64,000 bases of DNA from Natronorubrum thiooxidans (GTDB taxonomy: Archaea; Halobacteriota; Halobacteria; Halobacteriales; Natrialbaceae), in NCBI RefSeq assembly GCF_900156475.1, contig NZ_FTNR01000008.1, positions 124,001 through 188,000 of the forward strand. The letters are read 5' to 3'. The translations under genes and the position numbers were made by a program. Positions within the stretch are counted from its first letter, which is position 1. Each line of letters opens with the position of its first letter. Below are positions 1-64,000 of this stretch, one piece after another. Under the pieces are notes generated by a model. That model was not told the origin of the DNA. It did no database searches and saw only the letters and a program-made list of their open reading frames with translations.

Positions 1-1813
1 ACTGGCGCAGACGCGACTCGTCGGCCTCGACGCGGTAGGTCTCGAGGTCGACCGCCAGCGTCTCCCAGTCCGCTGGTACCGTTTCGCAGACAGACTCGAC
101 CAGCGGCCCGAGCGCGACCGGGCGTGTCTCGTCGACTTGCCGGCCCTCGCGTGCGAGCGTCAGCAGGTCGGTGACGAGCGCGTTCATTCGCTCGTGGGCG
201 GCCTCGATCCGATCGAAGTCCGCCGACGAACAACTCTCGCGCCCGAGTTCGAGCGCGGCCTGTGCGACCGTCAACGGATTCCGGAGGTCGTGACTGACGA
301 TGGAGGTAAACTCCTCGAGGCGCGCGTTGGTCCGCTGGAGTTCCCGTTCTCGCTCTTTCCGTTCGGTGATGTCCTGGAACGCGCCGCGAGCACCGGTCAG
401 GTTGCCATCGTCGTCGTACCACGGCGTTCCCACCGTTCGAACCCAGCGCGTCTCGTCTGTGTGCGTGACGATCCGCAACTCCAGATCGTAGTCGTCGCCC
501 GTGGTCCACAGCCGCTCGAAGGCAGCCGTGATCGTCGCTCTGTCTCGAGGGTGATAGAAGTCGATTCCGTCCTCGATGGTCGGCTCGTACTCCGGGGGCA
601 GTTCGTGAATGCAATAGACCTCGTCGGTCCATCGCATCGTCTCCGTCCGGAAGTCGACTTCCCAGCCGCCGATGTCCGCAACCGACTGGATGTGTCGGAG
701 AAACTCTCGTTTCTGCTCGAGTTCCCGCGTTCGTCGCTTGAGAGCCGTGATATCTCTCCCTTCCGCAACGATCAGGACTACTTCCCCACGCTCGTCGGTG
801 ATCGGTCGAAGCGAGAAGTCGATGACGACCGTCTCGTCGGCTCCCTGTACCGTTTCGTCGTAGCGGACGAACTCACCGGTGGCCGCCACTTCGATCGCGT
901 CTTGCAGGCGGTCCTGGGTTTCGGCGTCGATCTGCCACCACTCGGATTCCCAGACTGGACGCCCGATCACGTCCTCGCGGCCGAACCCACCGAACTCCAG
1001 CGCGGTGTCGTTCGCCTTCAGCAACGTCCCGTCTGGATCTAGCAGCCCGGTAAACTGGTAGGTCTGGTTGAAAATCGCGTCGTACTGGCGTTCGCGCTCT
1101 TTTTGCTCGGTGATGTTGCGCGTCGCACCGACGAGTTTGACGATAGCCCCGTCGACGACGACGGGACTGATTCGCGTCTCCCAGTAGGATCGTTCGTCGG
1201 GAACCGAAAGCACCTCCTCGTACTCGAGTGGCTCGTTCCTGGCGACGCACTGCCGGTAGTTCTCGAGAATGCGTTTACCCTCTTCAGGAGTGAAAACCTC
1301 CTGAAGTCGACGGCCACGGAGTTCGTCGTTCGTCAGCCCCGTGTGGGTTTCGTACACCGGATTGACTCGCTCGAGTCGAAACTCGTCGGCTGCTTCGTCG
1401 ACGTCGACAAGAAAGAGCGCGTCTTGGGTGTTCTCGAATACGGTTTCCGCGAGTTCGACGTCGGACTGCTGACCCGTATGCTCGTCACCTTCACGGACGA
1501 TAATCGAGAGGCCGTCCTCGCCGGGATAGAGATGGACGTCGACCCGGGACTCGAACGGTTCACGGAGCAGGGTTTCGATCGAGCGTGACTCCTGGGTTGC
1601 CACGGCGTCATGGCAGTGTGACTCGAGTGCTGATCCGCGAAACGCAGGCAGAACGTCCCAGAGCAGGTCGCCTTCGGCTTTCGCTGCTGGCGTTTCGGTC
1701 CAGGCTGCCATCCGCTCGTTCCAGTACGTGATCTGCCACTCGGCGTCTACCGCGCAGTGTGGGTCCGAGATACGTTCGATCAATCGTTCGTAGTTCGGTC
1801 GTGTATCAGTCAT
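1..1813 (-). CDS. PAS-domain sensor histidine kinase (C-terminus cut by window edge)
   Basis: Partial gene; the first about 604 residues are present and the ATP-binding half lies beyond the window. No membrane segment is seen, so it is probably a cytoplasmic redox, light or ligand sensor. Four PAS-like modules can be followed at about residues 5-110, 119-240, 243-360 and 365-490; the last three each end in the linker pattern typical of PAC (for example NITEQKERE, DITALKRR, DITERKERE). The HisKA H-box SHDLRNPL lies near residue 508, with its His as the likely phosphoacceptor. The sequence stops just before the N-box. A receiver-domain gene ends 230 bp upstream on the same strand and is the obvious candidate partner, although haloarchaeal PAS kinases often have no dedicated partner. 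Start ATG at 1813. Confidence 0.9.
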   Translation of the reverse strand, partial: MTDTRPNYERLIERISDPHCAVDAEWQITYWNERMAAWTETPAAKAEGDLLWDVLPAFRGSALESHCHDAVATQESRSIETLLREPFESRVDVHLYPGEDGLSIIVREGDEHTGQQSDVELAETVFENTQDALFLVDVDEAADEFRLERVNPVYETHTGLTNDELRGRRLQEVFTPEEGKRILENYRQCVARNEPLEYEEVLSVPDERSYWETRISPVVVDGAIVKLVGATRNITEQKERERQYDAIFNQTYQFTGLLDPDGTLLKANDTALEFGGFGREDVIGRPVWESEWWQIDAETQDRLQDAIEVAATGEFVRYDETVQGADETVVIDFSLRPITDERGEVVLIVAEGRDITALKRRTRELEQKREFLRHIQSVADIGGWEVDFRTETMRWTDEVYCIHELPPEYEPTIEDGIDFYHPRDRATITAAFERLWTTGDDYDLELRIVTHTDETRWVRTVGTPWYDDDGNLTGARGAFQDITERKERERELQRTNARLEEFTSIVSHDLRNPLTVAQAALELGRESCSSADFDRIEAAHERMNALVTDLLTLAREGRQVDETRPVALGPLVESVCETVPADWETLAVDLETYRVEADESRLRQ

Positions 1814-2043
1814 CGGTTGGATGCTGCAAACGTCGGCCGTGTGAACTGCACAGCAACTCTGGTTTCGTGAGCCATTCGGGCTGATTCGGTCAGATTCCGT
1901 GCACCCACGGAGCTCGAATTCTCGTCTCGTTCGGTTCGTGAAACGGCTCGAACGGTGGCCTCGTTCGACGTTCGCACTGATTGGGTCGGCGTCGTTCGAC
2001 GAGACGTTTTCGGCGACGGATGTGGATGACGTGTCCAACGCGT

Positions 2044-2805
2044 TCAGTCTCGGTCGACAGCCGTACGGATCCGACCGACCAACTCGTCGAACTGGTCCGT
2101 ATCCGGTCCTTTCTGGACGTAGTCGGTCACGCCGGTCGCGATGGCCCGGCTAGCGATCGTCTCGCTCCCTCTGGCGGTGAAGACGATAAACGGAATAGAC
2201 GCGTCTTCCTCGCGGACGACTTTCAGGAAGTCGAGGCCGCTGATACCCGGCATCTCGTAGTCGCTTACGATGCAGTCGAACGACTCTCCCTCGAGTGTGG
2301 TTACTGCCTCGGCGGTGCTCGTCGCAGTGGTGACCGTCACGTCGTCGTTCTCACGTTCGACATAGGTCCCGACGGTTTCGGCGAGTCCGGGCTCGTCGTC
2401 GACGAGTAACACTCGAACGTCCGGGTGTCGGTCGGCCTCTTCACGGCCTTCGAGCGCGCGGTCGAATCGGATCTGGTGACGAACTGCGAGGTCGAGCCAC
2501 TCGCCGATGTCGTTGTGAATACCGTCCGATTCGACGATCTTCGCTTCTGGATCGTACGTAACGAGACAGTTGTCGACCAGTTTGGGAACGTGGGCGTGCA
2601 GCAACGCCGTCCGTACGTGTTCGGGATCGAGTCCGTCGGAGTCGTCGAGTTCTGCGATGACGTCGACGAGTTCCTCGAGCGTTGCGGCCCTTTGCTGGCG
2701 AAGGTGAAACAGTACAGTCCGTCGCTGCGGGTTGGAGAGAACGTCGAACAACGCGCTACTCGAGTGACCACCGTGACCGTCGGGATCAGCTACTTCGTTC
2801 ACCAT
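2044..2805 (-). CDS. Response regulator: N-terminal winged helix (DUF7344-like) fused to a receiver domain
   Basis: 253 residues. Residues about 15-100 look like the haloarchaeal winged-helix fold often annotated DUF7344 (ALFDVLSNPQRRTVLFHL, then HVPKLVDNCLVTYD). Residues about 128-250 are a complete CheY-type receiver: acidic pocket D136/D137 (LLVDDEPG), phosphoacceptor D182 (CIVSDYEMPG), T210 (FTARG) and K232 (VQKGP). This order is reversed relative to ordinary response regulators, where the receiver comes first. The protein is probably a phosphorylation-controlled DNA-binding regulator, with the downstream PAS kinase gene as likely partner. Start ATG at 2805; the sequence immediately upstream is AT-rich with several TATA-like stretches. 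Confidence 0.85.
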   Translation of the reverse strand: MVNEVADPDGHGGHSSSALFDVLSNPQRRTVLFHLRQQRAATLEELVDVIAELDDSDGLDPEHVRTALLHAHVPKLVDNCLVTYDPEAKIVESDGIHNDIGEWLDLAVRHQIRFDRALEGREEADRHPDVRVLLVDDEPGLAETVGTYVERENDDVTVTTATSTAEAVTTLEGESFDCIVSDYEMPGISGLDFLKVVREEDASIPFIVFTARGSETIASRAIATGVTDYVQKGPDTDQFDELVGRIRTAVDRD

Positions 2806-3403
2806 GTACGGTAAATAAGATCATACAAACATAAGTATTATTAAGTTATTAGGGATATTATGACTTTGCTGAACGTCTGGGAGATCGGCGGTTTTTCCGC
2901 GGCACCGAGTCCTGGGCATACATTTCGGTCGGCTACGGCACACATGACCGTCGAGCCCCCAGTTTTGCCCCATCTGGATAGCCGGTAGCGTTGGTGCAGG
3001 TTCGTCCGAAAGCACCAGTCGAACGTGGAATTCGATAGGAAGTCTCACGTCGGCGTCCCCTACAGAAATATAGCGAGAGTACCCTGGGATCGTTCGAGAG
3101 ACTTCGTCTCTCGAGATGGCGAGACGCAGAGCGTCTCGAACCACTTGCCCCCGCGGTACTTCACAGACGGGTTGTACATCGACAGTTGACGTGCTCACTG
3201 ATGCTCACATCGGCGAGCCCGTCGACACTTTCGGAAGGATCGGCACACGACCTATCTCCGCTGCCCGACATATCGAACGCTCGGTACGATGGTTGCGCTT
3301 CGGGACGCTCGACGACGTAGCCCTTCCGTGCGAACGCACCGAGATCAGTCCCTCGCCATCGCAGGAAGAAAAGCACTTCTGCCCGCGCCCCTTCCTGGCT
3401 GAC
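2806..3403. other. Intergenic region with AT-rich promoter segment and two hairpins
   Basis: No convincing gene over about 600 bp. The first 60 bases, next to the regulator start at 2805, are unusually AT-rich for this genome and probably hold its promoter. Two adjacent perfect hairpins occur at 3094-3138. The open frames across the region have no recognisable domain, and the plus-strand frame that runs into the CxxCxxCC gene has a good internal start at 3404. Confidence 0.6.
3094..3138. repeat. Two tandem perfect hairpins
   Basis: Hairpin 1: TCGAGAGAC (3094-3102), 3-base spacer TTC, GTCTCTCGA (3106-3114), a 9-bp perfect stem that can also be drawn with a C(UUCG) cap. Hairpin 2: CGAGACGC (3120-3127), spacer AGA, GCGTCTCG (3131-3138), an 8-bp perfect stem. 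They lie in a gene-free stretch. Transcript processing, termination or the remnant of a small repeat are all possible. Confidence 0.6.
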
Positions 3404-3916
3404 GTGAGTACCGAGGCTCCCCCGCGCGTCGAAGTCTATCCCGACCGCGAGGTCGTCGTCGAGTTCGACCCCGAGCTTACCTTCGAGTGTGTCGACGACT
3501 GCACCTGGTGTTGCCAGCACGGCGTGTTGCTGTACGATCAGGATCTCCTCGAGCTCGCCCAGCGGGCGAACCTCGCCGAGACGACGACCGAGTTTCGCGG
3601 CGAGAAGTTCGTCACCCGCGAGGAAAAAGACCGCGAGGACCACGTCGCCGAGGACGGCTGTGCCTGTGCGTTTCTGCGCGAGGACGGCCTCTGTTCGTTA
3701 CATCTCGAGGAGGATTGGAAACCCACTAGATGCTCGGTCTTTCCACTCGGCGTCTGGCTCGAGGACGGCGACCTCCACGTCGACATTCGGGACTCGGCCC
3801 ACGACCACTGCGAGGGGCTGAACGTCAGCGAGCGGAGCGTTATCGACAACCTCGAGGCGTTCCTGCCAGAGGTGTTGTGGGACCTCGAGAACCCGGATTC
3901 GGATCGCGAACTGTAG
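3404..3916 (+). CDS. CxxCxxCC-family (YkgJ-like) zinc/iron-chelating protein
   Basis: 170 residues from GTG at 3404. The frame stays open further upstream, but that part has no family similarity and coding begins convincingly at VSTEAPPRVE. Cysteines cluster as in the family: C29-x3-C33-x2-C36-C37 (FECVDDCTWCCQHG), then GCACAFLREDGLCSLH, PTRCSVFPLG and DHCEGL. Relatives (annotated YkgJ, UPF0153) bind a metal, probably Zn or an Fe-S cluster, through these residues; the biological role is not settled. The protein is soluble, acidic and has no signal peptide. It stands alone between a two-component locus and aIF1A. Confidence 0.85.
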   Translation: MSTEAPPRVEVYPDREVVVEFDPELTFECVDDCTWCCQHGVLLYDQDLLELAQRANLAETTTEFRGEKFVTREEKDREDHVAEDGCACAFLREDGLCSLHLEEDWKPTRCSVFPLGVWLEDGDLHVDIRDSAHDHCEGLNVSERSVIDNLEAFLPEVLWDLENPDSDREL

Positions 3917-4005
3917 GCGCTCGATCGACGACAGTGATTCTCGACTGACCAATCACGGTCGTAGACGTTCAGTACTGAGTTAGTTGTTACCACTGCTCTC
4001 CAATG

Positions 4006-4012
4006 TTTTAAA
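4006..4012 (+). promoter_or_regulatory. TATA box of the aIF1A gene
   Basis: TTTTAAA is centred 27 bases upstream of the GTG at 4036, the spacing expected for transcription starting at the start codon (leaderless mRNA). This supports the GTG start. Confidence 0.6.
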
Positions 4013-4035
4013 CGTCTGCCCCGCGTAGTGAGACT

Positions 4036-4320
4036 GTGACAGAAGAATCCGGGCGTCGGAACCTCCGTATGCCCAACAGCGATGAAGTATTCGCCGTCGT
4101 AACCGAACACCTTGGTGGGAACCACGTGCAACTCCGCTGTGAGGACGGCGAGGAACGGCTCGGCCGCATCCCAGGTCGTATGAAATACCGCACCTGGATC
4201 GAGCAAGACGACATCGTCGTCGCCGAGCCCTGGGACTGGCAAGACGAGAAGGCCACGATCGAGTGGCGCTACACCAGCCAGGACGCAGATCAACTGCGTC
4301 GTGAAGGCCACATCGATTGA
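4036..4320 (+). CDS. eif1a: Translation initiation factor aIF-1A
   Basis: 94 residues, the usual size for the archaeal factor. A single S1-like OB fold runs through most of the chain ([19 protein letters not shown], then [19 protein letters not shown]). The factor binds the small ribosomal subunit near the A site and helps scanning-independent start selection with aIF1 and aIF2. The GTG start is supported by the TATA box at -27; downstream there are no in-frame alternatives that preserve the basic N-terminus SGRRNLRMP. It is monocistronic, with the convergent SDR gene ending 100 bp downstream. Confidence 0.95.
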
Positions 4321-4422
4321 ACCTCGGCAACGGCTACTAAACGAGATTTTACTGCAGACGACCGCCGACAGACGAGCGACGGCGCTTTCGATACTCCGGC
4401 CAGCAGCCGAGTGCACGGCTTC

Positions 4423-5121
4423 TCAGCGTGTTGCTTGTTTCCATTCCCGTAACCCAACGACTGCTCCGTCGATCGTCTCGGGGTCGGCTTCCGTCGCCGC
4501 CCAGACGAACATCTCCGCGATCGACTCGGGATCGCGACCCACCCCACCAGATAGCTCCGTGGCAATCTGTCCCGGATCCAGACAGCCGACGGTGTAGTTG
4601 GTATCGGCCGCGAACCCTCGAGCGACAGCCTCTGCAGTCGCCTTCGAGATCGCATACGAGCCATAGCCCGGTTTCGTTTCGCGGGCGATCGATCCCGTCG
4701 GCACGAGCACGCGAGCGCCGTCGTTCAGATGCGGGAGTGCCTCGCGAATCGTCGCGAACACGCCGCGTCCGTTGATCTGCCAGTGATCATCAAATGCCGC
4801 ATAGGAGTCACCGTCAGTCGGTGTCGTCCCCGGCTCACCGTGATACACACCTGCCGCGGGGATGACGACGTCGATACCACCAGTCTCGCCGGCTCGAGAC
4901 GCGGTTTCGACCAGTCGCTCGAGATCCAGTTCGTCGCGGACGTCGGCCCGAACGCCGGCTGCAACGCCCCCCGCAGCCTCGAGTGACTCGGCGGTCGCCG
5001 TAACTGCATCGCCGTCTCGAGCGCCAACGACGACTGTCGCGCCGGTTTCAGCGAAGGCGTCGGCAACGGCGCGTCCGATTCCACGAGTGCCACCGGTGAC
5101 AATGACTGTCGATACGTCCAT
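4423..5121 (-). CDS. SDR-family oxidoreductase
   Basis: 232 residues from ATG at 5121; a start eight codons further upstream is possible, but MDVSTVIVTGG is the typical SDR beginning. Nucleotide-binding motif TGGTRGIG at residues 9-16, active-site Ser144 (VPTGSIAR), Tyr156 and Lys160 (YAISK). The usual NNAG motif is replaced by IPAAG at 88-91. A classical NAD(P)-dependent short-chain dehydrogenase with unknown substrate; C-terminus is short. It follows the FNT-UspA gene on the same strand after an 80-bp gap containing a C5/G5 hairpin (5156-5169), so it may have its own promoter. Confidence 0.85.
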   Translation of the reverse strand: MDVSTVIVTGGTRGIGRAVADAFAETGATVVVGARDGDAVTATAESLEAAGGVAAGVRADVRDELDLERLVETASRAGETGGIDVVIPAAGVYHGEPGTTPTDGDSYAAFDDHWQINGRGVFATIREALPHLNDGARVLVPTGSIARETKPGYGSYAISKATAEAVARGFAADTNYTVGCLDPGQIATELSGGVGRDPESIAEMFVWAATEADPETIDGAVVGLREWKQATR

Positions 5122-5155
5122 AGAAGCGGTACGTGTGCGTCCCACAGAAAACTAT

Positions 5156-5169
5156 CCCCCTCATGGGGG
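5156..5169 (-). terminator. Short GC hairpin downstream of the FNT-UspA gene
   Basis: CCCCC-TCAT-GGGGG lies 32 bp beyond the stop codon of the upstream gene and 35 bp before the SDR start on the same strand. It could terminate or attenuate the transcript. Archaeal terminators usually rely on T-runs, and none follows here. Confidence 0.3.
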
Positions 5170-5201
5170 CACTCAGGTTGGTCAGCCGGATGAAACTGTC
5201 A

Positions 5202-7130
5202 CTAGCGGCCGAACAACCGCTTGAAGATGCTGCGCTCGGTCGGGCGCTCGGCGAGCAACACCGAACAGTCAACGTCGTTGACGACGTCTAAGTGCAACGA
5301 ACCGGTCACGAGCCGCGAGAGGAGCCCCCGTTCCGTCGCGCCGATCAGCATCATCGTGTTCTCGGCGGCTTCGCGACAGATCGCGCCCTCGACGTCGCCG
5401 GAGTCGTCGACGATGAGCTCGGCATCGTGGAGGTTGTGGTCGGCGGCCCACTCCGCAAGGAACTGTTCGCCCTCCTCGCGTGCGTCCGGGCCGTCGACGA
5501 TATGCAACAGGGAGACCTCGGCACCGACGGTCGTGCTGAGCGTCTTCGCAACCTCCGCGCTCAGATCCGAATCCGGGCCGCCGGCCGTCGGCAGGAGGAT
5601 CCGCGAGGTGTCCAGTCCACGGTCTTTGAACACGAGGAAATCACAGGGAAGCTGGCTGGTCAACTCGCTGAGCGGACGTTCGGCGCGTGCGGCATCCCAG
5701 AGCTTGTTACCGCCCCAGCCCATCATTACGAGGTCGGCGTGCTGGCGTTGTGCAGTATCGAATATCTCCTCGAACGAGCGGTGGGTAACGATCGTCGATG
5801 TCTCGTATTCGACGTTGTCGTAGGCGACGGAGGCGTCGATGTCCTCGAGCAGTTCCTCCGATTCGGCGACGATTCGGGCACGCTGTTTATCGCTTCCAGC
5901 CGCGCCCGGTCGATCGGGCGTCTGGACGATGTGGACGACGTGGACGGTTGCGGACTCGTGCATGCTCGCAAGCGTCGTGGCGAGGTCGACGAGTCGCGAT
6001 TCGGTGCGCGGGTTCGCGATCGGAACCACGATCTGGTACGTCTCGTCGTCCGCGGCGGGACCGGCGGAGACCGCGGTTTCGGCGGTATCGATCAACGGCA
6101 CGTAAGATCGCCCGACGAGACTCCCGAAGGTCCACTCTCGAACGGAGAGGCGACGCTCGATGCCTTCAAACCGGGCGGACTCGAGTCGTTGTTCGCTCGT
6201 CTGGTAGTAGTTGACGACGGTGACGAGCAAGATGCCACCGAGCGTGTTCCCGAGCAACACCGGCAACACGAACCCGCCCATCCCGGCGACGAAGCCGTAT
6301 TCGCCGGCAAAGACCAGGTAGAGCAGTTCGGTGAAGGAGACAACCACGTGAAAGAGATTCCCGAGCGGGATCGCCAGGAAGGCGAGATAGACGACGGCGA
6401 GCCGGGAGATCGTATCACGTGAGGCGAACGTGACCCAGACGACGCCGGCGACAATCAGTCCGGCGAAGACGGCCTTGAAGAACAGGTCCCACCACGCCGT
6501 CTCGACGCCGTGATGTGCGATGTTCGTCGCCGCGATGGCCGCCTCTGGTGAGAATACGCCACCCCACGTGAGCGCAACTGCGCCCAGCGCACCGCCGGCG
6601 AAGTTGCCGGTGAGGACGATCAACCAGTGGCGAAGCAGTGCCGGCAGGCTGGCGAGGCGCTCGAGGGTGAGCGCTACTGGCGGGAGCGTGTTCTCGGTGT
6701 ACAGTTGGTAGCCGCCGATGATGATGTAGATGAACCCGAGCGGATACAGCAGCGAACTTAGTATCGGATGGCCGTCCGTCGAGGCGTACATCGAGGCGTA
6801 CAACAAAAACGTGATCGTGATCGCGAAGCCGGCGGCGAGCCCGCTGAAAAAGAGCTCACGGTTGCCCGACGTGATCTCTTCGTCGGCATCTGCGATGATT
6901 CGCTGGAAGACCTCGTCGGACGAGAATCGATCACGAACGACCGATCCGACTGCGGGCGCACCGTGTCTGGATCGTTCGACCGCATCACGGACCGTCTCCG
7001 TCGACGTCCCCGTTGCCGTCTCCGTCGACGTCCCCGTTGCCGTCTCTGTCTCGGAGTGGTCCGGTGGGTCCGTCGGACCGTGAGACGAAACCCTTCCGTC
7101 ACCACGTTCGGAAGTATCAGAGTCACTCAT
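5202..7130 (-). CDS. Formate/nitrite-type (FNT) channel fused to two UspA domains
   Basis: 642 residues. After a Thr/Glu-rich disordered head (about 1-60), residues about 85-330 form a six-helix FNT channel with family landmarks (TGNFAGGALGAVAL, NIAHHGVETAWWDLFFKAVF, GNTLGG in the last helix). Two universal-stress domains follow at about 368-505 and 508-630. The second keeps the nucleotide-binding pattern GATERGLLSRLVTGS; the first is degenerate (MGWGGNKLW). FNT proteins pass small monovalent anions such as formate, nitrite or hydrosulfide. Fused cytoplasmic UspA domains suggest gating by nucleotide or energy state (inference). The head contains an exact 24-bp duplication. Divergent from crtD, with 169 bp between starts. 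Confidence 0.88.
   Translation of the reverse strand: MSDSDTSERGDGRVSSHGPTDPPDHSETETATGTSTETATGTSTETVRDAVERSRHGAPAVGSVVRDRFSSDEVFQRIIADADEEITSGNRELFFSGLAAGFAITITFLLYASMYASTDGHPILSSLLYPLGFIYIIIGGYQLYTENTLPPVALTLERLASLPALLRHWLIVLTGNFAGGALGAVALTWGGVFSPEAAIAATNIAHHGVETAWWDLFFKAVFAGLIVAGVVWVTFASRDTISRLAVVYLAFLAIPLGNLFHVVVSFTELLYLVFAGEYGFVAGMGGFVLPVLLGNTLGGILLVTVVNYYQTSEQRLESARFEGIERRLSVREWTFGSLVGRSYVPLIDTAETAVSAGPAADDETYQIVVPIANPRTESRLVDLATTLASMHESATVHVVHIVQTPDRPGAAGSDKQRARIVAESEELLEDIDASVAYDNVEYETSTIVTHRSFEEIFDTAQRQHADLVMMGWGGNKLWDAARAERPLSELTSQLPCDFLVFKDRGLDTSRILLPTAGGPDSDLSAEVAKTLSTTVGAEVSLLHIVDGPDAREEGEQFLAEWAADHNLHDAELIVDDSGDVEGAICREAAENTMMLIGATERGLLSRLVTGSLHLDVVNDVDCSVLLAERPTERSIFKRLFGR
6996..7043 (-). 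repeat. Exact 24-bp tandem duplication inside the FNT-UspA gene
   Basis: Two identical 24-bp units (6996-7019 and 7020-7043) encode the peptide repeat TATGTSTE twice in the disordered N-terminal head. The unit length keeps the frame. It is a likely recent slippage event and may vary in copy number between strains. Confidence 0.85.
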
Positions 7131-7267
7131 GCGTTTATCGAGCCAATAGACGAACTAAGCATTTGGCTTTGAGCGCGAGGAAACGGGCCGTTGGGATCGA
7201 CCATGTTACCGGTTTCCAATCCGACGAGTGCCGTACGATGGCGGAACCCTACGTGGGTATGAGCCAC

Positions 7268-7275
7268 GTTTATGA
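7268..7275 (+). promoter_or_regulatory. Promoter of the bacterioruberin operon
   Basis: GTTTATGA is centred about 28 bases upstream of the crtD ATG at 7300, as expected for a leaderless transcript. No Shine-Dalgarno sequence is present. Confidence 0.5.
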
Positions 7276-7299
7276 GCGAGCCACCATTCATGTACAAAT

Positions 7300-8796
7300 A
7301 TGCAATCGCTGGCTGATGAGTCCGTCGTCGTGATCGGGGCTGGTGTTGGCGGCCTCTCGACGGCCTGCTATCTCGCCGATGCAGGTGCCGACGTACACGT
7401 CATCGAAAAAAACGAACAGCTCGGCGGCCGAGCGAGCCGCCTCGAGGAAGACGGCTTCCGGTTCGATATGGGACCGTCGTGGTATCTGATGCCCGACGTC
7501 TTCGAGCGGTTTTTCGCCGACTTCGACCGAACGCCGTCGGACTACTACGAACTGACCCATCTCGACCCACATTACCGGATCTTCTTCAAGGATGATGATG
7601 CAGTCGATATTACGCCCGACCTCGAGCGAACCAAACGCGTCTTCGAAAACTACGAAGACGGCGCGGGTGAGGCCTTAGAGCGCTACCTCGACAAATCCCG
7701 CGAGAACTACGAGGTCGGTATGAAACACTTCGTCTACGAGGACCGCACGCAGTTGCGTGATTACCTCACGCTGGACGTAGCCAGACAGGCCCGTGGTCTG
7801 TCCTTGCTGGGGTCGATGCAGGGTCACGTCGAGAACTACTTCGAGCACCCGAAGCTCCAGCAGATCATGCAGTACACGCTGGTGTTTCTCGGCGGCTCGC
7901 CGACGAACACGCCGGCGCTGTACAATCTGATGAGCCACGTCGATTTCAACCTCGGCGTCTGGTACCCCGAGGGTGGGATCGGGGCAGTCATCGATGCGCT
8001 CGTCGACCTCGGACGCGAGCTGGGTGTCACGTACGACACCAACCGGCCGGCGACGGCGATCAAAGGCCGCGAAGGCGCGTTTCTCGTCGACACGCCACAG
8101 GGCCCGCTGCGGCCGGATCTGGTCGTCAGCAACGGCGACTACGCCCACACCGAACAGGAGCTTCTGCCGCCCGAATCGCGGGGTCACGACGCCGACTACT
8201 GGGAGTCGCGCACGTACGCGCCGTCCGCGTTCTTGCTCTATCTCGGCGTCGAAGGCGACGTCGACGAGTTGGCCCACCACACGCTCGTCCTCCCGACCAA
8301 CTGGGAGGACCACTTCGAGCAGATCTTCGACGATCCCGCCTGGCCCGACGAGCCCGCCTACTACTGCTGTGTCCCCTCCGAGACCGACGACACCGTCGCC
8401 CCCGACGGCCACAGCGCCCTGTTCGTCCTCGTGCCGATCGCTCCGGGCCTCGAGGACACCCCCGAGATCCGCCAGGAGTACCGCGATCAGATTCTCGTGG
8501 ATATCGCCACCAACACCGGGACCGACCTCCGCGACCGAATCGTCTTCGAAGAACAGTTCTGTATCGAGGACTTCGCCAGCCGGTACAACAGCTACGACGG
8601 CACGGCGCTCGGACTGGCCCACACGCTTCGGCAGACGGCGCTGTTCCGGCCGCCACACCGCTCCAAAGAGGTCGATGGCCTCTACTTCGTCGGTGGCGAC
8701 ACGACACCCGGCATCGGCATGCCGATGTGTCTGATCAGTGGCGAGTTGACTGCCGAAACCGTCCTCGAAGATTACGGCCAGCCAGCAGGACAGTGA
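7300..8796 (+). CDS. crtD: Carotenoid 3,4-desaturase of bacterioruberin synthesis
   Basis: 498 residues, CrtI/phytoene-desaturase family flavoprotein. The FAD dinucleotide fold opens the chain (VVVIGAGVGGLSTACYLADA, then EKNEQLGGRASR), and the C-terminal FAD/substrate motif GLYFVGGDTTPGIGMPM is intact. CrtI-family members share this architecture, so the assignment to the 3,4-desaturation step rests on context: lyeJ and cruF follow directly, the gene order described for C50 carotenoid synthesis in Haloarcula. It acts at the membrane on lycopene-derived C45/C50 intermediates. A leaderless start at ATG 7300 is supported by a TATA box. Spacing to lyeJ is 13 bp. Confidence 0.92.
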   Translation: MQSLADESVVVIGAGVGGLSTACYLADAGADVHVIEKNEQLGGRASRLEEDGFRFDMGPSWYLMPDVFERFFADFDRTPSDYYELTHLDPHYRIFFKDDDAVDITPDLERTKRVFENYEDGAGEALERYLDKSRENYEVGMKHFVYEDRTQLRDYLTLDVARQARGLSLLGSMQGHVENYFEHPKLQQIMQYTLVFLGGSPTNTPALYNLMSHVDFNLGVWYPEGGIGAVIDALVDLGRELGVTYDTNRPATAIKGREGAFLVDTPQGPLRPDLVVSNGDYAHTEQELLPPESRGHDADYWESRTYAPSAFLLYLGVEGDVDELAHHTLVLPTNWEDHFEQIFDDPAWPDEPAYYCCVPSETDDTVAPDGHSALFVLVPIAPGLEDTPEIRQEYRDQILVDIATNTGTDLRDRIVFEEQFCIEDFASRYNSYDGTALGLAHTLRQTALFRPPHRSKEVDGLYFVGGDTTPGIGMPMCLISGELTAETVLEDYGQPAGQ

Positions 8797-8809
8797 TCGG
8801 GAAGCTGTT

Positions 8810-9682
8810 ATGAGTACGGGATCGACAGCCTCGAGCGACGGCGGGCTCACCAGACAGCTGTCGTACCTGCTGACGCTGTCGCGGCCCCGATTCTGGCTTT
8901 ATTTGGCGGGGCCGGTACTCGTGGGGACCGTGTACGCTGCCGACACCACCAGCGAGCTGTTCGCACCAGCCGTGATTGTCCTGTTCGCCTACTTCCTCGT
9001 CCCGGGGAACGTCTTCCTCTACGGGATCAACGACATCTACGACCGCCAGATCGACGCCGCGAACCCAAAAAAGGAGACGAAGGAGGCCCGCTATCGCGGG
9101 CAGCGGGTCGTTCCCATTGCCGTAGCGCTCTGTGCGCTGCTACCGCTGGGGCTGTTTCCGTTCGTCCCGACGTCGGCATGGCCCTGGCTCGCGGGCTTTC
9201 TCGTCCTCGGGGCGGCCTACAGCGCCCCACCGGTCCGGTTCAAGACCACGCCGGTGCTCGATTCGGTCTCGAACGGGCTCTACATCATGCCGGGGGCCGC
9301 AGCGTACGCCGCCGTCGCGGGAAGCCAGCCCCCCCTACTGGCTGTCCTCGGCGGCTGGCTATGGGCGATGGGGATGCACACCTTTTCGGCGATCCCCGAC
9401 ATCGAACCAGACCGCGAAACGGGGATCGAAACGACTGCGACCGTCCTCGGCGAACGGCGGACCTACGTCTACTGTGGCCTCGTCTGGCTCGCCAGCGCGC
9501 TCGCGTTCGGTGCGCTCGATCCCCGTCTCGGCGCGCTCATGCTCGTCTACCCCGCCCTCGTCGGGGTGATCGTCGCCTCGAGCGTCGCCGTCGATCGAGC
9601 CTACTGGTGGTTCCCGGCGATCAACACGGTCGTCGGTGCGGCGTTGACGATGGGCGGCCTCTGGAGGGTCCTGCATGGATAA
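8810..9682 (+). CDS. lyeJ: Lycopene elongase/1,2-hydratase (UbiA-family prenyltransferase)
   Basis: 290 residues, strongly hydrophobic with about eight or nine membrane helices. The UbiA prenyl-diphosphate motif NDIYDRQID is at 74-82 and a second acidic motif (IPDIEPDRETG) lies near residue 200. In Haloarcula and Halobacterium the homologue adds C5 units to lycopene and hydrates the 1,2 double bond, leading to C50 bacterioruberin. It is the middle gene of crtD-lyeJ-cruF and overlaps cruF by 8 bp, which suggests coupled translation. Start ATG 8810. Confidence 0.92.
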   Translation: MSTGSTASSDGGLTRQLSYLLTLSRPRFWLYLAGPVLVGTVYAADTTSELFAPAVIVLFAYFLVPGNVFLYGINDIYDRQIDAANPKKETKEARYRGQRVVPIAVALCALLPLGLFPFVPTSAWPWLAGFLVLGAAYSAPPVRFKTTPVLDSVSNGLYIMPGAAAYAAVAGSQPPLLAVLGGWLWAMGMHTFSAIPDIEPDRETGIETTATVLGERRTYVYCGLVWLASALAFGALDPRLGALMLVYPALVGVIVASSVAVDRAYWWFPAINTVVGAALTMGGLWRVLHG

Positions 9683-10556
9683 CCACAGCGCGGTAGCGGC
9701 CGACACGACGCGGACGACCGTCCAGCGACGCCTCGAGGCGCTCATTCTCGAGAATCGCTTTACGATCGCCGTCGTCTTTCCGTTCATCGGCGCGGTGACA
9801 CTGGTTGCAAGCGCCGAAGGACTCCTGCCATCGCCGCTTGCGTACAACCCGCTATTGATCCTCTTTGGCACGATGGTGATGCGCTCGCCGTTGGTCGTTG
9901 GCTTGCTTCCCCGAATTGGCTGGTGGGCACTCGGCTGTCTGGGCCTCTTGACGGCATACACCTACGCGATCGAGGTCGTCGGGGTGCGGACGAATTGGCC
10001 CTACGGTGCCTTCGAGTACACGATCCAACTGGGGCCGATGCTGTTCGGCGAGGTCCCACTGGCCTTGCCGTTGTTTTTCATTCCGCTGGTGCTCAACGCC
10101 TACCTGCTCACGCTGTTGGTCCTCGACGAGTGGAGCGACAACCACGTTATCAGACTCCTCAGTGCGATCACCGCCGTCGTCGCGATCGATCTCGTCCTCG
10201 ATCCGGCCGCCGTCGCGATCGGATTCTGGGAGTTCGTCCCCGCTGGCGGCTACTACGGCGTTCCGGTGTCGAACTACGTCGGCTGGCTCATCTCGGGCAC
10301 CGTCGCCGTCGTCCTCGTCGACCTCGCCTTCGACCGCGAGTCGCTGCTCGAGCGCGTCCGAACCTGCGAGTTCATCCTCGACGATCTGGTAAGCTTCGTC
10401 CTGCTGTGGGGCGTGATAAACGTCCTGTACGGCAACTGGCTGGCTGCTGGCGTTTCCGGGCTGTTCTGTCTCGGCCTGTTCCGGACCGACCGCTACGACC
10501 GCGATCTGGTCTGGCGGGCCGTTCCCTCGCGTCTCGTCGGCGACGAGAGCTCCTGA
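9675..10556 (+). CDS. cruF: Bisanhydrobacterioruberin hydratase (C50 carotenoid)
   Basis: 293 residues, multi-spanning membrane protein of the CruF/DUF422 carotenoid hydratase family. Helices occupy most of the chain, with the characteristic stretch WPYGAFEYT followed by GPMLFGEVPLALPLFF. The family adds water to the terminal double bonds of bisanhydrobacterioruberin to give bacterioruberin, the red membrane pigment that protects haloarchaea from light and oxidation. The start lies inside the end of lyeJ (8-bp overlap). It is the last gene of the operon; nucS begins about 110 bp later with its own start region. Confidence 0.9.
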   Translation: MDNHSAVAADTTRTTVQRRLEALILENRFTIAVVFPFIGAVTLVASAEGLLPSPLAYNPLLILFGTMVMRSPLVVGLLPRIGWWALGCLGLLTAYTYAIEVVGVRTNWPYGAFEYTIQLGPMLFGEVPLALPLFFIPLVLNAYLLTLLVLDEWSDNHVIRLLSAITAVVAIDLVLDPAAVAIGFWEFVPAGGYYGVPVSNYVGWLISGTVAVVLVDLAFDRESLLERVRTCEFILDDLVSFVLLWGVINVLYGNWLAAGVSGLFCLGLFRTDRYDRDLVWRAVPSRLVGDESS

Positions 10557-10667
10557 GAAGGGCACGTCCGTCTACAACTGCAGACGACAGCCCATGGGTT
10601 GGGCAGGTGCTGATTCGAGCACGAGAACAGCGGTCCGGACTGTTTTTGTTCGCCCGACAGCTACGCT

Positions 10668-11456
10668 GTGACAGTGAGTTCCGGCACACCGACACCGTCG
10701 TCCGCCCGGGTCGTCACCCTCGAGCAACCCGCCGTCGACGCCGCCCGCGAGGCGATCGCCGACGGGATCGACCGCGAGGCACTCGTGACCGTCTTCGGCC
10801 GCTGTACCGTCGACTACGAGGGCCGTGCCTCGAGCACGCTCGAGGCGGGCGATCGCCACGTCATGCTCAAACCCGACGGGGCGGCGCTGGTCCACACCGA
10901 CGAGGGCCAACAGCCGGTCAACTGGCAGCCACCGGGCTGTACACACGCCGTCAGTTGTGATCCCGCCGGCGACGAAGACGGGGCAGAGGGCGAGAGCGTG
11001 CTCGTCATCGAGAGCGTTCGATCGACGCCCGACGAGCGACTGTGCGTTCGCTTCCAGAACGTGGTGCAGGTCTCGGCGTTTTCGGGAACCGATGAGAACG
11101 ACATCGCGCTGTCGGGAACAGAGGAGGACCTCCGCCAGCGAATCCTCGAGGAGCCAGCGCTGCTCGAGACCGGCTTCACGCCGCTTGCGACCGAACGCGA
11201 GACGGCCGCCGGTGCCGTCGACATCTACGGCGAGGACGCGGCCGGCCGAACCGTCGTCGTCGAACTCAAGCGCCGCCGCGTCGGCCCGGATGCAGTCGGC
11301 CAACTCCGGCGGTACGTCGACGCCTTAGAGCGCGACCTGCACGCCGACGCCGAGGTCCGCGGAATTCTGGTCGCCCCGTCCGTGACCGACCGCGCCGACC
11401 GCTTGCTGGTCGATCACGGCCTCGAGTTCGTTTCCCTCGAGCCAACGAGCGAGTAG
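10668..11456 (+). CDS. nucS: Mismatch-specific endonuclease EndoMS/NucS
   Basis: 262 residues from GTG 10668; a second GTG two codons later (10674) is an alternative. The N-terminal half is the beta-rich DNA-binding/dimerisation domain. The C-terminal half is a RecB-like nuclease with the expected metal site: D185 (GAVDIYGED), E199 and K201 (VVVELKRRR), then Q212 and Y216 (GQLRRYVDAL). The family cuts both strands around G-T, G-G and T-T mismatches in Archaea and Actinobacteria and provides mismatch correction independent of MutS/MutL; PCNA often guides it. MutS is encoded 3 kb away in this window. Confidence 0.93.
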   Translation: MTVSSGTPTPSSARVVTLEQPAVDAAREAIADGIDREALVTVFGRCTVDYEGRASSTLEAGDRHVMLKPDGAALVHTDEGQQPVNWQPPGCTHAVSCDPAGDEDGAEGESVLVIESVRSTPDERLCVRFQNVVQVSAFSGTDENDIALSGTEEDLRQRILEEPALLETGFTPLATERETAAGAVDIYGEDAAGRTVVVELKRRRVGPDAVGQLRRYVDALERDLHADAEVRGILVAPSVTDRADRLLVDHGLEFVSLEPTSE

Positions 11457-11489
11457 GGCGGCGCTGGCTGCGGTGAGACGACCGCAGTC

Positions 11490-11574
11490 TCATACGGATT
11501 CCTGTCAGTCATTTCCGGTGCAACCGCGACTGCCCTGCGGTCGCACCGGTACATCGTTACAGCAGGCCGTATCA
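11490..11574 (-). repeat. Stop-codon-linked palindromic element, copy A
   Basis: Imperfect palindrome of 85 bp. Read on the minus strand it begins TGA-TACGGCCTGCTGTAAC and ends CTGACAGGAATCCGTA-TGA. The inner arms also pair (CCGGTGC.ACCGC against its complement). The first TGA (11572-11574) is the stop codon of the PEBP-like gene. It lies between convergent nucS and the PEBP gene. Same family as copies B, C and D, with conserved ends and mostly different but self-complementary interiors. Confidence 0.8.
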
Positions 11575-12024
11575 GGCTGGGTACGTCCCCGTGAGCTGTG
11601 TCTCCGCGAGGACGTGGCCCTCGATGGCCGACTCGAGGGCATCGGCGTCCGTCTCAGCCCCGAGCTCGAGCGTCGTGTCCAGCGCGTAGAGCGTGAACTC
11701 GTAGGTGTGGTCGCGATCCGGCGGGTTCGGGCCGCCGTAGCCGGGACTGCCGTAGTCATTGGTTCCTTCGTCGGCGTCGTCGGGGTGCCAGTCTTCGGGA
11801 ATCCGCTGATCCGGCGGGATGTTCCAGACGACCCAGTGATCCCACACCTTCCCCGCCGGCTCGATCGCGTCGGGATCCTCGACGACGAGCGCCAATGACT
11901 CGGTGCCGTCGGGAACGCCGTCGATCGATAGCGGCGGGTTGACGTTTGCTTCGGTGTAGCCGTACTGGTCGGGAATCCGTTCACCGTCGTCGAACGCCGT
12001 GCTCGTGAGCGTCAGGTCTGACAT
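11572..12024 (-). CDS. YbhB/YbcL-type phosphatidylethanolamine-binding (PEBP) protein
   Basis: 150 residues, the standard size for bacterial and archaeal PEBP homologues. Family landmarks: NPPLS near residue 30, the ligand-pocket stretch VVEDPDAIEP, the HWVVWNIP strand and the SPGYGGPNPP loop. The family binds small anionic or lipid-like ligands; the archaeal role is unknown. It is cytosolic, with no signal peptide. The stop codon is the terminal TGA of palindromic element A. Start ATG 12024. Confidence 0.9.
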   Translation of the reverse strand: MSDLTLTSTAFDDGERIPDQYGYTEANVNPPLSIDGVPDGTESLALVVEDPDAIEPAGKVWDHWVVWNIPPDQRIPEDWHPDDADEGTNDYGSPGYGGPNPPDRDHTYEFTLYALDTTLELGAETDADALESAIEGHVLAETQLTGTYPA

Positions 12025-12152
12025 GGTTCGACTCCCCCCCAGCGTCGACTCGTGACCGGCGTCGACGCCGGTGTGGTCGGTCGTCCCACGCGAACGGAAA
12101 AGAAACTTCCAGTCAGATCGGTCCCGGAACTGGCCTCATCTGTCCGGCCGCC

Positions 12153-14858
12153 TCACTCCTCGAGCAACCGTTGCAGCCGATCGAGTTCCGTCAGCGCCTC
12201 GACTGGTGTGAGATGGGCGAGCTCGAGCTCGCTGAGTTCGGCGGCGACAGCGGGCGGAACCGCGCCGCCATCGGCCGTCGCCTGCGTCGGTGCACTCGAG
12301 TCGGTGTCCGTGACTGTCGGTTCACCGGTATCGTCCGTTGGCTCTGCGGCCGCTGAGACGAGTTCACGCGACCGTTCGACGACGGCTTCGGGCACGCCCG
12401 CAGCGGTTGCGACCTCGACGCCGTAGGAGCCCGTCGCCGCGCCGGGCGCGATCTCGTGGTGAAAGACGACCTCGCCATCGGCTTGCTCGACTTCGAAGTG
12501 GAGCGTGAACGCGGCCTCGAGATCGGCCGTGAGTTCGGTCAGCGGGTGGTGGTGGGTCGCAAACAGCGTCGTCGCGCCGACCGCGTCGTGGATGTGCTCG
12601 GTGATCGCCTGCGCGATGGCGAGGCCGTCCGCGGTCGACGTGCCGCGGCCCACTTCGTCTAACAGAACCAGCGAGTGCTCGTCGGCTTCGCGCAGGATCG
12701 TCGCGAGTTCGTCCATCTCGACCATGAACGTCGACCGACCGCCGGCGATGTCGTCGCTCGCGCCGACGCGGGTGAAGATTCGGTCGACGGGCGTCAGTCT
12801 CGCAGCTTTCGCGGGGACGAAGCTGCCGACCTGTGCCAGCAAGAGGATCTGGGCTACCTGGCGCATGTACGTCGATTTACCGGACATATTCGGCCCTGTG
12901 ATCACCGCCAGCCGCTGGTCGTCGGTCAGGTGTGCGTCGTTGGGGACGAACGACTCCTGGGTCCGCTCGACGACGGGGTGGCGACCACCCTCGATATCTA
13001 TCTCGAGGCCGTGCTGGTCATCGTTTGCGAGGATCTCAGGGCGACAGTAGTCGTACTGTGCGGCGACGGTCGCAAGCGAGACCAGCGCGTCGAGCGTCGC
13101 GAGCGCGTCGGCGAGTGCCTGAACTCGTTCGACCTCTTCGGCGATCGTTCGGCGAACTGCACAGAAGAGCTCGTACTCCCGCTCGTCGGCTCGTTCTTCG
13201 GCCCCGACGATCCGATCCTCGCGGTCTTTGAGCGCCGGGGTGACGAACCGTTCGGAGTTTTTCAGCGTCTGGCGGCGCTCGTAGTTCTCGGGGACGGCGT
13301 CGAGGTTCGGGTTCGTCACCTCGATATAGTAGCCGTGGACTGAGTTGTAGCCGACTTTCAGCGAGTCGATGCCGGTGCGCTCGCGCTCGCCGTCTTCTAA
13401 GTCGTCGATCCACTGTTTGCCCTCGCGGGCGATCCCGCGCAACTCGTCTAAGTCGTCGTCGTACCCCTCGGCGATGATGTCGCCCTCTGTGATCTCGATC
13501 GGCGGCTCGGTAACGATGGCGTCGTCGATCAGCTCACGCACATCGACGAGCGGATCGAGATCCGCGTGCAGTTCCTGGAGTCGGTCGCAGTCGGCGTCGG
13601 CGAGTTGGTCCCGGATGTCGGGCACGACGGCCAGCGTCTCCCGCAGCGAGCGCAGGTCTCTTGCGTTCGCCCGCTCGCGGGAGATCCGGCCGATCAGTCG
13701 CTCTACATCGTAGACGTTCCGCAACAGGTCGTGGAGTGTCTCCCGGCGCTGGACCGCCGCGGTCAACTCCTCGACGGCGTCCAGTCGCGCCTCGATTCGG
13801 CGGGGCTCGAGCAGGGGTCGGCGAACCCAGTCTCTGAGTGTGCGCCCGCCCAGCGCACACGCCGTTTCGTCTATGACGCCGACGAGCGTCGCGTCCTCGG
13901 TGCCGCCGACGGCGCGCGGTTCGAACAACTCGAGGCTGCGCAGGGCGACGGCATCGAGCAGGAGGTACTCGCGGGGATCGTAGCGAGTGAGATGGGTAAT
14001 GTACTCGAGGCGGCGGTCCGCGTCGTCGGCGGCCGTCTCGCCGTCGGACTCGACGGTCTCGTCGTCGAGCGTCGTGTCGCGTTCGCCCTCATGGTCGCCA
14101 CCGCGGACGTACTCCGCATACGAGAGCACGGCCCCACAGGCCCGAACCTCGGCGTCGCTCGCGAGCAAGGCGTCGGGGTTGCGGAAGTATCGTAAGACGG
14201 TGTCCCCAGCGCGCTCGCGGTCGAACGCGGCCGCCTCGAACGGCGTCACCATACAGTGCTGGTCGAAAACGGCATCGGGTGCGTCGGGACCGACGACGGC
14301 CTCCGCGGGGTCGAATCGGCTGATTTCGTCTGCGATGGCCTCGCTCGAGTCCGAACTCGTCGCGAGAAAGTCGCCTGTCGAGACGTCGAGCAAGGCGAGT
14401 GCGAGTTCGTCAGTGTCGCGCCCACGAGCCAGCGCCGCGACGAACGTGTTGTCGTCGCTGGCGAGCAGTTCGTCCTCGGTGAGCGTCCCGGGCGTGATGA
14501 CGCGCGTAACGGCCCGTTCGACGACCCCCGGTGACTCGCCGGGCTCTTCGACCTGATCCGCCACGGCGACCCGATACCCCGCCTCGAGCAGCGTTTCGAT
14601 GTACGACTCGGCGTTGTCGATCGGAATCCCGGCCATCGGGTACTCGCCGGTGGAGTCCTCGCGGCTGGTCAGGGCGATCTCGAGCAGCCGTGCGGTCCGT
14701 TCGGCGGCTCCACAGAACGTCTCGTAGAAGTCCCCCACCTGAAAGAGCACGATTGCGTCGTCGTAGCGCGCACAGAGATCGTGATACTGCGCCATCATCG
14801 GCGTCAGCTCGTCGCGTTTCTCGGCCATCGCGTCGGGCGGGCCAAGCGCCGGATCCAT
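12153..14858 (-). CDS. mutS: DNA mismatch recognition ATPase MutS
   Basis: 901 residues from ATG 14858, supported by a TATA-like box (GCTATTTCAG, minus strand) centred at -28; the longer open frame upstream is arginine/serine-rich and unlike MutS. Domain I carries the mismatch-reading Phe-x-Glu motif ([10 protein letters not shown]), followed by connector, lever and clamp regions and an ATPase core with Walker [10 protein letters not shown] and Walker [13 protein letters not shown]. Short acidic insertions (for example near [17 protein letters not shown]) are typical of haloarchaeal proteins. A Thr/Asp/Ser-rich linker precedes the C-terminal helix ending DRLQRLLEE. It recognises mismatches and normally works with MutL, which is not in this window. 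Confidence 0.95.
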
Positions 14859-15065
14859 ATGGAGAACCCACCCTCGAATGCTGAAATAGCTTGCTGGATC
14901 GACCGCGCTCGAGCGCACTCGAGAGTGACCTCGGGACGTCGATCGCGATCGGCAGCCGGGTGGTGGACTCGAGACGCTCGCCGACCTCGAGTCGGCTCCC
15001 AACGGCCGAATCCGACGGCGAGCAGGGCGTCGACGACACCGGCGGACGACTGACAGCAGTCCGTC
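14859..15065. other. mutS upstream region with a truncated palindromic element
   Basis: No gene is seen. The mutS TATA-like box is at 14881-14890. On the minus strand, 15065 down to 15047 reads GACGGACTGCTGTCAGTCG, directly after a TGA (15066-15068): this matches the head of the stop-linked palindrome family, but I could not find its complementary arm within the next 85 bp, so the copy looks truncated or decayed. Confidence 0.5.
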
Positions 15066-15173
15066 TCATCGGGATTCTCGTCGCTATGCATCGATGTGGG
15101 GCACGGAGACCGAGCCACGGAACCTGCACAGAGCTGGATAGCGACACCCGGCTGGCGACGAGAATCCCGATCA
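15066..15173 (-). repeat. Second-type palindromic element with TGA flanks
   Basis: Perfect 16-bp terminal inverted repeats, TCGGGATTCTCGTCGC (15069-15084) and its complement (15155-15170), enclose 70 bp of weakly paired sequence. On the minus strand the core is bounded by TGA on both sides (15173-15171 and 15068-15066). The TGA nearest tupA lies 4 nt past the tupA TAA stop; the far TGA is at the same time the head of a truncated first-type element. The arrangement looks like an insertion at TGA with duplication of the three bases. Confidence 0.7.
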
Positions 15174-15177
15174 GTTG

Positions 15178-16095
15178 TTACGATTGGGGGACGTACTGCT
15201 CGAAGTTCGGCTCTTCCGAGAGTGCTTCCGGGAAGAACAGTTGTTCGCCGTCAGCGGTGTACTCCTCGATCCGCTTCTGGCCATCGGCTCCCGTAACATA
15301 ACCGATGTATGCCATCGCGAGGTCGTAGTTGACGTGTTCGTGGACTGCGGGGTTGACGGCGATGATGCCGTACGGATTCATGAGTCGTTCCGGTCCATCT
15401 TCGATCGGCCCCTCGACGTGAATCTCGAGGTCGAGGTCGCTTTGCATGGATAGGAACGTCCCACGGTCGGCGAGCGTGTACGCGCCCTGCTGGTCGGCCT
15501 GGGCCAGTACCTCGCCCATTCCCTGTCCCGCTTCCATATACCACTCCCCGAAATCGGTGGGATCGAGTCCCGCTTCCTCCCAGATCTCGAGTTCTTTCGT
15601 ATGCGTTCCCGAGCTATCACCGCGAGAGACGAACATCGACTCCGAATCGGCAATGGCGGTCACTGCAGCCGTGACCTGGTCGCTCCCGTCGATCGACGCA
15701 GGGTCGTCCGATCCGCCGACGACGACGAAATCGTTAAACATGAGATCACGTCGGTTGACACCGTAGCCGTTCTCCATGAACTCGTCCTCGAGTGATCTGG
15801 CGTGGACCATCACCACATCCGAGTCGCCGTTCCGTGCGGTCTCGAGTGCAGCGCCGGTTCCCTGTGCAACGGCGTCGACGGTCACGCCGTACCGGTCTTC
15901 GAACGGCGCGTTGAGTTCGTCAAGCAGCCCCGTATCGTAGGTACTCGTCGTCGTGGTGAGTGTCAGCGTGTCGCCGCGAATCCCCGCTCCATTATCGTCG
16001 TTGTCATCGTCACTACTGAGAACTGCACACCCAGCGAGTCCAACTGCGGCACTACTGCCGATCGCAGCGATGAACGTTCGTCGTTGTATCGTCAT
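15178..16095 (-). CDS. TupA-type tungstate (oxyanion) ABC transporter binding lipoprotein
   Basis: 305 residues from ATG 16095; a GTG three codons upstream is possible. The N-terminus combines an RR motif ([13 protein letters not shown]) with a lipobox (VGLAGC), pointing to Tat export and lipid anchoring on the outer face of the membrane. The mature part begins with an acidic linker, then [15 protein letters not shown], the oxyanion-binding start of TupA-like proteins, with later landmarks FNDFVVVGG and [12 protein letters not shown]. The TupA family binds tungstate very tightly; molybdate or another oxyanion remains possible. No permease or ATPase gene adjoins it, so it is an orphan here. 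A TATA box sits at -29. Confidence 0.85.
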
Positions 16096-16120
16096 AGATA
16101 CCACGTTCGGTGCGAAAGAG

Positions 16121-16158
16121 ATATAATTTTGGGTGTGCCTGTAACCAGAGTTAGTTAC
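16121..16158 (-). promoter_or_regulatory. tupA promoter with upstream inverted repeat
   Basis: The minus-strand TATA box AAATTATAT-like stretch (16121-16128) is centred about 29 bases from the ATG at 16095. Just upstream is the inverted repeat GTAAC-N8-GTTAC (16141-16158). Its position next to the TFB/TATA region would suit a regulator, perhaps of oxyanion uptake; this is only inference. Confidence 0.4.
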
Positions 16159-16374
16159 GTAATTCGACCGAACGAGCGGTCTTCGTACGCACGCCTACCT
16201 GTTTACGGATCAGCGAGGCGAACGCTGTAATCGGAATCGGCTACATCCTCTCGAACGTCGTCGACGGTGAACTGCTCCGCCGGCGAGAGCGACTCGAGCA
16301 CGGATGTGTTCTGTACACGAGTCCTGTCTTCTGTTACTGTCGGCACGTCTCAGTTCTCCTGTTGACCACGGGGT
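16159..16374. other. Intergenic stretch without a recognisable gene
   Basis: Together with the tupA promoter and palindrome B this fills the 360 bp between tupA and the next minus-strand gene. I see no domain-bearing frame and no RNA signature in it. Confidence 0.4.
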
Positions 16375-16460
16375 GCAGACGTACTTCTGTCAGTCAGTGC
16401 CGGCGCAGCCGCGACCCGCTCTGCGGGTTCGTCGGGACACCGTGACAGCAGGCTGTCTCA
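16375..16460 (-). repeat. Stop-codon-linked palindromic element, copy B
   Basis: 86 bp. On the minus strand it begins TGA-GACAGCCTGCTGTCAC and ends CTGACAGAAGTACGTC-TGC; the far flank is TGC instead of TGA, so this copy has drifted. The apex is a clean hairpin, CGACCCGC-TCT-GCGGGTTCG. The first TGA (16458-16460) is the stop codon of the adjacent small gene. Confidence 0.75.
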
Positions 16461-16775
16461 GTGATCGATCCCAGGTCGCTGGAAGGTGGTCTCGTCGGTC
16501 GTCGGTTCCTCGAGTGCCGACTCGAGTTCCGGCGTGGCCAGAACCTCGTTTCGAGCGGGTTCGTCGGGCCGGCTGAAATAGTACGTGTCCGCACAGCCGG
16601 CGACCAGCTCCGCAAGCGGGCGTTCCTCATCGTGGACGACCGAGACGAGATCTCCCGTGACCGCGATCAACACTGCATCGCATGGCTTGCGGAAGGCCAT
16701 TCGAAGCTCGTCGACGGTACAGTCGGTGGGCAACTCGAGGTGCACACCGTCGATAGTCGCCCATCGTGTCTCCAT
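16458..16775 (-). CDS. Small haloarchaeal protein of unknown function
   Basis: 105 residues, acidic, soluble, with no membrane segment or recognised domain. The order of the N-terminal half ([21 protein letters not shown], then [20 protein letters not shown]) suggests a small alpha/beta fold, reminiscent of ubiquitin-like or UPF-type small proteins, but I do not recognise a family. Evidence that it is real: acidic composition, coding-like third-position bias, and a divergent neighbour (DUF309) 108 bp away leaving room for two promoters. The stop codon is the terminal TGA of palindrome B. Confidence 0.65.
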
Positions 16776-16882
16776 GTGGTCTCGTTCGGACGGCTTGTCC
16801 TACACGGTTTGGCTCGCACCAGCAGGTCGCGTTGGCCTCGCAGTGGCGGTGTGCTTACCCGTCGGCTCGTCCAACGCCGAGC

Positions 16883-17374
16883 ATGGACGAGCACACGCGT
16901 GATCCGACCGTCTCACCACCGGCCGGATCCGCGACGCCGACGGGCTGGCTCGCCGACGACGACCGCTGGGAACACGGGACCCTTCGGCGGGCAGTGGTCC
17001 ACGGCGTCCGTCTCTACAACGCCGGTGCGTTCCACGAGTCCCACGACTGTTTCGAGGCAGAATGGTACAACTACGGCCGGGGCACGACCGAGAGCGCCTT
17101 CGCGCACGGAATGGTTCAGGTTGCCGCTGGTGCTTACAAACACCACGATTTCGAGAACGACGATGGGATGCGAAGCCTCTTCAAAACGGCACTGCAGTAT
17201 CTCAGGGGCATCCCCCGAGATTACTACGGTGTCGACGTCCTCGAGGTCCGGACCACGCTGACAAACGCCATCGAGGATCCGAGTCGGCTCGACGACTGGA
17301 CCCTGTCGCTCGACGGCGAGCGGCCGACCGCTCGAGCGGTCGATTTCGAGTACGCAGAATCACTCGAGGAGTGA
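16883..17374 (+). CDS. DUF309 domain protein
   Basis: 163 residues from ATG 16883; the longer frame upstream is not protein-like. An N-terminal Pro/Thr-rich tail is followed by the helical DUF309 core with its signature [14 protein letters not shown] (family pattern H-x3-E-x2-W) and [17 protein letters not shown]. The function of the family is unknown; a metal site involving the conserved His/Glu residues is plausible. It is soluble and monocistronic, divergent from the small gene at 16458-16775. Confidence 0.85.
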
Positions 17375-17510
17375 CCGTTCGAACCGGTTACAGGTTCCCC
17401 AGTGCTCTCAGCTCCCCGCACACCCACGAATCCCACAGCATACCGTACCCGCCTATCGGCACTCGTGAGAGACCGAATCGCCTTTGGTCTCAGAGCCCAA
17501 CCATGTGATA

Positions 17511-18308
17511 ATGAGAGTTGCACAGCTCGGGTCGGGAACGCCGGAACTCGCAGTCGTTGCAGGGATCCACGGAGACGAACCCTGTGGCGTCCGGGCCGTC
17601 GAGCGGTTGCTCGACGAACGCCCGACCGTCGAACGGCCCGTCAAGCTGATCGTCGCCAACGAGGCGGCCCTCGAGCGACGCGTGCGGTTCGTCGACGAGG
17701 ATCTGAATCGAACGTTCCCCGGTCACCCGGACGCAACAACCCACGAAGCGCAACTCGCTCACCGACTCGTCGAGGAACTCGAGGACTGTCTCACGTTCTC
17801 GATGCACTCGACCCAGAGCCATGCCGATCCGTTCGCGATCGTCAACGGTGTCAGCGAGACCGCACGGAAGCTGGTGCCACAGCTGCCGGTGGCGGCGATG
17901 GTCGAAACGAGCAACTTTGCGGAGGGACGACTCTTCTCGGAGATCGACACGATCGAAGTCGAGTGTGGACTGCAGGGGTCGGAGACAGCCGCCCAGAACG
18001 CGGACCGATTGACACGATCGTTCCTGACGGCCGTCGGTGCGTTGCCCGGCGATACCGTGGCTCGCGACCTGCCGGTCTACCAGCTCACCGACGTCATCAG
18101 CAAAGCACAGGCCAACACCTACGAGGTCTTTGTCGATAACTTCACTGAGGTCGACGCCGGTGACCCGTTCGCCGCTGCCGACGGCAACATGCAGGTCGCC
18201 GACGAGCCGTTCTATCCGGTTCTCATGTCCCCGAACGGGTACCGTGACGTCTTTGGCTACGCCGCCGACAAACTCGATATCTTGACGACGCCGCCGGCCG
18301 CGGACTGA
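17511..18308 (+). CDS. Succinylglutamate desuccinylase/aspartoacylase-family zinc deacylase
   Basis: 265 residues from ATG 17511. Zinc ligands and catalytic motifs of the M14-like AstE/ASPA family are intact: H20 and E23 (GIHGDEP), DLNRTFPG at 64-71 with substrate-binding Arg67, and H99 (FSMHST). The conserved Glu region (TIEVECGLQGSE) follows. It should remove an acyl group from an N-acyl amino acid or related small molecule; the precise substrate cannot be told. No arginine-catabolic genes adjoin it, so AstE itself is unlikely. The stop codon is the first TGA of palindromic element C. Confidence 0.85.
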   Translation: MRVAQLGSGTPELAVVAGIHGDEPCGVRAVERLLDERPTVERPVKLIVANEAALERRVRFVDEDLNRTFPGHPDATTHEAQLAHRLVEELEDCLTFSMHSTQSHADPFAIVNGVSETARKLVPQLPVAAMVETSNFAEGRLFSEIDTIEVECGLQGSETAAQNADRLTRSFLTAVGALPGDTVARDLPVYQLTDVISKAQANTYEVFVDNFTEVDAGDPFAAADGNMQVADEPFYPVLMSPNGYRDVFGYAADKLDILTTPPAAD

Positions 18309-18389
18309 GACGGGTTGCTGTTGCTGGTTCCCGAGTGACCGCACGCGGATTCGCGGTCGCCCAGAACTGACTGACAGCGGACCGTCTGA
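18306..18389 (+). repeat. Stop-codon-linked palindromic element, copy C
   Basis: 84 bp. It begins TGA-GACGGGTTGCTGTTGC and ends TGACAGCGGACCGTC-TGA. The apex forms GTGACCGC...GCGGTCGC around a CGCGGATTCGCG core. The first TGA (18306-18308) is the stop codon of the deacylase gene; the next gene on the same strand starts 100 bp later. Confidence 0.8.
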
Positions 18390-18489
18390 CGCTGGCAGTC
18401 GGAGCGGAGCCGATGAGCTGCCGTCGTAGATAGACACAAGTTTCCCCGCGTGGGGAGCGTTGATACGCTCCCGTCTCCTTCGGCTGCGT

Positions 18490-18978
18490 ATGATTGCAAC
18501 GCTTCTTGTCGCCATGCTGGCAGAGCTGTTCCCCAACGGGATCAGCCACTACGCCATCGGCGGCCTATTTGTCGGTCTCGGGGCCGCCGTGATCTACCTC
18601 GGGACCGGTATCGCCGCCGGCGCGAGCACCTTCCTCGAGTCGACGCTCTCGTATGGCTCGAGTCTCTCGCGGTTCCAGCAGTATCGGCCCTCGCGTGACT
18701 GGCGTGTCGTGTTCACGCTGGGGATCGTCGCCGGTGCAGCCGTCTACGCGCTGGCCTTTCAGGACGGGATCTGGACGACGGACGTGCAGTGGTGGCGACT
18801 CCTGATCGGCGGCGTCCTCGTCGGAATCGGGACCCGCGTCGGCAAGGGCTGTACGTCGGGCCACGGCGTCTGTGGTGTCGGTTCCGTCTCGGGGACGTCG
18901 TTCGTCGGCGTCGCGACGTTCCTGTTCGTCGCGATCGGTGTGGCACAGCTGGTACAGGCACTGGGGGTGAGCCCGTAG
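18490..18978 (+). CDS. YeeE/YedE-family sulfur-compound transporter, N-terminal half-type
   Basis: 162 residues from ATG 18490; an earlier TTG (18460) is possible. About four membrane helices. The signature GKGCTSGHGVCG, with the two cysteines that relay thiosulfate or sulfide in YeeE structures, is at about residues 117-128. In bacteria a single longer protein usually contains two such halves; here the second half is a separate gene starting 2 bp after this stop, as in many archaea with paired DUF395/DUF6691-type genes. The pair probably forms one membrane unit for uptake of thiosulfate or another sulfur compound. Confidence 0.85.
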   Translation: MIATLLVAMLAELFPNGISHYAIGGLFVGLGAAVIYLGTGIAAGASTFLESTLSYGSSLSRFQQYRPSRDWRVVFTLGIVAGAAVYALAFQDGIWTTDVQWWRLLIGGVLVGIGTRVGKGCTSGHGVCGVGSVSGTSFVGVATFLFVAIGVAQLVQALGVSP

Positions 18979-18979
18979 T

Positions 18980-19447
18980 ATGGCCGCCGACCACGAGCAA
19001 CATCCATTGTTCATGCCCCTGATCTTCGTCGGCGGGCTGCTCTTCGGGTTCGGACTCGGCTTTAGCCAGATGGCCCAGCCGGAGGTCGTCCTGAGCTTCC
19101 TGCAGTTCGAAGATTTCGGGCTGCTGTTCGTGATGTTCGGGGCAGCGATCGTGACCGGCATCACCTTTTTCGGTATCAAACAGATCCGCACGACGGCTCC
19201 ACTGACGGGGGACACCTACGTTCGACGGCTGAAAACGCTCGATAAGAACGTCGTCATCGGCGGCGGCATCTTCGGCGTCGGCTGGGGCCTGTCGGGGATC
19301 TGTCCCGGCGCGGCCTACGCCAGCCTCGGCATCGGCAACTACGCCATTCTCTGGGGAATCCTCGGGATGTTCGTTGGCGCATATATTCAGGGCTTCTGGC
19401 GGTCGACACGAGCCGAGCAGCGCTCGTCGACGACGACGGCAGACTGA
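18980..19447 (+). CDS. YeeE/YedE-family (DUF6691-like) transporter, second half-type
   Basis: 155 residues, about four membrane helices. It carries the companion cysteine motif SGICPGAAYASLG near residue 110 and the GFGLGFSQMAQPEVV opening helix of the second-half type. It begins 2 bp after the preceding YeeE-like gene, so the two are surely co-transcribed and probably assemble together. No rhodanese or persulfide dioxygenase gene, a frequent neighbour elsewhere, is next to it. Confidence 0.85.
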   Translation: MAADHEQHPLFMPLIFVGGLLFGFGLGFSQMAQPEVVLSFLQFEDFGLLFVMFGAAIVTGITFFGIKQIRTTAPLTGDTYVRRLKTLDKNVVIGGGIFGVGWGLSGICPGAAYASLGIGNYAILWGILGMFVGAYIQGFWRSTRAEQRSSTTTAD

Positions 19448-19540
19448 CCCGCCGCTTCGTTTTTTGTTGACCGTCGTCCGAACGGACTCGAGAGCGCGAC
19501 CACCGGTGGACACTCCCGTCGTGGTCCCGTTCGATGGGCT

Positions 19541-20881
19541 ATGGGCGCACTAACACGGCGGCGTGTCCTCGCGGCGACCGGCTACTCAGTGGCACTGGCT
19601 GGCTGTCTGCTGGGCTCGAACTCAGCGGTCGACGAGCTCACCGTTCCCGAAACAACACCCGACGACGACTGGTCCGAACCCGAGTGGCGACCGGCCGAGG
19701 GCGTCCCCTCCGAGGACGACGTGACCCCGACGACAGCAGTCACCGGCCTCGAGATTCCGTGGGATCTCGTCTTCGCCGCGGACAACGCTTTCCTCACCGA
19801 ACGCGATGGCGGTGTCCGGCGGTTCGACGCGACCGCACTGGCGACGGAATCCGACCTGTCTCCCGACGACGGCGAGGTGATCCTTGAGGCCGACACCTTG
19901 CCGGATCGGTCGGCACCCGGCGAGGGCGGCACCTTGGGAATCGCGGCCCATCCGGAGTACCCGGACCGGGCCGAACTGTTCGTCTACTACACGACCGATG
20001 ATGGCGCGGTCGGGAACCGGGTCGTCAGCTACGACCTTGAGTCGGGGACACTCGAGCCCCTCCTCGAGGGGATTCCGGGGGCGACGACACACAACGGCGG
20101 CCGGATCACGTTCGGCCCCGAGGGGTATCTCTGGGTACTGACGGGCGACGCCGAGGACCCCGCGCTCACGCAGGACCCCGGCGCTCGTGGTGGTGCCGTC
20201 CTTCGGCTCACACCCGACGGCGAGCCAGCACCCGACAACCCCGACTGGGGGAGCGACAGCGATGGGCGAATCTACACGCTGGGTCACCGCAACCCGCAAG
20301 GCATCGCCTTCACCCCGCAGGGAACGCCGGTACTAGCTGAACACGGGCCGACGTCTCGAGACGAGGTGTCGATCCTCCGGCCGGGTGGCAACTACGGCTG
20401 GGATCTCGTCCGCGGTGGCCCGGACGACCCGGAGTACGGCAGCTACGACGAGTACGACGATGCCACCCCGCCGATCGTCAACACCGGTCCCGAGACGACA
20501 TGGGCCCCCTCTGGGGTCGCCTTTTATACCGATGACTCGATCGCGCCGTGGGCGAATCGCGTGCTCGTCTGCGGGCTCCGATCGAACGCGCTGTACGTTC
20601 TGACGCTTCTCCCCGCTGGCGAAGGACTCGAGGACGGGGCGGAGCCGGACGACGAGACCGCCGTTCGCGACGAGGCTCCGTGGCTCGACGATCGATTCAG
20701 CACAACGGTTCACACCCTGCTCGAGGGCGAGTACGGCCGGCTTCGCCACGTCGAGCCCGGTCCCGATGGCTCGCTGTACCTGCTCACGTCGAACCGGGAC
20801 GGGCGTGCACGCGGTGCGTTCCCGGGTGCGGATGACGACCGCATCATCAGACTCGATCCGAGCGCGGGTTCGACAGGGTAA
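19541..20881 (+). CDS. PQQ-dependent sugar dehydrogenase-type beta-propeller, exported
   Basis: 446 residues. A twin-arginine signal with lipobox (LTRRRVLAATG, then ALAGC) predicts Tat export and lipid anchoring. The six-blade GDH/YliI-like propeller has the expected motifs: LEIPWDLVFA, GEGGTLGIAAHPEYP, HNGGRITFGPEGYLWV, RNPQGIAF, and AEHGP/GGNYGWDLVRG. Soluble aldose dehydrogenases of this family use PQQ and calcium to oxidise sugars outside the cell; whether this host makes PQQ is not shown here. Start ATG 19541, with a second ATG two codons earlier in another frame. Flanked by non-coding spacers, so probably transcribed alone. Confidence 0.88.
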   Translation: MGALTRRRVLAATGYSVALAGCLLGSNSAVDELTVPETTPDDDWSEPEWRPAEGVPSEDDVTPTTAVTGLEIPWDLVFAADNAFLTERDGGVRRFDATALATESDLSPDDGEVILEADTLPDRSAPGEGGTLGIAAHPEYPDRAELFVYYTTDDGAVGNRVVSYDLESGTLEPLLEGIPGATTHNGGRITFGPEGYLWVLTGDAEDPALTQDPGARGGAVLRLTPDGEPAPDNPDWGSDSDGRIYTLGHRNPQGIAFTPQGTPVLAEHGPTSRDEVSILRPGGNYGWDLVRGGPDDPEYGSYDEYDDATPPIVNTGPETTWAPSGVAFYTDDSIAPWANRVLVCGLRSNALYVLTLLPAGEGLEDGAEPDDETAVRDEAPWLDDRFSTTVHTLLEGEYGRLRHVEPGPDGSLYLLTSNRDGRARGAFPGADDDRIIRLDPSAGSTG

Positions 20882-20985
20882 ACGTCTGGGATCGTTCGAG
20901 GATCGTTGAGTTCCACGACTGAGACGGACGCCTAGCAGTCGGTGCCGATGCACGCCGTTTTTTATCCGGGGGGCGTACTGCAGGT

Positions 20986-21249
20986 ATGCTCACACTGACG
21001 CTCGAGGAGTTCATGGTAGAGTTAACCGAGGGATCGATCAAGAACGTCGGGCCGACAAACAAGTCGGCGACGGTCAAAATGTTCGACGTCGAATCCGCCG
21101 AGGCCCGCGAGTTCGGCGACAAGCGCGTTAAACTCGTCTTCGAGGACGAAGACGGCAACGAAATTCAGGTGTCGCTGTTTCCCGAGGACGTCCGGAAGAT
21201 CGCCAGCGAGATCGATGCGCTCGAGGACGACTCTCCGGTTTTCGAATAA
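20986..21249 (+). CDS. Small conserved haloarchaeal protein, function unknown
   Basis: 87 residues, very acidic. Core TEGSIKNVGPTNKSATVKMFDVE and KLVFEDEDGNEIQVSLFPEDVRKIA suggest a small beta-rich domain. I recognise no named family. A TTTTTATC box (20958-20965) lies 21-28 bases before ATG 20986, supporting that leaderless start; ATG 21013 (MVELTEGS) is an alternative. Between the sugar dehydrogenase and the DHH protein, same strand, separate spacers. Confidence 0.7.
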   Translation: MLTLTLEEFMVELTEGSIKNVGPTNKSATVKMFDVESAEAREFGDKRVKLVFEDEDGNEIQVSLFPEDVRKIASEIDALEDDSPVFE

Positions 21250-21330
21250 GTCTGACCGCTTTCGTAGACTGTTTGTCCGGCGGACGCATTTCGACAACAG
21301 TTTTAGGGCGAAACTGCTTGGTTCGAGTAG

Positions 21331-23469
21331 ATGGGTAACTGTATCATCTGTGGCACACCCGTTGACGGCGAGATCTGCGAGAGTCACGAAGAGGATGCCG
21401 TATTCGAGTTTCACGGCAACGCTCCCTCGCAGCTCACCCCCGGTCGCTACTACCGGGGCACCGTCGACGGCTACGCCGACTTCGGCGTTTTCGTCGACAT
21501 CGGCGACCACGTCACCGGCCTGTTGCATCGAAGCGAACTCGACCAACGACTCGAGAGTCTCGACTGGGAGCCCGGGGACGATGTCTTCGTCCAGGTTCTC
21601 GACGTCCGAGATAATGACAACGTCGACCTCGGCTGGTCGATCCGCCAGCGCGAACGCGAGTTCCGCGGGAAACTAATCGATACGGGCGACACCGAAAAAC
21701 GCCCCGAGGAGTTCGGCGACGACGACACAGCCGACGAGGCTGCTGACGAGACGACTGACGACGACGCTCAGGACGACGTCGCCGCCGGCGACCTACAGAC
21801 AACCGCCGACGAGTCCACAGCCGACGACGGCGCAAGCGCACCGAGTGCGTCGGAAACCGTCGCTTCCGGAAGCGGCTCCGTCGCAACCGAAAGCGCCGCT
21901 GCGTCGACGCCGGCGACCGACGCCGAACCCGAGTCCGAACCGGCACTGAACCGAACGACGATCGACACGATCGACACGCAGGTCGGCAGCGTCGTCCGTC
22001 TCGAGGGCGAGATCACGGGCGTTCGCCAGACCAGCGGCCCAACCGTTTTCGAACTTCGCGACGAGACTGCCGCCGTCGAATGCGCGGCGTTCGAGGAGGC
22101 CGGCGTTCGTGCCTACCCCGACGTCGATATCGAGGACGTCGTCCGTCTCGAGGGCGAGGTCGAACGCCACCACGGCGAGTTGCAGGTCGAAACCGAGACG
22201 CTCGAGATCCTCGACAACGAGGCCCGCGAAACCGTCCAGGATCGACTCGAGAGCGCGATCGAGAGCGAGGCCCGACCGGCCGACGTCGACCTGCTGGCCG
22301 ATCACGACGCCGTGGCGGCTGTCGAAGACGGGATCGGCGACGCGGCGACCGCGATCCGTCGTGCCGTCATGGAGGCACGACCCGTTGTTGTCCGCCACAG
22401 CGCGACTGCCGACGGCTACGTCGCTGGTGCGGCTATCGAACGCGCCGTGCTTCCGCTGATCCGCGAGAAACACACCCGCGAGGATGCGGAGTACCACTAC
22501 TTCGAACGGCGTCCCCTGGACGGCCGCGTCTACGATATGGACGATGCCACCAACGACGTCACCTCGATGCTCGAAGCACGTGACCGCCACGGCGAGCAGC
22601 TCCCGCTGATCGTTCTCGTCGACGCCGGTTCGACCGACGAGTCCGTCGACAGCTACGACCTGCTCTCGCTGTACGACGCCGAGACGGTCGTCATCGACGA
22701 CAGCCGCGCCGACGACGAGGTTGCCGACGCAGTCTCGGTCGCCGTCGCCCCGTCGCTCGGCGGCGTCGACGTCTCGGATCTGACTTCGACGGCACTCGCG
22801 GCGAACGTCGCCGCCCACGTCAACGACGATGTCCGCGCCGACCTCGAGCACCTCCCCGCAGTCAGCTACTGGGAGGACACCCCCGAGAACTACACGGACC
22901 TCGCGACCGAAGCGGGCTACGACGAGACGGCCGTCTCCGAGCGCCGCGAAGCCGTCGCCCTCGAGGCCTACTACCAGTCGTACAAGGACAAACGCGAACT
23001 CATCATCGACCTGTTGTTCGACGGGAGCGAGGCAGTGACGTCCCGAGACGGCGGCCTCGCAGCCCACGTCTCCGAGCAGTTCCGCGCGAAACTCGAGACC
23101 GAACTCGAGACGGCACGCGAGAACTTGGAGACCGAAGACGCCGACGGTGTAACCGTCGCCGTCCTGGACACCGACGCGTTCGTCCACCGGTACAACTTCC
23201 CGACGACGCCGCTGTTGCTAGACGCACTGCACCGAAGCCAGCGCGATGAGGGGCCGTTCGTGACCCTCGGTCTCGGCGACGACGAACTCCACGTCCGCGC
23301 GACGGAGTCCATCGACGTCCGCGAACTGGGTAACACGATCGCTGACGCAGCACCGAACGCCGGTGTCGGCGTCGTTGGCGGTCAGGACGGGCACATCGAG
23401 TTCCTGCCCGGCGAACGCGACGCCGTTCGTGCGGCCGCACTCGAGGCACTCGGCGAGACGCTCGCGTAA
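21331..23469 (+). CDS. DHH-superfamily (RecJ/Cdc45-like) protein with zinc finger, S1 and OB domains; active-site motifs degenerate
   Basis: 712 residues. Order: zinc finger C4-C7-C16-H19 (CIICGTP...CESHEE); S1 RNA-binding domain about 38-110 (RGTVDGYADFGVFVDIGDHV); a long acidic Asp/Ala/Ser linker about 125-210; an OB fold about 218-290 (EGEITGVRQTSGPTVFELRD); then a DHH/DHHA1 region. The DHH motifs are altered: motif I reads SATADGYVAGAAIE, motif II LVDAGSTDE, motif III VIDDSRADDE where DHH is expected, and the C-terminal glycine motif VGGQDGHIEFLPG. Archaeal RecJ/GAN homologues act with the GINS/MCM replisome or in RNA decay. Loss of the DHH triad suggests a weakened or non-catalytic, Cdc45-like role (inference). 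Monocistronic. Confidence 0.82.
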   Translation: MGNCIICGTPVDGEICESHEEDAVFEFHGNAPSQLTPGRYYRGTVDGYADFGVFVDIGDHVTGLLHRSELDQRLESLDWEPGDDVFVQVLDVRDNDNVDLGWSIRQREREFRGKLIDTGDTEKRPEEFGDDDTADEAADETTDDDAQDDVAAGDLQTTADESTADDGASAPSASETVASGSGSVATESAAASTPATDAEPESEPALNRTTIDTIDTQVGSVVRLEGEITGVRQTSGPTVFELRDETAAVECAAFEEAGVRAYPDVDIEDVVRLEGEVERHHGELQVETETLEILDNEARETVQDRLESAIESEARPADVDLLADHDAVAAVEDGIGDAATAIRRAVMEARPVVVRHSATADGYVAGAAIERAVLPLIREKHTREDAEYHYFERRPLDGRVYDMDDATNDVTSMLEARDRHGEQLPLIVLVDAGSTDESVDSYDLLSLYDAETVVIDDSRADDEVADAVSVAVAPSLGGVDVSDLTSTALAANVAAHVNDDVRADLEHLPAVSYWEDTPENYTDLATEAGYDETAVSERREAVALEAYYQSYKDKRELIIDLLFDGSEAVTSRDGGLAAHVSEQFRAKLETELETARENLETEDADGVTVAVLDTDAFVHRYNFPTTPLLLDALHRSQRDEGPFVTLGLGDDELHVRATESIDVRELGNTIADAAPNAGVGVVGGQDGHIEFLPGERDAVRAAALEALGETLA

Positions 23470-23573
23470 CACGCGCTCTTTTCCGCTGTCTACACCGGTC
23501 ACGAGCGATCGCTGTGGCCTGTCGAATCACGGACAGCTCAACCTATATTTGGTTTGGGCCGAACAGAATACGT

Positions 23574-24071
23574 ATGAGATCACTCGAGTCGAACGGACGC
23601 CAGCGCGAGAGCGACGGACCGTGGACACGGGTGCGCGAGAACGCGACCGGCATCGCGTCACTGCTCGTGACGGCGTTCTGGCTCGGGGCGATGTTTACCG
23701 GCCAGTCGTGGTGGCTTGCGGCATTGCTCGTCGGCTACATCGCCGTCGTCCCGCTGGTCGCCCTGCTGTTCGGCGACGAGGCCGACCGGCGGGAGTGGTG
23801 GGACGACTGGGCGACCGACTCGAGGACGGAGTCGGACGCCGAGGACGAGGGCGCGGCCGGCGATGACTCTACCGACGCGCGAGACGCCCTCGAGACGCTT
23901 CGCGACCGATACGCCGCGGGCGAGTTGACTGACGAGCAGTTCGAACACAAACTCGAGCGATTGCTCGAGACGGAGACGCTCGAGGACGCCGAACAGTGGC
24001 GACGCGAGGGGCGTGACGAACGAAATCGGGAGCGAGACGGACGAGATCCGGAACCAGCGTACGAGTCGTGA
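23574..24071 (+). CDS. Membrane protein with C-terminal SHOCT domain
   Basis: 165 residues from ATG 23574; a TATATTT box (23544-23550) at -27 supports a leaderless start here. Two membrane helices occupy about residues 25-70 (ATGIASLLVTAFWLGAMF and LAALLVGYIAVVPLVALLF). An acidic linker leads to a SHOCT motif (LETLRDRYAAGELTDEQFEH) at about 105-125 and a charged Arg/Glu tail. SHOCT is a short oligomerisation motif common in haloarchaeal membrane proteins of unknown role. Convergent with the mrp operon. Confidence 0.8.
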   Translation: MRSLESNGRQRESDGPWTRVRENATGIASLLVTAFWLGAMFTGQSWWLAALLVGYIAVVPLVALLFGDEADRREWWDDWATDSRTESDAEDEGAAGDDSTDARDALETLRDRYAAGELTDEQFEHKLERLLETETLEDAEQWRREGRDERNRERDGRDPEPAYES

Positions 24072-24198
24072 GCACCACACGGAAGAGTGGTCCGTTCGGT
24101 CGCCGTGAGACGGTTTTCGGCAGGTCCCGACGACCGCGGGTTCGGCGTCAGTGCGAACCGAAGGCGCTCCCCGGCTCTCGGGAGCGTGCAGTCACTCC

Positions 24199-24567
24199 TT
24201 AGTCGTTGTCCGACCGATCATCGCCCGATTCGGACCGTTCGTCGATCACCGCCGACGCGTCGGGCCAGGTGACGCCCTCGAGGAACGGGATGCCGATCCG
24301 TTCGGCCGAACGGGCGATCATGTGCGCGCCGGTCGGCACGGTCAGGAAGAGGAAGGCGATGCCGATGAGCGAGGTCAGGCCTTCGTTGCCTGGCCCGAAG
24401 TAGGCGAAGCCGGCGAGGAAGATCGCCGCCGTGCCGAGGGTCGTGGGCTTGCTCGTTGCGTGCATCCGGTTGTAGACGTTGGGCAGGCGGAGCAGCCCGA
24501 TCGTCCCGACGGTCAGGAAGAAGACGCCGACGACGATCAGTGCGATGACGAGTGCGGTCCGGATCAT
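24199..24567 (-). CDS. mrpG: Mrp Na+/H+ antiporter subunit G
   Basis: 122 residues, three membrane helices. Family motif GLLRLPNVYNRMHATSKPTTLG at about 25-46 is well conserved. Last gene of the seven-gene mrp operon; its start codon shares one base with the stop of mrpF. The hydrophilic acidic tail (from about residue 100) is a haloarchaeal extension. Confidence 0.93.
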   Translation of the reverse strand: MIRTALVIALIVVGVFFLTVGTIGLLRLPNVYNRMHATSKPTTLGTAAIFLAGFAYFGPGNEGLTSLIGIAFLFLTVPTGAHMIARSAERIGIPFLEGVTWPDASAVIDERSESGDDRSDND

Positions 24568-24857
24568 TAGATCACCTCCCCCTCGATGACGAACTTCGCG
24601 ACGGCGACCGTCGCGACGAAGCCGATAATCGCGAGCACGAGGCTTACGGTAATAAAGAGGCCGCGACCAGTCTGGAGGGCAAAGAGGACGGCGATCGCGA
24701 CGACGTTCGTGGCGATCGCATCCAGCGCAACGACCCGATCCGGATCCGTCGGGCCGCGGATCACGCGGTAGCTACAGAGCACGCAGAGGCCGCTGACGAG
24801 AATCAACGCGGCGCGAACCGTCCACTCGAGAATCGCGGGATCTTCACTCACTGCCAT
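24567..24857 (-). CDS. mrpF: Mrp Na+/H+ antiporter subunit F
   Basis: 96 residues from ATG 24857, three membrane helices. Family signature YRVIRGPTDPDRVVALDAI at about 30-48. The start lies inside the end of mrpE (14-bp overlap), so translation is coupled. A longer frame upstream is the shadow of mrpE and is not part of this gene. Confidence 0.92.
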   Translation of the reverse strand: MAVSEDPAILEWTVRAALILVSGLCVLCSYRVIRGPTDPDRVVALDAIATNVVAIAVLFALQTGRGLFITVSLVLAIIGFVATVAVAKFVIEGEVI

Positions 24858-25443
24858 CGTCGTCACCTCCGTTCTCTGTGTCTCGCGTGCCGCCGGAGAC
24901 GACGACCCTCGGGACCGGGTCGTCTGGTGAGGCGGGTTCGTTGAACATCTCGAGGGCGTAGTCCTCCCAGTTTCTGATCGGGTCGACGATCGCCTGCGGA
25001 TCGCGCCCGTTGACGGCGTGGACGTACAGCGCGTTCGCCTCCGCCTCGTAGTCGAGGGCGACCGTGCCCGGCGTGATCGTGATGCTGTTGGCGATGACGG
25101 TGATCCCGACGTCGGTTTCGACGCGAAGCGGGACCAGAACGACCTCCGGTTCGATCGGCATCCCCGGCGAGAGGACCCGATAGGCGACGTCGATGTTCGC
25201 ACGGAGGAGTTCCGCGACGAATGTGGTGAGATACAGGCCGGCATAGGGGGCCGCGTGCAGCCACCGTCCGACGTCGGTTCGCTTGACGTACAGCCGCCGG
25301 AAGACGAACGCGACGGGGAGGCCGACGGCGAGACCGAACAGGAACTGGCCGGCCAGCGCCGATGGCGTGAGGGAAACGCCGCGGACGAAGAGCCACAGGA
25401 CGGCGAAGCCGACGCCGGTCAGCGGCCACGTTCGCACAGTCAT
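24844..25443 (-). CDS. mrpE: Mrp Na+/H+ antiporter subunit E
   Basis: 199 residues. Two or three N-terminal membrane helices, then the cytoplasmic MnhE domain with ITVIANSITITPGTVALDY at about 113-131 and LYVHAVNGRDPQ. The C-terminal extension is acidic and lacks known motifs. It overlaps mrpD by 4 bp and mrpF by 14 bp. Confidence 0.93.
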   Translation of the reverse strand: MTVRTWPLTGVGFAVLWLFVRGVSLTPSALAGQFLFGLAVGLPVAFVFRRLYVKRTDVGRWLHAAPYAGLYLTTFVAELLRANIDVAYRVLSPGMPIEPEVVLVPLRVETDVGITVIANSITITPGTVALDYEAEANALYVHAVNGRDPQAIVDPIRNWEDYALEMFNEPASPDDPVPRVVVSGGTRDTENGGDDDGSE

Positions 25444-27098
25444 GAATGGCCACCTCCACTCGAGTCGAGTGACTCGATATCCGTCGGCGAAACGGCGTCG
25501 ACGTAGGCCTCGGAATCAAGCGCGGCCGTCGCCGCAGCGTCGGCGAACCGGTAGACCGGCTCGAACCCGACGCCGACCGCGAGGATCGCTGCCGCAAGTC
25601 CGAGGAGCACGGCGACCTGCACCGAGTCGGGGGTCGCGTCCTCGACGGCGGGCGACTGCACCCCCCAGAAGCTCCGGTTCCACGTCCGCGTCGCGTACGC
25701 GATCGTCAACAGCGAGCCGACGAGCAAGAGCACGAGTACCGGAACCGTCTCGGCTCGAGCCGCGGCGTCGAACACGAGGAACTTGCCGAAAAAGCCCGAT
25801 AGCGGCGGGATACCGACGAGCGAGAGCGCGGCAACGAAAAACGCGATCGCGAGCGGCGGCGACCGCCTCGCCAGCCCGCCAAGATCGGCGAGTCGACTCG
25901 TCCCGGTCGCCGTTCGGACCGCGCCGACCGAGAGGAAGAGCAACCCCTTCGCGAGGGTGTGGTTCAGCGCGTAGATCAACGCGGCGAGGATTCCGAGGTG
26001 TCGCAGGTCGGGGCTCGCCGTCGTCGCCGCGATGGCGACCGGGATCGCGATGAAGCCGACCTGTCCGATACTCGAGTACGCGAAGACGCCTTCCAGCGAG
26101 TCGCGTCCGACGGCACCGAGTCCGCCGACGAGGATGCTGGCGGCCGCCATGACGAACAGCGCCGCGCCCATGAACGCGAGCGGGGAGTCGCCCGAGACCA
26201 CGACGCCGACGCCGGGGATTTCGAGAGCGACGCCGAGTTGCGCGCCGGCGAAGACAGTAAACGAGAGGCGGATGATCGCGTAGATGCCGACTTTCTTGGT
26301 TGCGCCGGCGAGCAGGGCGGTGACCTGTGGCGGTGCCGCCCGGTAGGCTGTCGGAATCCAGAACTGGAAGGGGACGAGGCCGGCTTTGATCGCAAACACC
26401 GAGAGCAGCAAGGCGAGGAGGCCGACAACCGGTCCGGGGTCGATCCCGTACGCCGCCGGCTCGGCGAGGCGCTGGGCGAGGTCGGCCATGTTGAGCGTGC
26501 CTGTCGTCGCGTAGATGCCGCCGACGCCGAGCAGGAAGACGGCACTCGCGAGCAGGTTGAGCGCGACGTACCAGAAGGCGGCGCGAGTGTGCTGGGGGCC
26601 GCCGTCGTAGGCGACGAAGATGTAACTCGCCATCAACATCACCTCGAACCAGACGAACAGGTTGAACAGGTCGCCAGTGAGAAACGCGCCGGTCACGCCG
26701 AGCATGAGGAAGTGAAACAGCGGGAAGTAGTAGCTGCGCCGGTCGAGTTCGGGCAACACACGCATCGAGAAGACGAACGACGCGATCCCGATCGTCGCCA
26801 CCATGGTCAACAGAAACGCCGACAGCCCGTCGGCGACGAGCGTGATGCCGAACGGTGCCGGCCAGTCGCCGACCTGGTAGGTCGCGATCCCCGGCGCATC
26901 GGGCGCGAGGACGATGTACCAGTCGATCGCCGCGACGGCGATAGCGTAGGCGACGGCACCTGCAACGCTCACGGCGGCTCGAGCCCGCGGTCGCTGGCCC
27001 AGAAGCAGGGTCGCGACGGCTGTCGCGAGGACGATCAGCATCGGCGCGATCACGAGTTGGGCGTCCGTCCCGATGGGCACCGCAGCCATCGGTATCAT
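25440..27098 (-). CDS. mrpD: Mrp Na+/H+ antiporter subunit D (complex I ND2/4/5-like)
   Basis: 552 residues, about 14 membrane helices, homologous to the proton-pumping NuoL/M/N subunits. The conserved channel residues appear as Glu in LFVWFEVMLMASY, Lys in FAIKAGLVPFQFWIPTAY and Lys in GATKKVGIYAIIRL. With MrpA it should form the ion-translocating core that exchanges Na+ for H+, central to salt and pH homeostasis in a halophile. Start ATG 27098 (a second in-frame ATG three codons later). It begins 41 bp after mrpC and overlaps mrpE by 4 bp. Confidence 0.94.
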   Translation of the reverse strand: MIPMAAVPIGTDAQLVIAPMLIVLATAVATLLLGQRPRARAAVSVAGAVAYAIAVAAIDWYIVLAPDAPGIATYQVGDWPAPFGITLVADGLSAFLLTMVATIGIASFVFSMRVLPELDRRSYYFPLFHFLMLGVTGAFLTGDLFNLFVWFEVMLMASYIFVAYDGGPQHTRAAFWYVALNLLASAVFLLGVGGIYATTGTLNMADLAQRLAEPAAYGIDPGPVVGLLALLLSVFAIKAGLVPFQFWIPTAYRAAPPQVTALLAGATKKVGIYAIIRLSFTVFAGAQLGVALEIPGVGVVVSGDSPLAFMGAALFVMAAASILVGGLGAVGRDSLEGVFAYSSIGQVGFIAIPVAIAATTASPDLRHLGILAALIYALNHTLAKGLLFLSVGAVRTATGTSRLADLGGLARRSPPLAIAFFVAALSLVGIPPLSGFFGKFLVFDAAARAETVPVLVLLLVGSLLTIAYATRTWNRSFWGVQSPAVEDATPDSVQVAVLLGLAAAILAVGVGFEPVYRFADAAATAALDSEAYVDAVSPTDIESLDSSGGGHS

Positions 27099-27138
27099 CG
27101 ATGCTCACCTCGCCGCCGATTCGTCGTCGTTCTCGAGC

Positions 27139-27495
27139 TCATCCCTCGTGATCACCCAGTTCGGAGACGTCGAGCGTGTCGTGTTCTTCGTACACCCGAT
27201 AGGAGAGCACGAGCGCGAACGCAGTCATCCCGAAGCCGATGACGATTGCGGTCAGGACGAGTGCCTGCACCACTGGATCGGCCGTCTCCGGCGCACCTGC
27301 ATCGTGTCCGGCCAATACGGGGACCGAATCGAACGTCCCCGCAGCGATGCCACCCATCGCCAGCAGGTAGACGTTCGCCGCCTGGCTGATGATGGCCAGT
27401 CCCCAGACGACCCGGATCAGGTCGCGTCGGAGCAACAGAAATGTCCCGAGCGCGAACAGTGCGCCGACGATAAGCGCGAGAACGAGCGCTGTCAT
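27139..27495 (-). CDS. mrpC: Mrp Na+/H+ antiporter subunit C (NuoK-like)
   Basis: 118 residues, three membrane helices, homologous to NuoK. Family stretches LLRRDLIRVVWGLAIISQAANVYLL and DPVVQALVLTAIVIGFGMTAF are recognisable. Its start overlaps the end of mrpB by 4 bp. A loop between helices 2 and 3 is longer than in most bacteria (GHDAGAPETA). Confidence 0.92.
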   Translation of the reverse strand: MTALVLALIVGALFALGTFLLLRRDLIRVVWGLAIISQAANVYLLAMGGIAAGTFDSVPVLAGHDAGAPETADPVVQALVLTAIVIGFGMTAFALVLSYRVYEEHDTLDVSELGDHEG

Positions 27496-27956
27496 TCGGC
27501 ACCAACCACCGAGAGGATCGTCAGGAGTCCACCGACGACCACGCAGTAGACGCCGAGATCGAACGCGAGCGCGCTCGCCACCTCGAGGTGGTGGTAGATC
27601 GGCACGCCCTCGAACTCGACGAACGTCTGCGTCAGGAAGGGCCGACCGAACAGCAGCGGGACGAGCCCGCTGCCGACGGCGACCGTCAGCCCGAACGCGA
27701 ACAGGCGATGGTAGGCGACGACGATGCGGTCCCGGGCCGGCTCCTTGCCGGGGTCAACGTCGCGCCCGAGGACGGCCCGTTCCAGGAAATCCAGCCCGAA
27801 CGTGAGGTAGATGATCGCGAAGGCGGTGGTCGTGAGCACGCCAGCGATGAACCCGCCGCCGGGGAGGTTGTGGCCCTCGACGAACAGCGAGGCCGCGACG
27901 ACGAAGATGATTGGGACGACCGCTCGAGCGGTCGTGCGCATGATGACGGTGGTCAT
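27492..27956 (-). CDS. mrpB: Mrp Na+/H+ antiporter subunit B
   Basis: 154 residues, four membrane helices. The MnhB signature EGHNLPGGGFIAGVLTTTAF is at about 28-47 and the final helix (LALGVYCVV-like) is present. It begins 28 bp after mrpA on the same strand. Confidence 0.93.
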   Translation of the reverse strand: MTTVIMRTTARAVVPIIFVVAASLFVEGHNLPGGGFIAGVLTTTAFAIIYLTFGLDFLERAVLGRDVDPGKEPARDRIVVAYHRLFAFGLTVAVGSGLVPLLFGRPFLTQTFVEFEGVPIYHHLEVASALAFDLGVYCVVVGGLLTILSVVGAE

Positions 27957-27984
27957 CGGCGTTCACCTCGAGGCTCGAGTCGTG

Positions 27985-30354
27985 TCATTCCTCGTCACCT
28001 CCAGCCCCGCCGCTGCGCATGATAATGAGCGTCAGGATCGAAATTGCGGCCAGCGCGACGACGACGAGTTCGCCGAGCGTGTCGAAGCCGCGAAAGTCCA
28101 CGAGAATTACGTTGACGACGTTCGTGCCGCCGCCCTCGGGAACCGCGCGCTCGGTGTAGTAACGAGCGATTTCGGTCGTTCCCTCGGGGCGGGCGTCGGT
28201 CGTGACGAGGACCGTGACGAACGCGGTCGCGCCGACGGCAAGCGAGAGGACGCCGTCTCGAGCGACCTTCCCGAGGCCGACCTCGTAGTACTCGGGGATT
28301 TCCTCGATGACGAGCAGGAAGATCACCAACACGAGCGTCTCGACGACGAGCTGGGTCAGTGCGAGATCGGGCGCGCTCGCAAGGATGTAAAAGATCGCGA
28401 TCATGAACCCAAGAATCGAGAGCGTGAGGACGCCGGCGACGTGCGTCGACGCGAGGACCACGGCGAGTCCGGCGACGACCGCGACCGCTAACACCAGTGC
28501 GATCGCGGCGTCGGCGTCGAGGCCGATGAGCTCGGTCGGAACGACGGTGCTCGTCGCGGCGAAGCCAGCGAGCGTGAGCGCGCAGGTGGTCGCGAGCGTC
28601 CACGTCGCGTACGTCCGGAGCAGGCCGTTGTGAACGCGCGTGGCGAGCCAGCGCCCGCTTCCCGTGAGAGTGCCGACGACGGCGTCGTACCACCAGTTCG
28701 CGCTGACGGGCGGAGCCAGCCGCGGAATCGCGCGGATCCCGTCGTGGAGCGTCCCGTAGACTGGGTACGCGAGGACACCGCCGGCGATCGCGACGGCGCT
28801 CATGCCCACCGCGGGGGAGTACGACGTGGGAATGCCGACGTGCAGCTCGTGGGTGTCGACGGCCGTCGCATCGACGCCTGACTGCACGATCGCCCGAACC
28901 GCGAGTTCCGGGTTAACGCTGATGACGGCCGTGAGCAGCGCTAGCAGTGCCGGCGGAACGAGTAACGTAAGCGAGGGCCGATGGACGTGACTGTATCCGG
29001 CGGGACGGTCACCCACGAACAGCGCGAGAAAGCGCAGTGAGTATACCACGGTAAAGACGCTCGCGAAGACGGCGACAGCGGGGTAGAGCCAGCCCAGCAC
29101 GCCGATGTCGTAGACGTGGCTCGCCTCGAGCGCGGCCTCGAACAACAGTTCCTTCGAGTAGAAGCCGCTAAACGGCGGAATACCGGCCATACTGAGCGCG
29201 ACGACGGCGGTGATCACCGCCGTGATCGGCAGGTCGTGTCGAAGCCCGCCGAGGTCCGCGATCCGTCTCGTGCCCGTCTCGTGGGCGACGATCCCGGCGA
29301 CGAGAAACAGCGCCGCCTTGAACAAAGCGTGGTTCAGCAGGTGGAACACACCGGTTTCCGCGCCGAGCACGGTCGTGAAGCCGAAGCCGGCGATCATGAG
29401 TCCGAGGTGACTCGCCGTCGAGTAGGCGAGCAGTTCCTTGATATCCGTCGCCGCGACCGCGAGCAGTGCACAGACGGTCATCGTCACGAGTCCGATCGTG
29501 GCAAACAGGACGAGCCACTCGAGGCTGACGAGCATCGGCCGCATCCGGCCGACGAAGTAGACGCCGACTTTCACCATCGTCGCGGAGTGGAGAAACGCCG
29601 AAACGGGCGTCGGAGCTGCCATCGCGTTTGGCAACCAGAAGTGCAGCGGGACCTGTGCGGATTTCGCACCCGCGCCGACGGCGACCAATCCGAGCACGGG
29701 GACGAACAGCCCGCGTTCCCGCAGCGCCGTCTGCATCTGGTCGGGTTGCTCGAGCATCGCCGCGAGGTCGAACGCCGACGCCGGCCCGACGACGTTGCCG
29801 GCGACCAGCGAGAGCAACAGGAAGCCGACGAGCAAGAAGAGTCCGCCGCCGACGGTGACGAGCATGGCCATCCGGGCGGCGTACTGCGACTCGTCTTCTT
29901 CCGTGTAGTGGCCGATCAGGACGAACGAACAGAGGCTGGTGAGTTCCCAAAAGAGGAAGATCGCGATCAGATCGGCCGCCAGCGCGACGCCGATGATCGA
30001 GCCCATGAAGGCGAGCAGTGCGGCATAGAATCTGGCGAGCCCCGACTCGTCGTGCATGTACGCGGGCGAGTACAGAAAAATGAGCGTCCCGATACCGCTT
30101 GCGAGCAACGCAAACAGCAGCGCCCAGCCGTCGACGTGAAAACGAAGGGCGACGGCCAGCGATGGAATCCACTCGAGTTCGACGGTCCCCTCGCTGCCGT
30201 ACTGGGAGCCGAGCAGTCCGAAGCAGATGAGCGCGACCGCCGAGCCGGCGTAGCCCGTCCGTTCGCCGAGCGCGCGGAAGAGCAGCGGCGTCACACCCGC
30301 AACTGCAAACGGAAGTCCCACTGCCAGAAGCACGATCGGCAGCTCCGGATCCAT
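27985..30354 (-). CDS. mrpA: Mrp Na+/H+ antiporter subunit A (with C-terminal MbhD/E-like region)
   Basis: 789 residues, the full-length MrpA type. Residues about 1-500 are the NuoL-like ion channel, with Glu in FLFWELTSLCSFVLIGHY and Lys in GAGAKSAQVPLHFWLPNAM and HSATMVKVGVYFVGRM. Residues about 630-780 form the extra C-terminal helices (APDLALTQLVVETLVLV and VDFRGFDTLGELVVV) that in Mrp structures bridge to the MrpCDEFG module. First gene of mrpABCDEFG, all on the minus strand with overlaps or short gaps, so one transcript. The promoter must lie in the 214 bp before the divergent DUF411 gene. Confidence 0.95.
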   Translation of the reverse strand: MDPELPIVLLAVGLPFAVAGVTPLLFRALGERTGYAGSAVALICFGLLGSQYGSEGTVELEWIPSLAVALRFHVDGWALLFALLASGIGTLIFLYSPAYMHDESGLARFYAALLAFMGSIIGVALAADLIAIFLFWELTSLCSFVLIGHYTEEDESQYAARMAMLVTVGGGLFLLVGFLLLSLVAGNVVGPASAFDLAAMLEQPDQMQTALRERGLFVPVLGLVAVGAGAKSAQVPLHFWLPNAMAAPTPVSAFLHSATMVKVGVYFVGRMRPMLVSLEWLVLFATIGLVTMTVCALLAVAATDIKELLAYSTASHLGLMIAGFGFTTVLGAETGVFHLLNHALFKAALFLVAGIVAHETGTRRIADLGGLRHDLPITAVITAVVALSMAGIPPFSGFYSKELLFEAALEASHVYDIGVLGWLYPAVAVFASVFTVVYSLRFLALFVGDRPAGYSHVHRPSLTLLVPPALLALLTAVISVNPELAVRAIVQSGVDATAVDTHELHVGIPTSYSPAVGMSAVAIAGGVLAYPVYGTLHDGIRAIPRLAPPVSANWWYDAVVGTLTGSGRWLATRVHNGLLRTYATWTLATTCALTLAGFAATSTVVPTELIGLDADAAIALVLAVAVVAGLAVVLASTHVAGVLTLSILGFMIAIFYILASAPDLALTQLVVETLVLVIFLLVIEEIPEYYEVGLGKVARDGVLSLAVGATAFVTVLVTTDARPEGTTEIARYYTERAVPEGGGTNVVNVILVDFRGFDTLGELVVVALAAISILTLIIMRSGGAGGDEE

Positions 30355-30485
30355 TCAGTCCGATGGGGGTACCAGCAGGGGTGGCTTAACGGTTTGGCAG
30401 GCATTCGCGATGTGAGACGACCGTCCCCCGGTCGAGGTCGTTCGGGAGCATCCCAACGGAGTCAGCCGAGTCGTCGAAACCGACA

Positions 30486-30505
30486 CTGACAGCGGACCGT
30501 GACGT
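30486..30505 (+). repeat. Tail-like fragment of the stop-linked palindrome
   Basis: ACTGACAGCGGACCG-TGA matches the 3' end of copy C (TGACAGCGGACCGTC-TGA) with two bases missing. A complementary head about 80 bp to the left is not evident, so this is at best a decayed copy or a chance match. Confidence 0.3.
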
Positions 30506-30568
30506 GTCCAGCCTATGGAATCGGTGACAACCGGGACACCTATTTCCGTCCTGACGGTACGTTCGGCC

Positions 30569-31075
30569 ATGACGATGACACGGCGACGACTGTGTTCGGT
30601 CGGTGCAGCACTCGCGCTCGTCGGTGCAAGCGGCTGTCTCGGTGGGGATGAGACGGAGACCGGTGGGTCAAACGGTGACGAGTGGACGTGGTCGGGAGCA
30701 CTCCCAGTCGAATCCGTCGTCCAGCATCACGACCCGTCCTGTGGCTGCTGTCACGAATACGTCGACTACCTCGAGCGCCACGAAATCGACGTCCAGGTGG
30801 AATCGACGGACAACCTCGAGGCCGTCAAACGCGAGTTCGGCGTCCCGGAGGCGGCGATGAGCTGTCACACCATCGAGGTCGGCGACTACCTGGTAGAGGG
30901 TCACGTCCCGCTCGAGGCGATCGAGGAACTGCTCGCGGACGAGCCGGCCGTCGACGGCATTTCTGCACCGGGAATGCCCCAATACTCGCCGGGCATGGGA
31001 CCGCGCGGTGACGAGCCGTTGACGATCTACGCGTTCGAGACGTCGGGCGAGTTCTCCGAGTACACCACAGTCTGA
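30569..31075 (+). CDS. DUF411 metal-binding lipoprotein
   Basis: 168 residues from ATG 30569 (alternative ATG two codons on). A CCTATTTCC box (30539-30546) at about -27 supports this start. Signal with RRR and lipobox (LVGASGC) indicates an exported, lipid-anchored protein. The DUF411 core starts HHDPSCGCCHEYVDYLERH, with a CxCC metal site, and continues MSCHTIEVGDYLVEGHVP. Relatives are often encoded beside copper-handling genes and are thought to bind copper or a similar soft metal; no such neighbours are present here. Divergent from the mrp operon. Confidence 0.85.
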   Translation: MTMTRRRLCSVGAALALVGASGCLGGDETETGGSNGDEWTWSGALPVESVVQHHDPSCGCCHEYVDYLERHEIDVQVESTDNLEAVKREFGVPEAAMSCHTIEVGDYLVEGHVPLEAIEELLADEPAVDGISAPGMPQYSPGMGPRGDEPLTIYAFETSGEFSEYTTV

Positions 31076-31152
31076 ACGCGACCGGACCGGCGTCGTCTCG
31101 AGCGGTTATGAGTCCGACACGCTTATTCGCGACGCGCGACGAAACACGTGTA

Positions 31153-32817
31153 GTGAGCACCGAGACGCCCGATCCCACCGAAACCGACGCGTTCGAGCAG
31201 GTCTGTGAGACGATCGTCGAGCGAATTCTCGCGGGCGAGATCGAGCGCGACGACGTCGAGACGGCCAAACTCGAGGCCTGTTCGGAGCACTCGGCGCCGA
31301 AGGTGCCGAAGAACTCCGAACTACTCGATTACGCGCCCAACGAGCACCGCGAGGAACTGCAGACGGTCCTCCAGCGCAAACCCGTCCGCACCGCCTCAGG
31401 CGTCTCGCCGGTTGCGATCATGACCTCGCCCGAGCGCTGTCCCCACGGGAAGTGTCTCTACTGTCCCGGCGGCCCCGACTCGGAGTTTTCCTCCTCCCAA
31501 AGCTACACCGGCGAGGAACCCGCCGCGGCCCGCGGCGTCCAGAACGACTACGATCCCTACGGGCAGGTGACGCTGCGACTCGAGCAACTGCGCGAGATCG
31601 GCCACCCCGTCGACAAGGTCGAACTCATCCTGATGGGCGGGACGATGACGGCTCGCAGCCACGACTACCAGGAGTGGTTCGTCAAGCGAGCGCTCGAGGC
31701 GATGAACGACTACGACGTCGAAAAAGAGCCCGAACCGGCCGAAGGCGAAAGCTTCGCACAGGACTCATCGGAGTACGAATGGCAGTACGTCGAGGACGTC
31801 ATCGAGGAAAACGAGACGGCCGATATTCGGAACATCGGGACGACCTTCGAGACCAAACCCGACTGGTGTGACCCCGAACAGATCGACCGGATGCTCGAAC
31901 TCGGCGGGACGAAAGTCGAGGTCGGCGTCCAGACCACTTACGAGCGGATCAACCGGGAGATGCACCGGGGCCACGGCGTCGCCGAATCCATCGAGGCCAA
32001 CCAGCGCCTGCGCGACTCGGCGTTCAAAGTCGGCTTCCACATGATGCCCGGCCAGCCCGGAATGTCAAAGGAGATGTGTCTCGAGGATTTCCGGCGGATC
32101 TTCGAGCAAGCGCAGTGGAAACCGGATTATCTGAAGATCTACCCGACGCTGATCGTCCGCGGGACGGCGACCTACGACTGGTGGCACAACGGCGAGTACG
32201 ACCCGCTCGACAACGACGAGGCCGCCGACCTCGTCGCCGAGATCAAGGACATGATCCCGCGCTACACCCGACTCCAGCGGGTCCAGCGCGACATTCCGGC
32301 CGACTTCATCGACGCCGGCGTCTGGAAGTCCAATCTCAGACAGCTCGCTCGCAAACGGATGGACGAACATGGCTGGGAGTGTGAGTGTATCCGCTGTCGC
32401 GAGGCCGGCATGAACGACGCCGAACCCGAGGAGATCGACCTTGACGTGATGACCTACGACGCCTGTGGCGGGACGGAACACTTCATCTCGATCGAGGACT
32501 TCGACCAGGACCTCCTGATCGGCTTCTGTCGGCTCCGGTTCCCGAACGACCCGGTCCGGCCGGAACTCGAGAACGCGGCGCTCGTCCGGGAACTCCACGT
32601 CTACGGATCGGAAGTCGCCGTTGGAACCGACAGCGAACTCGACCAACACCAGCATCAGGGCTACGGCAAGCAACTGATGAATCGTGCCGAGGAACTCGCC
32701 GCCGACGCTGGCTACGACAAAGTCAGCGTCATCTCCGGTATCGGCGCGCGGGAGTACTACCGGGAGAAACTCGGCTACCACCAGGACGGTCCCTACGTCA
32801 GCAAACGACTCCGGTAG
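31153..32817 (+). CDS. elp3: Elp3-family tRNA U34 carboxymethyltransferase (radical SAM + GNAT)
   Basis: 554 residues from GTG 31153, chosen because CTTATTC (31122-31128) lies at -28; ATG 31108 would add 15 residues without family similarity. Radical SAM cluster motif CPHGKCLYCPGG near residue 95, SAM-binding MGGTMTARS, and later GVQTTYERINREMHRGH and HMMPGQPGMS. The C-terminal GNAT domain includes QHQGYGKQLMNRAEELA and the GYHQDGPYVSK end. Archaeal Elp3 acts alone, using acetyl-CoA and SAM to form cm5U at the tRNA wobble position. The zinc cysteines CECIRCREAG between the domains are present. Confidence 0.94.
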   Translation: MSTETPDPTETDAFEQVCETIVERILAGEIERDDVETAKLEACSEHSAPKVPKNSELLDYAPNEHREELQTVLQRKPVRTASGVSPVAIMTSPERCPHGKCLYCPGGPDSEFSSSQSYTGEEPAAARGVQNDYDPYGQVTLRLEQLREIGHPVDKVELILMGGTMTARSHDYQEWFVKRALEAMNDYDVEKEPEPAEGESFAQDSSEYEWQYVEDVIEENETADIRNIGTTFETKPDWCDPEQIDRMLELGGTKVEVGVQTTYERINREMHRGHGVAESIEANQRLRDSAFKVGFHMMPGQPGMSKEMCLEDFRRIFEQAQWKPDYLKIYPTLIVRGTATYDWWHNGEYDPLDNDEAADLVAEIKDMIPRYTRLQRVQRDIPADFIDAGVWKSNLRQLARKRMDEHGWECECIRCREAGMNDAEPEEIDLDVMTYDACGGTEHFISIEDFDQDLLIGFCRLRFPNDPVRPELENAALVRELHVYGSEVAVGTDSELDQHQHQGYGKQLMNRAEELAADAGYDKVSVISGIGAREYYREKLGYHQDGPYVSKRLR

Positions 32818-32930
32818 CACCGGCGGCCGAACTGGCACGCACTGGTCCCCATCACCTCGAGTGCGTGCGCTCGAGAACGGGTAACAATTTCCGGTTGCGG
32901 GGCCCTAATACAATCTTCCACGGCAGAAAA

Positions 32931-32938
32931 TTTATACT
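32931..32938 (+). promoter_or_regulatory. TATA box for the candidate small RNA
   Basis: AAAATTTATACTG-type box; TTTATACT is centred about 26 bases before position 32960, where the first hairpin of the candidate RNA begins. No start codon is positioned for a leaderless mRNA there. Confidence 0.5.
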
Positions 32939-32959
32939 GTGGCAGAGATAACGTTTCAT

Positions 32960-33093
32960 GTGCCGACAATCGTCGGCACCGTTGTCATCACTCCCCACCC
33001 GACAACGGAACTGAGTTGCCTCTCAACACACACCGTAAACTCCCCAACTCGTTCGTCCCCCACCGAACGAGTTCCCCACGGTGTGTCTTTTGT
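32960..33093 (+). ncRNA. Candidate structured small RNA with C-rich loops
   Basis: Seen: (1) hairpin GTGCCGAC-AATC-GTCGGCAC at 32960-32979; (2) CCGTTGTC (32979-32986) paired with GACAACGG (33001-33008), enclosing a 14-nt loop with CTCCCCACCC; (3) outer stem ACACACCGT (33028-33036)/ACGGTGTGT (33078-33086) and inner stem AACTCGTTCG (33046-33055)/CGAACGAGTT (33064-33073), separated by unpaired AAACTCCCC and CCCC, with apical loop TCCCCCAC; (4) CTTTTGT directly after. A TATA box puts the transcription start at the base of hairpin 1. Perfect stems with C-rich unpaired parts are not expected from coding or random sequence. By analogy with bacterial C-rich-loop sRNAs it might pair with G-rich mRNA leaders (inference). 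No known RNA family is recognised; opposite-strand transcription cannot be excluded. Confidence 0.55.
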
Positions 33094-33190
33094 ATCGTCC
33101 CCGCAAAGAGACGGGTTCGCATTGGCTCCAGCCACCACTTGGTTGTAGTAGACAGATATAATACCACACTCACGGTACTCTCGAGACGAG

Positions 33191-33859
33191 ATGGCGTTCA
33201 GCGATCGACTGCTCGAAGACGGGGCTCATATCTGGGACGCACAGCGAGAGCACCCGTTCGTTCGCGAACTCGCGGCGGGAACGCTCGACGAGGCTGCGTT
33301 TCGCCACTGGGTGACACAGGATTATCGGTATCTGCTCGATTACGCGCGGCTGTTTTCGATCGGAGGCTCGAAGGCCCGCGACGAGGCGACGATGACTCAT
33401 CTGCTGGGCGTCGCTCATGAAGTCCTCGACCACGAGATGGACCTCCACCGGGAGTTCGCCGCCGACTACGGTATTTCGCGCGCCGAACTCGAGTCAGTCG
33501 AGAAAGCGCCGACCTGCGTCGCCTACACGAACTTCCTCGTGCGGACGGCCTACGAGGGCACGATCGCCGAAATCGCGGCCGCGCTGTTCCCCTGCATGCA
33601 GGGGTATCTCGACGTGGCCGAACACATGGCTGCCCTCGCCGAGCAAGAGCATCGGTACACGCCCTTTATTGAAATGTACACCAGCGACGAGTTCCGCGAG
33701 GCCACCGCGTGGTGTCGGGAGTTCGTCGACGACTGCGGCGAGCAGTATCCGGGCGACCACGACGCCATGCGCGAGGCGTTTCTCACGAGCGCAAAACTCG
33801 AGTACCGGTTCTGGGAGATGGCCTACACGCTCGAGGGGTGGGAACTGGGTGGATCATAA
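33191..33859 (+). CDS. tenA: TenA-family thiaminase II/aminopyrimidine hydrolase
   Basis: 222 residues, all-helical. Family landmarks: HPFVRELAAGTLDEAAFRHWVTQD near the start, the active-site helix with FPCMQGYLDVAEH (Cys about residue 135, the probable nucleophile of TenA-C type enzymes), and the final SAKLEYRFWEMAY helix carrying the catalytic Glu. TenA enzymes hydrolyse aminopyrimidines in thiamine salvage. A TATAATA box (33157-33163) lies about 31 bases before ATG 33191. No other thiamine gene is adjacent. Confidence 0.9.
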   Translation: MAFSDRLLEDGAHIWDAQREHPFVRELAAGTLDEAAFRHWVTQDYRYLLDYARLFSIGGSKARDEATMTHLLGVAHEVLDHEMDLHREFAADYGISRAELESVEKAPTCVAYTNFLVRTAYEGTIAEIAAALFPCMQGYLDVAEHMAALAEQEHRYTPFIEMYTSDEFREATAWCREFVDDCGEQYPGDHDAMREAFLTSAKLEYRFWEMAYTLEGWELGGS

Positions 33860-33938
33860 TGGCCGGGTTCGGTCGCGACACACCCACCGAAATCGCCCTC
33901 CGAGAGGGATGCGAACTGACTGCTCAAAAAGGAGACCG

Positions 33939-34112
33939 TTAGCAGTAGTAGACCCAGAAGACGTGCTCATCTGAGCATTCGACTTTCGTGTATTCACCGA
34001 AGGCAGCGACGTACGGGCTGACTTTCAGTTCCACGTCCCGGTCAGGGACTGGGATACTACTGTGCGTCCCACATTTCGGACACGCAACGTCCTGTGTCTC
34101 TGTTACTTGCAT
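33939..34112 (-). CDS. 57-residue CPxCG zinc-finger microprotein
   Basis: Short gene: ATG 34112, TAA at 33941-33939. The protein begins MQVTETQDVACPKCG and ends VFWVYYC. One half zinc knuckle is C11-x2-C14 (CPKCG); Cys46 (VECSDEH) and the C-terminal Cys57 could complete a single Zn site. Small CPxCG proteins are common in haloarchaea and several affect growth or biofilm phenotypes; the role of this one is unknown. An AT-rich TATA stretch (34141-34150, minus-strand sense) lies about 33 bases upstream. It is convergent with tenA, which ends 79 bp away. Confidence 0.75.
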   Translation of the reverse strand: MQVTETQDVACPKCGTHSSIPVPDRDVELKVSPYVAAFGEYTKVECSDEHVFWVYYC

Positions 34113-34183
34113 CACTACCGCCGGCGACTATACATCACGAATAAATATAAACAATGGCTCTGTCGACCTGATAGATAGCCTGC

Positions 34184-34828
34184 TTAGTCGATCGTGACCT
34201 CGAGTTCGAGCACGCCGAGGTAGTCGGGTGCGCCGCCGCCGGTCGTCCGGAACTCCGTCGGCGTCGAGCCGATGTAGTCGTAGAGTTCGGACTGGCTCTG
34301 TGGGATCACCGGCGTGCCGTCGTCGCGTTTGAGATAGGCGGGAGCGTCCGTACTCTGGATTCGCTCGAGTCGCTCGTCCCAGTCGCTGCCCGAGTAGAGG
34401 AAGACGCCGAAGGAAAACCGGCCGGCGGCGAGGGCGTCGTGTTTCGACTCGAAGAGGTCACCCTCTTCGCTCTTGTACTCCTCGTCGCTGACCCACGCGA
34501 GCGCCGCCACATCGTCGGTCTGGAGCAGGTACAGGTCCCAGCCGAGTTGGGCGTCGAACACCGCCCAGGTGTTTCGGGGGCCGATCGTGTCGACTTCGAC
34601 GCTAAAGGCGGGTCGGCCGCGCGCGCCGGCCGGTTCGTGGACGAACGTGGCGTCGTAGCCGGGGGCGCGGATGCCGCGGTCGTGGTAGACGATCCCGTCG
34701 ACGTCGATGTCGGCCTCGAGTTGGTCGACGATGGAGCGAACGGAGAACGCCCCCTCGTCCTCGAGGTGGTCGACGAACGTCTGAAAGCGGGAGACGTCGG
34801 TCCACGGGCGCTCCTCACGCGAACTCAT
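34184..34828 (-). CDS. Haloarchaeal protein of unknown function
   Basis: 214 residues from ATG 34828; the longer upstream frame starts with a basic stretch unlike the rest. Soluble and acidic. Landmarks are WTDVSRFQTFVDHL at the N-terminus, a central RPAFSVEVDTIGPRNTWAVF strand region and SFGVFLYSGSDWDERL. The fold could resemble a restriction-endonuclease-like or nucleotide-binding alpha/beta domain, but I do not recognise a family. It is divergent from rqcH with 186 bp between starts. Confidence 0.7.
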   Translation of the reverse strand: MSSREERPWTDVSRFQTFVDHLEDEGAFSVRSIVDQLEADIDVDGIVYHDRGIRAPGYDATFVHEPAGARGRPAFSVEVDTIGPRNTWAVFDAQLGWDLYLLQTDDVAALAWVSDEEYKSEEGDLFESKHDALAAGRFSFGVFLYSGSDWDERLERIQSTDAPAYLKRDDGTPVIPQSQSELYDYIGSTPTEFRTTGGGAPDYLGVLELEVTID

Positions 34829-35014
34829 CGGCACTCCCCTCCGTATGTTGGCTGGCCGCGGTGGCAAGCGATGTCGACAGCGTCGTACATACCGTTATGG
34901 AGGTACCGGGTGCGGATTAGCCTTTCCGACCGCGGTCTCGACCAGATAGCGCCGTCGCCGCCGACGCCACGTCGGAGCGACACGTCTTTTTGACCGCGCC
35001 GGGCAGGTGTACGT

Positions 35015-37159
35015 ATGGATCCAAAGCGCGAGCTGACGAGCGTCGACCTCGCTGCCCTCGTCGGGGAACTCGGGGCCTACGAGGGCGCAAAGCTCGACAA
35101 GGCGTATCTCTACGGCGACGATCTCGTCCGACTCAAGATGCGAGATTTCGACCGCGGCCGCATCGAACTCATCCTCGAGGTCGGCGAGGTCAAACGCGCC
35201 CACACGGTCGCCCCCGAGCGGGTACCCGATGCCCCCGGGCGACCGCCGCAGTTCGCGATGATGCTCCGGAACCGACTCTCCGGGGCTGACTTCGCCGGCG
35301 TCGAGCAGTACGAGTTCGACCGCATCCTCGAGTTCGTCTTCGAGCGCGAGGACGGCACGACTCGGATCATCGTCGAACTGTTCGGGCAGGGAAACGTCGC
35401 CGTCACCGACGGCGAGTACGAAGTGATCGACTGTCTCGAGACGGTGCGACTCAAGTCCCGAACCGTCGTGCCGGGCTCGCGGTATGAGTTCCCCGACAGC
35501 CGACTCAACCCGCTGACAGTCTCCCGAGAGGTGTTCGACCACGAGATGGAGGATTCGGATACGGACGTCGTCCGAACGCTCGCGACCCAACTCAACTTCG
35601 GCGGGCTCTACGCCGAGGAGCTCTGTACCCGCGCCGGCGTCGAGAAAGGGATGGATATCGATGACGCCGACGAGGACGACTACGATCGGCTCTACGAGGC
35701 CGTCGAACGGCTCGCGCTCGACTTGCGAAACGGAAACTTCGACCCGCGACTCTACCTCGAGGACGGGGAAGACGGCGACGATGACGACGAGAACGACGAC
35801 GAGAACGCCCGCGTCGTCGACGCGACGCCGTTCCCACTCGAGGAACACGCTGAACTGGCGGCCGAGCCCTACGACTCGTTTTTGACTGCGCTGGACGACT
35901 ACTTCTTCCGGCTGGAACTCGACGACGAGGAGGAGCCGGACCCAACGACCCAGAAGCCCGATTTCGGCGAGGAGATCGCCAAATACGAGCGGATCATTGA
36001 CCAACAGCAGGGCGCGATCGAGGGGTTCGAACAGCAGGCCGACGACCTTCGGGAGCAAGCTGAGTTGCTGTACGCCGAGTACGGTCTCGTCGACGACATC
36101 CTCTCGACGATTCAGGAGGCCCGCGCACAGGACCGTCCCTGGGACGAGATCGAATCGCGCTTCGAGGAGGGGGCCGAGCGCGGCATCGAGGCCGCCGAGG
36201 CGGTCGCCAACATTGACAGCAGTGAGGGGATCGTGACGGTCGACATCGACGGCGAGCGGATCGACCTCGTCGCCCACGATGGCGTCGAGCAAAACGCCGA
36301 CCGGCTCTACACCGAGGCAAAGCGCATCGGGGAGAAAAAGAAGGGCGCGCTGGCCGCCATCGAGGACACCCGAGAGGATCTCGAGGACGCAAAGCGTCGC
36401 CGCGACGAGTGGGAGGCCGACGACGAGGACGACGAGCAAGCCGACGATGAGGAAGCCGAGGAGAAAAACTGGCTCGAGGTGCCGTCGATCCCCATTCGGG
36501 AGAACGAGCCGTGGTTCGATCGCTTCCGCTGGTTCCACACCAGCGACGGCTATCTCGTGATCGGGGGTCGCAACGCCGACCAGAACGAGGACCTCGTCAA
36601 GAAGTATCTCGAGCCCGGCGATACGGTCCTGCACACGCAGGCCCACGGCGGCCCCGTCACCGTATTGAAGGCGACGGACCCGAGCGAAGCCTCGTCCTCG
36701 GACATCGAGTTGCCCGACTCGAGTATCGAGGAGGCTGCCCAGTTTGCCGTCTCCTACTCGTCGGTCTGGAAGGACGGCCGCTATGCGGGTGACGTCTACG
36801 CCGTCGACTCCGATCAGGTGACGAAAACGCCCGAAAGCGGCGAGTACCTCGAGAAAGGTGGCTTCGCGATCCGGGGCGACCGCACCTACCACCGCGATAC
36901 GCCGGTCGGCGTCGCGGTCGGCATCCAGTGTGAGCCCTACACCCGCGTCATCGGCGGCCCGCCATCGGCAATCGAAGGAACCGCGGAGTCGATGATCGAA
37001 CTCGAGCCGGGACGCTACGCCCAGGCGGACACGGCAAAGCGACTCTATCGGCGCTTCCGTGAGGAGTTCGAAGACGAGTCGTTCGTTCGCAAGATCGCCA
37101 GTCCCGATCGAATTCAACACTTCATGCCGCCGGGCGGCAGCCGGATCGCCGAGGAGTGA
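35015..37159 (+). CDS. rqcH: Ribosome rescue factor RqcH (Rqc2/NEMF homologue)
   Basis: 714 residues. The NFACT-N domain opens the chain (ELTSVDLAALVGELGAYEGA, then FAMMLRNRLSGA), followed by helix-hairpin-helix and a long charged coiled coil, which contains acidic haloarchaeal insertions (DGDDDDENDDEN and DDEDDEQADDEEAEE). The NFACT-R domain is at about 495-600 (WFDRFRWFHTSDGYLVIGG, GRNADQNE). RqcH binds obstructed large ribosomal subunits with tRNA-Ala and adds alanine tails that mark the nascent chain for degradation. Pelota, which splits stalled ribosomes upstream of this step, is encoded 6 kb away in the same window. Start ATG 35015. Confidence 0.93.
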   Translation: MDPKRELTSVDLAALVGELGAYEGAKLDKAYLYGDDLVRLKMRDFDRGRIELILEVGEVKRAHTVAPERVPDAPGRPPQFAMMLRNRLSGADFAGVEQYEFDRILEFVFEREDGTTRIIVELFGQGNVAVTDGEYEVIDCLETVRLKSRTVVPGSRYEFPDSRLNPLTVSREVFDHEMEDSDTDVVRTLATQLNFGGLYAEELCTRAGVEKGMDIDDADEDDYDRLYEAVERLALDLRNGNFDPRLYLEDGEDGDDDDENDDENARVVDATPFPLEEHAELAAEPYDSFLTALDDYFFRLELDDEEEPDPTTQKPDFGEEIAKYERIIDQQQGAIEGFEQQADDLREQAELLYAEYGLVDDILSTIQEARAQDRPWDEIESRFEEGAERGIEAAEAVANIDSSEGIVTVDIDGERIDLVAHDGVEQNADRLYTEAKRIGEKKKGALAAIEDTREDLEDAKRRRDEWEADDEDDEQADDEEAEEKNWLEVPSIPIRENEPWFDRFRWFHTSDGYLVIGGRNADQNEDLVKKYLEPGDTVLHTQAHGGPVTVLKATDPSEASSSDIELPDSSIEEAAQFAVSYSSVWKDGRYAGDVYAVDSDQVTKTPESGEYLEKGGFAIRGDRTYHRDTPVGVAVGIQCEPYTRVIGGPPSAIEGTAESMIELEPGRYAQADTAKRLYRRFREEFEDESFVRKIASPDRIQHFMPPGGSRIAEE

Positions 37160-37297
37160 CTGGTCGGAGCGGGCCAGCAACTCGGCGTGGAAGCAGTTAT
37201 CGAACCGTCCTCGAGGAAGCGATTTTTGTTCCGGGAACGCCACCGAGACACCTCTAGACGGGGTTATACTATGGCTAGTGTTTTTTGTCGACGAGCG

Positions 37298-38767
37298 ATG
37301 GCAAGAACAGTACTGAAGCCAATGAGTGAGACATCAACTGACACGGGAATTCCTCTTCATCTGTCCGACGCTACCCTCGATCGATTCGATGGGGACGACG
37401 TCGTCTGCCTGGTCGACGGGGAGCATTATCCGCCGGTGACGACGGCAACGCTCGACGCACTCGAATCGAACGGCGCGATCGTCTCCGGACTCGTCTTTCT
37501 GGGTGGGACCGAAAAGATCGAGAATCCGACGGCGGAGTTAGCAACGACCGGAACCACAGACGCCGCCCAGATCTACACTGGGAAGGCCGCGGACGGGGAC
37601 GTTCTCGAGGCGATCGAACGGGCGATTCTCGAACAGGACCCGTCGTTCGTCGTCGACCTGTCGGACGAACCGGTCGTGACCTACGAGGACCGATTCGAGA
37701 TCGCATCGACGATCCTGACCCACGGCGTCGACTACGTCGGCGCGGATTTCGTCTTCGAGAGTCCCGAGGCGAACGACGTGCTCGAACAGCCGAGTCTCTC
37801 GATTATCGGGACGGGAAAACGGATCGGCAAGACCGCCGTGGGCGTCTCGATCGCCCGAACGATGGACGAGGAGGGATACGATCCGACGATGGTCTGTATG
37901 GGTCGTGGTGGGCCGCCCGACCCGGTTGTCATCGACACGAGCGAACGGACGATCGACGCGGATGCACTCATCGAACTGGCGGAACGCGGGGAACACGCCG
38001 CGTCGGACTACCTGGAAGACGCGCTGCTCGCCGGCGTGCCCACCGTCGGCTGCAGGCGGTGTGGTGGCGGCATGGCTGGCAATCCCGTCGCCTCGAACGT
38101 CGTTTCCGGTGCCGAGCAGACGGTCGACCTCGCCGACGGCTTCGTTATCATGGAAGGATCGGGTGCGACGATGCCCCCGGTCGAGACGGATGCGAGGATC
38201 GTCCTCATCGGGGCGGCCCAGCCGCTCGAACACATTTTACAGTATTTCGGCCAGTACCGCGTGCAAACGTCGGATCTAGCGGTGGTGACGATGTGCGAGG
38301 AACCGCTTGCAAGCGACGAGAAGGTCCGACAAATCGAAGAGGGGATCACCAGCATCGCCCCGGATCTCGAGTATCTGTTGACGACGTTCAGACCGGAGCC
38401 TGGCGAAGACGTCTCCGGGCGATCGGTCTTCGTCGCCACGACCGCGCCGGAGTCGGTCGCACCCACGATCGAAACAGCTCTCGAGGAGGAACACGGCTGC
38501 GACGTCGTTGGCCTCAGCACCAACCTCTCGAACCGGCCCAAACTCCGAGCTGACCTGGACGAGGGAATGGGTGAGGCCGACGTGTTGCTCACCGAGATCA
38601 AAGCCGCCTCGATCGACGTCGCCGGGCGATACGCGAAGGAGAACGGACTGGAGATCGTGTTCATGCACAACGAGGCGACGCCGATCCGTGGGAGCGTCGA
38701 CAGCCTGGACGCGGGGGTGCTCTCGCTGTGTGAACGAACGCTCGCCGACCGTCAACCGGAGGAATGA
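37298..38767 (+). CDS. cpgS: Cyclic 2,3-diphosphoglycerate synthetase
   Basis: 489 residues from ATG 37298, for which TTATACT (37264-37270) is a reasonable promoter; ATG 37322 (MSETSTDTG) is an equally plausible start giving 481. The family opening VVCLVDGEHYPPV is present. A P-loop GTGKRIGKTAVG near residue 200 binds ATP, followed by MVCMGRGGPPDP and GCRRCGGGMAGNP. The enzyme closes 2,3-diphosphoglycerate to the cyclic anhydride with ATP. The downstream gene overlaps by 4 bp and encodes the kinase making the substrate. cDPG is best known as a potassium-countering solute of thermophilic methanogens, so its presence in a haloarchaeon is noteworthy. Confidence 0.9.
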   Translation: MARTVLKPMSETSTDTGIPLHLSDATLDRFDGDDVVCLVDGEHYPPVTTATLDALESNGAIVSGLVFLGGTEKIENPTAELATTGTTDAAQIYTGKAADGDVLEAIERAILEQDPSFVVDLSDEPVVTYEDRFEIASTILTHGVDYVGADFVFESPEANDVLEQPSLSIIGTGKRIGKTAVGVSIARTMDEEGYDPTMVCMGRGGPPDPVVIDTSERTIDADALIELAERGEHAASDYLEDALLAGVPTVGCRRCGGGMAGNPVASNVVSGAEQTVDLADGFVIMEGSGATMPPVETDARIVLIGAAQPLEHILQYFGQYRVQTSDLAVVTMCEEPLASDEKVRQIEEGITSIAPDLEYLLTTFRPEPGEDVSGRSVFVATTAPESVAPTIETALEEEHGCDVVGLSTNLSNRPKLRADLDEGMGEADVLLTEIKAASIDVAGRYAKENGLEIVFMHNEATPIRGSVDSLDAGVLSLCERTLADRQPEE

Positions 38768-39645
38768 CGGACGTACGCAAAGACGGGAACAGACATCCGT
38801 TCTCGAAGGGCATTCTCGCCACCTCGCTGGCGATTACCGGATTGCCCCTCGAGAAACGATACGAGATCGTCAGGGAGATCGATCGCGAACTCGATCGGGT
38901 CGAGGTCGTCCACTCGAGGGAGATCCAACAGCAGGTACAACGGAAACTCCAAGAGAGAGGGTTGCAGAGAGCAGAGAAATTTTACAGGGTAACCAGACAG
39001 CTGTCTGGGCTGGAGAAACCGCTGTTTATTCTGCTGGGTGGCACCGCAGGGATCGGCAAGTCGACGCTCGCCGTCGAACTCGCTCACCGACTCGACATCA
39101 ACAGGATCATCGAAACCGACACTGTCCGCGAGATCATGCGAAATATGGTGTCGACGGAACTGGTCCCCTCTCTGTACCGGTCCAGTTTCAATACCGACGA
39201 AACGGTGAAAGCCGACCTGGTGGACGACCCCCTCATCTACGGGTTCAACCAGCAGGTCAACGTCGTGAGCACAGGGGTCAAGCCGGTCATCGACAGAGGC
39301 GTCGAAGAGGGCGTGAACTCGATTGTCGACGGCGTCCACGTTGTGCCGGGATATCTGGGGATGGCGGATCGGGACGACTGTCATACGTTTCAGTACGTTC
39401 TCGAGGTGCCGGACAAAACGGAACACGCCAGACGGTTTCAGAGCAGAGCGAACACGAGCAACCGGAACGCCGAACGGTACCTCGAGAACATCGAAGACAT
39501 TCGGACGCTTCAGGAATACATCGTCGAGGAGGGAAAACGGAACGGAGCGACGATTATCGCCAACGAAAATATGGAACAGACGATCGAGGAGATCATGGAC
39601 GACGTGACGACCGAACTGGGGCCGATGGTGGCGTCTCAGGCCTGA
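38764..39645 (+). CDS. pgk2: 2-phosphoglycerate kinase
   Basis: 293 residues. It starts in the ATGA overlap with cpgS; GGAGGA six bases upstream is a clear Shine-Dalgarno sequence, expected for an internal operon gene. The N-terminal ATP-cone-like region (HPFSKGILATSLAITGL) precedes a P-loop kinase domain with Walker A GGTAGIGKST near residue 92 and later GVNSIVDGVHVVPG. It phosphorylates 2-phosphoglycerate to 2,3-diphosphoglycerate, the substrate of the upstream cyclase. The two genes form a complete cDPG operon. Confidence 0.92.
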   Translation: MTDVRKDGNRHPFSKGILATSLAITGLPLEKRYEIVREIDRELDRVEVVHSREIQQQVQRKLQERGLQRAEKFYRVTRQLSGLEKPLFILLGGTAGIGKSTLAVELAHRLDINRIIETDTVREIMRNMVSTELVPSLYRSSFNTDETVKADLVDDPLIYGFNQQVNVVSTGVKPVIDRGVEEGVNSIVDGVHVVPGYLGMADRDDCHTFQYVLEVPDKTEHARRFQSRANTSNRNAERYLENIEDIRTLQEYIVEEGKRNGATIIANENMEQTIEEIMDDVTTELGPMVASQA

Positions 39646-39840
39646 CATGGAGCGTCGAATCCAGTCGTGGCGGTTGGTTCGGCCCTGCAGTCACCGACTG
39701 GGCAGCGACGAACTGCGACGGGGTGGGTTCGGACTCTCGCCGCCGGCGACCGGAAAAACGATGGCGGGCGATGTACCCGAATACACGTCACTCACAGACG
39801 ATGCACGCACGGTCGAACGGTCTAGCAAATACCGAGAAAG

Positions 39841-40635
39841 ATGGTAGTCGCAGACCTCCACGTCCACACGACGAACTCGGATGGATCGCTGACGCTGGCG
39901 ACGCTCCCCGAAGCCGCTGAACGGGCCGGCGTCGAGGCTGTTGCAGTCACCGATCACGATCGAGTTCACCCCGATCTGGATCGGCCGCTGACGACACTCG
40001 AGGGGTTCGAGATCGTTCACGGCATCGAACTGGGCGTGACGACCGGAGCGCTGCGCGTCGACCTGCTCGGCTACGGCGTCCGGCGAACGGAACGCCTGCA
40101 GGAACTGCTCGAGACGGTACAGGCGAATCGGGTCGAGCGCGCGCGACAGATCGTGGCCTGCGTCGAGGATGAACTCGGCGTCGAACTAGCCGTCGACGTC
40201 GAACCCGGAATCCACCGAACGCACATTGCCCGCGCGATCGACCGCAGCGACGCGCCGTACGATTACCGACGGGCCAGAGACGAACTCATCGGAGACGGCT
40301 GTCCGTGCCACGTCCCGCGGACGGTTCCCGAATTCGATCGCGGACGGCGCGTGCTCTCGGAAGCCTGTGGGCTGGTCGGACTCGCACACCCGCTTCGGTA
40401 CGCCGAACCCGAGCATGCACTGGCGCTGACCGCGGATCTCGACGCCGTCGAACTCGCCTATCCCTACGACCGGGCCGTCGACGTTGCGCCCGTTGAGGCG
40501 GTGATCGATGACCACGACCTGGTGCCGACAGGTGGGAGTGACGCCCACGACGACCGACTCGGACGAGCAGGGGTCGACCGATCGACCTACGATCGCGTTC
40601 GATCAAAAATACTGGAGGGAGACGGGCTGGCGTAA
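39841..40635 (+). CDS. PHP-domain metal-dependent phosphoesterase
   Basis: 264 residues. PHP metal motifs in order: DLHVHTTNSDGSL at 5-17, VTDHDRV near 37, GIELGV near 61, LAHPLRY near 180 and GSDAHDD near 240. The overall form matches the single-domain TrpH/RNase AM group, whose members hydrolyse phosphoester bonds in short RNAs or nucleotides such as pAp. Substrate here is unknown. It lies 195 bp after the cDPG operon, same strand. A second, different PHP protein follows after a 500-bp gap. Confidence 0.88.
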   Translation: MVVADLHVHTTNSDGSLTLATLPEAAERAGVEAVAVTDHDRVHPDLDRPLTTLEGFEIVHGIELGVTTGALRVDLLGYGVRRTERLQELLETVQANRVERARQIVACVEDELGVELAVDVEPGIHRTHIARAIDRSDAPYDYRRARDELIGDGCPCHVPRTVPEFDRGRRVLSEACGLVGLAHPLRYAEPEHALALTADLDAVELAYPYDRAVDVAPVEAVIDDHDLVPTGGSDAHDDRLGRAGVDRSTYDRVRSKILEGDGLA

Positions 40636-41138
40636 CAGATCAACAACCTCAACATGGGTCGCGGTCGCTCCGGTCGTGACGTACAGCACTCAGCTGTCGT
40701 TCCTCGCGACAGTCATGTTACCAGTCACCATTGCATTCATGGGTGCTACTGGAGCACAGTGGAGGTCTATATACTCCTCCCCGTGGCTCATATACAGCGT
40801 TATTTACTCTCGATGGTTCGTGAAACATGTGGCGAAAGCCGTGGTTGATCGGTGGAACGAACAGTCGCCGATTGTAGCAGCGTACAACACTCGAGAGACG
40901 TCCGAACTGAGAGAGATGAGCGCAGCCAGCCGGATCGGGCCGTCAACGCTGGCGACAGATGTTACACCGTTATAAAAAGCATGAACGATCGAACGCCGAG
41001 AGTCATCCGTGCGCACTGACGACCCATACTGCAACTGCCGTGTCGATCCGCGGCCGGCATCGATGCCTTCATCGAACCCCCACAACCCACACAAAAATGA
41101 GGAATACCCGCTCACGAGCTAGCCGACCGCCCGTCGCA
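40636..41138. other. 500-bp region between two PHP genes, lower GC, no clear gene
   Basis: The stretch is richer in A+T than its neighbours and carries stop codons in most frames. A plus-strand frame 40715-40975 (86 codons) and a minus-strand frame 40804-41115 (103 codons) are open, but neither has a recognisable domain or acidic haloarchaeal composition. TATA-like boxes occur at 40766-40773 and 40967-40974; the latter could drive the second PHP gene with a long leader. It may be a decayed insertion. Confidence 0.45.
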
Positions 41139-42167
41139 ATGAATCCCTACGCTGACGTCGACTGGGAGACTACCGACCAGTGTCTCTCCCAGTTTCACCT
41201 CCACGAGCCGCGAAACTGGATCGATCCGGAGTCGGCCACTCACGACCCACCCGGCGAGATAGCCGACGGCGGGGACCGAGAGCGATCCTCGCCCGGCGAT
41301 CTCATCGACAAGTACCAGTTCGCCGGCTACAGTGCCCTCGCCGTGACCGAACACGAGTACTACGTCGACGGAACCAAGCACAAAGGCGAGCCCTTCTTCG
41401 AGGATCTCGACGTGACCAGCTGGCCGTGGTCACAGTGGGAGCGCCACGGCGAAGCAGGCGACATGATTCCGATACAGGGTGCCGAGTTGCGCGGAACCGT
41501 TGCGGGGATCGACGAGCGCCACGACATCGTGAGTCTCGGAACCGATCTGGGACACGGTCGCGGACAATCCCTCCTGCAAGTTGCCACCGAAATCGACGAG
41601 CGTGGGGGCGTCTCGTTTCTTCCACACCCCGGCCGATATCCCCAGCCCGAAGGCCTCGAAGCCTACCGGGAGTTATTCGAGCGGGTCGACACCGTGCTCG
41701 GCGTCGAGGCGTTCAACGCGCGGGATCGATATCCCAGCTGTCGAGACATCTGGGACGAGTTGCTCGTCGAGTTCGGATCTCGACGACCGATCTGGGCGTT
41801 CGCAAACGACGATTATCACGCCAGACCACGGTCGCCAGAAACCGAGCGCTTCGATCGCTCTCGAACCGTGCTATTGCTCGACGAGCAATCGCCAGCAGGC
41901 GTCATCGACGCGTTGCGGGCCGGCCGAAGTTACGTTCAGTACAACGGAGACAGTATTGCCCCAGCAATCGACTCGATCAGCGTCGACGACGATCGCGCCC
42001 GCGTCGCGTCGCCGGCGGCGACGTCGGTTCGGTGGATCGGTGACGGCGAACCGATCGACACCGGAACCACCCTCTCGCTGAGCGACGTGTCGAGCACGTA
42101 CGTTCGCGCTGAAGCTTCCGGTCCGGGTGGTTCGGTGAGCTGTACACAACCGCTGTTTCTCTCCTGA
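41139..42167 (+). CDS. PHP-domain protein, larger type
   Basis: 342 residues from ATG 41139. PHP-like motifs: FHLHEPRNW near 20, LAVTEHEYY near 67, IQGAELRG near 107, FLPHPGRYP near 155 and WAFANDDYHAR near 220. The first motif FHLHEP replaces the usual DxHxH Asp with Phe, so metal binding may differ from classical members. A C-terminal beta-rich region (about 270-342) follows, as in PHP proteins that act on carbohydrates or cell-surface material. No signal peptide. Function unknown beyond a likely hydrolase. Confidence 0.78.
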   Translation: MNPYADVDWETTDQCLSQFHLHEPRNWIDPESATHDPPGEIADGGDRERSSPGDLIDKYQFAGYSALAVTEHEYYVDGTKHKGEPFFEDLDVTSWPWSQWERHGEAGDMIPIQGAELRGTVAGIDERHDIVSLGTDLGHGRGQSLLQVATEIDERGGVSFLPHPGRYPQPEGLEAYRELFERVDTVLGVEAFNARDRYPSCRDIWDELLVEFGSRRPIWAFANDDYHARPRSPETERFDRSRTVLLLDEQSPAGVIDALRAGRSYVQYNGDSIAPAIDSISVDDDRARVASPAATSVRWIGDGEPIDTGTTLSLSDVSSTYVRAEASGPGGSVSCTQPLFLS

Positions 42168-42173
42168 GACGGT

Positions 42174-42695
42174 TCAGTCGGTCGAGTCCGCGTTCGCCTC
42201 CTGCTTGTCGACCCACCGCTGCTGAGATTCGTCGTAGGAAGCCCCAAGGGCGATCAGGAAGCCGATGATCGCGGTCACGACCGCGATGGCTCCGACGGCG
42301 ACGATGGCGACCGACAGGAGTTCCCCGGGCAGAACCTGTGCCGAGGTCAACAGTGACACCGCCGTCACGGCTGCAATCAACGCGAGTAGGCGACCGAAGC
42401 GCCCGGTGTCGAGTCCCTCACTGGTTTCGTCGGTGTCAGTGCCAGTGTCCAGCAGTTCGTTGATGATACCGTTGTACTCGTCGTCACGGGAGACGTTGCC
42501 GAGCGAGTGGATCGAATGGGAGACCCACAGCCCAGCGGTGAAGTTGAGCAAGGCGACGAAGGAGACGAGCCCGATCTGTCCTCCGACGAACAGCCCTGCC
42601 AGAATCGCGTTGGCGAACGTGACCACCATGATCGCGTGGACTGTGAGTGACCGCGCCCCAAAGTCTTCGAGAAGTTGGACGTGTGCGAGTTTCAT
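42174..42695 (-). CDS. Membrane protein of unknown function
   Basis: 173 residues. Four membrane helices in two pairs, about 22-40 and 42-65 (ILAGLFVGGQIGLVSFVALL), then about 100-120 and 125-150 (VAIVAVGAIAVVTAIIGFL), with an acidic Asp/Thr-rich cytoplasmic or external loop between. I recognise no family. It is convergent with the PHP gene (6 bp between stops) and divergent from pelA. Confidence 0.75.
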   Translation of the reverse strand: MKLAHVQLLEDFGARSLTVHAIMVVTFANAILAGLFVGGQIGLVSFVALLNFTAGLWVSHSIHSLGNVSRDDEYNGIINELLDTGTDTDETSEGLDTGRFGRLLALIAAVTAVSLLTSAQVLPGELLSVAIVAVGAIAVVTAIIGFLIALGASYDESQQRWVDKQEANADSTD

Positions 42696-42884
42696 ACTCT
42701 CTAGTGGCTTCGAGCGTGCATACCTTGCGCCCCTTACTATGCTACACTATACCAAACGTGACTGTGGTGCGAGTCGATACGAACCCCGGTCGAAACCGAG
42801 ACGCCCCGTCGCCTGGGGCGACTCGAGTCGAGTGCCGCTCGAGGGATCGCAGCCCACTTACCGATACCACGCAAACCCACGGCC

Positions 42885-43952
42885 ATGCAGATCAAAGACC
42901 GGGAGCACGTCGAGGGCGGGCGCGAACGGGTGACCGTCGTTCCCGAAAGCGTCGACGACCTCTGGCACTTGCAGTACGTCTTAGAGCCCGGCGACCGCGT
43001 CGCAGGTGATACGACCCGGCGGATTCAGCGCAACGACGACCAGATGCGTGATACGGGCGGCGAGCGCGAACATATGTGGGTCGCCATCGCCGTCGACGAC
43101 ATCGAGTTCCACAAGTTCGCGAATCGGCTCCGGGTCGGCGGCGAGATCGTCGCCTGCTCGCGGGAAGACCAACTCGGATTTCATCACACCCTGAACGTCG
43201 AGGAGCGCGACGAGCTATCCATCGAGAAACGGTTCAAACCGGACCAGGAGGCCCGCCTCGAGGAAGCCGAGGAGGCGACCGAAAACCCCGACGTCGCGAT
43301 CGCGACCGTCGAGGAGGGGCAGGCCCACGTCCACACAGTCGCCCAGTACGGCACCGAAGAGCGGGCGACGATCACCGGGACGACCGGCAAAGGCGAGTAC
43401 TCCCGCGGGCGCTCGGAGCTGTTCGCCGAACTCGGCACGGTCCTCAAACGGCAGGATGCGGACGCGATCATCCTCGCCGGGCCGGGCTTTACGAAACAGG
43501 ACGCCTACAAGTATTTCGAGCAGAACGAGCCCGAAATCACCGAGCAGATCACGATGGTCGACACCGCAGCAGTCGGCGACCGCGGCGTCCACGAAGTGCT
43601 CAAACGCGGTGCCGTCGCCGACGTCCAACAGGAGACTCGCATCGAGAGCGAGGCCGAATACATCGACGAACTCACGAAACGGATTGCGGAGGGCGCGAAA
43701 GCAGCCTACGGTCCCGAGGAGGTCAAGCAGGCCGCCGAGTTCGGCGCGATCGAACGGCTACTCGTCCTTGACGACCGACTCCGGAAAGAACGTGGCCCCG
43801 ACGGCGAGTGGGCCATCAACGTCGACGACATCGTTCGGACGGCCGAACAGAAAGGCGGCGAGGTCACAGTCTTCTCGAGCGAGTTCCCACCCGGTCAGCA
43901 ACTCGCCAATCTCGGCGGGATTGCGGCACTGCTTCGATATCGACTCGAGTGA
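42885..43952 (+). CDS. pelA: mRNA surveillance protein pelota
   Basis: 355 residues, normal size. Domain A ([36 protein letters not shown]) is followed by the eRF1-like central domain ([18 protein letters not shown]) and C-terminal domain ([47 protein letters not shown]). No GGQ motif, as expected, since pelota does not hydrolyse peptidyl-tRNA. With ABCE1 it splits stalled ribosomes. A perfect 8-bp hairpin spans its stop codon. Confidence 0.95.
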
Positions 43953-43964
43953 AGGCGAGTCGAT
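43939..43964 (+). terminator. Hairpin spanning the pelA stop codon
   Basis: ATCGACTC (43939-43946) pairs with GAGTCGAT (43957-43964) around a 10-nt loop containing the TGA stop (43950-43952). It lies in the 45-bp space between convergent pelA and the TrmB-type gene and may mark transcript ends. Not related in sequence to the TGA-linked palindromes. Confidence 0.35.
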
Positions 43965-43997
43965 TGCCGGCGACGCGGTTTCGAGGGGGAGACTCGG

Positions 43998-44759
43998 TCA
44001 GTCGGCGTCGGGCTGTACCTCGTCGCTTGCTTCGATCAACTGGATCAGCACGGACGCAAACAGCGAGTCGGCGCTCCAGATCGCCGTCTCGCTGAGGTCG
44101 CCGTCGACGACGCTCAACAGGAGGCTCTTGTTGTCGACGATGACGATCCGGCCCGACCGCTGGTCGTCGTCACGGTGGGTCGGTGGGATCGCAGTCTCGA
44201 CACCTTCGAGCGCTCCTAGTCGCTCTTGGACTGTGTCCGTGCGGCTGAGTACGAGCACCGACACGCCGGCGGCGGCCTGCTCCTCGAGTGTCCGTTCGAT
44301 CGAATCCGTGACGAGCGATGGCAGCCGCGTCCCGAAGACGATCGTCTCCTCGGCTTGCGAGAGCAGATCGACGACGCGGTCGTCGACGCGGTCGCGACTG
44401 CGAACGGTCCAGATATCCTCCTGAGTCTCCTCGGTCGCCGACTCCTGTTTGACCGCGTCGACGTACTCGAAGGCCCGCTCGCGTTCGCGTTCGAACCGTT
44501 CCTCGAGCGTGGTCTGTGCTTCCTCGATGCTCACCGGCCGATAGCGGATCGGGTTCGACTGCTGGATCTCGAGCAGGCCACGGTCCTCTAGGCTCTCGGC
44601 GACGCTGTAGACCTGCGAGCGGGGAACGTCGGTGACGCTGGCGACGTCGCGTGCCGTCCCGGAGCCCAGTCGGTGGAGGGCGATGAAGACCTTGGCTTCG
44701 TAGCTAGTGAGCCCGAGTCGCTCGAACGCGTCGACGGCCTCGCTTTCGTCGGCAGTCAC
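43998..44759 (-). CDS. TrmB-family transcriptional regulator
   Basis: 253 residues from GTG 44759. The N-terminal winged helix is typical of TrmB (LGLTSYEAKVFIALHRLGSGTARDVA, VPRSQVYSVAESLEDRGLLE), then a coiled dimerisation helix (about 85-115) and a C-terminal effector domain resembling the phospholipase-D-like TrmB sensor part (VFGTRLPSLVTDSIERTLEE). The start overlaps the stop of the RND gene (GTGA) and is preceded by GAGGTGA, so the two are translated from one message. It probably senses a substrate of the exporter and controls the operon. Confidence 0.87.
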   Translation of the reverse strand: MTADESEAVDAFERLGLTSYEAKVFIALHRLGSGTARDVASVTDVPRSQVYSVAESLEDRGLLEIQQSNPIRYRPVSIEEAQTTLEERFERERERAFEYVDAVKQESATEETQEDIWTVRSRDRVDDRVVDLLSQAEETIVFGTRLPSLVTDSIERTLEEQAAAGVSVLVLSRTDTVQERLGALEGVETAIPPTHRDDDQRSGRIVIVDNKSLLLSVVDGDLSETAIWSADSLFASVLIQLIEASDEVQPDAD

Positions 44760-47700
44760 TGGTCGTCACCTCGTGGCTCGTCGGCTGTGTCCGGTTCGAT
44801 ACCGCCGTCGCTCGCCGTCGGCGCTTGGGTAGTCGCCCCCGACATCGCAAAGGAGACGTCCGGGCCGAAGTATCGCGTCCAGAACACCAACATCGCCGGG
44901 AGGACGATAACGCTCGCGAGGAACGCGTACGTGATCGTCAGGCCGGTGATGATCCCGAACTGCCGGAGCACGGGCAGGATGGCAAAGGCGAGGGTACCAA
45001 AGCCACCGACGGTCGTCGCGGCACTGCCGAGCAGCGCACCCCCGGTTCCCGTCACGGTCGTCTGCATCGCCGACCAGACGTTGCCCTGTCGCTCGAGTTC
45101 GAGCGTATACCGGGCGCTGACGTGGATGCTGTAGGCGACGCCGAGCCCGACCGTGAGGCTGGTGATCATCCCCGTCAACACGTTAAACGGCATGCCGATG
45201 AGATACATCGTTCCAAGGATCCAGCTCACCGAAAACGCGACCGGCAACAGCGTCACGGCCCCGAGCGTCGCGCTGTTTCCGGTCAGCCGGTAGGCGACTG
45301 TGAGGAACACGAAGACGGCCACGAGCGTGATCAGCAGGCTCTGAAGCACCGTCTCGAGCAGGTCCTGCTCGACGATGTAGCTCACGATGGGGTCGCCAGT
45401 CGCGATCGCGTTCAGTTCACCAGGTCCGGCGTCGATGTTGCGCTGATCGCCGGTGCCGCTGGCGTCGAGTTGGCCCGCAATGGCGCGCATGTCGTCGGTC
45501 GTCTGGTCGAAGCCAACATCGCCACGGGTAGCGATAATCAACCGCGCCGACTCGTACTCACCGTCATCAGTCCGGTAGAGGACGGTGCTTGCGCCGGCTT
45601 CGTTGACCTCGAACAGGTCGTCGTACAGCGCTTCGACGTTCTGGTCAGGGACGTCGTCGCCGTCCGTATCGGCAGCGTGGAACGACTCGTTGAACGACTC
45701 GTTTTGAGCCGCCGTCTCTTCCATTACCGACAGCGGTCCTCGAACGTCCGCCTCGCCGTTCGCGAGCGTGTAGACGGAATCGGTTGCAGCTGCTTCGTCC
45801 TGTGCGTCGGCGATCTGCTGTAAGCTGTCGTCGTCGGAAATATCCCCTTCGATGAGTATCTGCGCTTGCGTGTCATCCCGCTGGAAGTTTTCGTTGACGA
45901 AATCAAGATCATTTTTCGCCTGATACTCGCCAGGAGCCATCCCAGCCGGGAGGTTCTCGGTCCAGGCGGGCGGGCTCTCAGCGAGGAAGTCCTCCTCGTT
46001 GAAACTGGTATCGACCTCGCTCGCGCCGTAAACACCGCCGGCAGTGAGCAACAGCGCCACAACCAGAATAACGAGCGGTGCCTTTCGTGCCGCGGTCGAC
46101 CCGAGCGTGAGGGCACTGGCGAAACGCCCCCCACCGGTTCCGAACGCGCGCTTCTGTCGGCTCCAGCCGCGTGCCTCGAGTGCCGAGTCGATCTCGACTT
46201 TGAGGGCGGGGATCAGCGCGCCGAAGATGATCAGGGCCGCAATGATCCCGATGGAGCTGACGATCCCGAACTCCCGAATGGGACCGATCGGGCTGACGAG
46301 ATTTGCGAGGAAGCCAATTGCAGTGGTGGCCGTCACCCAGATGAGCGCGACGCCGACGCCTGCCAGCGCGATGGTCATCGATCCGCGGACGGTACCCGAT
46401 ATCCCGTCCAGTTCGCGTTGCTCGCGGGTCGCGTCGCTTCCCGCTCGCTCATCCAAGACCCGTTGGGTCTCGCGTTGCTCTCGATGGCGCATAAAGACGT
46501 GAATCGCGTAGTCGATCGAGAGCCCGATCAGTAACACCGGCACCGCGATCATCATCTGGTTGAAGGCGATTCCGGCCCAGCCCATGAAGCCGAACGTCCA
46601 GACGAGCACGGCGAGGATGCCAACGACGCCCAGCGCGATGTCGAGTGGATCGCGGTAGGCGACCGACAGTGCGATCACGACGAACAACAGCGCGAGCGGG
46701 CCGACGATCGCGAGACTGTCGCCCATCGACCGTTCGATCTCGTCGTTGATGATCCCGAACCCGAAGACGAGATACTCCTGTTCGTTCTGGTTGGCGAGGT
46801 CACGAAGATCGAGTTGGGCGTCGAGCGACGGACTGGAGCCACCGCCACCCATCCCCATCTGATCGCCAGCCATCTGCTGGGAGACCAGCGTCATGCGAGC
46901 GTCGGCATCGGTCGTGCCGGGCTCGTAGGACGTCGGCATGAACGCCAACCCAGCCCCGCCGTTGTCGCCGTCGTCGGACAGCGTCTGGACGAGTACCTCC
47001 TCGAACTCTTCCTCATTGAGGTCCTCGAGCGCCTCGATCTGTGCCTCAAGCGACGGTCGCTCGTCGCCGCTCTCCTCGAGTGCTCGCTGATCGTCCTCGA
47101 GCTGAGCTGAGTCTTCTTCGAGCGCCTGCTGGTCCGCTTCGAGCCGGTCTGCGTCCTCCTCGAGTTGCGCGTACTCGTCTTCGAGGACGCCGACCGTCGC
47201 GCCGGCGTACACGTCCTCGAGCGCCTCGGTCAGCTCCTGATAGTCGTCGGCGACTTCGGGATCGCTGGCCGGATCGTCATACTGTTGCTCGAGCGCCCAA
47301 CGATCGGCCTCGATCTCTCGAGCCTGGGTCGCTTGCGATTCGTACTCGGCGGTCTGCTCGTCGTCGAGGTCGGCTGCCTGTGCTGTCTGGGCGATCGTGC
47401 CGTTGATTTCGGCCGCAGTTCCCGCGGCGGCCTCGGTCTCACCGTTTGCCAGCTGGGCCTGGCGCTGGCGTTCGAGTGCGACCGTCTCGTTGAGCCCGTC
47501 CTCGAGCGTCTCGCTTCTGGCCTCGAGGGCGGCCTCACGCTGTTCGAGCTCTGCACCTCGCTGTTCGAGGTCTTCACCCCGCTGTTCGAGTTCGGCCCCT
47601 CGCTCCTCGAGGTCGGCAATCTGTTCGTTGGTGATCGCCGTAATCGCGACGAGGTTCTCGACGCCGGTGATCGAGTCGTTCTCGACGAGCGTCGCATTGA

Positions 47701-48010
47701 TCGACTCGTTGGCGTGAATCTCCTGTTGGAACTCGAGTGACTCGAGCAGTGACTCCTGTGTCAGGACGTCATCGCCTCTCGCGATCAGCTGTACTGCAGT
47801 CGTATTTTCGTCACCTTCGGCGTCGAATCGATCGTCGATATCCTCGAGCGCTTCGGCCTCCGGCGAGTCGCCTTCGAACTGCGCGAGCGAGGAGTCGTCG
47901 TCGACCATCGGCATTCCCGCACCCACGAGTGCCGTCGTCAACAGCAGGGCAACGATCACGACTCGAGAATGCGTGGTCACGACATCCGAGAGACGATTCG
48001 GGATGCTCAT
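44756..48010 (-). CDS. RND/MMPL-family exporter with large extracellular coiled-coil insert
   Basis: 1084 residues, two-fold RND architecture. First helix at about 14-33; a large extracytoplasmic loop follows, with long heptad stretches at about 129-170 (repeating LEQRGAELEQR-type units) and about 268-320 (LEEDADRLEADQQALEEDSA). The first helix bundle is at about 435-605 (sterol-sensing/MMPL core GLSIDYAIHVFMRHREQ), then a second loop about 680-885 and a second bundle about 895-1055 (LTVGLGVAYSIHVSARYTLE). Archaeal MMPL proteins export lipids or hydrophobic compounds by ion antiport; the substrate is unknown. The operon continues with a TrmB-type regulator. Confidence 0.88.
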   Translation of the reverse strand: MSIPNRLSDVVTTHSRVVIVALLLTTALVGAGMPMVDDDSSLAQFEGDSPEAEALEDIDDRFDAEGDENTTAVQLIARGDDVLTQESLLESLEFQQEIHANESINATLVENDSITGVENLVAITAITNEQIADLEERGAELEQRGEDLEQRGAELEQREAALEARSETLEDGLNETVALERQRQAQLANGETEAAAGTAAEINGTIAQTAQAADLDDEQTAEYESQATQAREIEADRWALEQQYDDPASDPEVADDYQELTEALEDVYAGATVGVLEDEYAQLEEDADRLEADQQALEEDSAQLEDDQRALEESGDERPSLEAQIEALEDLNEEEFEEVLVQTLSDDGDNGGAGLAFMPTSYEPGTTDADARMTLVSQQMAGDQMGMGGGGSSPSLDAQLDLRDLANQNEQEYLVFGFGIINDEIERSMGDSLAIVGPLALLFVVIALSVAYRDPLDIALGVVGILAVLVWTFGFMGWAGIAFNQMMIAVPVLLIGLSIDYAIHVFMRHREQRETQRVLDERAGSDATREQRELDGISGTVRGSMTIALAGVGVALIWVTATTAIGFLANLVSPIGPIREFGIVSSIGIIAALIIFGALIPALKVEIDSALEARGWSRQKRAFGTGGGRFASALTLGSTAARKAPLVILVVALLLTAGGVYGASEVDTSFNEEDFLAESPPAWTENLPAGMAPGEYQAKNDLDFVNENFQRDDTQAQILIEGDISDDDSLQQIADAQDEAAATDSVYTLANGEADVRGPLSVMEETAAQNESFNESFHAADTDGDDVPDQNVEALYDDLFEVNEAGASTVLYRTDDGEYESARLIIATRGDVGFDQTTDDMRAIAGQLDASGTGDQRNIDAGPGELNAIATGDPIVSYIVEQDLLETVLQSLLITLVAVFVFLTVAYRLTGNSATLGAVTLLPVAFSVSWILGTMYLIGMPFNVLTGMITSLTVGLGVAYSIHVSARYTLELERQGNVWSAMQTTVTGTGGALLGSAATTVGGFGTLAFAILPVLRQFGIITGLTITYAFLASVIVLPAMLVFWTRYFGPDVSFAMSGATTQAPTASDGGIEPDTADEPRGDDQ

Positions 48011-48042
48011 CCACGTATCGCCTCGAAATCCGTCGACTGATG

Positions 48043-48090
48043 TTGTAGGACCATTCTGTTGTTATGATCCTACAAACTACGGGTATATAC
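48043..48090 (-). promoter_or_regulatory. Promoter and candidate operator of the RND-TrmB operon
   Basis: Minus-strand TATA box GTATATACCC (48081-48090) predicts a start of transcription near 48059. The perfect inverted repeat TTGTAGGA (48043-48050)/TCCTACAA (48068-48075), 17 bp apart, straddles that point, the position of a repressor site. The operon's own TrmB-type protein is the natural candidate to bind it. Confidence 0.5.
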
Positions 48091-48325
48091 TTCGTTCGGA
48101 TACCTATGTTAGGTGTGTGCAACGGCCTCATTACACACAGACAACAACATCATCACGCCGGCGATCCGGTCGTTGCACTCGTTTCCGAACTCGAGAGACA
48201 GACCTCTACCCAGCCGTGACGTATCAGTTCGGACCGAATACAACTCATTTTCCTGATCGGTGTATGACAGAATCATGGTTGGGCCTACGACGCACAACAG
48301 CCGAGAGACTGGAGGGAGACCGTAG
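48091..48325. other. Rest of the divergent intergenic region
   Basis: No gene is recognised. It contains the upstream region of the hydrolase gene, including GGAGGGAG (48309-48316), a Shine-Dalgarno sequence about 10 bases before ATG 48326. With the RND promoter it makes up the 315-bp divergent gap. Confidence 0.5.
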
Positions 48326-49321
48326 ATGTGTACGCGATTAGTGTATCTCGGACCCGATGACATCGTGCTCACCGGCCGGTCGATGGACTGGCACGGCGAG
48401 ATCGGAACCAACGTCTGGGTGTTCCCACGCGGAGTGGAGCGAACGGGCAAAGTTGGGCCGAACTCGATCGAGTGGACCGCTGAGTACGGCAGCGTCATCG
48501 CCTCCGCGTACGACATCGCGACGACCGACGGCATGAACGAGGCAGGGCTGGCCGCGAACGTCCTGTGGCTCACCGAATCCGACTACCCCGAGTGGGACGG
48601 CGACGCACCCGGGCTGTCGATCTCGCTGTGGGCGCAGTACGTCCTCGACAACTTCGCGACGGTCGCCGAGGCAGTCGAAACCCACCGGAACGAGGAGTTC
48701 GTCGTCGTTTCCGACGAAATCCCGGACGAAGGCCGACTTGCTACCCTGCACCTGTCACTCTCCGATGCGACGGGAGATAGTGCCATCCTCGAGTACGTCG
48801 ACGGCGAGTTGACGATTCATCACGACCGGGCGTATCAGGTGATGACGAACTCCCCGCCGTTCGACCAGCAACTCGCACTCGACGCCTACTGGTCGGAGAT
48901 CGGTGGCACCGTCATGTTGCCGGGAACGAATCGCCCAGCTGACCGATTCGCCCGCGCGAGTTTCTACGTGGACGCACTCCCACAGACCGCAGACCGTCGA
49001 GCCGCAACGGCGAGCGTCTTCGGCGCGATCCGCAACGTCTCCGTGCCGTACGGAATTAGCACACCGGACGAACCGCACATCTCCTCGACGCGCTGGCGCA
49101 CGGTCGCCGATCACCGAGACCGACGCTACTACTTCGAGTCGGCACTCTCACCGAGCGTCTTCTGGCTGGACCTCGAGGGGCTCGACTTCGACGCCGATGC
49201 CGGCGTTCGGTCGCTGTCACTCGGCGAGCACCAAGCGAACGTCTTCGCTGGCGACGTCGCCGACGACCTCGTCGAGACTGCGCCGTTCGAGTTTCTCGGC
49301 GTCCCCGCTCTCTCGAGTTGA
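48326..49321 (+). CDS. Choloylglycine hydrolase/penicillin V acylase-family Ntn hydrolase
   Basis: 331 residues. After removal of Met1, Cys2 becomes the N-terminal nucleophile, so the start at ATG 48326 (MCTRLVYLG) is fixed by the chemistry; a Shine-Dalgarno sequence GGAGG precedes it. Catalytic residues coincide in number with bile salt hydrolases: Cys2, Arg18, Asp21 (LTGRSMDWHGE) and Asn175 (VMTNSPPF); an Arg at 207 or 210 replaces Arg228. The family hydrolyses amide bonds of conjugated bile salts, penicillin V, N-acyl homoserine lactones or N-acyl ethanolamines. No signal peptide. The natural substrate in a haloarchaeon is unknown; acyl-amide signals or lipids are possible. Confidence 0.88.
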   Translation: MCTRLVYLGPDDIVLTGRSMDWHGEIGTNVWVFPRGVERTGKVGPNSIEWTAEYGSVIASAYDIATTDGMNEAGLAANVLWLTESDYPEWDGDAPGLSISLWAQYVLDNFATVAEAVETHRNEEFVVVSDEIPDEGRLATLHLSLSDATGDSAILEYVDGELTIHHDRAYQVMTNSPPFDQQLALDAYWSEIGGTVMLPGTNRPADRFARASFYVDALPQTADRRAATASVFGAIRNVSVPYGISTPDEPHISSTRWRTVADHRDRRYYFESALSPSVFWLDLEGLDFDADAGVRSLSLGEHQANVFAGDVADDLVETAPFEFLGVPALSS

Positions 49322-49596
49322 TTCCTGCTTTGCTCAGGCACGGCGGCAGTCCGTATCCGTGACGGTTGCGACCGGCCGTTCTTGGGCAGTGGAGCCACTC
49401 GAGCGGTCAGCGATGGCACGAGCACAACAAGTAAATCGATGGCCTCGGCGCTCGAACGGGAACGACAGCACAGACACGGTATCAGAACGAAGTTCAGGCC
49501 GGTCAGAACTGAGGGGACTGTTCTATCAACGACGCTCAGCGAACACCACTCTCCGTCTGTTCGTGTCCCATCGTGGATTCGACTCGCAAGGACTGG

Positions 49597-50346
49597 CTAC
49601 GATTCCACAGTTGGCTCCTCGAGCAGGCTGTCGTCGCCGGGTTTGGGTTTCAGCCGGTCGATCGGCGTGGGTCTCGGCCAGAGATACCGCCACAGGAGGC
49701 CGGCTGCAACGCCGCCGAGCGTAGAGGCGAACATGAACATGACAGCATCGAACGGCTGGATACCTGCGATTCCGGACGTGAAGATCCGCGCGAAGGCGAC
49801 CTGTGGGTTAAGAAACGCCGTCGAAGACGTCGCAATGATCCCCATACCAACAGTAAAGCCCACTGCGAGGCCGATCCAGTCGCTTTCCTGTCTGAGCAGC
49901 GAAATGACGGCCGACACGAGCACGATGGTGCCGACGAACTCGGCAAGCCAGGTGGATGCGGGCCGTTCGACGGCGGAGATCGCAAACACCTCCCAGCCGA
50001 TCGTGCTCACGAAGGTGAGTCCTGCCAGTCCAACGCCAAGCACGCCGCCGAGGAACTGGGCCGGAATGTACTGTCGTGCGGTCTCGGCGTCGACATCACC
50101 GGTCACGACAAGAGCGATCGTAACCGCCGGATTCACGTGGGCACCGCTGATCGGCGCGAGTATCTGAACGATGACAAACAGCCAGCCAGCCGTCGCCAAT
50201 CCGATGAACAACACGCCGATACTCGGTGTCGCTTGCAACATTCCATCGGCGAGCAGCCCCGCCGAGACAATAACGAAGACGAGGGTCGCAGAGCCAAAGC
50301 CCTCCGCGAGGAGTTTCTGTCTGGTTGTGAACTGTTCGGTAGTCAT
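49597..50346 (-). CDS. MIP-family channel (aquaporin/glycerol facilitator type) with NPA and NPQ boxes
   Basis: 249 residues, six membrane helices. The first half-helix motif is canonical (GAHVNPAVT, near residue 71); the second reads FLNPQVAFAR (near 186) with Gln in place of Ala, followed by the conserved selectivity-filter Arg. MIP channels conduct water, glycerol or metalloid hydroxides; the altered second box occurs in some arsenite- and anion-related subgroups but does not decide the substrate. Charged C-terminal tail. No arsenic genes adjoin it. About 270 bp of non-coding sequence separates its end from the preceding convergent gene. Confidence 0.87.
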   Translation of the reverse strand: MTTEQFTTRQKLLAEGFGSATLVFVIVSAGLLADGMLQATPSIGVLFIGLATAGWLFVIVQILAPISGAHVNPAVTIALVVTGDVDAETARQYIPAQFLGGVLGVGLAGLTFVSTIGWEVFAISAVERPASTWLAEFVGTIVLVSAVISLLRQESDWIGLAVGFTVGMGIIATSSTAFLNPQVAFARIFTSGIAGIQPFDAVMFMFASTLGGVAAGLLWRYLWPRPTPIDRLKPKPGDDSLLEEPTVES

Positions 50347-50649
50347 TAGCTATCATAGAGAACAACAAACAACATAAAGAGATACCCAAACCGCCCGATA
50401 GTGGTATTATCCATCTTTCCAGACAATTTCGGACAACTGACTAGTCTCTTCAACCCGGCTGGTTCGCATATCAGTCTGTGAGATGAAACGACAAGAACTC
50501 CCCGACAGTGCTACCCCCCGATCGCGCACGAAAACACGGGGCAACGCATCGATACCGGATCGTCGCTCCCGCTTACTGGTTTCTCGAGCGACCGGTCGTC
50601 GATCGTCGCCGACATCTGAAAAACAGGGTGACGGGTGAGTCGGTGGTGA
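50347..50649. other. Intergenic region without a firm gene
   Basis: AT-rich near the MIP gene start (promoter side). A 51-codon frame at 50483-50638 (MKRQELPDSATPRSR...) is open, but it is basic and serine-rich, unlike haloarchaeal proteins, and I do not call it. Confidence 0.4.
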
Positions 50650-51315
50650 CTACTGTTGCGGTTGGCGTTCCTCGTAGGGCTGGACGACGACGAAGCCTTC
50701 CGTGCCGCTGAACTCGAGTTGATACGTCTCCTCGGACGACTGGCCGATCATGTTCGAGAACGCCTTATCGACGTGGCTACTGGGGGTGACCTCACTCCAG
50801 GCGACGGTCGCACTCGGGTCGGTCCGAACCGGTGGCTGCAACACCAGCGGCGTCCCGTGGGTCGTGATCGCGACGCTGCCCGGACCGACGAGGGAGACGT
50901 TAGTCAACCCGCCCGCCGAAAAGCCGGCGATGCTCTTGATGGTCCTGATCTCGTAGTTCACGCTCGACTCGAACGCGAGGACGTCGTTTCCGTTGACCGA
51001 GATTTCTTCGCCGGCCTCAAGTTCGAGGATCTGGATCTGCTTTTCCTGATCTGCGAGATAGAGGTGGCCGCTGCCGGTCGCCTCCATTACCGGCGTTCCC
51101 TCGCTCGTCGTTTTCTCCTTGAGAAAACCCGTGATCCCGCCCTCGGCGGAGGACTTGCCCTCGAACGAGACGTCGCCGCTGTAGGCGATCATCGAGCCCG
51201 CCTTCGCGATCACCGAGCCGTCGAGGTCGATATCGAGGAGCTTGCTGTTCTCGAGTTGAAACGTCTCGCCGCCTGCTTTCGGTTCGTTCGTCGTAACGAA
51301 TTCGTCGACATTCAT
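50650..51315 (-). CDS. AIM24-family protein
   Basis: 221 residues of the TRAP-like beta-helix fold shared by AIM24 and bacterial relatives. Recognisable repeats are FQLENSKLLDIDLDGSVIAKAGSMIAYSG, SGHLYLADQEKQIQILELE, VNGNDVLAFESSVNYEIRTI and GGLTNVSLVGPGSVAITTHG. Mitochondrial AIM24 helps organise cristae; the prokaryotic role is unknown and may be membrane- or envelope-related. No membrane segment. Start ATG 51315. Monocistronic. Confidence 0.9.
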   Translation of the reverse strand: MNVDEFVTTNEPKAGGETFQLENSKLLDIDLDGSVIAKAGSMIAYSGDVSFEGKSSAEGGITGFLKEKTTSEGTPVMEATGSGHLYLADQEKQIQILELEAGEEISVNGNDVLAFESSVNYEIRTIKSIAGFSAGGLTNVSLVGPGSVAITTHGTPLVLQPPVRTDPSATVAWSEVTPSSHVDKAFSNMIGQSSEETYQLEFSGTEGFVVVQPYEERQPQQ

Positions 51316-51842
51316 GATACGTGAGCCATTCGGCCCTATCGACGTGCATTGCAGGACGTCGTGAAATACTTATCCGTCGGTCCGTCGACTCGAGTGTGCT
51401 GACTCGAGCGGCGTGACGGCTTCGTGACTCGGGTGGACTTGGCACTCGAGTTACACAGTCTCTCCATAGTGATCTGTTTAGCACTCGCAGAAATACCCGT
51501 ACGGCGTAAGATCATGGTCGGGTCGGTCGTTCTGGTCGGCGTCCTGTACGTTGTCACGCTGTTGATAATCGGCAGTAGGTTCAAGCCGGACACGATCGGT
51601 CCAACGTTTCGGAGAGACCTCCGACCGAATCGCCGAGCGAACGACCGTCCCGGTCGTGGTTGGTCACCGAGCGATAACTGAACCGAAGGACCGATGGCAC
51701 CACTGACAGTCGATCAGATGTGCAGTAGCTGGGAGTGGCAACTATCGGTCCAACCCGTCGTAAATCAGGGGCCTCGAGACTCAGATATCAACGTCTATCC
51801 ACAGCGTTGACGACGATGAAAAACGATCGACACCGGCCGTGC
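51316..51842. other. Intergenic region with a possible very small membrane protein
   Basis: Mostly non-coding. The AIM24 promoter region contains a TATA-like box near 51367-51373 (minus sense). A 55-codon frame from ATG 51514 to 51681 would encode one hydrophobic helix (VVLVGVLYVVTLLIIG) followed by a basic Arg/Pro-rich tail; it might be a real small membrane protein but has no other support. Confidence 0.35.
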
Positions 51843-53240
51843 TCAGTTGGTGGACTTAGCGTCCCGGTTCAGGGAGAACAGGGCCGCTGGATCGTACTCG
51901 TCTTTCAACGCGATCAACCGTTCGTAGGCCGGCCCGAACGTGGTCTGCAGCGCGGCCTCGCCTCCTTCGAAAAAGCCCGGAAAGTTCAGGTAGAACGAGC
52001 CGTCCGAAAACTGCCGCATGTCGGCGATGCAATCGCGCACCCACTCGATGTTAGCATCGTCGTTCGCGGGATCCTCCCAGTTTGCCTCGATTCCGAGGAG
52101 AAACGGCGCGTGTCGGCCGGCGAACGCGCTATCTTCGAGGTCGACGTCCATGACCGCGCCACCCAGCTCCCAGACGTCGACGGTCGAGAGGGGTGACGGT
52201 GCGGTCTCCGCCCAGTAGCAGATTCGCTCGATGGCGGACTCGGTGAGCCCATCGAGATAGAGGGATTTCCAGTAGTATCGCATCCCGTCCGGGTAATCCT
52301 CGTCGAGGATCTGCTGAAACTCGACATAGGGTAACGTCGCGCTGAAGTCGGCAATCGGTTCGTCGAGTTCCCGTAACGGTGCGAGCGCCTCCTCGCCATC
52401 TTCGGGCGATCCCGCGTAACACCCCAGAAAGCCGATCTTGAGGTCGTCCACCACATCGTCGGCGAAAAGCTCCTCGTCGGGCATCACACCAGTTGACGAG
52501 AGCGTGGTAACGTCGTCGGATGCTGTCGAGACATATTCGCGATACGCCCGCAGACACTCGGCCGCTCGCTCCCCCGGATAGAGCACGAAACAGGTCGCCA
52601 CCTCCGGTCCGACGGGGTGGAGTTCGAACTCGAAGCCCGTCACGACCCCGAGGCCACCGCCACCGCCACGCAATCCCCAGAACAACTCCTCGTTCTCGTC
52701 GGTGCTGGCAGTGAGGTACCGGCCGTCCGCGGTGACGACGTCCACGGAGCGGAGGTTATCACAGCTCAGGCCATACTTGCACCGAAGGTGTCCGATACCG
52801 CCGCCGAGGGTAAGCCCTGCGACGCCGGTCTTCGAGACGACGCCACCCGGCGTCGCCAGGCCGAACGCCTGGGTCTCGTGATCGACGTCGGCCCACGTGG
52901 CACCGCCCTGGATCCACGCCGTGCGTTCTTCGGGGTCGACCCATACACCTCGCATCTCCGAGAGGTCGATTACGAGGCCATCGTCACACACGGCCGTGCC
53001 GGCGACGTTGTGACCGCCGCCTCGGACAGCCACACGAAGATCGTTCTCGCAGGCGAATTCGACTGCACGGATAACGTCCGCCGTGCCTCGACAGCGAGCG
53101 ATCAGCTTGGGATACGCATCGATCATCCCGTTCCAGACTGCGCGGGCATCGTCGTAGTCGGCGTCACCGGGACGAATCACATCCCCGTATTCGCCGGTTC
53201 GAAACTGCTCAATCTGTTCGTCGATAGTTGATTGGGTCAT
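51843..53240 (-). CDS. FAD-linked oxidase, berberine-bridge-enzyme type
   Basis: 465 residues from ATG 53240; a longer frame upstream lacks similarity. FAD-binding PCMH-type N-terminal domain: VAVRGGGHNVAGTA with His77 as the probable covalent flavin attachment site, IQGGATWADVDHE, and LTLGGGIGHLRCKYGLSCDN. The cysteine that forms the second flavin bond in bicovalent members is not at its usual place (the stretch reads GVVSKTGVAG). The C-terminal BBE motif YDPAALFSLNRDA is present. It oxidises an alcohol, sugar or alkaloid-like substrate with oxygen. It is divergent from a regulator gene, which probably controls it. Confidence 0.88.
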   Translation of the reverse strand: MTQSTIDEQIEQFRTGEYGDVIRPGDADYDDARAVWNGMIDAYPKLIARCRGTADVIRAVEFACENDLRVAVRGGGHNVAGTAVCDDGLVIDLSEMRGVWVDPEERTAWIQGGATWADVDHETQAFGLATPGGVVSKTGVAGLTLGGGIGHLRCKYGLSCDNLRSVDVVTADGRYLTASTDENEELFWGLRGGGGGLGVVTGFEFELHPVGPEVATCFVLYPGERAAECLRAYREYVSTASDDVTTLSSTGVMPDEELFADDVVDDLKIGFLGCYAGSPEDGEEALAPLRELDEPIADFSATLPYVEFQQILDEDYPDGMRYYWKSLYLDGLTESAIERICYWAETAPSPLSTVDVWELGGAVMDVDLEDSAFAGRHAPFLLGIEANWEDPANDDANIEWVRDCIADMRQFSDGSFYLNFPGFFEGGEAALQTTFGPAYERLIALKDEYDPAALFSLNRDAKSTN

Positions 53241-53413
53241 ATATACCCGAACGGCTCCTGCGCTGTTAGCCTCATTCAGTGACACACGTTCGGCGGGATG
53301 CACACAGTTTCAGGTCGTGAGATGCCTCTCGGTTCGCGTGCACGATAGAGCTACAACCCATGCTATCCTTTATCAAAGTGGTGAGTTCCATGGTGCTCTA
53401 CAACGATGAACAA

Positions 53414-54292
53414 ATGACCGATGACGGACGCCCACCGCCTAGTTCACCGATCATGGAGGCCCTCCTAGAGAACGCACGAACGCAACAGTACCTCGGACAG
53501 CGACTCGACGCCGCAGACGATCGTGTCGACACGAACCTGCTCGGCGATATCGTGCGACACAGACCGGTTCTGGAGGCGCTTCGCGCGGAACCTCTCGACC
53601 GCCGGGAAATCGAGGAGCGCCTCGACGTCTCGCGGGCAACGAGTCACCGCTTCACGCAGTGGCTTGACGAACAGGGCTTTGTCAAGAAGGTCGACAGTCG
53701 GTTTCGGTTAACCGGGCAGGGCGAGGCAATCGCCGACGAAGTGCTCCGGTTCGAGGCGAACGTTCGCACCGTCCACCGACTCGCGCCGTTACTGGACACC
53801 ATCTGCGAGGACCACCAGGAGTTCGTTCTCGAACCGTTCCTGGACGCGAGGGTTACGCTCGCAGAGCCGGACGATCCCTACCAACCGGTCGAACGGTTCA
53901 TTTCGCTGCTCAGTGAGTCGGAGGCCTTCCATGGGTTCAATACGACGCACATGGCGCCGCTCGTCCTCGGCGGGTTCCACACCCAGATCTTCGAGGAGAC
54001 CGACACCGAAATTATCTATCTCCCTCACATTGCCGAGAAGCTCTTCGAAACCTACCCGGAACGCGCTCAGGAGGCGATCGATCGCGGACACCTTACCCTC
54101 CGGACCCGTGATGATCTACCGTACGGTCTCGCTATTTTCGACGAGCACGTCGGAATCGGGGGCTACGACGAGACCACTGGACTCATGCAGGTGTTCGTCG
54201 ATACGGATGCATCGATCGCGTGCGAGTGGGCCGATCGGGTGTACGCCTCGGTCAGAGCGGATTCTGATCCACTCCACGAGCGGAAAACCTAA
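53414..54292 (+). CDS. Helix-turn-helix regulator with FilR1 (DUF1724)-type C-terminal domain
   Basis: 292 residues from ATG 53414; ATG 53390 is also possible, as the TTTATC box at 53368-53373 predicts transcription starting near 53397. The winged helix is at about 50-105 (IVRHRPVLEALRAEPLDRREIEERLDVSRATSHR), followed by the effector domain of the FilR1 family (LVLGGFHTQIFEETDTEIIY, TLRTRDDLPYGLAIFDEHVGIGGYD). Such regulators are numerous in haloarchaea; ligands are mostly unknown. Its divergent position suggests control of the flavin oxidase. Confidence 0.85.
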   Translation: MTDDGRPPPSSPIMEALLENARTQQYLGQRLDAADDRVDTNLLGDIVRHRPVLEALRAEPLDRREIEERLDVSRATSHRFTQWLDEQGFVKKVDSRFRLTGQGEAIADEVLRFEANVRTVHRLAPLLDTICEDHQEFVLEPFLDARVTLAEPDDPYQPVERFISLLSESEAFHGFNTTHMAPLVLGGFHTQIFEETDTEIIYLPHIAEKLFETYPERAQEAIDRGHLTLRTRDDLPYGLAIFDEHVGIGGYDETTGLMQVFVDTDASIACEWADRVYASVRADSDPLHERKT

Positions 54293-54982
54293 CTGGAGAG
54301 ACACGCTCGAGAGAGGCATGATATTTTTTGCGAATATAGTTAGTCGAGACAGAAAACTGGCCTCGGCACTCATAGGGCTCGTCACGGCCGGGTGCCGAGT
54401 CCGGCTCGGAGCGAGTGAATCGTCATCGGCCGGGTGATGCTACGGCAGTCGCTCCAAAGACGGTTTGGATCTCTCGAGCAAAATCGAACTCCTTACGCGC
54501 TGCGTGTCGATTCCGACCCGGCGTTAGCGAACGCGGTGTTCCACTCGTCCATCAGGTTCTCGAGTCGGGCCGTGTTCCGGTGGGAGAACGTTCGGGGAGC
54601 CATATCGGTCGCCGTCCGTGGGTCTTCGGTAACGGCAGTCGTGTCGGCTGGCGTCGTTCGCGTGCGGTTGGTGGGTTGCGGTTCGGGCTCGGTTCGGGTC
54701 TGCAAGTGTTGTGTGCTCATGTCGGTCGGGTAGTGTGTGTCTGTCGTTGGAAACGATGCTGGGACTCGTCGGGAGCGGCAAATTCAGGCTGCTACGTGTA
54801 CGACCGACATCTGTACTCACCCCTACAGACTCCTTGGTTATAAAAGTTCATGATAAACCATCCTCGCGGGAACAGATGTATGAAAATAAATATCTAGGGG
54901 CGAGTTGACACGGTGCGTGGCGGCCGGCGACTCGACACCCCCATGGTGATTGCTTTTGTCCAGTGACGTGGGACCAACGGTC
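54293..54982. other. 690-bp region with at most one small gene
   Basis: No recognised domain in any frame. An AT-rich segment at 54835-54895 contains TATA-like sequences on both strands. A minus-strand frame at 54493-54720 is entered separately with low confidence. Confidence 0.4.
54493..54720 (-). CDS. Possible small Thr-rich protein
   Basis: 75 codons, ATG 54720 to TAA. The first 50 residues are Thr/Arg/Pro-rich and disordered; the last 25 (NTARLENLMDEWNTAFANAG) could form an amphipathic helix. No family is recognised and base use is not decisive. It may be a minor protein or an accidental frame. Confidence 0.3.
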   Translation of the reverse strand: MSTQHLQTRTEPEPQPTNRTRTTPADTTAVTEDPRTATDMAPRTFSHRNTARLENLMDEWNTAFANAGSESTRSA

Positions 54983-55366
54983 GTGACGATCCCACCGGAA
55001 GCCAAACGTCTCCTCGAGGACGAACCGTTGATCGCCCATCTCGGAACCTGTCTCGAGGGCCGGCCACACGTCGCCCCCGTCTGGTACCGCTGCGAAGATG
55101 ACACCGTCAAAATCGTGACAACGGGCCGAAAACTGGCCAATATTCGGGAAAACCCACGGGTTGCCCTCTCGATACAGGACGACGAGGCCGGGGCCACGAA
55201 GTGGATGGTGACGCTGCTCGGAACGGCGACAGTCATCGATGATGAAGCGGAAACGGCGGCCACACGCCGTCGAATCAACGAGAAGTACGACGCCGGGCCG
55301 GAGGCCTACGCCGAGAACACGCTCGTTCGGATCGACGTCGGCTCAGCGACGTCTCGGACGTACTGA
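54983..55366 (+). CDS. Pyridoxamine 5'-phosphate oxidase-like FMN protein
   Basis: 127 residues from GTG 54983; GCTTTTGTC at about -27 favours this start over an upstream TTG. Split-barrel flavin-binding fold: FIAHLGTCLEGRPHVAPVWY-type opening (as LIAHLGTCLEGRPHVAPVWY), VKIVTTGRKLANIRENPRVAL, and VTLLGTATVIDD. These small proteins bind FMN or F420 and include general stress and reductase enzymes; substrate unknown. It starts after a 690-bp spacer. Confidence 0.85.
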   Translation: MTIPPEAKRLLEDEPLIAHLGTCLEGRPHVAPVWYRCEDDTVKIVTTGRKLANIRENPRVALSIQDDEAGATKWMVTLLGTATVIDDEAETAATRRRINEKYDAGPEAYAENTLVRIDVGSATSRTY

Positions 55367-55479
55367 GACGCATGTGTCGTTCACTGGCTTCCAGGAGACG
55401 GTAACGGCAGCTATTTCTCGAGTGTTACCCTACGGTCAGCAAACACGTCCAACGGACCGTAATCGTTCGTAATCGACCA

Positions 55480-55986
55480 ATGACACTCCTGTCGCTGCTC
55501 GTCGAGATTAGCCCGCTACTCGAGGACGCGAGCGGCCTCCTCCAGTACGCGCTCGTCTTCCTCTTCGCGGCGATTCCTGTCGTCGAGATCCTCGTCGTCG
55601 TGCCGGTCGCGATCGGGCTGGGACTCGATCCCATCGCAACAGGAGTCGTTGCGTTCGCCGGGAACGTCGGCTCCGTCTACGTGCTCGTCGCCTTCCATCA
55701 GCGCCTCTCGAGGTGGTGGGGCAGTCGACGAGCGGGTGGCGACGCTAACGGAGACACGGGCGAGCGATACGCTCGAGCGCGAGGCTTGTGGGACCGGTAC
55801 GGGCTTGCTGGGCTCTCGATTGGCGGCCCAATACTCACCGGCGTCCACATCGCCGCCCTCGTGGCCTTGCTCGCCGGCAGTCAAAGTCGTGCAGTCGCAG
55901 GGTGGATGACGGTCGGGATCGGGCTCTGGACGATACTGCTGGTCGCCGCCTCAGTGTTCGGGTTCTCGCTGCTTGGACTCGCATGA
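55480..55986 (+). CDS. Putative small multidrug export protein family (membrane)
   Basis: 168 residues, four or five membrane helices. The opening LLQYALVFLFAAIPVVEILVVVPVAIGLGLDP is the hallmark of the Sm_multidrug_ex family (Pfam name; transport has little direct support). An Arg/Gly-rich cytoplasmic loop (about 80-100) separates the halves; the second half has SIGGPILTGVHIAALVALLAG. The stop codon is the first TGA of palindromic element D. It lies 113 bp after the flavin protein gene. Confidence 0.8.
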   Translation: MTLLSLLVEISPLLEDASGLLQYALVFLFAAIPVVEILVVVPVAIGLGLDPIATGVVAFAGNVGSVYVLVAFHQRLSRWWGSRRAGGDANGDTGERYARARGLWDRYGLAGLSIGGPILTGVHIAALVALLAGSQSRAVAGWMTVGIGLWTILLVAASVFGFSLLGLA

Positions 55987-56069
55987 TACGGACTGCTGTC
56001 GTCACTGACCGCTGATCACCGACCCCGTCTCTGGTGATCGGCGGTAACTCGTTACAGCAGACCGTATGA
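55984..56069 (+). repeat. Stop-codon-linked palindromic element, copy D
   Basis: 86 bp, the best preserved copy. It begins TGA-TACGGACTGCTGTCGTC and ends GTTACAGCAGACCGTA-TGA, with arms that stay complementary to a perfect apical stem GATCACC/GGTGATC. The first TGA (55984-55986) is the stop codon of the preceding membrane protein gene. Confidence 0.85.
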
Positions 56070-56207
56070 GTCGATGACGATTTCGGGACCGTCGGACAGC
56101 CGTCTGGAAACGACTGGGGTTCGAGTCACTCGAGTGTGGGTCCGATCATGAACGAAGACGTGCTCGTTGCGCCGTCAGCACTGACAGCTTGCGTCTCGAC
56201 GCTCGGG

Positions 56208-56975
56208 TTACAGTCCGGTCGGAACCGCAAAATAGCTCGTCTCGAGGCCCCACGAGTCGACCAGGTCCTGCAGCGCACGGACGCCAAACGTCTCGGTCGC
56301 GTAGTGCCCCGCCAACACGACGTGGATCCCTGCCTCCTTGGCCTCGTGGTAGACTTGCTGTTTCCCCTCGCCCGTCACGAGGGCATCGACACCGGCGTCG
56401 ATAGCCTCGTCCAACCAGTCGGTCCCGCTGCCGGTGACGATTGCGACGTCCTCGATCTCCTCAGGGCCGAACGCGAGTGACTGAACCGACTGGTCGTCGG
56501 TCTCGAGGGTGTCCTCGAGGCGCGTACACAGTTCGTCGATAGTGTACGATTCGGCTGTAATACCCCGCTGGCCGATGTGCTCCGGACCGAGTTCGCCGAA
56601 AGGAGCGCGCGCCTCGAGGTCGAGGACGTCGGCGACGCCGGCGGCGTTGCCCAGTTCCTGGTGGCCGTCGAGCGGGAGGTGTGAGACGTAGAGTGCGAGG
56701 TCGTTCTCGATCAGGGGGGCGATCCGATCGTAGGTGCGGCCAGTCACACGGTCGAAGCCGCCCCACGAGAGCCCGTGGTGGGTAACGAGCACGTCGGCGT
56801 CGGCATCGACCGCGCGGTCGACCGTCTCGCGGACGCCGTCGACTGCGAAGGCGATGTGGTCGACCTCACCGTCCTCGGGGCCGATCTGCAGGCCGTTCGC
56901 ACTGGCGTCAACGTCGGCGTAGTCTGCGGTTCGCAGTTCCTCGTCGAGTCGGGCAACGAAGGCTGAAAGGTTCAT
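56208..56975 (-). CDS. Nif3-like dinuclear metal centre protein
   Basis: 255 residues from ATG 56975 (an upstream ATG five codons earlier is possible). Metal-ligand motifs: VLVTHHGLSWGG near residue 62, YVSHLPLDGHQELG near 98, and the C-terminal VVLAGHYATETFG with the Glu in VTGEGKQQ. Nif3/YbgI proteins form hexameric toroids with two metals per subunit; an activity as GTP cyclohydrolase I type 1B or hydrolase has been proposed for some, but the role is unsettled. Monocistronic, convergent with palindrome D's gene. Confidence 0.9.
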   Translation of the reverse strand: MNLSAFVARLDEELRTADYADVDASANGLQIGPEDGEVDHIAFAVDGVRETVDRAVDADADVLVTHHGLSWGGFDRVTGRTYDRIAPLIENDLALYVSHLPLDGHQELGNAAGVADVLDLEARAPFGELGPEHIGQRGITAESYTIDELCTRLEDTLETDDQSVQSLAFGPEEIEDVAIVTGSGTDWLDEAIDAGVDALVTGEGKQQVYHEAKEAGIHVVLAGHYATETFGVRALQDLVDSWGLETSYFAVPTGL

Positions 56976-57099
56976 GGCTCGAGATTGCACTGCGAGACCC
57001 TTGTAATCGAGTGGTTCGCCGATAGTGGCTCAGCAAATGGTTCGCCGATAGTGGCCCAGAGCCATCAGTGCTGTGTTACACGAAAGGAGGGGACTGCCC

Positions 57100-59556
57100 T
57101 CACAGCAGGTAAAACAGCGGGAATAAGAAGACCCAGACGATGTCCACGAAGTGCCAGTAGAGGCCGAAGTACTCCACCGGGCGTTCGTCCTCGAGATAGG
57201 CGTCGACCGACACGACACGGTAGCCCATGAACGCGGCGATGAACAGCCCGAAGATGACGTGGATGGCGTGCAAGCCGGTCGTCGCGAAATAAATCGAGTA
57301 CTGCAGTTCGGTAAACCAGTAGACGTCGTGGGCGAACTCGTAGCTCCACTCCCAGCCTTTGACGGCCAGGAACACGAGTCCGAGCAGTAGCGTCGCCCCG
57401 AGTGAGGCAAGGAGCCCACGTTTGTGCCCCCGTTCGGCGAAGACGAGTGCAAGCACGACCGTGAAACTCGAGGTCAACAGCACGTACGTGTTGAAGAGCC
57501 CGACCATCGCCGACGGCGGGACACTCTCCCAGGTTCCCCAGCCAGCGTGGAGGCGGACGAAAATGTAGGCACCGATGATGGCACCGAAGACGACCACGTC
57601 AGACGCCAGGAAGAACCAGACGCCGAGTTTCGTGGTTCCGACGCCTTCGAACGGCCATCGTTCCGCAATCGCCATGTCGGGGGCGTGAAACGACTCGCGC
57701 CCGTACTCGAAGAGGGTGTACGCGAGAATCGCGACGCCGAGGACCGTCAACACCGGATAGATGATGCTCGCTTCGGCACCGGTCCCGACGAGTCGTTCCC
57801 CTGTCGCACCGGTTCCCTCGGCGAACGTGACCATGTACGGTGTGATCCCCGAGAGACCGAGGAGGAACACGAACGTCCCGAACCCGATACCGAGCGGCCA
57901 GATGCTGGCGTGGTCCGCGTGTGTTTCCTGTTTCAGTTCGTCGGCCATCACCCCGCCGTCGGTCGCCGTCGCCTCGTCGACGAACTCAAGGCGGCCGCTG
58001 GCGTAACTCGGCCGTCCGTCCCAGTTCTCGAGCGGCGGCGGCGACGTGGTCGCCCACTCGGCGGTGCGGGAGAACTCCCACGGGTTGTCGGGTGCGTCTG
58101 GTCCCGACACCAGGCTCTTTGCGAGCGTGTAAAACAGGATCAGGAACGACGCGCCGAGGACGAACGCGCCGACAGTCGCGAGCTGATGATAGAACTGCGT
58201 TCCTTCGGTGTAAGTAAAGACACGACGCGGCGTCTCCCAGGCGAGGAACATCGGGAAGTACAGCAGGTTAAATCCGATGAAGTAGACGGCGAAGTTGAGT
58301 TTGCCGAGCGTCTCGGAGTACATTTTGCCGGTGATCTTCGGCCACCAGTAGTAGAGGCCGGCGATCAGCGCCGTCACCCCGGAGACCATCACGTAGTGGA
58401 AGTGGGCGACGACCCAGTAGGTGCCACGGAACTCGTAGTCGAGGACGACAGCGCCGAGGAAGACGCCGGTGATCCCGCCGAGGATGAACAGGACGAGCGC
58501 GCCGAGGCTAAAGAGAAACGGCGTCGTGAACCGAATTCGTCCTTTGATCATCGTATAGATCAGCGCGAAGACCATCAGGTCGAAAGGCAACGAGATCCCG
58601 ATCGTCGTCGCCATGAACAGCGTTTTGATCTCGAGATTGATCGTCGTCAGGAACATGTGGTGCATCCAGACCAAGAAGGACTGGACAGCCACGAGGACCA
58701 TCGCGATAATAACCCACTTGCGGCCGACGATCCGCCGCCCGGAGAAGGTCTGGAACGTCTCGAACATGACCCCCAGTGCGGGGAAGAAGACGATATACAC
58801 CTCCGGATGCCCGAAGAACCAGAACAGGTGGCCCCACAGCAGACTCGAGCCCTGATGAGTCGCGAAAAACTGTGTGAGAAGAATTCGATCGCTCGCCTGC
58901 AACAACAGGGCAGCAAGCAGTGCGGCAAAGGCAAACAACATCATCCACACCGTCAGCAGCCACGACCAGGTGAAAAGCGGCACGTTCCACAATCCCAGCC
59001 CCTCCGCGCGATACCGGTGGATCGTCGTGAGGAAGTTTACCGTCCCGATCGTGATCGAAAAGACGAACAGAATCAACGCCAGAACGGTCGCATTCCCTCC
59101 GGTCGCCGCCTCAAGCGCCGGATGGTACATCGGCACGTTCAGCGGCGCGTACATCGTCCAGCCGCCCGCAAACGACCGCCCCTGGAAGAACGAGAGGCCG
59201 ATGAGGAGTCCAGAAAACAGGTAAAACCAGTAGCTCAGGGCGTTCAATCGGGGGAACGCGAGATCATCCGCGCCGATCTGCAACGGCACGATGTAGTTCG
59301 CGAAGCCGGCGGCAAACGGAGAGAGGAACCAGAAGACCATCAACAGCCCGTGAACCGAGACGGCCTGATTGAACTCGTTGCCCGAAAGCAATCCCGTCCC
59401 ACCGGCTTCCCACAGGTGGGCCCGGAACAGCAACGCCAGGACACCACCGAACAGGAGGAAAAACAGCGCCGTCACCAAATAGAGGATCCCAATGTCTTTG
59501 TGATTCGTCGTGACGAGCCACCGTTTGACCGCGGTCATTGGCGGAAGGTCACTCAT
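57100..59556 (-). CDS. Heme-copper terminal oxidase, subunit I-III fusion
   Basis: 818 residues. Residues about 1-560 are CoxI, with heme/copper ligands in SVHGLLMVFWFL (His), WFFGHPEVYIVFFPALG (Cu_B His with the Glu of A-type oxidases and cross-linked Tyr), VWMHHMFLT (two Cu_B His) and WVVAHFHYVMV (heme ligands). Residues about 560-625 form a linker with extra helices, and about 630-818 are CoxIII (FFLASDVVVFGAIIGAY, TTGLHAIHVIFGLF, YWHFVDIVWVFLFPLFYLL). Such fusions occur in aa3-type oxidases of archaea and Thermus. It reduces oxygen and pumps protons. No subunit II gene is next to it, so that must be elsewhere. Confidence 0.94.
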   Translation of the reverse strand: MSDLPPMTAVKRWLVTTNHKDIGILYLVTALFFLLFGGVLALLFRAHLWEAGGTGLLSGNEFNQAVSVHGLLMVFWFLSPFAAGFANYIVPLQIGADDLAFPRLNALSYWFYLFSGLLIGLSFFQGRSFAGGWTMYAPLNVPMYHPALEAATGGNATVLALILFVFSITIGTVNFLTTIHRYRAEGLGLWNVPLFTWSWLLTVWMMLFAFAALLAALLLQASDRILLTQFFATHQGSSLLWGHLFWFFGHPEVYIVFFPALGVMFETFQTFSGRRIVGRKWVIIAMVLVAVQSFLVWMHHMFLTTINLEIKTLFMATTIGISLPFDLMVFALIYTMIKGRIRFTTPFLFSLGALVLFILGGITGVFLGAVVLDYEFRGTYWVVAHFHYVMVSGVTALIAGLYYWWPKITGKMYSETLGKLNFAVYFIGFNLLYFPMFLAWETPRRVFTYTEGTQFYHQLATVGAFVLGASFLILFYTLAKSLVSGPDAPDNPWEFSRTAEWATTSPPPLENWDGRPSYASGRLEFVDEATATDGGVMADELKQETHADHASIWPLGIGFGTFVFLLGLSGITPYMVTFAEGTGATGERLVGTGAEASIIYPVLTVLGVAILAYTLFEYGRESFHAPDMAIAERWPFEGVGTTKLGVWFFLASDVVVFGAIIGAYIFVRLHAGWGTWESVPPSAMVGLFNTYVLLTSSFTVVLALVFAERGHKRGLLASLGATLLLGLVFLAVKGWEWSYEFAHDVYWFTELQYSIYFATTGLHAIHVIFGLFIAAFMGYRVVSVDAYLEDERPVEYFGLYWHFVDIVWVFLFPLFYLL

Positions 59557-59801
59557 GCCTGATCACCATGAAACGACCGGTGCCTGCTCGTGGGGTCATC
59601 AACACCCATCTGACACTGATTGCCTACATCAACGTGTGCTATGCAATTGCAAGCAATCGACGGAAGCGGGTCATAGCCGCCGATACCGACCGATACCGAC
59701 CGCAACGACGGTCCCTTCGACCAGCGCTGACCTCGAGTGTGATCGATCGGCGACGCGGCTCGTCCAGCAGTATTAGGGACTCGTCGACTGACACTAGTAC
59801 C

Positions 59802-60707
59802 ATGGCACGTCGAACCATTACAGACACTGACGGTGCGATCTACGAGTTCACGCCGGCTCTCGAGGCCGTAACCACAGTCGAATCAGGAGCAGCGCTGACG
59901 ATCGAAACCCGAGATAGTCTAGACGGGGCGATACAGGACGAATCGGACGTCCTCGAGTCGGTCCCTGAGGAGGTCAACGCCGCGACGGGACCGATCGCGC
60001 TCGAGGGGGCCGCCCCCGGCGACGTCCTTCGTGTCGAAATCGAGGAGATCCGGCTCGCGGGGGACCGGGGCCGGGTGATCACCATCGACGGGTTCGGCTT
60101 ACTCGACGGCCACGAGGATATCGTGGCTCCACGGACCCGGATGACACCCGTCGACGGTGACAGCCTCGCGTTCGGCGACCTCGAGGTTCCCGTCGACCCC
60201 GTCATCGGGACGATCGGTGTCGCCCCCGCAGCCGAGTCGTACACGACGCTCGTTCCCCACGACCACGGCGGGAACCTGGACACGACCGACGTGACCGCGG
60301 GGAACACGATCTACTTCCCCGTTTTTCAGGACGGCGCGATGCTCGCGATGGGCGACTGTAAGGCCGCGATGGCCGACGGCGAAATGTGTGGCACGGGCGC
60401 GGAGATCGCCACTGAGATCGACGTGACTGTCGACGTGATCGACGACCCCGCGGTCGGCCTCGAGCGGCCACTCGTCGAGACGCCCGAGGCGTGGAAATCG
60501 ATCGCCAGCGCGGAGACGCTCGAGGCGGCCTGCGAACTCGCAAATCAGGACGCACTCGACCTGCTGATGGCAGAACACGAGTTCGACGCGACTGACGCCT
60601 ATCTGTTCTCGAGTCTGGTGGGCGGGCTCGAAATCAGTCAAGTGGTCGATCCGCTGGTGACGGTCCGGAACGCGGTGCCAAAGGAGTATCTCACCGACCC
60701 ATTCTGA
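59802..60707 (+). CDS. Acetamidase/formamidase-family protein
   Basis: 301 residues from ATG 59802, supported by a TATTAG box about 29 bases upstream; the longer frame before it is basic and not family-like. FmdA/AmdA features: GPIALEGAAPGDVLRVEIEEI, TYTT-like ESYTTLVPHDHGGNLDTTDVTAGNTIYFPVF and the cysteine-containing AMGDCKAAMADGEMCGTGAEI. These enzymes hydrolyse formamide or short amides to ammonia and the acid. It would supply ammonium or formate; no nitrogen-regulation gene is adjacent. Confidence 0.9.
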   Translation: MARRTITDTDGAIYEFTPALEAVTTVESGAALTIETRDSLDGAIQDESDVLESVPEEVNAATGPIALEGAAPGDVLRVEIEEIRLAGDRGRVITIDGFGLLDGHEDIVAPRTRMTPVDGDSLAFGDLEVPVDPVIGTIGVAPAAESYTTLVPHDHGGNLDTTDVTAGNTIYFPVFQDGAMLAMGDCKAAMADGEMCGTGAEIATEIDVTVDVIDDPAVGLERPLVETPEAWKSIASAETLEAACELANQDALDLLMAEHEFDATDAYLFSSLVGGLEISQVVDPLVTVRNAVPKEYLTDPF

Positions 60708-60761
60708 GCACGGGCTGTCGGGGTCGGCACTCATCGCGGATGGAAAATTCGATCGGGAACG

Positions 60762-61667
60762 CTACGCGCCGTTGCCAGTTCCGTCGGCGTTCGAAAAGAC
60801 GAACTCGCGAACGAGTTTGCCGGCGAGCGAGGCGGCCTGGCCGTTGTCGCGGTCGTTGACCTCGACCACATCGAAGCCGCTTGCGCGGGGTGCCACGGCG
60901 CGGACGACGTCGCGCAGCTCGCGTGGCTCGAGCCCGAACGGTTCCATCGTGCCGGTCCCCGGCGCGTACGCGGGGTCGGCCGCGTCGATATCGACGCTCA
61001 GGTAGACGTCTCGGCCCTCGAGTCGGCCATCGGGCGACCAGTCGCCGACGTCCTCGGGAGCCACAACTGTCACGTCGTCGTCGGCTGCCCGCTCCCATTC
61101 GGCCTCGCTGCCGGTGCGAGCACCGATGACGATCAGTTCGTCAACCGAGTCGACACCGTCGAGAATCCGGCGCATCACGGCGGCGTGGGAAAGCGGGTTC
61201 CCGTCGTAGGCATCGCGGAGGTCGAGGTGGGCGTCGAGCGAGACGACGACTTCGGGTTCGACCGCGCGTGCACCCGCGAGCGAGACGGTGTGTTCGCCGC
61301 CGAGTGTCAGGGGAACGGCGTCCTCCCAGACGACATCTCGCAGCGTTCCCTCCAGCCACTCGAGGTACTCTTCGAGGGCATCCCATGCGCGGACGTCGCC
61401 GTGATCGGCGACACCGAGCTCGGAAAAGTACTGGTCGGTTCGACGGTCGTAATCGTCGAACGTCTCCGCAAACGTTCGAATGCGGCGGGGACCAAACCTG
61501 GTCCCCGGTTGAAAGGTCGTCGTGGCGTCCAGGGGCGCACCAACGACCACGAAGTTCGCGCCTCCGCGATCAGCCTCTCGGCCTCGCGCGTCGGTGTTGC
61601 CATCACCGTCGGACTCGTGTCCTCGTGTGTCGGTCCCTTCGCGTTCGGCAGTCGCCCCGGGAAACAT
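60762..61667 (-). CDS. speB: Agmatinase-family ureohydrolase
   Basis: 301 residues with an N-terminal acidic extension (about 1-35). Binuclear manganese motifs are intact: GGEHTVS near 125, SLDAHLDLRD near 145 and SVDIDAADPAYAPG near 225. Its ATG shares one base with the TAA of the aIF5A gene, a tight operon. In Haloferax, which lacks spermidine, the agmatinase homologue next to aIF5A is needed to complete deoxyhypusination starting from agmatine; this gene is probably the counterpart. General polyamine synthesis is the alternative. Confidence 0.9.
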   Translation of the reverse strand: MFPGATAEREGTDTRGHESDGDGNTDARGREADRGGANFVVVGAPLDATTTFQPGTRFGPRRIRTFAETFDDYDRRTDQYFSELGVADHGDVRAWDALEEYLEWLEGTLRDVVWEDAVPLTLGGEHTVSLAGARAVEPEVVVSLDAHLDLRDAYDGNPLSHAAVMRRILDGVDSVDELIVIGARTGSEAEWERAADDDVTVVAPEDVGDWSPDGRLEGRDVYLSVDIDAADPAYAPGTGTMEPFGLEPRELRDVVRAVAPRASGFDVVEVNDRDNGQAASLAGKLVREFVFSNADGTGNGA

Positions 61668-62041
61668 TAGACGATCTTTCGCTGGTCTTCCATCTCGAGG
61701 TACTCGATGTTCTCGTCAGGGGAGACGTCTGCATCGTCGGGGATACGCATCGTGATCGTCTCGTACGTTTCTAAGTCCATGACCTGCATGTCGTCGCCGT
61801 CGACCGAGACGATCTGGCCGTTTTTCCGCTCGATAATCGGGACCCAGATCTTCGCGTCGACGGGCTGGGAGAACGAACGCTTTTTGTCGTCAAAGACGCC
61901 TTTGGCCTCGACACGGGCCTTTGCGCTGCCGTGTTTACCCGGCTTGGCCGTCGAGTAGGCGTTGATTTTACAGGCTGTGTCGTCGACCATTACGTAGCTT
62001 CCTTCCTGGAGTTCGCGAACTTCGGTCTGCTGTTTCGCCAT
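61667..62041 (-). CDS. eif5a: Translation factor aIF5A
   Basis: 124 residues, standard length. The hypusine loop [12 protein letters not shown] is present, with Lys36 as the modified residue; SH3-like N-terminal and OB-type C-terminal domains follow. aIF5A relieves stalling at polyproline and other difficult sequences. A TATA box (TTTATG, complement of 62066-62071) is centred at -27, so the mRNA is probably leaderless. First gene of the aIF5A-agmatinase pair. Confidence 0.95.
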
Positions 62042-62225
62042 ATCCCGGCGTAATCAACCGACGGGCATAAACCGTTTGGAATGGCCGCTAGAGGGTGTTC
62101 AGTCTGTTAACACGTACAAGACGGCCATTCGACAGTAATGCTCACTATCGACTGTGGAGCACGAATCGCTCGAGCGACCTCCCAACGGGAAACCCACTAC
62201 TGGCTGGGCCGAAAAGGTGTGTCCA

Positions 62226-62843
62226 ATGGCTAGCAGCCTCGTCGGCGGGCTCGGTGCAATCTGCCTCTTCCTGGCTGGCGTCGGGCTGACCCTGTTCGTT
62301 CGGTATCGGTGGCAGACCCGTATTCGGCGCGCACTCGCCGCTGATCTCGACGAGCGACTTGCCGCGGCGCTTCCGACGGGCACTGCCTCGCACCTCGAGC
62401 AGTCGCCGACGATCCGTCGGCTCGCCGTCGTCGATACCCGTGGCGACAACGAGACCGAGACACCGGTGTACGTCCCCATCGTCCGGGTCGACCTCGAGAC
62501 GACCGACGCGCCCGGGATGAAGCTCCTCCTCGAGTACGTGGCGGCCGTCCTCGAGGCGATCCATCCCGTCCTCGAGGCGCGCGAGGAGGCCGTCCACCAC
62601 TACGACGTCGAGTTCACGTTTGGCCCCGACGGCCTGTTCGTCGAGGGTGAGTGTCGCCGCGTCTCGGTCGCGCCGGAACTGGCCGACCAGCTGCTCGAGT
62701 CGGCTCGGTACGGCCCGTTCGAACTCTGGCGGGACGTCAAGCGAGCGGACAGCAACGGTGACTCGCCGACGGCGCTGTGGAGTGACTGTCGGAGCTATCG
62801 CGGTCGACGACCGGCGGCGGAAAACACTCGCGATGAAGACTGA
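62226..62843 (+). CDS. Haloarchaeal protein with one N-terminal membrane helix, unknown function
   Basis: 205 residues from ATG 62226. A single hydrophobic helix at about 3-24 (VGGLGAICLFLAGVGLTLFV) is followed by basic residues, so the rest probably faces the cytoplasm. The soluble domain has an alternating alpha/beta pattern (TPVYVPIVRVDLETTDAPGM, HHYDVEFTFGPDGLFVEGEC). I recognise no family. It is convergent with the enolase-like gene (11 bp between stops). Confidence 0.72.
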   Translation: MASSLVGGLGAICLFLAGVGLTLFVRYRWQTRIRRALAADLDERLAAALPTGTASHLEQSPTIRRLAVVDTRGDNETETPVYVPIVRVDLETTDAPGMKLLLEYVAAVLEAIHPVLEAREEAVHHYDVEFTFGPDGLFVEGECRRVSVAPELADQLLESARYGPFELWRDVKRADSNGDSPTALWSDCRSYRGRRPAAENTRDED

Positions 62844-62854
62844 CGGCGGCCGTC

Positions 62855-63946
62855 TCAGTCGGGCCCCCCGTCGGACCACCGAAACCCGGAGGGCTCGGTC
62901 GGTGGCTCGAGCGGACTCGTTAGCAACGATGTGTCGAGTTCGGCGTCGTTGTAGGCTCGCGGTGCGACGTCGTTGGGCCCGTCGGGATAGCACAGCGACG
63001 CCAGCAGCTGAATCTGGCCGCGGCCGACGCCGAGTTCGAACTGGCCGCCGCCGTAGAGCCGAATGTCGCGCTCGTCACAGTAGGCAATCGTCTCGAGCAG
63101 CGACTCGAGCGAGCCAAAGCGCGAGGGTTTGACGTTGAGCCAGTCGGGCTCCCAGGGAAGCGCCTCAATGTCGTCGATTCCGTGAATCGGGGCGTCCCAC
63201 GAGACGCGCCGGCGCACGTCGGGGTCGTCGAACAGCGGTCGCGTCTCCTCGGTCAGTGCGGGATCCTCGAGGACGGCCTCGGGAAAGGCCTCGAGCACGA
63301 GCGCGTACAGCTCGGGGTCGGCAGGCACGTCGACGTCGGTCCCCTCGTACTGGCCTTTGAGATCCAGAATGCGAACCCCGTCCGGGCCAACCGTGCCGAC
63401 GATGTCGGCCACGAGCTCTGCGTCCCACTCGGGGATCGGATCGAGCTTGCACTCGAGGTCGGGGACCCGCTCGCGGAGCGTCTCGAGCCGGTCGGTCGTC
63501 GGCGGCTCGCCGAGTCGAGTGCTGGCGACGAATCGAACCGGCTCGAGTGAGCGCCCGAGTTCGCTTGCGATGTCCGTGCCGGCCTGTCGTAAGGCGAGGT
63601 CGAGCGCCGCGCTTTCGACGCCCCAGCGCCGGTAGTTCCGGAAGACCTCGCGGTCGGGTGGGCCTGCAGGGAACAGGTCGACTGACTCGAGGTGCGACGA
63701 GAAGGAGTCGTGCGTGTACTCCCCGGTCAGGTCGGGCAGGCCGGTTTCAGCCAGTGCATCGTGGTCGTCGGTCTCGTAGGTGACGTCTTCGCCCCGGCCG
63801 ACGACGGTCGTGTCGTCGCCGTTGGATCCGGCGAGAGCGATTTCGGTTGTCACGCGCGTGAACCCGCTCGAGGTCTCGCGCTCGAGTCGCTCGATTGTGA
63901 CGTCATCGATCGAGAGGGAGAGGTCTGCGAGTCGGTCGAAGGCCAT
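62855..63946 (-). CDS. Enolase-superfamily protein (mandelate racemase/muconate-cycloisomerase-like)
   Basis: 363 residues. The C-terminal barrel retains plausible active-site residues: first Lys region ECKLDP, metal ligands Asp in RILDLKGQYEG, Glu in AVLEDPALT and Asp in RVSWDAPI, and the second Lys in LNVKPSRFGS, with the closing GGGQFELGVGRGQIQ. The N-terminal capping domain is shorter and acidic. The superfamily abstracts a proton alpha to a carboxylate; substrate here is unknown (o-succinylbenzoate synthase and dehydratases are among the relatives). It stands near the window end and begins at ATG 63946. Confidence 0.8.
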   Translation of the reverse strand: MAFDRLADLSLSIDDVTIERLERETSSGFTRVTTEIALAGSNGDDTTVVGRGEDVTYETDDHDALAETGLPDLTGEYTHDSFSSHLESVDLFPAGPPDREVFRNYRRWGVESAALDLALRQAGTDIASELGRSLEPVRFVASTRLGEPPTTDRLETLRERVPDLECKLDPIPEWDAELVADIVGTVGPDGVRILDLKGQYEGTDVDVPADPELYALVLEAFPEAVLEDPALTEETRPLFDDPDVRRRVSWDAPIHGIDDIEALPWEPDWLNVKPSRFGSLESLLETIAYCDERDIRLYGGGQFELGVGRGQIQLLASLCYPDGPNDVAPRAYNDAELDTSLLTSPLEPPTEPSGFRWSDGGPD

Positions 63947-64000
63947 ACGGACTGGTCGAGAGCGAGGGAAAAAACGTTTGACCGCCGTTGCACACGCTGG

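Follow-up and report, generated by a model that had tools for sequence, protein, structure and literature searches.

The intergenic stretch that follows elp3 in Natronorubrum thiooxidans (positions 32925-33093, plus strand, of the 64,000-nucleotide stretch of DNA analysed here, hereafter the window) combines a promoter with perfect hairpins that carry C-rich loops, which raises the question of whether it is a small RNA gene in its own right or part of a neighbouring message, and how such an RNA might act. A preliminary description made from the sequence alone had proposed a small RNA at this site, and every element it named is present: the TATA element, both 8-bp hairpins, the 9 + 10 bp two-part hairpin, the loops and the CTTTTGT run. 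The minimum-energy fold adds a small hairpin, H3, that the first reading missed. The features are the following.

31108..32817, plus strand: elp3, tRNA uridine-34 modification enzyme (TIGR01211, E = 2.5e-239), the usual upstream neighbour
32906..32914, plus strand: AT-box TAATACAAT, some 20 bp upstream of the TATA element
32926..32936, plus strand: BRE/TATA element GAAAATTTATA, kept as AAAWTTTAT upstream of H1 in homologues
32959..33092, plus strand: structured small RNA of about 134 nt with both ends predicted, identified by fold, covariation and covariance-model matches
32960..32979, plus strand: hairpin H1, 8 bp, at the predicted 5' end, with near-invariant TGCCGAC/GTCGGCA
32979..33008, plus strand: hairpin H2, 8 bp, strands CCGTTGTC/GACAACGG, loop ATCACTCCCCACCC
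33012..33025, plus strand: small hairpin H3, TGAG-TTGCCT-CTCA
33028..33086, plus strand: two-part long hairpin H4+H5, internal loops AAACTCCCC and CCCC, apical loop TCCCCCAC
33028-33036/33078-33086, plus strand: H4, the 9-bp base of the long hairpin
33046-33055/33064-33073, plus strand: H5, its 10-bp apical part
33087..33093, plus strand: CTTTTGT run, putative terminator, directly after the H4 base
33191..33859, plus strand: tenA, thiaminase II (TIGR04306), the downstream neighbour in some genera only

The distribution of this element was traced at increasing sensitivity. A DNA search of 60 relatives returned matches in 11 further genomes, of which one fell in a coding region by chance. A covariance model (R1) derived from 11 sequences and a hand-specified structure gave many more, and a second model built from 50 sequences (R2) found matches in 54 of the 125 genomes of Natrialbaceae, spread over 9 of 29 genera. 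A combined promoter and hairpin pattern found 8 matches in 145 genomes, all of them this locus or its homologues, as compared with none for the reversed control; the homologous records found by pattern come from Natronorubrum, Natrinema, Haloterrigena and Natronolimnohabitans. Across the 392 genomes of the order, matches outside Natrialbaceae were weak (E 3e-4 to 1e-2) and the TATA element was absent from every one inspected, so these borderline candidates were treated as false and rejected as homologues. The region 3' of elp3, read in 39 other genomes in a synteny search, likewise held nothing convincing. Two Natronorubrum genomes, G001 and G004, have no R2 match, and in G004 a decayed remnant (GAGTTGCCTG..GAACCGTTCGCCCCACCGAGG..GGCGTGCGTTTTG, locus L119) that lacks the promoter and H1 lies a few hundred nucleotides upstream of tenA, which together indicate that the gene can be lost.

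The predicted RNA is folded far more stably than its composition requires. The minimum-energy fold of 32959-33092 reaches -51.3 kcal/mol as compared with -26.7 +/- 3.4 for shuffled sequences (z = -7.3), none of the 200 shuffles doing as well, and the entire 169-nt stretch gives z = -5.7. Substitutions that break the stems without compensation, named in the preliminary description as the observation that would count against it, were looked for and the opposite was seen. In a purely sequence-based alignment of 11 close homologues (A2, also the source of R1), 90.6% of cells pair and double changes occur at 8 pairs, with 13 doubly changed cells versus 6.1 in shuffles that ignore the tree. The larger alignments, which lean towards the model because they were fitted to it, show compensatory double changes at 25 of 37 pairs among 50 homologues (A3; 178 cells versus 52.2 in the same kind of shuffle) and at 23 of 37 pairs among 53 (A4; 183 versus 57.7). 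When the partners were slid by 1-3 columns as a control, pairing fell to 22-50%.

The hairpins differ in how they have evolved across the 53 homologues. H1 is paired in 95% of cells with changes of the G-U type only, H2 is paired in 91% with double changes at three pairs, and the long hairpin has double changes at all five outer basal pairs of H4 and all nine apical pairs of H5. H3 shows double changes at four of four pairs but only 76% of its cells pair. When 16 Natrinema sequences (genus g8) were folded de novo to a consensus, with the window excluded, H1, H2, H4 and H5 were recovered and H3 was not predicted. Many homologues also carry a stretch rich in T or TC after or near H4. More drastic rearrangements are found in two genera. 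In genus g7 the stems differ and there is an extra hairpin, with loops that still read UCUCCCC, UUCCCC and UCCCCCC. In genus g3 (loci L074, L081, L085 and L088) a closing stem that pairs GATCACA, which follows H1, with TGTGATC at the 3' end appears to take the place of H2. This altered topology within the family is clear in L074, where C-rich loops persist, and weaker in L081.

A promoter of fixed geometry precedes the hairpins. The AAAWTTTAT element lies at -31..-23 (+/-1 nt) before H1 in 53 of 53 homologues, a few with one altered base, and in the alignment on H1 an A and a T are invariant at two of its columns. From this spacing a transcript would probably start at H1. Further upstream, the A+T fraction in the 53 homologues rises to 0.7-0.94 at -54..-47 versus about 0.4 in flanking columns, and this AT-box may be bound by an activator of the sRNA promoter. 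A preference for A or T is also evident at -8/-7 and -5..-3.

Besides H1 and the promoter, the most constant trait of the family is its C-rich loops. A run of at least four consecutive C occurs in the H2 loop of 49 and in the apical loop of 45 of the 53 homologues, counts that are not independent because the species are related, and C makes up 53% and G 11% of unpaired positions as compared with 36% each of paired ones. The runs are retained even where stem sequences were replaced, supporting the earlier proposal that the loops matter.

How might such an RNA act? RNA polymerase would start about 25 nt past the conserved TATA element, so that the transcript would begin at H1, and would probably stop at the U-run after the long hairpin, yielding a rigid set of hairpins that displays the C-rich loops CUCCCCA and UCCCCCA. 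These loops would most likely seed pairing with G-rich segments in target mRNAs, altering their translation or stability, as do bacterial sRNAs with C-rich loops; the base-pairing in trans, the targets and the sign of the effect we infer alike. Pairing of the loops with G-rich mRNA sites is our best guess from the anatomy, and the full proposal, a stand-alone sRNA gene acting in this manner, we regard as evenly balanced between right and wrong. G-rich ribosome-binding sites, raised in the preliminary description from bacterial analogues, would be one class of candidate partner. In haloarchaea, however, a large number of mRNAs lack leaders, and G-runs are common in genomes as GC-rich as these, so that the C-loops alone would give little specificity. 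With so many leaderless mRNAs, the G-rich partners would be expected within coding sequence, in 3' regions or among the minority of mRNAs that do have leaders. That the family is an archaeal one with partners of this sort, acting via several C-rich loops like sX13 and the staphylococcal UCCC RNAs and evolved independently of them, is plausible although somewhat short of an even chance.

A conserved target was sought in three places, the elp3 start region and the complements of the H3 segment and the H2 loop, and none was found. The 5' region of elp3 was rejected as duplex energies in 17 species were not consistently better than those of control windows, and the H3-segment complement was rejected as an antisense site as no conserved second site was found in 10 genomes of the genus. 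The complement of the H2 loop, GGTGGGGAGT, occurs at 40 sites in four genomes versus 13 for the reversed control, and we do not take these sites as evidence of targeting because their contexts look like coding sequence.

The main rival to loop pairing is protein binding, which several loops sharing one motif would also fit. The same RNA might be a decoy or scaffold whose repeated UCCCC loops titrate or recruit, for example, a KH-domain protein, and no mRNA would be paired. The outcome of the target searches is consistent with this possibility, as is the presence of the same short motif in two to four loops that are kept while the stems change, and among the 53 homologues both H1 and the 5' side of H2 keep their sequence and not just their pairing, as would be expected of a protein site. 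However, no candidate protein was identified, the number of loops and the length of the C-runs vary, and the studied RNAs with such a layout, sX13 and IsrR, act by base-pairing; we consider a decoy or scaffold rather unlikely.

The gene neighbourhood bears on whether there is a separate RNA at all, as the hairpins might instead belong to a 3' UTR or terminator of elp3 or to a tenA leader. In most homologues the element lies just 3' of elp3 on the same strand, at a distance of 93-267 nt in the 17 loci measured, as such a cis-acting element would. Yet it is preceded in every homologue by its own TATA element at fixed spacing, and its neighbours are not constant. In Natronorubrum and close genera the element does sit where the preliminary description placed it, with elp3 on one side and tenA on the other; in whole genera besides, Natrinema among them, tenA does not adjoin it, and usually the elp3 side alone is kept. 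Three loci of genus g3 (L088, L112 and L116) have the sRNA away from elp3, beside a homologue of a 227-aa gene of the window, and genome G036 carries a second copy with its promoter on another contig, beside neither elp3 nor tenA (L092:2974-3105, minus strand). A TPP riboswitch for tenA, considered as a specific candidate, was rejected with no Rfam match in the window or the locus and tenA not a conserved neighbour. A cis-acting role is thus improbable. Comparison of the sequences establishes the gene unit, its fixed promoter spacing, its fold and its retained C-rich loops. Covariation, promoter spacing and synteny across the 53 homologues lend strong support to the earlier view of a small RNA gene that has a promoter of its own and hairpins under selection. 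The 227-aa protein of the window, encoded at 34187-34867 on the minus strand and followed by rqcH at 35015-37156, has no Pfam or NCBIfam match, and a 58-aa Brz-type zinc-ribbon protein (PF23454) is encoded near the sRNA and tenA at 33942-34115 on the minus strand.

A functional transcript from the opposite strand, displaying G-rich loops, is very improbable. Perfect hairpins fold on both strands, and the minus strand does reach z = -4.2, but the TATA element precedes the plus-strand RNA and the U-run is on the plus strand. Counted over all well-aligned pairs, there are 102 G-U cells to 60 A-C cells, and a single H2 pair has 28 of the former and none of the latter. This balance favours the plus strand, though only moderately because the A-C cells cluster at helix ends. 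Open frames exist, including a 69-codon GTG frame on the plus strand, but the homologues differ by indels whose lengths are not divisible by three, and their substitutions follow base-pairing, which makes an encoded small protein scarcely credible and led us to reject a coding gene, in agreement with the initial reading that no protein frame was convincing. A mobile repeat was also considered and rejected.

The nearest functional parallels are bacterial. The host of sX13 in Xanthomonas is high-GC, like that of the haloarchaeal sRNA. Both RNAs occupy a fixed site beside a housekeeping gene, polA for sX13 and elp3 here, and both have stable stem-loops with CCCC or CCCCC loops (PMC3771888). The CCCC loops of sX13 act on GGGG motifs, and targets with such motifs have been tested (PMC3771888). 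In contrast, sX13 is bacterial and no sequence relation to the haloarchaeal RNA, itself without an Rfam match, was seen. The second parallel, staphylococcal IsrR, has three C-rich regions, and its authors argue that C-runs discriminate well in AT-rich genomes (PMC9410917), from which it follows that a GC-rich archaeon would need further pairing or a protein for specificity. IsrR differs in belonging to a bacterium with an AT-rich genome, where G-runs mark Shine-Dalgarno sites, and in having known targets and Fur control (PMC9410917). Like the members of this sX13/IsrR-like class, the haloarchaeal RNA has several hairpins whose loops carry runs of at least 3-4 C. Among archaeal RNAs, sRNA132 of Haloferax volcanii is likewise haloarchaeal and intergenic, measures 138 nt, and has a BRE/TATA of its own as well as conserved synteny, but it is reported only in Haloferax, has two stems with a pyrimidine-rich linker and finds its partner in a 3' UTR (PMC6560208). 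On this description it resembles the present RNA in size and gene layout but has another structure, and no confident covariance-model match was found outside Natrialbaceae in the 392 genomes of the order.

Covariation supports a structure across genera for few archaeal sRNAs, and most have no known mechanism. The predicted promoter, supported fold, candidate active motif, natural losses in two Natronorubrum genomes and presence in many species therefore make the rules of archaeal sRNA-target recognition directly testable here. Pairing of the C-loops with G-rich mRNA sites, if it occurs, would bring to archaea a mode of control known from bacteria; if the loops bind a protein instead, the family may reveal an archaeal sRNA partner.

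Searches of Rfam 15 gave no match to the sRNA in the window at gathering score or at its locus with E<=5, and for a Natrinema homologue only a chance match (E = 1.1); the RNA was not reported in the openly licensed literature searched. From these comparisons we judge the structured sRNA family to be genuine and new to Rfam and to that literature, and rate it a new RNA family of a known kind, the intergenic regulatory sRNA. The sole Rfam match in the window is the C/D box RNA sR-tMet (RF02163, 67.6 bits), at 54359-54431 on the minus strand.
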